Part shown: positions 1 through 21,861 of the stretch, in pieces
Position numbering within the stretch: the first letter of the stretch is position 1
Layout of the letters: each line of letters starts with the position of its first letter
IMG/VR virus record: IMGVR_UViG_3300028197_001316
Coordinates: 1-21,861 of that record
DNA: 21,861 nt
Reading direction: 5' to 3' (one strand)
DNA from: a virus
Position numbers and translations under genes: made by a program
Notes under the pieces: model-generated
Databases searched by the model: none
What the model was told of the DNA's origin: nothing
The model's input: the letters and a program-made list of their open reading frames with translations, nothing else

Positions 1-304
1 CTGGATCCGGAGGTACTGCCCAAAATCCGTAACTTTGCTGTGATGAAGCATACACATCATTTGAGTCATTAGTGTTAACACTATTAACTCCGTAAAACGG
101 CATACAATAACTAACTTGTATTTCTCTTCCTGCAATCGGATTTTCTGTGTTCTCACCTCCTGATAAATCTCCCTGTAATACAACAGTAAGCCTTCCCATA
201 TAAGTGGGGTCAAGATGCGAAACAATTTTAGCTACATATGGTCCCGAGTTTAGTTTTAAACTGTCATCGGTAATTGTTCTTTTTTGAACATTCTTAGGCG
301 CCAT
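1..304 (-). CDS. 5: gp5-like baseplate hub / tail spike protein, N-terminal part (cut by window edge)
   Basis: This minus-strand reading frame starts at the ATG at 304-302 and stays open to the left edge, giving about 101 residues (start MAPKNVQKRTITDDSL). The visible part has the look of a gp5/VgrG-type OB-fold: GPYVAKIVSHLDPTYMGRLTV, then a VLQGD turn, then QSYGFWAVPPDPG. In T4, gp5 is the central hub/spike that plugs the tail tube end; in many marine relatives the lysozyme domain is missing, which cannot be judged here. Its ATG overlaps the TAA of the upstream gene (TAATG), so translation is probably coupled. It is the fourth gene of a baseplate operon running gp48, gp53, hub protein, gp5. 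The assignment rests on motif pattern and operon position, since most of the protein is outside the window. Confidence 0.7.
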   Translation of the reverse strand, partial: MAPKNVQKRTITDDSLKLNSGPYVAKIVSHLDPTYMGRLTVVLQGDLSGGENTENPIAGREIQVSYCMPFYGVNSVNTNDSNDVYASSQQSYGFWAVPPDP

Positions 305-2955
305 TATGTTGCTCCTCCGCTATTTTTAATTACTTTGTTTCTCTTGGCGTTATCAATAGCCTCTTTAGCTTTAGCTTTTTCATCTGGTGATAATTTGTTG
401 TCAAGGTTACGATCGGCTTTAAGCTCTTCTGCAAGAACAAAGTCTCCATCAGCTATTGCTTGGTTAATTTTTTTATTTTGATCATCTTTCGCCCTTAGTA
501 GTTTTTTCGTTTCAGTAGTACTATCAGCTTTTGATTCAAAGTTTGGTCTTTTAACTAACTGTAATACCTGTACAAATTGATTATTTTTAAAACTATTCTC
601 AACGCTAATAACTTGATATAATCCGCTAAACTGTCCAACACGTTTAGTTGCCGCTGTACCAAATCTATATAAGCCAGTAGTAGTATTAAGATCTAACGGT
701 GTATCAAAATTTAATATAATATCAACTTGCGAACTTTGGTGATCTATTGATCCCCTATTGTTTACGTTAATATATTGTGTTGCTTTAGCATTAAAGTTAC
801 CCATACCACTATCTGCGATAAAGTACGGATCTCCCATAATTGTTAGTGTTCCTTGAATTAAATCAACATCTGAATTTACAAGTGCATCATTAAACTTTCT
901 TGCAATCTTAGTTCTAGCATCTTCATATGTACCAGCTGTAATAGAATCTTCAGCATCGTCTTTAAATACTATCGGTACTTTATTAATATGTTCAGTACTA
1001 GATTCTCCTAGTTGTTTAGCTTCATTTGTTTTGGAGGTATCTGCTTTATTTGCAGGATCAACTGTTGCAGTATCTTCTCCAAATCCTGCAGAAATTGCTT
1101 TATAAAATGCTGTCTTGAATTCTATATCAAAGTCTAAAACTTGTGTATTTTTTCCAGTGTATATGTAATTGTATACCTTTGGTGCTTGTAACATTAATTC
1201 ATCGTAACTTTGAGGTGGCTGATTTGGCATTGTAATAATATGATTATGTACTGAATATTGATTAATTCTATAAACATATATTCGAGGATGTCTTCCTATA
1301 ATTTTTTCATGGGCAGTATTTGATATTTGAAATAGTTGTGTATCAATTTTAAACCATTCTGTCATTCCAGGAACTTTAGATTTATTTTGGTCGTTAACGT
1401 TTTCTGTACCCCATGAACTTAATAATACTAGTTCTTCTAATACTTTTTGTATTCTAGTGCCTTTAGCAAATATAATCTCACGACTGGTAGTATTAATTTT
1501 CATATTACTTTTTTCAAATAATGCTGTATCTTTGTTAAATGCATATTGCTCAGATGTAAAATTTTTCTTGCCTGCGTCTAATGGTTCACCTATATAGAAC
1601 TTACTTGAGCCAATACCGTTAGTAAAACTATCTGCTGTTAGTTTCTTTTTAATCTGCTCACTAAGATCATTACGCTTTACTCGATAGCCTAATGTATCAT
1701 CACTATATCCTACCCTATTTTCCATAGGAGGACCGCCCGACATAACAATTCTATCACCTTCTAAGTCTTCTTTTTGCTTAGGTGTTAGAGGATTAGTTAT
1801 AAACTGGTTGGTTGTACGATTAATAATTGCACTATCTTTTTCTGCGTCAGTTGCAAAGTCAGCAATAGCCGATGCACTAGACTTATCTCTTGGAAATAAA
1901 AATATATACTCGTCTGTGTCTCCACGTTCAGGATCTTTTCTCAGTCTTTTTAATAATTCGCTGTTTATTTGTGTAGCTAAACTATCAACACCAGTTTGTA
2001 TAATCTGTTTTAAAGTATCTCCTGTTAATTTAACGTCAATGGGCAACGTTTGAACTTCATCGTTTAATGCTTGATCATTAAAAGGTGAACAACCAACTGC
2101 ATATTGTGCTCCACTTGCTGTTACATTAAAATCCATTTTGTAAATTTTAACAGGAAGTATCTTCCTATCAGTATTTGGTACTCGTCTACCATGTTCGTCC
2201 CACCCAATAAATTCAATCATTAATACAAACGGGGCTTCTAAGTAATTTGTATGACCAGCTTCCATTGCTCCAATCTGTAGAGTTTGTAAAAACTGTCCCA
2301 TGCTATAAGGTTCGGTGACTGTAAAGTTAATATTTGAAAAATTTGTATTTCTACTTTTTGGATTAGGGGCAATGAAAGTGGTGATATCAACATCATCTAT
2401 AAAGTATTCTAAATTTAAATTATTTTGTTCTTCGAGTAATGTCTTAGGTTTCTGTATTGCTCCTCCACCAGATCGTATTATCTGTATACTCGGAGCAGAA
2501 GATATATAAGTTTTGTCAGGATTGTTTAATTCTTCGTTTGTAAGAACTCCTAATGTAAAAATATGATTATGTGATGCAAATTTATTTAAATTATTTGCCA
2601 TTGGCAAATCTGAATACATGCCTTTTAAGTATGAGTGGAAGCCAGCATCATTTTGGCTTACTGTGTCAGGAGCAGTTGTAACGCCGGGGAACCAGTCTGT
2701 AGTTCCCGGTTCTTTAGCAACTGGACCTTTCGTAGTTTTTACGTTAGCATTACTAGAATTATTACCTGATCTTCCAGCATCTCCGTATGCTTCTTTCTCG
2801 TAGTTAGAATTAGTGGTGGTAGTATTATTTGTTTTTGGGGTATCGGGGTTATAATCTTCGTCTTCTTCTGGTGGATTGTATGTGTCTTCTTGAGATTTTA
2901 ATTTCTTTTCTAAAAAATCTAAAGCACCTTCGAAGAAGTTTACTTTATCAGCCAT
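304..2955 (-). CDS. Large baseplate hub-type structural protein (gp27-like position)
   Basis: This 883-residue protein lies between gp53 and gp5 in the baseplate operon. Residues about 25-60 are low-complexity and acidic/Asn/Thr-rich (EEDEDYNPDTPKTNNTTTTN). The middle contains NFTVTEPYSMGQFLQTLQIGA followed by APFVLMIEFIGWDEHGR, typical of large structural proteins at this site in T4-like marine phages. The tail is Lys/Glu/Asp-rich and probably helical. No enzyme motif, signal peptide or membrane segment is visible. A gene next to gp5 would be gp27, the hub ring; T4 gp27 is about 390 residues, so this would be a much enlarged version or a different hub component. The start ATG lies 3 nt after the gp53 stop codon. 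Structural role is likely; identity with gp27 is inference from position. Confidence 0.65.
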   Translation of the reverse strand: MADKVNFFEGALDFLEKKLKSQEDTYNPPEEDEDYNPDTPKTNNTTTTNSNYEKEAYGDAGRSGNNSSNANVKTTKGPVAKEPGTTDWFPGVTTAPDTVSQNDAGFHSYLKGMYSDLPMANNLNKFASHNHIFTLGVLTNEELNNPDKTYISSAPSIQIIRSGGGAIQKPKTLLEEQNNLNLEYFIDDVDITTFIAPNPKSRNTNFSNINFTVTEPYSMGQFLQTLQIGAMEAGHTNYLEAPFVLMIEFIGWDEHGRRVPNTDRKILPVKIYKMDFNVTASGAQYAVGCSPFNDQALNDEVQTLPIDVKLTGDTLKQIIQTGVDSLATQINSELLKRLRKDPERGDTDEYIFLFPRDKSSASAIADFATDAEKDSAIINRTTNQFITNPLTPKQKEDLEGDRIVMSGGPPMENRVGYSDDTLGYRVKRNDLSEQIKKKLTADSFTNGIGSSKFYIGEPLDAGKKNFTSEQYAFNKDTALFEKSNMKINTTSREIIFAKGTRIQKVLEELVLLSSWGTENVNDQNKSKVPGMTEWFKIDTQLFQISNTAHEKIIGRHPRIYVYRINQYSVHNHIITMPNQPPQSYDELMLQAPKVYNYIYTGKNTQVLDFDIEFKTAFYKAISAGFGEDTATVDPANKADTSKTNEAKQLGESSTEHINKVPIVFKDDAEDSITAGTYEDARTKIARKFNDALVNSDVDLIQGTLTIMGDPYFIADSGMGNFNAKATQYINVNNRGSIDHQSSQVDIILNFDTPLDLNTTTGLYRFGTAATKRVGQFSGLYQVISVENSFKNNQFVQVLQLVKRPNFESKADSTTETKKLLRAKDDQNKKINQAIADGDFVLAEELKADRNLDNKLSPDEKAKAKEAIDNAKRNKVIKNSGGAT

Positions 2956-2958
2956 TAT

Positions 2959-3246
2959 TTAATCTCCAAGTACTTCTTTTAATTTATCTGCTTGTGGCAA
3001 GTAAATTGTTACTCCTGGCTCTAGATCGTATACGGGGTCTTCTATGATATCCATATTTCTTTGTGCAAATACCCACCATAGTTTAGTATCGCCATACATA
3101 TCATATGCTAGTAAGTCTGGTCTATGAGTATACTGTGGTTCTATTGTGTATATAGGATCATCTGGATATGCCGGAACCGGACGTATAACTAATTTATCTT
3201 GAAAAAATGTTTTAACTGGAGTCTTTGCATACGGACTACTAGACAT
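2959..3246 (-). CDS. 53: gp53-like baseplate wedge protein (short form)
   Basis: This 95-residue protein carries the recognisable gp53 block RPDLLAYDMYGDTKLWWVFA, then QRNMDIIEDPVYDLEPG and TIYLPQ, a LysM-like fold used in the baseplate wedge. T4 gp53 is about twice as long; the short form with only the conserved core is usual in marine T4-like phages. Its ATG shares one base with the TAA of the upstream gp48-like gene (TAATG), and the next gene begins 3 nt after its stop, so the three genes are tightly coupled. gp53 is needed to join the wedges around the hub. Confidence is high from the WWVFAQRN signature and the neighbours. Confidence 0.88.
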   Translation of the reverse strand: MSSSPYAKTPVKTFFQDKLVIRPVPAYPDDPIYTIEPQYTHRPDLLAYDMYGDTKLWWVFAQRNMDIIEDPVYDLEPGVTIYLPQADKLKEVLGD

Positions 3247-4220
3247 TAAATGAACCCTCCGCCATTATCTATTGTTCCTTTTACCATATCACCGTTAACA
3301 AAATTTTGTAAGCTAAATTTACTAACTGCGTCTCTACTGTATATAGGTTGTACTGTTACTGTAAATTGTGATTCTGCAGGTGCCCATCCTGTGTCATCTC
3401 CAGGAATTGCTGTTGGTGAATTATCAAAGTCTCCAACTGGTACTGCTCCTGAAGGCCCTAATAATTGTGTAGAAATATAATCAACTTCTGCTGGCATGTC
3501 AACTGTAAAGTTTGTTACAACTACAGGAACATTGTTAAACACATAATCTCCGTACCCATTAAGTTTTACTATCGGTGGAGGATTACCAGAACTTTCGTCG
3601 GTTCCATAATACATCTTTGTAACACTTCTCAAATAATGCAAACAAGCTGTCCAATATTGTGCTTCTAAACTATTTTGACAGTAAAATTGTCCTGTAAGAA
3701 CTAAGCTGTCCACTTGTGAGTTCTGATATGCAAAAAAAGGATAATTATTATGTATAGGCGCTATCTGTCCATAATTAGCAGAATGACTAATGATCACAGT
3801 TGGCGTATAGGGGAATACCATTTTATATCCGGTTGATTTTAATGGCATCAATAAAGGTGATTTACCAAACGAAAAAGGCATGCCTAAACTTACACGCCAA
3901 TCTTTATTTTCTGCAGATTCGCTAAATGACGCTTGTGGTCCTTTTTCTGCTTCTATACCTTTTGGTAAGTTTTTGCCACGTAGACTTGACACCATATTTT
4001 CAGCACCATCACTAATGCCGTCAAATATCTTTTGTCCTACGTCTTGTACACCTGCTACTGCACCTTGGATAAAACCTGATGCGCCGGATTCAGCGGCAAA
4101 GTTTTGTCCTGCCGCGATTGTTTTCTTTGAAATGTTTCCGGTTGTGTTAATAGCTCTTCTAAAAGGTCCGCCGTTGTCAGCCAAAATATTCTCCCATTCT
4201 ATACAGTATTTAGTTGACAA
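3246..4220 (-). CDS. 48: gp48-like baseplate tail-tube cap protein
   Basis: This 324-residue protein has the features of gp48/gp54 tail-tube initiator proteins: MPFSFGKSPLLMPLKSTGYK, then QIAPIHNNYPFFAYQNSQVD, YWTACLHYLRSVTKMYYG and NVPVVVTNFTVDMPAEVDYI. gp48 sits on the hub and starts polymerisation of the tail tube. The frame has an in-frame TAG two codons before the proposed TTG start at 4220-4218 and no ATG until about residue 113, so TTG (or another rare codon) must be used; no strong ribosome-binding site is visible. The first codons overlap, on the opposite strand, the -35 box of the gp55 promoter. gp54 is the main alternative, but gp48 is preferred from neighbour gp53. Confidence 0.8.
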   Translation of the reverse strand: MSTKYCIEWENILADNGGPFRRAINTTGNISKKTIAAGQNFAAESGASGFIQGAVAGVQDVGQKIFDGISDGAENMVSSLRGKNLPKGIEAEKGPQASFSESAENKDWRVSLGMPFSFGKSPLLMPLKSTGYKMVFPYTPTVIISHSANYGQIAPIHNNYPFFAYQNSQVDSLVLTGQFYCQNSLEAQYWTACLHYLRSVTKMYYGTDESSGNPPPIVKLNGYGDYVFNNVPVVVTNFTVDMPAEVDYISTQLLGPSGAVPVGDFDNSPTAIPGDDTGWAPAESQFTVTVQPIYSRDAVSKFSLQNFVNGDMVKGTIDNGGGFI

Positions 4221-4242
4221 AGTTAACTACATAGTTTATAAT
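4214..4242 (+). promoter_or_regulatory. Consensus sigma-70 promoter for gp55
   Basis: TTGACA at 4214-4219 and TATAAT at 4237-4242 are separated by exactly 17 bp, a perfect match to the bacterial housekeeping promoter. The gp55 ATG follows 25 bp after the -10 box, with GGAG at 4259-4262 as ribosome-binding site. The -35 box lies inside the first codons of the divergent gp48-like gene. Host polymerase would read it early in infection. Confidence 0.9.
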
Positions 4243-4267
4243 ATGACTACAAACCACTGGAGAAATA

Positions 4268-5095
4268 ATGAAAAGAATCAATTATCTAAATAATAAAGAC
4301 ATTTTGAAGGAAATTCATAAGTCTAAAACAACATTTTGCAGTTATACAGACAATGAATATGCTTTGTTTGATATAATTTTGCCTGATATTGAAAAAATAA
4401 ACATACGTACTGTTGCTGAAGCAAAACGTAATAAAGCAAAAAGACTACAACACGAAGCATTTGATAAAGCAAAAGCTGAAGGTAAAAAAGTTAAATTGGC
4501 AGAGTTTGAAGTTGATTATAAGAAAATACAAAAAGACGATCTTGTATTTAGAATTATGTCGTTTGAGCATATACCTGAAGAACCTGGAAGAAAAAAGAAT
4601 CCTAAGACTGTAGCAGATACAAGAGTTAAGTTAAACTTTCCTCCGTTTCAGCATTTCAAGTTTGACGATAAAGAAGAACTGGTATGTATAGGCAAAAGCC
4701 ACTGGGAAGGTGGTATGGAAAACGGATACTTTAACAAAGACCACGGAAAAGCTACTAATAAACTTGCATTGATGTGGATGAAATTATGTGATCGTTACGC
4801 AACCAGAGGAAATGTACGTGGATATACCTATAATGATGAAATGCGAGGACAAGCAATCTTACAATTGGCACAGATTGGTTTACAGTTTGACGAATCAAAG
4901 TCCAACAATCCATTCGCTTATTATACAGCCGCCGTTACCAATTCATTTGTTAGAGTTATTAATATCGAAAAAAGAAACCAAAATATAAGAGATGATATTT
5001 TAGAGATGAACAACATGAATCCTAGTTATACTCGACAAGCACAAGGTGATTGGGAAAGACAGCAACGTGATAATAAATCTGCTCAAAAAACATAA
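4268..5095 (+). CDS. 55: Late-transcription sigma factor gp55
   Basis: gp55 is the phage sigma factor that directs host RNA polymerase to late promoters, working with the sliding clamp. This 275-residue protein carries the conserved C-terminal part: KLALMWMKLCDRYATRGNVR, DEMRGQAILQLAQIGLQFD, NNPFAYYTAAVTNSFVRVI and NIEKRNQNIRDDILE, the sigma-region-2-like core of gp55. It is longer than T4 gp55 (185 residues) because of a Lys-rich N-terminal part (residues about 40-100). Start ATG at 4268 with GGAG upstream. It is expressed from a perfect sigma-70 promoter, as expected for a gene that must act before late genes. It is divergent from the late baseplate operon and is followed by the recombination genes. 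Confidence 0.92.
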   Translation: MKRINYLNNKDILKEIHKSKTTFCSYTDNEYALFDIILPDIEKINIRTVAEAKRNKAKRLQHEAFDKAKAEGKKVKLAEFEVDYKKIQKDDLVFRIMSFEHIPEEPGRKKNPKTVADTRVKLNFPPFQHFKFDDKEELVCIGKSHWEGGMENGYFNKDHGKATNKLALMWMKLCDRYATRGNVRGYTYNDEMRGQAILQLAQIGLQFDESKSNNPFAYYTAAVTNSFVRVINIEKRNQNIRDDILEMNNMNPSYTRQAQGDWERQQRDNKSAQKT

Positions 5096-5102
5096 TTTTT
5101 AC

Positions 5103-5131
5103 TTGACATTTAACTAAAAATCAACTATAAT
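5103..5131 (+). promoter_or_regulatory. Consensus sigma-70 promoter for gp47/gp46
   Basis: TTGACA at 5103-5108 and TATAAT at 5126-5131 are spaced by 17 bp, again a perfect consensus. It lies in the 62-bp gap after gp55 and should drive gp47, gp46 and the two small genes behind them. AGAGAGGA at 5143-5150 is the ribosome-binding site for the TTG start at 5158. Confidence 0.92.
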
Positions 5132-5157
5132 ATTAATGTTTAAGAGAGGATCTTGAT

Positions 5158-6168
5158 TTGTTTAAAAAAGCGGCTGTTTTTACTGACATTCATTTAGGCT
5201 TAAAATCCAATAGCAAACTTCATTTACAAGATTGTGAAGAGTTTGTAGACTGGTTTATTGAACAAGCTAAAATTAATGGGTGCGAAACTGGTATCTTTTG
5301 TGGTGATTGGCATCATAATAGAAATAATATTAATGTACAAACTTTAGATTCAACTACACGTTGTCTTGAGAAGTTAGGTGCGGCATTCGAAAAGTTTTAT
5401 TTCTTTGCAGGTAACCACGACTTATACTATAAAGACAAAAGAGATGTTTATAGTGTAGAATTTGGAAAACATATTCCTGGTATTACCTATATTGACGAAA
5501 TATACGAAGATGGTGATGTTGCATTAGTACCTTGGCTTGTTGGAGACGAGTGGAAAAAGATTCCTAAAATTAAATCTAGATATTTATTTGGACATTTTGA
5601 ATTACCTAGCTTTTATATGAACGCTATGGTGCAAATGCCAGACCACGGTGACTTACGTGCTGAACACTTTGAGAATCAAGAGTATGTGTTTAGTGGTCAC
5701 TTCCATAAACGACAAGTAAAGGGTAAGGTTCATTACTTAGGTAATGCATTTCCACACAACTATGCAGATGCATGGGATGATGATCGTGGAATGATGATAC
5801 TTGACAAAGAAAACAACAAAGAACCTCAGTATATAAATTGGGGAGATTGTCCTAAGTATCGCACAGTTAAACTTAGTCAACTACTAGACGATAAGGATAC
5901 ACTATTAAAGTCTAAAATGTACCTAAGGGTAACACTTGACTTACCTATTAGCTATGAAGAAGCTAGTTTTATTAAAGAAACATTTATCAACGAATACTCT
6001 TGTAGAGAAATTACACTTATTCCAAGTCAGCAAGATGAAGAAATTCATACTGATATTGACATTAGTACATTTGAAAGTGTAGATGAAATTGTTACAAAAG
6101 AGATTACTGCAATTGATACAGATAATTTTAACAAAAAAATGTTATTAGAAATATACGGCGAACTATGA
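5158..6168 (+). CDS. 47: Recombination nuclease subunit gp47 (Mre11/SbcD type)
   Basis: gp47 is the metallophosphoesterase nuclease subunit of the gp46/47 complex that resects DNA ends for recombination-dependent replication and helps degrade host DNA. The metal-binding motifs are all present: DIHLG (D10, H12), GDWHHNRN (D50), GNHD (N86-H87-D88), GHFE (H146) and GHFHK (H181, H183). At 336 residues it is of usual length. The start is a TTG at 5158, chosen because AGAGAGGA ends 7 nt upstream and no ATG lies before DIHLG; the previous bases hold the promoter. The stop overlaps the gp46 start by ATGA, so the two subunits are translationally coupled. Confidence 0.95.
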   Translation: MFKKAAVFTDIHLGLKSNSKLHLQDCEEFVDWFIEQAKINGCETGIFCGDWHHNRNNINVQTLDSTTRCLEKLGAAFEKFYFFAGNHDLYYKDKRDVYSVEFGKHIPGITYIDEIYEDGDVALVPWLVGDEWKKIPKIKSRYLFGHFELPSFYMNAMVQMPDHGDLRAEHFENQEYVFSGHFHKRQVKGKVHYLGNAFPHNYADAWDDDRGMMILDKENNKEPQYINWGDCPKYRTVKLSQLLDDKDTLLKSKMYLRVTLDLPISYEEASFIKETFINEYSCREITLIPSQQDEEIHTDIDISTFESVDEIVTKEITAIDTDNFNKKMLLEIYGEL

Positions 6169-7937
6169 TTAAAATTAAGAGCTTAACTGTAAAAAACTTT
6201 ATGAGTGTGGGTAATCAGACCCAGGCTGTTGATTTTGATCGGCAACAATTAACACTTGTACTTGGTGAAAACTTAGATCAAGGTGGTGATGATAGCGGAT
6301 CACGTAATGGTACAGGTAAAACAACTATTATAAATGCATTAAGCTATGCATTATACGGATTAGCGTTAACAAACATTAAACGCAACAATCTTATTAACAA
6401 AACTAACAACAAAGGCATGTTAGTTACTCTTACATTCGAAAAAGATAATCGAAAATTTAAAATTGAACGTGGTCGTTCACCTAATGTACTAAAGTTTTAC
6501 GTAGATGACGAAGAACAGGACATGTCTGACGAAAGTCAAGGTGATAGTCGTAAGACTCAAGAGACTATTAACGAATTATTAGGTATGAGTCATAATATGT
6601 TCAAGCATATTGTTGCACTTAACACTTATACCGAACCTTTTTTAAGTATGAAAGTAAATGATCAAAAAGATATCATTGAACAGTTACTTGGTATTACTAT
6701 CCTTAGTGAAAAAGCAGAAAATTTAAAAGAGCAGATACGTAATACCAAAGATGCAATTACAGAAGAGACTGCTAAGATAAATGCACAAGAACAAAGTAAT
6801 AAACGTATTAGTGATACTATTGAAAGCATGGTATTAAAACAGTCAGCCTGGATAACACAACAAGGCAAGAATACTGAAAAACTACAAAAAGGTTTAGACG
6901 AATTAGAACATTTGGATGTTGATGACGAACTAGACAAACACGAAAAATTAACAAATTGGACTGAACACAACAATTCTATTTTGGCTCTTAGAAAAGAATT
7001 AAGCACATTAGAGCCAGCATTACAACGTGCTGAAAGTTCAGTAGAAAAAGCATCTAAAGATATTGGAGATTTAGAAAATGCTACTTGTTATACGTGTGGA
7101 CAAGAGCTACAGTCCGATAAACGAGAAGAGATTTCAACTAAAAAGAATAAAGAACTTCAAGATGCTATTGTATATCAAACAGAGATTGCAGATAAGGTTA
7201 AAGGTGTTACAGAAAGTCTTACAGAGATAGGTGATATCAATGGCAAGCCTAATACATTCTATGAAACTATTAAGGAAGTATACGATCACAAACAGAATGT
7301 AGCACAATTACAAGAAGCATTCGATCGTTCCAAGAACGAAACAGATCCTTATCAGGAACAAATTGATGAACTAAAAAATAGTGCAATGCAAGATATCAAT
7401 TGGGACGTTATTAACGAACTTACTAGGTATAAAGAACATCAAGAATTTTTATTAAAACTACTTACAAACAAAGATAGCTTTATTCGTAAGAAAATTATTG
7501 ATCAAAACTTAGCATACTTAAACAATAGGCTTACATACTACTTAGATAAACTAGGATTACCACACAGCGTTGTATTCCAGAATGACTTAAATGTTGAGAT
7601 TACACAACTAGGCCAAGACTTAGACTTTGATAACCTATCAAGAGGTGAGCGTAATAGACTTATACTAGGTATGAGCTTTGCATTCCGTGATGTTTGGGAA
7701 AGTTTATATCAGAATATCAATCTATTGTTTATTGACGAATTGATCGATAGTGGTATGGACACAGCTGGAGTTGAAAATTCATTAGCTGTACTTAAGAAGA
7801 TGGGTAGAGAACGTGAGAAAAACGTTTATCTTATATCGCACAAAGACGAATTAATGGGTAGAGTTACACATGTACTAAAAGTAGTAAAAGAAAACGGCTT
7901 TACAAATTACGAAAATGACGTAGAAGTAGTAGAATGA
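6165..7937 (+). CDS. 46: Recombination nuclease subunit gp46 (Rad50/SbcC type ATPase)
   Basis: gp46 is the SMC-like ATPase partner of gp47. Seen in the sequence: Walker A GSRNGTGKTT (residues 45-54), long coiled coil from about 180 to 300, a zinc-hook CYTC (C308, C311) at its apex, a second coiled coil, ABC signature LSRGERNRL (491-499) and Walker B NLLFIDELID (D524, E525). All key residues are intact and the 590-residue length is normal for the family. The ATG overlaps the stop of gp47, and the ATG of the next small gene in turn overlaps the gp46 stop, both by ATGA, so this is one coupled operon from the 5103 promoter. Confidence 0.95.
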   Translation: MIKIKSLTVKNFMSVGNQTQAVDFDRQQLTLVLGENLDQGGDDSGSRNGTGKTTIINALSYALYGLALTNIKRNNLINKTNNKGMLVTLTFEKDNRKFKIERGRSPNVLKFYVDDEEQDMSDESQGDSRKTQETINELLGMSHNMFKHIVALNTYTEPFLSMKVNDQKDIIEQLLGITILSEKAENLKEQIRNTKDAITEETAKINAQEQSNKRISDTIESMVLKQSAWITQQGKNTEKLQKGLDELEHLDVDDELDKHEKLTNWTEHNNSILALRKELSTLEPALQRAESSVEKASKDIGDLENATCYTCGQELQSDKREEISTKKNKELQDAIVYQTEIADKVKGVTESLTEIGDINGKPNTFYETIKEVYDHKQNVAQLQEAFDRSKNETDPYQEQIDELKNSAMQDINWDVINELTRYKEHQEFLLKLLTNKDSFIRKKIIDQNLAYLNNRLTYYLDKLGLPHSVVFQNDLNVEITQLGQDLDFDNLSRGERNRLILGMSFAFRDVWESLYQNINLLFIDELIDSGMDTAGVENSLAVLKKMGREREKNVYLISHKDELMGRVTHVLKVVKENGFTNYENDVEVVE

Positions 7938-8134
7938 TCGAAGACGATACACATGATAAGCTAACAAAAGCATATATGGAGTATTTTAAAGCTAACGAAG
8001 CGTTCGAGGCAAGAAATTCAGTTAGAACACATGTTGATAGTAGAAAATGGTTGCGTGAAATACGCAAGTATGCTAAAATACGTATGGATGAGATACATGA
8101 GAAGTATAATTCCAAGAAAGACGAAGGCAAATAG
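7934..8134 (+). CDS. Small charged helical protein, unknown function
   Basis: This 66-residue protein starts with an ATG that overlaps the gp46 stop (ATGA). It is almost entirely charged and helical (LTKAYMEYFKANEAFEARNS, then WLREIRKYAKIRMDEIHEKY), without cysteines or a known motif. Close coupling to gp46 suggests an accessory role in recombination or DNA metabolism, but this is only context. Its coding bias and position argue that it is a real gene; similar small proteins occur beside gp46 in marine T4-like phages as far as I recall. Confidence 0.8.
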   Translation: MIEDDTHDKLTKAYMEYFKANEAFEARNSVRTHVDSRKWLREIRKYAKIRMDEIHEKYNSKKDEGK

Positions 8135-8154
8135 CAGGCAAGGTAAGTACCACT

Positions 8155-8580
8155 ATGCAATGGACTTATCAAGGTAAAAAAGTGGAAGAAATGCCCGAGG
8201 GTGTTGAAGCATTTGTATACTTGATAACAAATAAAGTCAATGGCATGAGATACGTAGGCAAGAAACTAGCAAAATTTAAAACAACTAAACCACCGCTAAA
8301 AGGCAAAAAAAATAAAAGACGTGGAACTAAAGAAAGTGACTGGAGAGACTATTGGGGATCTAGTGACAGACTTAATGCAGACGTTGAAAAACTAGGCGGA
8401 GACAAGTTCACTAGAGAAATATTACATTATTGTCCAAGCAGAGGCATTGCAAGTTATTTAGAGGCACGAGAACAATTTGAACGCAGAGTACTAGAAACAG
8501 ATGATTACTATAATGGTATTATCAATGTACGAGTAGGCGGATCAAACATCTTAAAAGAACATCTACTAAAAAAAATATAG
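8155..8580 (+). CDS. GIY-YIG family endonuclease-like protein
   Basis: This 141-residue protein shows the GIY-YIG layout in degenerate form: VYLI (21-24, in place of GIY), RYVGKK (32-37, in place of YIG), a basic stretch KGKKNKRRGTK, DWRDYWGSS (62-70), a candidate catalytic Glu in SYLEAREQF (E103 or E106), and Asn 124 in IINVRVGG. Proteins of this group are common in T4-like phages and are annotated as endonucleases; whether this one is a homing enzyme or a phage DNA-processing enzyme cannot be told. Start ATG at 8155 is 20 nt after the previous stop, with AAGG in the gap. It directly precedes a long structured non-coding stretch. Confidence 0.8.
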   Translation: MQWTYQGKKVEEMPEGVEAFVYLITNKVNGMRYVGKKLAKFKTTKPPLKGKKNKRRGTKESDWRDYWGSSDRLNADVEKLGGDKFTREILHYCPSRGIASYLEAREQFERRVLETDDYYNGIINVRVGGSNILKEHLLKKI

Positions 8581-8965
8581 GCAATCTAGTACAGCACATA
8601 AGGATAGCGGGCCAGATCGATAATTCCGCTGTGTAAAGGGTGGTGTGAGAACCACACACGAAACATATTGATTCATACGAACCATAACGATCAATATAGA
8701 CTAATTGCTGTTAGTCAAGAACCACAATGTTCATAAAAACCCCTTAGCAATAGGAACGAAGCGGGGGATAGCGTAGAAATACGTGACGTCGACGTAGGTT
8801 GGGAAAGGTCAGAGCCCATTGAACAGTGAAAATACCTATTTCCGAATCTCGGCTGTGACGAACTCACATGAAGTGTCAAGATTAGATGGAACCAGCGATT
8901 AGGTTCCGTCTGACTGAAACAATCTACATGAAGCAATTACAATGTTACTATCGTAACATTGCTTT
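8581..8965 (+). ncRNA. Probable structured RNA of unknown class
   Basis: No credible reading frame occurs here, yet hairpins follow one another: AGCGG/CCGCT (near 8606-8629), GTGGT/ACCAC (8640-8644 with 8651-8655), ATATTGAT/ATCAATAT (8665-8672 with 8690-8697), GACTAA/TTAGTC (8699-8704 with 8711-8716), CGTA-GAAA-TACG (8772-8783), GGAAAGGT with ACC-TTTCC (8802-8809 with 8834-8843), TGTGA/TCACA (8854-8868), and a 10-bp stem with one G-U pair, AGATGGAACC/GGTTCCGTCT (8884-8893 with 8902-8911). It ends in the 8941-8960 hairpin. I see no clear promoter of its own; it may be cut from the gp47-46 operon transcript. It does not look like tRNA, tmRNA, RNase P RNA or a recognisable group I intron core. 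The strand is inferred from the upstream operon. Confidence 0.55.
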
Positions 8966-8970
8966 AATTC
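8936..8970 (+). terminator. Terminator-like hairpin
   Basis: AATGTTAC (8941-8948), loop TATC, GTAACATT (8953-8960) is a perfect 8-bp stem, flanked by AAGC on the left and GCTT then TTAATT on the right. The T-tract is weak, so it may terminate only in part or protect the 3' end of the RNA before it. Confidence 0.55.
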
Positions 8971-9013
8971 ATATCTATTACTTTAATCAAAACGAAGTGT
9001 AAGTAGTTTGAGT

Positions 9014-9055
9014 GCTAACGAAAACTAAATGAGCTTTAGCTCATTTCTAATTAGC
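9014..9055. terminator. Bidirectional terminator-like palindrome between converging genes
   Basis: AAATGAGC (9027-9034), loop TTTA, GCTCATTT (9039-9046) is a perfect 8-bp stem with A-run and T-run flanks, so it could work on both strands. An outer stem GCTAA (9014-9018) with TTAGC (9051-9055) encloses it. It lies between the plus-strand operon and the minus-strand small genes, where a shared terminator is expected. Apart from it, 8966-9127 holds nothing I recognise. Confidence 0.6.
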
Positions 9056-9127
9056 TTTGTAAACAATCCATAATAATATACATGATAAAACTACGAAATA
9101 AAGTATAGGTGAACACATTGGATCTAT

Positions 9128-9313
9128 TTAGTGTAGATCAGGATCTCTTCCGAATCCTGGTTTTATATTACTAACTTCGAACGATTCATATCTAAGTTCT
9201 AAATGTGGTTGCGTATTACGCATGGCTTCGATGTATTGATGTGCTTCATCAATGCTATTCACAATATCTACTTCATTGTTTAAAGAATCTAATATTTTAT
9301 ATCTAGTTATCAC
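9128..9313 (-). CDS. Small protein of unknown function
   Basis: This 61-residue protein begins MITRYKILDSLNNEVDI and ends KPGFGRDPDLH. It starts with GTG at 9313-9311, which overlaps the TGA stop of the tiny upstream ORF (GTGA), so it is probably translated by coupling. The N-terminal half looks like an alpha/beta fold and the C-terminal tail is conserved-looking, a style I associate with small proteins of marine T4-like phages. No known catalytic or metal motif. It is convergent to the gp47-46 operon and separated from it by the 9014-9055 palindrome. Confidence 0.6.
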   Translation of the reverse strand: MITRYKILDSLNNEVDIVNSIDEAHQYIEAMRNTQPHLELRYESFEVSNIKPGFGRDPDLH

Positions 9314-9396
9314 AGTGATCCTAACCAGTGAGTACAGTCATCGCATGGGTCATCCTGCTTTAAGCAGTCTAATAGTAGATCAAAATAGTCTGACAT
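9310..9396 (-). CDS. Tiny 28-residue ORF, coupled to the next gene
   Basis: ATG at 9396-9394 opens a 28-codon frame, MSDYFDLLLDCLKQDDPC then DDCTHWLGSL, ending in TGA at 9312-9310. The stop overlaps the GTG start of the following gene, the usual sign of a translated leader or true small gene. It is acidic with three cysteines, two of them as CDDC, which could hold a metal. No strong ribosome-binding site precedes the ATG. It could be a real small protein or just a leader peptide. Confidence 0.5.
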   Translation of the reverse strand: MSDYFDLLLDCLKQDDPCDDCTHWLGSL

Positions 9397-9424
9397 AGGT
9401 TATTATTTAAATATCTCTTGTCAT

Positions 9425-9457
9425 GATAAATACATATACATAATGATTGCATAAATA
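9425..9457 (+). promoter_or_regulatory. Two late-promoter-like boxes
   Basis: GATAAATA (9425-9432) and CATAAATA (9450-9457) each match seven of eight bases of the T4 late box TATAAATA. The second would start RNA near 9463, just ahead of AAGGA at 9468-9472 and the ATG at 9480. They fit a late, head-associated gene downstream. Confidence 0.5.
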
Positions 9458-9479
9458 TCTTATAATTAAGGAAAAGAAA

Positions 9480-10229
9480 ATGAAAGTATTTGACATATTA
9501 ACTGAAAGTAACAATAAAGTAGACGAAGGTCCTTTACGGTATATAGCTAAGAAGCTAGGTAGTAAATCAGCCGCAACATCTGCAGATATTGATTCTGAAG
9601 TAGGTAGCATGTACAAAGACTACAAAGCATTTTACAAAAATACACCTGATGGCATTGCTACAGCACAAAATTTAGGTCAATTCCTTAAAGGCAAAGGATT
9701 ACCTGGTAACGTTAACAGCTTAATTAAAGGTGTTGCTCCTAGTATGATGCAAAAAACCGCAGGAGCGGCGAAAGCCGGCGCTAAAGGCGCTGTTAAAGGA
9801 GCGAAAGCCGCGGGTAGAGGTGCTAAAAAAGCAGGAGCTGGTGCAGTTAACATGGCTAGAAAAGGCATTGACAAAGTTAAGAACATGGGTGCTAAGCCAG
9901 TTATTGGACAGCAAGGTGAATTCCAGTTTAGTAGTGTTAATGATCTTAGAGATCCAATTTACGAAGGTCTATTTTTTGAAAAAGATGGTGCATTATCAAA
10001 ACGTGTGATTATGAACGTACTTAAAAAAGCTACGCAAGGTGGCTTCCAAGATAAAGTAGCAGGTAGTGATAGTCCGTTTGGTACTAGTAAGTATGGTAAA
10101 TCAAAAATGAATCCTAAGGCCAAGGACGTTATAAGTAAAGCAAAAGCAAAAGCAAGTCCAAACCCAGTGGATCATTCAGCAATAATCAAAACACTTAAAG
10201 CGGCAGGGTATACAGTTACTAAGAATTAA
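9480..10229 (+). CDS. Putative internal head protein with capsid-targeting leader and H1-like segment
   Basis: The ATG at 9480 is chosen over an upstream TTG because AAGGAAAAG sits 5-12 nt before it; this gives 249 residues. The N-terminus MKVFDILTES resembles the short leader that targets T4 internal proteins to the prohead (MKTYQEFIAE from memory) and contains L-T-E followed by S, a fit to the gp21 cleavage rule L/I-x-E. Residues about 92-139 are Ala/Lys/Gly-rich with hardly any acidic residue (AKGAVKGAKAAGRGAKKAGA), like histone H1 tails, and the C-terminal third is again basic. I infer a DNA-binding protein packed in the head and possibly ejected with the genome. A structural or scaffold role is the alternative. 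Its TAA overlaps the gp51 stop on the other strand. Confidence 0.6.
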   Translation: MKVFDILTESNNKVDEGPLRYIAKKLGSKSAATSADIDSEVGSMYKDYKAFYKNTPDGIATAQNLGQFLKGKGLPGNVNSLIKGVAPSMMQKTAGAAKAGAKGAVKGAKAAGRGAKKAGAGAVNMARKGIDKVKNMGAKPVIGQQGEFQFSSVNDLRDPIYEGLFFEKDGALSKRVIMNVLKKATQGGFQDKVAGSDSPFGTSKYGKSKMNPKAKDVISKAKAKASPNPVDHSAIIKTLKAAGYTVTKN

Positions 10230-10456
10230 AGTAACGGCATTTGAGCTTTTTTACTAGCTTCAATATTATCTTCTATAATTTTATTAAAAATTTCCATATC
10301 GTCGATTCCAAGGCTGTAAGCTTCGTGGATAGATAGTCCACCTCTCATATACCAACACATTTTGTATAAGTTGTGTTTAAGTTGCTTAACCTCATTTTCA
10401 AGGACCGTAGCCTCGGCTAGGATTTCGTCGATGGTTAGTGTTACGATCCTGAGCCG
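10226..10456 (-). CDS. 51: gp51-like hub-assembly protein, expressed as a -1 extension of gp26
   Basis: The frame encodes 76 residues after the shift point, RLRIVTLTIDEILAEATV and onward, with the conserved gp51 core LYKMCWYMRGGLSIHEAYSL and a C-terminus AQMPLL. gp51 is the small protein needed to assemble the T4 baseplate hub. No ATG, GTG or TTG occurs in this frame between the upstream TGA and the conserved core. The open frame instead runs back over the last codons of gp26 and crosses the heptamer T-TTT-TTC (10462-10456), which lies exactly in the gp26 frame. A -1 slip there gives a fusion of 297 gp26 residues plus these 76. A rare start codon such as ATC is the alternative. Confidence 0.8.
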   Translation of the reverse strand, partial: RLRIVTLTIDEILAEATVLENEVKQLKHNLYKMCWYMRGGLSIHEAYSLGIDDMEIFNKIIEDNIEASKKAQMPLL

Positions 10457-11346
10457 AAAAAATTTGATTGATCAAACACAATCGGCATTTCGTATTCTGC
10501 AGGCGCTCCTGCTTGAATTTCTTCTTCAGTTGCCTGAATTTTTAAAGGTTGCTGTGTAAACGCTTTAGCCATCATATCAATATGCGACTTAATTTCATTA
10601 AAAGTACTTGCTTCAGCACCTTCGATAAACTCTTTAATGTGCATTTTGTTTACTACAGGTGTTTCTTCGCCTTCAGGTTGAATAGCCATTACACTATCTA
10701 CAACTGTATCGATGTTAATCGAAGTTAATGCTGATAAACTTTCTTGAAACTTCTGTAATTTAGTTTCTTGTTTTACATTATCATCATTGACAACTGCAAA
10801 TATTCTTTGTTCTTCAAACATCTTAGTTGCAACTGTTGTAAATGTTTTGTAAGTTACAGGCTTAATCTGTACTTGAAATCCTTTAATACTAAATGTATCA
10901 ACATATTCTGTTGCAATATATCGATCTAGTATCTGTCTTAAATCCAACACATATGCTTTATCTAAGTCAGTTCCTGGAACTTTGCCACTCATGTCTAATT
11001 TATCACCGTAACTAGCCATTCTGATAGCAATCATAATTGTATCAAGGTCAATTGACGGAGTTTTCCAGGCATCTTTAATATTAGGTATGCAACTTTGAAT
11101 AACATCAACGGTTGCTTGTCCATTTAATAATGCATCTGGCGTTTTGAAAATAATTTCATCCTTTGCTGTCATAGCATATACAGCGTATTCACTATTTTCT
11201 GTTTTTTCCAAAGTACCTTCTGGCCAATATTGGCCATTGCTCGGCAATTGAATATAGATCTTTGGTTGCCTAATGTGTTTTGCTAGTGGGTTTGCCCCTA
11301 ACGGTTGTATAGGCTGTCCTGCGATAGGAGTAGAGTTATCTACCAT
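10441..11346 (-). CDS. 26: gp26-like baseplate hub / T4_baseplate family protein
   Basis: This 301-residue protein contains the typical gp26-family run: KIYIQLPSNGQYWPEGTLE, AVYAMTAKDEIIFKTPDALL, NGQATVDVIQSCIPNIKDAW and LDTIMIAIRMASYG, which I recognise as the T4_baseplate family (T4 gp26, 208 residues). gp26 acts in hub assembly around the tape measure. The ATG is at 11346, 37 nt after a minus-strand late box. The C-terminus is NFFGSGS; the two Phe codons form the slippery heptamer through which translation can enter the gp51 frame. The gene is divergent from the tape measure, whose start is 77 bp away, matching the chaperone/tape-measure pairing of other tailed phages. Confidence 0.85.
   Translation of the reverse strand: MVDNSTPIAGQPIQPLGANPLAKHIRQPKIYIQLPSNGQYWPEGTLEKTENSEYAVYAMTAKDEIIFKTPDALLNGQATVDVIQSCIPNIKDAWKTPSIDLDTIMIAIRMASYGDKLDMSGKVPGTDLDKAYVLDLRQILDRYIATEYVDTFSIKGFQVQIKPVTYKTFTTVATKMFEEQRIFAVVNDDNVKQETKLQKFQESLSALTSINIDTVVDSVMAIQPEGEETPVVNKMHIKEFIEGAEASTFNEIKSHIDMMAKAFTQQPLKIQATEEEIQAGAPAEYEMPIVFDQSNFFGSGS
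10456..10462 (-). promoter_or_regulatory. Putative -1 ribosomal frameshift site (TTTTTTC)
   Basis: Read on the minus strand in the gp26 frame, AAT TTT TTC GGC contains T-TTT-TTC, a heptamer of the X-XXY-YYZ type on which both tRNA-Phe can re-pair after a -1 slip. The gp26 stop follows four codons later. Just downstream CGGCT and GGAT can pair with ATCC and AGCCG (about 10456-10404), a possible stimulatory stem. Confidence 0.75.
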
Positions 11347-11388
11347 GTTTATTTCTCCTGCTAAATAGTTATGTTATTAGCTGTGTTA

Positions 11389-11396
11389 TATTTATA
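11389..11396 (-). promoter_or_regulatory. T4-type late promoter box for gp26
   Basis: The minus strand reads TATAAATA from 11396 to 11389, a full match to the T4 late box used by gp55. The gp26 ATG is 42 bp downstream, leaving a leader of about 35-40 nt. Confidence 0.7.
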
Positions 11397-11423
11397 GCTA
11401 ATCATTATGTGAGTATATAATAA

Positions 11424-14018
11424 ATGGCAGTAGTAAAAGTTGATGTACCCGGAATAGGTGAAGTTCTTGCAGAAAATGCGGCAACTGAGAGTACCTTACG
11501 TGAATTAGTACAATTATTAGGCGGTAGTACTGGTAGTACTTCTCAGCAAGGTAATCCTCAAGGCGAAGCAAGTGGCCCAGGTGCTCTTGGCAAAGCGGCT
11601 AAACAAGCCGGGAAGAATGTCAAAAGTATGGGTAACGAAGCTGATACTGCGGCAGACAAACTATCTAAGATAGGACACGGTCTTGGCAATCTAGTTTCGG
11701 CCATTGTTGGCACAGCAGTATCAAGTGTTACTAACTTAGGTAAATTTGCTTTTAGTGCTGGAAATAGTTTATCAGATTTAGCTGGAACAATTCCTTTTGT
11801 TGGCGATGCACTAGCACCTCTTACAGGAATTATTGATAATCAAGTTGATATGTTTAGACAATCATCGAGTGTTGGCGCCAACTTTAATAATAATATGTTT
11901 GACTTAAACAGAGCGGCGGCTTCAGCGGCAACTCCAGTTGGAGAATTTGCGGCACTAGTTGGAGAAAACTCAGCTCAGTTAAAAATGTTTGGTGGCTCAG
12001 TTACTGAAGGTGCTCAGCGTTTTGGAAGACTTAGTAAGCAATTCAGACAAAGTACAGTTGGAATGGATCTCATGGCAATGGGATTTACCACACAAGAACT
12101 TAATGAAGGATTGATACAGTTTAATACAATACAACAAATGGCCGGACGTAGGCAAAGATTATCAGACAGAGAGCTTAGAGAAGGTACTGGTCAGTACTTA
12201 ATGGAACTAGACAAGCTAACAAAAGTTACAGGTATGAGTCGTAAAGAAGCAGAAACGGCAATGCAACAAAATCTTAATGATGTTCGTGTACAAATGGCTA
12301 TAAGCGACATGACAACGAAGCAAGGAACAAACTTTAACAATAACTTAGTTGCGGCAGGTAATGTTAGTGATGAATTTAAAGCGGCTATGATTGATATGGC
12401 TGACGGTGTAGCTAACGATCCGTTTACAAGACAGTTAATGGCTAATAGTGATGTATTCAAAAACTTTGCAGGCGAAATTGAAAATATGAGTCCTGCAGAA
12501 ATGAATAAATTTTTAATGGATGTTGGTGGAGACATAGATAAATTAGGTCAAGGATTAGGAAAAGCTGGTGTACAAGCGGCATTGGTTGCAGGTGGACCAT
12601 TAGCTGATGTTCTTATCGCAGGTGCTCAAACTAGAAAACTTACCGAAGCTCAAAAGGAAACAATAACTGCTGAACAAAAGAAAAGAGATGCATTAACTAC
12701 ATCTTTAGCACAAGCAGGCGAAACTATTAATTCACTTAAAGCAAAATTCCAAGAAGCAATACTTGGAACTACAGGTGCAGACGGTCCATTCCAGAAATTC
12801 TCTGATATGATAGCAAAATATATTCCTAGCTTTGACGAAGCTAATGCAATGTACGATAAATTAGAATCACAATTTGTTAATGATATATTACCGTCATTGA
12901 AAGGGTATTGGGAAAACCTTAAAGAATTTTTTACAAAGATAACCACGCCAGAAGGAAGAGCAGAAATATTTGATAAACTCATCGTCGGCATCAAAGAATG
13001 GATGGGCGGATGGGATTGGGCAAATCTTGCCTCGAAGGCATTACTATTAATTGGTGCTTCAATACTTACAGGTATTGGTGTTATTCCATTAGCAATTATT
13101 GGAGGACTTGTTGCTCTACTTGGTTGGGATAAGATTAGAGATTTCTTTACTGGAATACCTGATGCTTTAGGAGAAACAGTAGGCGGTTGGGCAACTAGCA
13201 TAAAAGAATTTTTTGTTAATCTATGGGACGATACTATAGGATATTTTACCAATATGTCAGGTAGCATCTTAGATGAAATTTCAAGTTGGCCAGGAAAAGT
13301 ATTTGAATGGGCCGCAGGACTTTGGGATAGTCTTTTAGTAACTCTTAATGATTGGTACAATAGTCTTTCAGAAACAATTACAACTGCTTTTGATGATATT
13401 AAAACTTTTGTGTTATCATTATGGGATAGTCTTACAACAACAATTAGTGAAGGATTTAGTAGTATAGTAACAGGTATAAAAGATACCATTAACGGCATAT
13501 GGGATAGTGTTAAAGAATTAGTAACAGGAATTTTTGATGTTGACGCTGTTAAAAATAAAATGTCTGACATGTGGAACGGAGTAACTACTTTCTTTAGTGA
13601 AACGTTTAATTTAAGTTTTGTTACAGATCTTATAAAGAATACATGGAATAATATTAAAAGTGGATTTTCTAACTTGTTTAACTTTGAATTAAAACTACCT
13701 AACTTTAAGTCATTCTTACCTAAATGGTTAGGCGGAGAAGGAAAATCACTTTCAGGATTGTTTAGTTCCTCTAGCGTAACTTCACCGTCATCAACTAGTT
13801 CAATAGCAAGTAACACATCAGACGTCGAATCGACAGGCACTGAAATGGCATCATCAGAGTCAAAACAAATGGCTATACAAGGAGCCGGAACTGATATGGG
13901 AACTGAGCTAAAAGCGTTAAATAGTAATATGAGCCAGTTAGTAGAATTAATGATGGCAAGTAACAAGATTAACAAAAAAGGGTTCAATGACTCAACAGGT
14001 AGTTTAGTTACTGGATAG
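11424..14018 (+). CDS. Tail tape measure protein
   Basis: This 864-residue protein has the features of a tape measure: a Gly/Ala/Ser-rich N-terminal third with hydrophobic stretches (LGNLVSAIVGTAVSSVTNLG), a long helical middle (RQSTVGMDLMAMGFTTQELN and onward), a strong hydrophobic double segment at about 536-572 (LLLIGASILTGIGVIPLAII), and then repeated aromatic units LWDDT, LWDSL, LWDSL, IWDSV, MWNGV, TWNNI. Tape measures set tail length and help the DNA cross the inner membrane. T4 itself uses gp29; this protein is longer. The neighbours fit: gp26/51 divergent upstream and portal gp20 downstream. The ATG at 11424 has no strong ribosome-binding site. The 445-codon antisense frame inside it is a shadow. 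Confidence 0.75.
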   Translation: MAVVKVDVPGIGEVLAENAATESTLRELVQLLGGSTGSTSQQGNPQGEASGPGALGKAAKQAGKNVKSMGNEADTAADKLSKIGHGLGNLVSAIVGTAVSSVTNLGKFAFSAGNSLSDLAGTIPFVGDALAPLTGIIDNQVDMFRQSSSVGANFNNNMFDLNRAAASAATPVGEFAALVGENSAQLKMFGGSVTEGAQRFGRLSKQFRQSTVGMDLMAMGFTTQELNEGLIQFNTIQQMAGRRQRLSDRELREGTGQYLMELDKLTKVTGMSRKEAETAMQQNLNDVRVQMAISDMTTKQGTNFNNNLVAAGNVSDEFKAAMIDMADGVANDPFTRQLMANSDVFKNFAGEIENMSPAEMNKFLMDVGGDIDKLGQGLGKAGVQAALVAGGPLADVLIAGAQTRKLTEAQKETITAEQKKRDALTTSLAQAGETINSLKAKFQEAILGTTGADGPFQKFSDMIAKYIPSFDEANAMYDKLESQFVNDILPSLKGYWENLKEFFTKITTPEGRAEIFDKLIVGIKEWMGGWDWANLASKALLLIGASILTGIGVIPLAIIGGLVALLGWDKIRDFFTGIPDALGETVGGWATSIKEFFVNLWDDTIGYFTNMSGSILDEISSWPGKVFEWAAGLWDSLLVTLNDWYNSLSETITTAFDDIKTFVLSLWDSLTTTISEGFSSIVTGIKDTINGIWDSVKELVTGIFDVDAVKNKMSDMWNGVTTFFSETFNLSFVTDLIKNTWNNIKSGFSNLFNFELKLPNFKSFLPKWLGGEGKSLSGLFSSSSVTSPSSTSSIASNTSDVESTGTEMASSESKQMAIQGAGTDMGTELKALNSNMSQLVELMMASNKINKKGFNDSTGSLVTG

Positions 14019-14026
14019 GATAGTAT

Positions 14027-15772
14027 ATGAGTTGGAAAAGGTATTTTACACCAGTAGAAGCTGGTAAAGTAGCAGGAACAGTAAGTGCATTTGGTGCGTC
14101 TGCAGGCAGTCAGCCAGGACCTGCACGATCAAATTACTCAAGTTTCCTCCCAGATGTATATACAGGCGCTCCTAATAGAGTTGAGCGTTATGGACAATAC
14201 AATGTGATGGATCAAGATAGTGAAGTGAATGCGGCACTAGACATTCTTGCAGAATTTTGTACACAACAAAATGTACAAAACAAAACAGCATTTACAATAG
14301 ACTTTAAACAAAAAGCAACAAACTCTGAAATATCTATTCTTGAGCAGTACTTACAGCAATGGTGTAAGATGAACGACTTTGGTACACGCATGTTTAAAAT
14401 TGTGCGTAACGTATTCAAGTACGGAGATGCTTTCTTTATTAGAGATCCAGAAACTAAAAAATGGTTTTATGTTGATCCAGGTAAAGTTAAAAGTATTATT
14501 GTTAACGAATCAGAAGGTAAAAAACCTGAACAATATATTGTAAAAGATATCAATTTTAATTTTGTTGATATGGTTGCAACAACTCCTTACACTACTAACG
14601 GAAATGTTACAGGCGGTGGCGATGGCTACTTAACTGGTGGTGTTCGTGGTATGGTTGGTAATAACGCTACTTCACAAGCAGGCGGACGCTTTGGTCATGA
14701 TAAGATGAAAGAACATGCTATTGAAGCAGAACATATGATACATTTAAGTTTAAGTGAAGGCTTAGATAACAATCACCCATTTGGTAACAGTTTGCTAGAA
14801 AGTATTTTCAAAGTATACAAGCAAAAAGAATTACTTGAAGATGCTATTATTATTTACAGAACACAAAGAGCTCCAGAGCGTAGAGTATTTTATGTTGACG
14901 TGGGTAACATGCCAAGTCACTTAGCAATGCAATTTGTTGAGAGAGTAAAAACAGAAATACATCAAAGACGTATTCCAAGTAAAACAGGCGGTGGCACATC
15001 AGTCATAGACAGTTCTTACAATCCTCTTTCTCAAAACGAAGATTACTTTTTTCCACAAACAGCAGAAGGACGTGGATCTAAAGTTGAAACATTACCAGGT
15101 GGTACTAACTTAGGCGAAATTGATGACCTGAAGTACTTTACTAATAAACTTATTAGAGGTTTACGTATTCCAAGTTCATACTTGCCAAGTGCCGCACAAG
15201 ATGAAGGACAAGGACAATTTAATGACGGTCGTGTTGGAACAGCATACATTCAAGAATTAAGATTTAACAAATACTGTGAGCGTTTACAAAATTTACTAGT
15301 AGAAGTTTATAATCAAGAATTTAAACGTTATCTATTAGAAAAAGGAATTAACATTGACTTAGCAATGTTTGACGTATTATTTCAACCGCCGCAGAACTTT
15401 GCAAGTTATAGACAAAGTGAACTAGACAATCAGCGTATTGGTACGTTCTCACAAATACAAGCTATTCCGTTTATTAGTAACAGATATGCTATGAAACGTT
15501 TCTTAGGATTGACTGATGCAGAAGTTGCAGAGAACGAGCGTCATTGGAGAGAAGAAAACGATGAAGACCTAGTCAAATCCCCAACGGATGCGTCAGGCGA
15601 AATGAGGAGTGCAGGAGTTAGCGGAGCAGGAATGGATGCAGACCTAGCAGGTGGTGGTGAAGAAGTATCGGATGATGCTGTAGATCCAACAGTTGGAGGT
15701 GAATCAGGTGGACCAGAAACAGTTACTGGTGATGAGCCTGCGCCAGACCCCGGAACTCAACAAACTGTATAA
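14027..15772 (+). CDS. 20: Portal vertex protein gp20
   Basis: gp20 forms the dodecameric portal at the special vertex, nucleates the prohead and is the channel for DNA. The 581-residue protein contains typical gp20 segments: NRVERYGQYNVMDQDSEVNA, ALDILAEFCTQ, VFKYGDAFFIRDPETKKWFY, HLSLSEGLDNNHPFGNSLLE, RTQRAPERRVFYVDVGNMP and LRIPSSYLPS. The length is close to T4 gp20 (524), with a longer Gly/Asp/Glu-rich C-terminal tail (about 525-581). GGATAGGATAG precedes the ATG. It opens the prohead cassette, which has the standard order 20, core proteins, 21, 22, 23. Its TAA stop is part of a perfect late box. Confidence 0.95.
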   Translation: MSWKRYFTPVEAGKVAGTVSAFGASAGSQPGPARSNYSSFLPDVYTGAPNRVERYGQYNVMDQDSEVNAALDILAEFCTQQNVQNKTAFTIDFKQKATNSEISILEQYLQQWCKMNDFGTRMFKIVRNVFKYGDAFFIRDPETKKWFYVDPGKVKSIIVNESEGKKPEQYIVKDINFNFVDMVATTPYTTNGNVTGGGDGYLTGGVRGMVGNNATSQAGGRFGHDKMKEHAIEAEHMIHLSLSEGLDNNHPFGNSLLESIFKVYKQKELLEDAIIIYRTQRAPERRVFYVDVGNMPSHLAMQFVERVKTEIHQRRIPSKTGGGTSVIDSSYNPLSQNEDYFFPQTAEGRGSKVETLPGGTNLGEIDDLKYFTNKLIRGLRIPSSYLPSAAQDEGQGQFNDGRVGTAYIQELRFNKYCERLQNLLVEVYNQEFKRYLLEKGINIDLAMFDVLFQPPQNFASYRQSELDNQRIGTFSQIQAIPFISNRYAMKRFLGLTDAEVAENERHWREENDEDLVKSPTDASGEMRSAGVSGAGMDADLAGGGEEVSDDAVDPTVGGESGGPETVTGDEPAPDPGTQQTV

Positions 15773-15775
15773 ATA
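15768..15775 (+). promoter_or_regulatory. T4-type late promoter box overlapping the gp20 stop
   Basis: TATAAATA is a full match to the T4 late consensus and contains the gp20 stop codon. RNA would start near 15782, at or just after the ATG of the 80-residue gene, so it would serve mainly the genes from 16042 on, or make a nearly leaderless message. Confidence 0.5.
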
Positions 15776-15780
15776 ATACT

Positions 15781-16023
15781 ATGATACTACGTGAACTATT
15801 TTATTTTGATAAACAAACACTTGAGCCTGAAGAGGACAAGCGTTATGATCCCACTGACGATGAGTCTATTGTAAAAAGAGACGATACACGTAAGACTCGA
15901 CTTACATTACGCCAAATTAATAAAGCAAGACGGGCAAGTGAACTACATACTGAGGAAGAAGAAAAAGAATTAGTTTTTGTTCGACAGATGTACGGAATTC
16001 AAGCACAACCAGAAGCTATTTAA
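15781..16023 (+). CDS. Conserved 80-residue protein of the prohead cassette, unknown function
   Basis: This 80-residue protein (start MILRELFYFDKQTLEPEED, middle KTRLTLRQINKARRASELH, end VFVRQMYGIQ) is the small protein that follows gp20 in many T4-like marine phages. It has a mixed charged, helical composition with a basic centre and an acidic C-terminal half. T4 has the 80-residue core protein gp67 at the same place, but I see no clear sequence match to it, so no symbol is given. It starts 8 nt after the gp20 stop; no clear ribosome-binding site is visible, so coupling with gp20 is likely. A role in prohead assembly is inferred from position only. Confidence 0.8.
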   Translation: MILRELFYFDKQTLEPEEDKRYDPTDDESIVKRDDTRKTRLTLRQINKARRASELHTEEEEKELVFVRQMYGIQAQPEAI

Positions 16024-16041
16024 TTTGGAGGTTTAAAATCT

Positions 16042-16641
16042 ATGACAGTAGCGTTTGTTATAGGAAACGGTGAAAGCCGTAAAGAGATCGATCTTTACCC
16101 ACTTAAAAACTACGGCAAAGTATACGGGTGCAATGCACTATTTAGACATTTTAGACCTGATTATCTAGTTGCTGTTGATGTAAAGATGATACTTGAAATT
16201 AATCAAGCTAAATGGCAATACGATAATCAAGTATGGACTAATTCTAATAGACAATTTAATCAAATGGAAAATCTTAATTACTTTCAACCAAGTAAAGGTT
16301 GGAGCAGTGGTCCAACAGCATTATGGCTAGCTAGTACGCACAACCATGATACAGTTTATATACTAGGATTTGATTTTCATGGACTCTTAGACGAATCTGG
16401 TACGTTCTCGAAGGTAAATAACTTGTACGCAGGAACACACAATTATAAGAAAACGTTTGAGCCTGCAACATATTACGGTAATTGGGAGAGACAAACGGTA
16501 TCAACTTGCGAGTCACATGCACATACACAATTTGTTCGGGTAGTAAGCGATAAAGATGATTTCGTACCCAAACACCTTGCAAAAGTAAAAAACTTATCAC
16601 ATATTAAAGTGAGTGAGTTTAAGAGGTATTATGATTTTTAA
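16042..16641 (+). CDS. DUF115/MptE-like or glycosyltransferase-like enzyme
   Basis: This 199-residue protein opens with a Rossmann-like strand and loop, VAFVIGNGESRKEIDLYPLK, followed by VYGCNALFRHFRPDYLVAVD, and then GWSSGPTALWLASTH and TVYILGFDFHG. This pattern is that of the DUF115/6-hydroxymethylpterin-pyrophosphokinase-like group, relatives of which include sugar-modifying enzymes. The substrate is unknown. GGAGG at 16027-16031 is a strong ribosome-binding site. An enzyme inside the otherwise structural 20-23 cassette is unexpected; it could modify capsid or DNA, or be a cargo gene. No truncation is seen and base composition matches the neighbours. Confidence 0.6.
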   Translation: MTVAFVIGNGESRKEIDLYPLKNYGKVYGCNALFRHFRPDYLVAVDVKMILEINQAKWQYDNQVWTNSNRQFNQMENLNYFQPSKGWSSGPTALWLASTHNHDTVYILGFDFHGLLDESGTFSKVNNLYAGTHNYKKTFEPATYYGNWERQTVSTCESHAHTQFVRVVSDKDDFVPKHLAKVKNLSHIKVSEFKRYYDF

Positions 16642-16649
16642 TCCTAATC

Positions 16650-16672
16650 TGTCAAAACAGAGCGTTTTGACA
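16650..16672 (+). terminator. Hairpin after the DUF115-like gene
   Basis: TGTCAAAAC (16650-16658) and GTTTTGACA (16664-16672) form a perfect 9-bp stem with a 5-nt loop AGAGC. There is no T-run behind it, only CCATTTTCC, so it may attenuate, or be an RNA-processing or stabilising element between two parts of the head cassette. Confidence 0.5.
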
Positions 16673-16689
16673 CCATTTTCCACGCATAT

Positions 16690-16712
16690 TTTAAATAAAG
16701 TGTAAATATAAT
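16690..16712 (+). promoter_or_regulatory. Late-promoter-like boxes before the prohead core gene
   Basis: TTTAAATA (16690-16697) and TGTAAATA (16701-16708) each match seven of eight bases of the late box; TATAAT at 16707-16712 overlaps the second but has no -35 partner. RNA would start near 16715, 40 nt before the ATG at 16755, which has AGGAG upstream. Confidence 0.5.
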
Positions 16713-16754
16713 AGACAGCCTTACCGGGTAAAACAACCATAACAGGAGAAAACA

Positions 16755-17732
16755 ATGGCAGACCAAAATAAACTCGAGCAAATGCTTGAAAAACTAGTTA
16801 ACAACGATCGCGATGGCGCAGATCAGTTGTTTCACGAATTTGTAATTGAAAAATCACGTGGTATCTATGAAAAGATGCTAGAAACTGATTTAGACGATTT
16901 AGAAGAAACTTCCGACGAAGAAGTTGATGAAACTACAGATGAGAAAGTTGAAGAAAAAACTGACGAAGAAGTAGATGAAGCAAATGACGAAGAAGTGGAC
17001 GAAGCTACTGACGAAGAAGTAGATGAAGCTACTGACGAAGAAGTAGACGAAGGAACATTTGAAGTTACAGTCGACGATGCAACTCCAACAGTTGAAGCTG
17101 ACCCAACAGATGACATGATGGGCGATATTGAAGCTGACGACGGCGAAATGGATGCAGGCGATGACATGGGTGGCGATGACGAAGAAGAAATCGAAGACCG
17201 TGTAGTTGACTTAGAAGATGCACTTGATGACCTACAAGCACAGTTTAAAGACATGATGGATGGCAAAGACGACGAAGGCGATGCCGCTGACATGGATGAC
17301 GACGGTGACGAAGAAGGTGATGAAGACGATGCAGAGGAAGAAGCAGTAGATGTTACTTCCGAACTTGGGCAAGATTCAGGACCAGCTTATGAAGGTACTG
17401 AAACTGAAAAATCAGCAGGAGAGTTGATGCGTGAGTATGCTAACAAGGTTGCAGAACCAAAAGGCGGCGCTGATGATAATACAAAATCACCAGTAGCAGG
17501 CAAAAATGACATGGGCGGAACAGCTGGTAACTTAGTTGCTGGTGGTGAAGCTGATACTAAAGGAACAGCCGGCGGACTAGCTGGTAATACTCCTAAAGTA
17601 GATGACATGGGTAATGTAAACAAAGTTGGCGGAGGCAAGCACAAACCTTCAGCAATGCCCAAAGGCCATGGCGCAGAGAAAAAAGGCGCAGGCGAAACTG
17701 GAACTAATAGTAAAAGCACTATTGGTTCATAA
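16755..17732 (+). CDS. Acidic prohead core protein (gp67/gp68-like)
   Basis: This 325-residue protein begins with a short helical region (LEQMLEKLVNNDRDGADQLF, then HEFVIEKSRGIYEKML) like the N-terminus of T4 prohead core proteins, continues with six 8-residue acidic repeats of the type TDEEVDEA (residues 53-100), a very acidic stretch to about 215, and a Gly/Lys-rich, less acidic tail. Core proteins fill the prohead with scaffold gp22 and are degraded by gp21. Position just before gp21 fits gp67/68. It is much longer than either T4 protein. Pseudo-symmetric antisense Ser-rich frames here are shadows of the repeats. Confidence in a core role is good; the exact equivalence is not decided. Confidence 0.72.
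   Translation: MADQNKLEQMLEKLVNNDRDGADQLFHEFVIEKSRGIYEKMLETDLDDLEETSDEEVDETTDEKVEEKTDEEVDEANDEEVDEATDEEVDEATDEEVDEGTFEVTVDDATPTVEADPTDDMMGDIEADDGEMDAGDDMGGDDEEEIEDRVVDLEDALDDLQAQFKDMMDGKDDEGDAADMDDDGDEEGDEDDAEEEAVDVTSELGQDSGPAYEGTETEKSAGELMREYANKVAEPKGGADDNTKSPVAGKNDMGGTAGNLVAGGEADTKGTAGGLAGNTPKVDDMGNVNKVGGGKHKPSAMPKGHGAEKKGAGETGTNSKSTIGS
16911..17054 (+). repeat. 24-bp tandem repeat coding (T/N)DEEVDEA
   Basis: Six in-frame units of 24 bp code for SDEEVDET, TDEKVEEK, TDEEVDEA, NDEEVDEA, TDEEVDEA and TDEEVDEG. The last four units are nearly identical at DNA level, for example GACGAAGAAGTAGATGAAGC, so recent expansion is likely and copy number may vary between strains. Confidence 0.9.
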
Positions 17733-17749
17733 TTGAGGACTTAGGGAAT

Positions 17750-18382
17750 ATGAATTACCTAGCTGAGACTCTATCATTTGACCAAGCTAAAATGGTCGTA
17801 GAGCAATCCGAAGACGATAAAGGGACAAAATCCCTTCATCTCAAAGGTATCTGCATACAAGGTGGTGTTAAAAACGCTAACCAACGTGTATATCCTGTAA
17901 CAGAAATCGGAAGAGCTGTCAACACGCTCAACGATCAAATTCAAGGCGGATATAGTGTACTCGGAGAAGTAGATCATCCAGAAGGACTTAATATTAACCT
18001 AGACCGTGTATCACACATGATTACAGAAATGTGGATGGACGGACCAAATGGTTACGGAAAACTAAAAGTATTACCAACGCCGATGGGACAACTAGTTGAA
18101 ACAATGTTAACAAACGGAGTTAAATTAGGTGTTTCATCACGTGGTTCTGGTAATGTTAAAGAAGATGGTAGTGGCGAAGTCAGCGAGTTTGAAATTATTA
18201 CAGTTGACGCAGTAGCCCAACCAAGTGCTCCTGGTGCTTATCCAACACCAATATATGAGCATTTACTAAATTCTAAAGGTGGATATAAGGCAATGAATAT
18301 GGCTCGCGAACTACACGGCGATACAAAGGCACAACAGTACTTAAAGGAATCACTGGTTAACATCATCAGTGGTCTCCGATAA
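17750..18382 (+). CDS. 21: Prohead maturation protease gp21
   Basis: gp21 is the serine protease that sits in the prohead core, cleaves scaffold, core and capsid proteins after L/I-x-E, and then destroys itself. The 210-residue length is close to T4 gp21 (212). The catalytic environment is visible: His 76 in GEVDHPEG, Ser 129/130 in KLGVSSRGSG and Asp 153 in ITVDAVAQPSAPG, in the order of the T4-type prohead peptidase family. The ATG at 17750 follows 17 nt after the preceding stop, with TTGAGGA and TAGGG upstream. It lies between core protein and scaffold, as in T4. Confidence 0.95.
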   Translation: MNYLAETLSFDQAKMVVEQSEDDKGTKSLHLKGICIQGGVKNANQRVYPVTEIGRAVNTLNDQIQGGYSVLGEVDHPEGLNINLDRVSHMITEMWMDGPNGYGKLKVLPTPMGQLVETMLTNGVKLGVSSRGSGNVKEDGSGEVSEFEIITVDAVAQPSAPGAYPTPIYEHLLNSKGGYKAMNMARELHGDTKAQQYLKESLVNIISGLR

Positions 18383-18395
18383 CTAGGAGAAATAA

Positions 18396-19496
18396 ATGTT
18401 AGATGCACTGAAAACACTCTTTGAAAACAACGTTGTTTCAGAAGAGATCAGAGCAGAAATTGAAGAGGCATGGCTTACAAAGGTTAAAGAAAACCGTATG
18501 GAAGCAACTGCTGAACTTCGCGAAGAGTTTGCTCAAAAGTATGAGCATGACAAATCAACAATGGTGGAAGCTATTGATGCTATGTTAGAACAAAGACTTG
18601 GTGAAGAAATTTCTGAGTTTTCCGACGATCGCCAAAAGTTAGCTGAAGCAAGAGCAAAATATGCAGTAGCAATGCGTGAAAACGCAGATCTACTAAAAGG
18701 TTTTGTTGTTAAACAGCTATCAAGTGAAATTGGTGAACTGCACGAAGACCAAAAAGCAATGGCTGGCAAGTTTAATAAACTTGAAGAGTTCATTGTTGAT
18801 GCTCTATCTAAAGAAATAACAGAGTTCTATGAAGACAAAAAAGACTTGGCTGAAACGAAGGTACGTTTAGTACGTGAAGCCAAAGACCATCTAGCTAAAG
18901 TTAAGTCACAGTTTATCAAAGGTGCGACGAAAGTAGTAGCAGAAACAGTTGAGAAAGGTCTTAACAAAGAAATTACTCAACTTAGAGAAGACATTGATTC
19001 AGCTCGTAAGAATGACTTTGGACGTAAGATTTTCGAATCTTTTGCCAATGAATATTCACAGAGTTATTTAAATGAAAAATCTGAAACTGCTAAGTTACTT
19101 AAAGTAGTTGAACTTAAAGATAATCAATTAGCTGAAGCTAAAAAAGAAGCAAGTAACAAAGCTAAATTAGTTGAAAGCAAAGACGCTGAGATTAATAAGG
19201 CCAAGGACCTAGCTGAAAGAAACGAGATTATGGTAGAACTTACTGCTCCTCTAAACAAGGAACAGAAAGATATCATGCATGATTTACTGGAAAGTGTACA
19301 AACACAAAAACTTAGAGGATCTTTTAATAAGTATCTTCCAAGTGTGATTAAAGGTAATACTCCAGCAAGTAAATCCAAGGCGACATTAACTGAAGGCACA
19401 CAAGTAACAGGCAATAAAGAAAACAATGACATCAATGCAAGTAATTCAAATACAGATAACGTAATTGATATTAAACGACTTGCAGGATTGAAATAA
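18396..19496 (+). CDS. 22: Prohead scaffold protein gp22
   Basis: gp22 is the main internal scaffold around which gp23 polymerises. The 366-residue protein is nearly all alpha-helical and charged, with repeated heptad-like segments (EISEFSDDRQKLAEARAKYA, EIGELHEDQKAMAGKF, EITEFYEDKKDLAETKVRLV, EITQLREDIDSARKN), which look like about four related repeats of some 45 residues. Near the C-terminus ATLTE followed by GTQV fits a gp21 cleavage site (after E333). TAGGAG precedes the ATG. T4 gp22 is 269 residues, so this one is longer, probably by repeat gain. Stop and gp23 start are 10 nt apart. Confidence 0.92.
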   Translation: MLDALKTLFENNVVSEEIRAEIEEAWLTKVKENRMEATAELREEFAQKYEHDKSTMVEAIDAMLEQRLGEEISEFSDDRQKLAEARAKYAVAMRENADLLKGFVVKQLSSEIGELHEDQKAMAGKFNKLEEFIVDALSKEITEFYEDKKDLAETKVRLVREAKDHLAKVKSQFIKGATKVVAETVEKGLNKEITQLREDIDSARKNDFGRKIFESFANEYSQSYLNEKSETAKLLKVVELKDNQLAEAKKEASNKAKLVESKDAEINKAKDLAERNEIMVELTAPLNKEQKDIMHDLLESVQTQKLRGSFNKYLPSVIKGNTPASKSKATLTEGTQVTGNKENNDINASNSNTDNVIDIKRLAGLK

Positions 19497-19506
19497 GGAG
19501 AAAACT

Positions 19507-20667
19507 ATGTCAGAACTATTAGAAAGTCGCTGGCAGGATACGAAAACTGCACTTCTTGAAGGCCTTCAAGGCAATAAGAAAGCTGTAATGGATGTTACTT
19601 TAGAAAATACCAAAAGGTATTTAGGGGAAACAGCTACCGCAGGCGCAACTTCAGCGGGAAATGTCGCTACATTAAACCGTGTTATCCTTCCGGTAATCAG
19701 ACGTGTTATGCCAACTGTTATTGCCAACGAATTAGTTGGTGTACAGCCTATGACGGGTCCAGTGGGTCAAATCCACACACTAAGAGTACGCTATGCAGAT
19801 ACATTAGATGATGTACAAGCAGGCGAAGAGGCACTATCACCATTTAAAATTGGTGTTGGTTACTCAGGCGGCGGGTCTACAGACAAAGCTGATACCTCAG
19901 CAACACTTGAGGGTGCGGCAGGTAAAAGAATGTCTATCCAGATCTTAAAGCAAACTGTAGAAGCAAAAACCAGAAAGCTATCAGCTAGATGGACTTTTGA
20001 ATCTGCACAAGACGCACAAGCACAACAGGGTATTGATATCGAAGCTGAAATCATGGCCGCTTTAGCACAAGAAATTACTGCTGAAATCGACCAAGAAGTT
20101 ATTGCTTCTTTACGTACACTAGCGGCTACGCAAGAAACTTACGACCAAGCGGCTGTAAGTGGTACTGCTACTTTTGTTGGTGACGAACATGCGGCGTTAG
20201 CTGTTCAAATCAATAAAGTTGCAAACAATATTGCGGCAAAAACACGTCGTGGTGCAGGTAACTACGCAGTGGTATCACCATTTGCGTTAACAATCCTACA
20301 ATCAGCAACTACAAGTGCATTTGCACGTACAACTGAAGGTACTTTTGAAGCTCCAACTAACACTAAAATGGTTGGTACTTTGAACGGTGCAATGAAAGTA
20401 TACGTTGATGCATATGCAGGTGACGCAACAGAAGTATTGGTTGGTTACAAAGGTGGATCTGAATCAGATGCTCCAGCGTTTTACTGTCCATACATTCCGT
20501 TAATGTCAAGTGGTGTTGTATTAGATCCAAGCACATTTGAGCCAGTAGTGTCATTTATGACAAGATATGGTTATCTTGAGCTTTCTAACACAGCTTCATC
20601 ACTAGGTAATGCGGCTGACTACGTAGGCGCAGTTGCTATTACTAACGGTAACGTTAGCTTTAGCTAA
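19507..20667 (+). CDS. 23: Major capsid protein gp23
   Basis: gp23 forms the hexamers of the T4-type head. The 386-residue protein has typical segments: VILPVIRRVMPTVIANELVG, VQPMTGPVGQIHTLRVRYAD, LSARWTFESAQDAQAQQGID and AEIMAALAQEITAEIDQEVI. It is shorter than T4 gp23 (521 residues), as in marine T4-like phages that lack inserted domains. Residues 38-45, YLGE then TATA, fit the gp21 cleavage rule and correspond to the T4 maturation site, so the mature protein probably starts at T42. AAGGAG lies 7 nt before the ATG. The gene is followed by a strong terminator. Confidence 0.96.
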   Translation: MSELLESRWQDTKTALLEGLQGNKKAVMDVTLENTKRYLGETATAGATSAGNVATLNRVILPVIRRVMPTVIANELVGVQPMTGPVGQIHTLRVRYADTLDDVQAGEEALSPFKIGVGYSGGGSTDKADTSATLEGAAGKRMSIQILKQTVEAKTRKLSARWTFESAQDAQAQQGIDIEAEIMAALAQEITAEIDQEVIASLRTLAATQETYDQAAVSGTATFVGDEHAALAVQINKVANNIAAKTRRGAGNYAVVSPFALTILQSATTSAFARTTEGTFEAPTNTKMVGTLNGAMKVYVDAYAGDATEVLVGYKGGSESDAPAFYCPYIPLMSSGVVLDPSTFEPVVSFMTRYGYLELSNTASSLGNAADYVGAVAITNGNVSFS

Positions 20668-20691
20668 TCGCTTAGTTAGAAATAAAATTAA

Positions 20692-20720
20692 AATAGGGCC
20701 TTTATTGGCCCTATTTTTTT
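20692..20720 (+). terminator. Rho-independent terminator of the head operon
   Basis: AATAGGGCC (20692-20700), loop TTTATT, GGCCCTATT (20707-20715), then further T to make a run of seven. This is a 9-bp, GC-cored stem with a T-tract, placed 25 bp after the gp23 stop. Confidence 0.93.
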
Positions 20721-20721
20721 G

Positions 20722-20729
20722 ACTAAATA
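20722..20729 (+). promoter_or_regulatory. Weak late-promoter-like box
   Basis: ACTAAATA follows directly after the gp23 terminator and matches six of eight bases of the late box. It is the best candidate in 20720-20804 for driving the 50-residue ORF; nothing else is recognisable in this gap. Confidence 0.3.
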
Positions 20730-20804
20730 ATATTACGTTCAGGCAACTAGCCCGGAAGTAGCATTAAGCGAAGGAACGCACTTAACTGTAAAAGGGAGAG
20801 TGTA

Positions 20805-20957
20805 ATGAATTACAGAGACTTCGAAGCGGCTCGTAAAAAAATCAAAACACAATTAGCACACAAAGCAATACATCGAAAGCAGATGGAAAGACCACTGTCT
20901 AGACCACGAGCTGAAAAGAACATACTAAGTTCAGACCCAAGACTTCAAAAAATATAA
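20805..20957 (+). CDS. Small basic protein of 50 residues, unknown function
   Basis: ATG at 20805 with GGGAGAG at 20794-20800 opens a 50-codon frame, MNYRDFEAARKKIKTQLAHK, then IHRKQMERPLSRPRAEKN and SSDPRLQKI. It is strongly basic (Lys, Arg, His) and probably helical, so it may bind nucleic acid or a capsid partner. It lies alone between the gp23 terminator and the promoter of the downstream RNA. The good ribosome-binding site supports translation; no homologue is recognised. Confidence 0.6.
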   Translation: MNYRDFEAARKKIKTQLAHKAIHRKQMERPLSRPRAEKNILSSDPRLQKI

Positions 20958-20976
20958 CATTTTGGTAAAATAAAGG

Positions 20977-21004
20977 TTGACTTTAGTTAAAAAGATGTTA
21001 TATT
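20977..21004 (+). promoter_or_regulatory. Sigma-70-like promoter for the 21-kb RNA
   Basis: TTGACT (20977-20982) and TATATT (20999-21004) are separated by 16 bp, each one base from consensus. RNA would start near 21011. Only the structured non-coding stretch lies behind it before the terminator. Confidence 0.65.
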
Positions 21005-21010
21005 AAGTAC

Positions 21011-21256
21011 ATAAGCAACAAAAAAGTAATTAATTTTTGTTTATAGTGCAAGGAAGCGGCTCCTACCAAAAGAGTCGAACTTGACTGTCCAGGGGTGGTA
21101 CCCAGGCTTGGTAGTAGAAATACGCTGAGTCACATCGCACTAACCCGCGGGGATAGGTTGTACGGTTTAGAAATGGTATTTCGGTCCGTGCTTGTAGGTG
21201 TACCCAAGTCCTACCTATTTTGCTTATATTTTAAAAGGCACTTCGGTGTCTTTTTT
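21011..21256 (+). ncRNA. Structured RNA of about 245 nt, unknown class
   Basis: This stretch has its own sigma-70-like promoter and a clear terminator but no plausible gene. A nested fold is visible: TAGTGC (21044-21049) with GCACTA (21137-21142) closes a domain; inside it AGCG (21055-21058) pairs with CGCT (21123-21126) and CTACCAA (21063-21069) with TTGGTAG (21108-21114); the tip carries two hairpins, AGTC/GACT (21073-21086) and GGGT/ACCC (21093-21103). A second domain has ACGG/CCGT (21162-21189) around GAAAT/ATTTC (21170-21182), then GTAGG/CCTAC (21194-21214). It matches no tRNA, tmRNA, 6S or RNase P pattern that I know. It would be made early by host polymerase although it lies among late genes. 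Confidence 0.72.
21233..21256 (+). terminator. Rho-independent terminator of the structured RNA
   Basis: GGCAC (21237-21241), tetraloop TTCG, GTGTC (21246-21250), then six T. The A-run before the stem and the T-run after it extend pairing. A UUCG-capped stem with T6 is a strong terminator. Confidence 0.92.
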
Positions 21257-21284
21257 CTTGACTTTGTGATAAATCAAATACAAG

Positions 21285-21292
21285 GATAAATA
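21285..21292 (+). promoter_or_regulatory. Late-promoter-like box before the last gene
   Basis: GATAAATA matches seven of eight bases of the late box and lies between the RNA terminator and the structural gene at 21380, leaving a leader of about 80 nt that holds a small hairpin CCGCA-TCA-TGCGG (21311-21323). Confidence 0.5.
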
Positions 21293-21379
21293 CTTGTGTC
21301 ATAAATCGTGCCGCATCATGCGGACTTATGCAGAATTGACCCACTGCGTAAACCTAGAACGTTTTAAAAGGAGAAACAA

Positions 21380-21861
21380 ATGGGAAGACCAATTAATAAA
21401 AAACACATAGGTGATGGAGCCGGTAAAATCCAAGTAACAGCAGTAAAATTTGCGGCTGGTAATGAAATTACTACTGAGTCACATATTGTGTCACAAAGAT
21501 CAACACGTAAATTCATCGTAACTGATGGAACTAAAACAGAAACTTGTACACTTGTTAACAAGTCAATCGGTGGATTAGGTGCTAGTGAATTCTGCATCAA
21601 CGTAACTGACAGTGACGGTGTTACTAAGCAAGTTACTAAGTTAATGAACAGAAAAATGCAACTAGAAGGAGCATCTAACCATAAGTGGGCTAGAAGTTCT
21701 GCAGGTGCAAGTACAGCAATTGAAAAAGTTATTTCAGGTGCTACAGCGGCAGATCCATGTGTTATTACAGCAACTGGACACGGCTTCAGCAACGGAGATA
21801 AAGTATCTATCCGTGGCGTAGTTGGAATGGTTGAGCTTAACCTTGAAACTGCATATACAGT
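21380..21861 (+). CDS. Virion structural protein, N-terminal part (cut by window edge)
   Basis: The frame starts at ATG 21380 after AAAGGAG (21367-21373) and stays open to the right edge, showing about 160 residues. The opening MGRPINKKHIGDGAGK is typical of structural proteins of T4-like marine phages. Residues about 20-100 are beta-rich, and near the end ATGHGFSNGDKVSIRGVVGM is a small beta domain (E1-FCCH-like) often met in phage fibre or decoration proteins. It probably encodes a head decoration or tail-associated protein, but the main part lies outside the window. A reverse-strand frame here (21792-21364) is a shadow. Confidence 0.8.
   Translation, partial: MGRPINKKHIGDGAGKIQVTAVKFAAGNEITTESHIVSQRSTRKFIVTDGTKTETCTLVNKSIGGLGASEFCINVTDSDGVTKQVTKLMNRKMQLEGASNHKWARSSAGASTAIEKVISGATAADPCVITATGHGFSNGDKVSIRGVVGMVELNLETAYT

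Follow-up and report, generated by a model that had tools for sequence, protein, structure and literature searches.

In the 21,861-nt stretch of viral DNA analysed here (the window), a gene resembling T4 gene 26 is overlapped at its 3′ end by a conserved reading frame that has no start codon of its own, raising the question of how this frame is expressed and as part of which protein. A preliminary description proposed that a programmed -1 frameshift fuses the two, yielding a T4-type counterpart of the G/GT chaperone pair of lambda. G-T frameshifting is conserved in long-tailed phages, and T4 has been named as the exception to this rule (PMC5009743). The comparisons below make it very likely that one gene encodes two tail-assembly chaperones through a -1 frameshift, and they indicate that a conserved frameshift signal is carried by many T4 relatives, including the marine lineage of the window, jumbo phages and cyanophages.

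The gp26-like gene and its overlapping frame

The locus contains the following features.

10441 to 11346, minus strand: gp26-like gene of 301 aa, a predicted short tail-assembly chaperone (TAC-N / G-like), from PF12322, phrog_150 and AlphaFold/Foldseek
10456 to 10462, minus strand: slippery heptamer T_TTT_TTC, in phase in every examined locus of the window, jumbo and cyanophage types
10441 to 10443, minus strand: TAA, zero-frame stop of the gp26-like gene
10226 to 10471, minus strand: -1 frame, the start-less frame first called gp51, a putative C-terminal extension (76 residues after the slip, plus the stop) with conserved FFR...W.MRGG... and a helical model
11424 to 14018, plus strand: tape-measure protein, divergent neighbour (phrog_1272, 1.2e-20; phrog_58, 1.5e-19)

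The gp26-like ORF starts with an ATG preceded by AGGAG, and its product matches PF12322 (‘T4_baseplate’; 1.1e-10, 42 bits against a cut-off of 24.5) and phrog_150 (‘baseplate hub’; 3e-13). Its AlphaFold model (pLDDT 90) matched T4-type gp26/baseplate hub proteins in Foldseek. The extension is modelled as helices, also at pLDDT 90; Foldseek with this model against the PDB returned nothing significant, as did a PDB sequence search with the gp26 and extension profiles.

In frame 0 the gp26-like gene ends AAT TTT TTC GGC TCA GGA TCG TAA, with four sense codons separating the TTC of the heptamer from the stop. No stop interrupts the -1 frame between 10471 and the TAA at 10228..10226 (minus strand), and the frame contains no ATG, GTG or TTG before an ATG at 10360; this ATG is residue 33 of 76, and starting there would retain just 44 residues of the extension. 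A -1 slip at the heptamer would join 297 and 76 residues into a 373-aa fusion with the junction ...DQSNFFRLRIV.... The preliminary description had therefore read the junction correctly with respect to the in-phase heptamer four codons ahead of the stop, the start-less frame open backwards over the end of gp26, and the exact lengths on either side of the slip. Among window ORFs of at least 150 codons, the gp26-like junction holds the only in-frame T_TTT_TTC. We also considered a tandem second site, A_AAT_TTT, which is present in the window, and set it aside as lineage-limited and lacking conservation. On the plus strand, a convergent ORF with no Pfam or PHROG match (9447-10229) runs at its end into the stop of the -1 frame, the two sharing 10226-10229. 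Elsewhere in the window, a glutamine riboswitch (Rfam RF01739, 42.3 bits, above the gathering score) lies at 20734-20782 (plus strand), just 5′ of a 50-aa ORF at 20805-20957.

In the mechanism we propose, most ribosomes would terminate at the gp26 stop and release the 301-aa short form. A minority would pause at an mRNA stem 5 nt past U_UUU_UUC, where the P- and A-site tRNA-Phe would both slip back one base (from UUU-UUC to UUU-UUU), and would continue for 76 residues in the -1 frame to give the 373-aa long form. The occurrence and ratio of slippage, and the role of the products as chaperones, are inferred from sequence.

Conservation of the heptamer and start codons of the -1 frame

Relatives of the locus were collected twice, with gp26 and, separately, with the extension as query. 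The extension lay in the -1 frame in all 158 loci having both parts. These 158, together with 12 cultured jumbo phages (Atu_ph07, Phosso, PA5oct, 121Q, RaK2, SCTP-2, Vibrio 2.275, CBB, BF, XbC2, GAP32 and Munch) and the cyanophages S-PM2, P-SSM2 and Syn9, make up a first set of 173 loci, which fall into 98 groups at <95% identity and 38 groups at <50%. T_TTT_TTC was in phase in 173/173 of them. It was likewise kept in 80/80 gp26 relatives recovered by a scan whose gp26 patterns lay outside the junction, and in 80/80 loci of a cyanophage-type scan; the three sets overlap in part, with some loci recurring between scans, and all scans together comprise 215 distinct 39-nt tails carrying the heptamer. 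Elsewhere in the same loci, Phe-Phe pairs are encoded by TTT-TTC in 21 of 153 cases (13.7%), and a T precedes in 27%. The codon preceding the site specifies N, S, D, H, Y, A, T or R and always ends in T, showing that it is the base and not the residue that is conserved. Retention of the heptamer in all three sets is not explained by chance, and indicates that the frameshift signal is under strong selection. The preliminary description had proposed aligning the junction across relatives, and in that alignment its slippery site proved invariant.

The homopolymer run at the junction could also suggest that RNA polymerase slips on the six T, producing mixed mRNAs and a fusion by transcriptional slippage. 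Six T is, however, short for bacterial transcriptional slippage, and position 7 of the heptamer was always C and never T in the first set, a pattern that fits re-pairing of tRNA but not slippage of the polymerase. Transcriptional slippage would also leave unexplained both the frame phase and the covarying stem found at ribosomal spacing (see below), and we regard it as extremely unlikely. Programmed -1 ribosomal frameshifting, by comparison, very probably operates at the junction.

Start codons in the -1 frame were more variable than the heptamer. Between the slip site and 50 nt beyond the gp26 stop, ATG, GTG and TTG are all missing in 38 of the 98 lineages; 22 have an ATG near that stop (between -1 and +20), and the remainder have GTG or TTG only, or a later ATG. 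The missing start, whose conservation the preliminary description had proposed to check, is thus shared by 38 lineages and not by the 22, with the others carrying GTG/TTG or a later ATG. These starts raise the alternative of a stand-alone small protein, a genuine ‘gp51’, produced from the extension by re-initiation or from a non-canonical start (e.g. ATC) coupled to gp26 termination, with T_TTT_TTC being incidental; the S-PM2 and P-SSM2 records indeed list a separate gp51 whose ATG follows the gp26 stop by a few nt. However, the window and 37 other lineages lack ATG, GTG and TTG there, and the FFR.R residues, which are encoded 5′ of those ATGs, are among the most conserved in the -1 frame. T4 gp51 and the S-PM2 fusion are, moreover, long-form proteins and not free tails. 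A normal gp51 start in relatives, together with absence of a slippery site, had been named in advance as evidence against frameshifting; in the window clade the 22 lineages with an ATG all retain T_TTT_TTC, as do all 98. A separate start is therefore possible in some lineages but does not replace the heptamer, and we consider expression as a separate protein very improbable.

All 14 cultured -1-type records with gene tables examined, namely S-PM2 (L432), P-SSM2 (L433) and the 12 jumbo phages (L163-L167, L169-L175), list the extension as a separate gp51 or hypothetical gene, shorten it or omit it. A frameshift or joined gene is marked in none of these tables, and the annotation can be corrected accordingly.

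A stem downstream of the heptamer

Stimulators are seemingly lacking for frameshifting in certain tailed phages (PMC5009743). At this locus, a candidate stimulatory stem follows the heptamer.

10451 to 10455, minus strand: spacer GGCTC, 5 nt, from heptamer to stem
10442 to 10450, minus strand: 5′ arm of the stem, AGGATCGTA, extending into the gp26 stop codon (synonymous-codon null, z 3.6, p 0.0066; covariation)
10401 to 10409, minus strand: 3′ arm of the stem, TACGGTCCT (stem search, synonymous-codon null, covariation)

In the window, AGGATCGTA and TACGGTCCT form 9 bp with one G-U pair. Across 75 sequences, the 60 nt from 5 nt past the heptamer folded better than their shuffles (mean z -1.95, versus -0.32 for an upstream control), and most sequences formed an uninterrupted stem with a 5′ arm beginning 3-7 nt past the heptamer. 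Because an RNAalifold consensus recovered just 5 and 8 helix pairs, the named helices were counted directly. Among 35 aligned window-like relatives, which were selected on a protein motif, 85.8% of cells in the helix were paired, compared to 25-54% when slid, and 14 cells carried double changes versus 3.9 after shuffling (0/500). In a second group the 3′ arm lies ~20 nt further downstream and double changes numbered 19 versus 6.2 shuffled (0/500); 86.9% of its cells were paired, a value that leans upward since the group was drawn largely from sequences already seen in that register. When codons in the extension were replaced by random synonymous ones, the observed stem exceeded this null by a mean of 2.4 SD over 75 sequences, and by 3.6 SD in the window (p 0.0066). 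A replicate set of new sequences gave 75% pairing versus 24-49% slid; the sequences throughout are related, so these statistics do not represent independent trials. A third register, AGGATC/GATCCT, was a frequent partner in the new sequences.

The stem first suggested for this locus, CGGCT/AGCCG with GGAT/ATCC, can form and folds well alone. It nevertheless uses the last base of the heptamer, leaving no spacer, and is not the covarying helix, though the related partner AGGATC/GATCCT is used by a minority of relatives. Cyanophages have stems of their own, of up to 17 bp, and a long stem is absent or weak in some lineages, e.g. L050, L137, L138, L167 and L183.

The 3′ arm ends near +36-38, +53-56, +66-67 or +73-79, each re-matched over ~6-15 bp. 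It is probable that, across T4-related phages, the 5′ arm has stayed fixed ~5-6 nt past the slippery site, with its 3′ partner shifting among at least four positions within the extension frame. The stem would then be, as we think likely, a stimulator whose pairing partner is exchanged in the course of evolution, within sequence that belongs to two reading frames, offering a natural series for the study of how frameshift stimulators evolve inside overlapping coding sequence. In the searchable literature, with Vladimirov et al. 2022 represented by the papers citing it, we found no report of a covarying stem with a lineage-dependent partner arm.

Upstream of the site, a Shine-Dalgarno-like stimulator was found 4-22 nt 5′ of the heptamer in only 5/98 lineages and was rejected as a general element. 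Many S-PM2-like cyanophages (L272-L290) carry a Shine-Dalgarno-like GGAGGG ~10 nt 5′ of the heptamer (TTG GAG GGA TTG CAG TCT TTT TTC), a possible additional stimulator acting from upstream in this lineage.

Relation to T4 gp26 and gp51 and to known tail chaperones

We compared the locus with T4 (L162), where both gp26 (208 aa) and gp51 (249 aa) give full-length matches to PF12322, at 215.6 and 177.5 bits, indicating that the two are paralogues; gp51 consists of a gp26-type domain plus a C-terminal tail, ~48 residues more. The window protein shares the PF12322 match, but T4 has two duplicated, divergently transcribed genes where the window has one, and the end of T4 gene 26 reads GAG TTC TTT GAG, with no slippery site. 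Since the T4 proteins are paralogous and gp51 is the longer, ‘gp26 plus gp51 frame’ amounts to a short/long chaperone pair like lambda G/GT, predicted to be encoded by a single gene in the window, whereas T4 uses two.

This comparison also changes the identity first given to the 76-codon frame. T4 gp51 is a 249-aa gp26 paralogue with a C-terminal extension, and the frame can match that extension only, so it is not gp51 itself. The -1 extension of cyanophages matches phrog_150 at positions 227-281 and, like T4 gp51, phrog_634 (‘baseplate hub assembly catalyst’), and an in-silico S-PM2 fusion aligned with phrog_150 colinearly over 5-281 in a single stretch (300 bits). In the window clade, a full-length profile comparison with gp51 was colinear (probability 96, E 3e-9); the extension alone was not significant against the gp51 C-terminus (201-249) in hhalign, and that of the window had no PHROG or Pfam match. 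The extension is thus clearly the counterpart of the gp51 tail in cyanophages, by profile matching, and suggestively so in the window clade. As the extension-only comparison was not significant in the latter, the frame is best named a C-terminal extension in place of the gp51 tail.

A review of the T4 tail lists gp26 and gp51 as hub assembly chaperones; it describes gp51 as an essential protein that is missing from the particle and whose function is unknown, and gp26 as a hub component and also as a chaperone (PMC3004832). T4 genes 26 and 51 look like a duplicated, frameshift-free form of the pair, with gene 26 supplying the short form and gene 51 the short-type domain plus C-terminal tail, from which a testable role for gp51 follows.

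Lambda gpG/gpGT and P2 E/E′ resemble the predicted window pair in having an N-terminus common to a short and a long protein, a -1 frameshift near the 3′ end and a position beside the tape measure (PMC5009743); the window gene differs in being divergent from the tape measure. As first described, the gp26-like gene does lie beside the tape measure, confirmed by the phrog_1272 and phrog_58 matches of its divergent neighbour, and in Flavobacterium immuto and SP-15 a gp26-type gene lies just upstream of the tape measure. Vladimirov, Gautam and Davidson reportedly identified T4-like tail chaperones in 2022. PRFect cites their work for the presence, in some T4-like phages, of both a short gene and a longer fused one, and the phage Adele paper (PMC12846349) cites it on the poly-T slippery signals that the short chaperone genes of T4-like phages contain. 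The belief in the preliminary description that T4-like phages had no such report was mistaken, going by this credit in the citing papers. As described there, the T4-like poly-T sites (Vladimirov et al. 2022, Virology 566:9-15) and those of Vandenendeviridae/Andersonviridae (phage Adele) share with the window a T-rich -1 site ending a short chaperone gene, the Adele type differing in its motif, GTTTTT (PMC12846349).

Could frameshifting be real and the long form not a G/GT-type chaperone, but a second hub component with another role? The double description of T4 gp26 would fit this, as would the weak fold match of the gp26-like model to known tail chaperones (Arthrobacter Kitkat, E 0.11 in BFVD; HK97 2OB9, sixth among the PDB structure matches, E 1.9, not significant). 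Conversely, the listing of both T4 proteins as hub assembly chaperones, the absence of gp51 from the particle, the tape-measure adjacency, and the T4-like tail chaperones that citing papers credit to Vladimirov et al. all argue against a hub component, which we consider unlikely. A G/GT-type role for the pair is likely, in which both forms would bind the tape-measure protein and bring in components of the tube or hub, as would befit a T4-type equivalent of lambda gpG/gpGT. The correspondence proposed at the outset is supported by the heptamer conservation, missing start, covarying stem, PF12322 homology and tape-measure adjacency.

In a sister clade related to Microcystis phage Mel-JY01 (L352-L431, L168, L176, L177), the gp26-type gene likewise carries a C-terminal extension encoded in a different frame. 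The gp26-type genes of this clade end in [TC]TT_TTT_TGG_CCT or close variants, with TTT TAC CCT in two tails, and it is the +1 frame that is open in 59/60 distinct tails, in contrast to the -1 frame of the window. Flavobacterium immuto and RM378 also have their extension in the +1 frame. The sister clade probably uses a programmed +1 or -2 frameshift at this site. On balance, we favour a single gene family in which some members use -1 shifting, others +1/-2 shifting, and T4 gene duplication instead.
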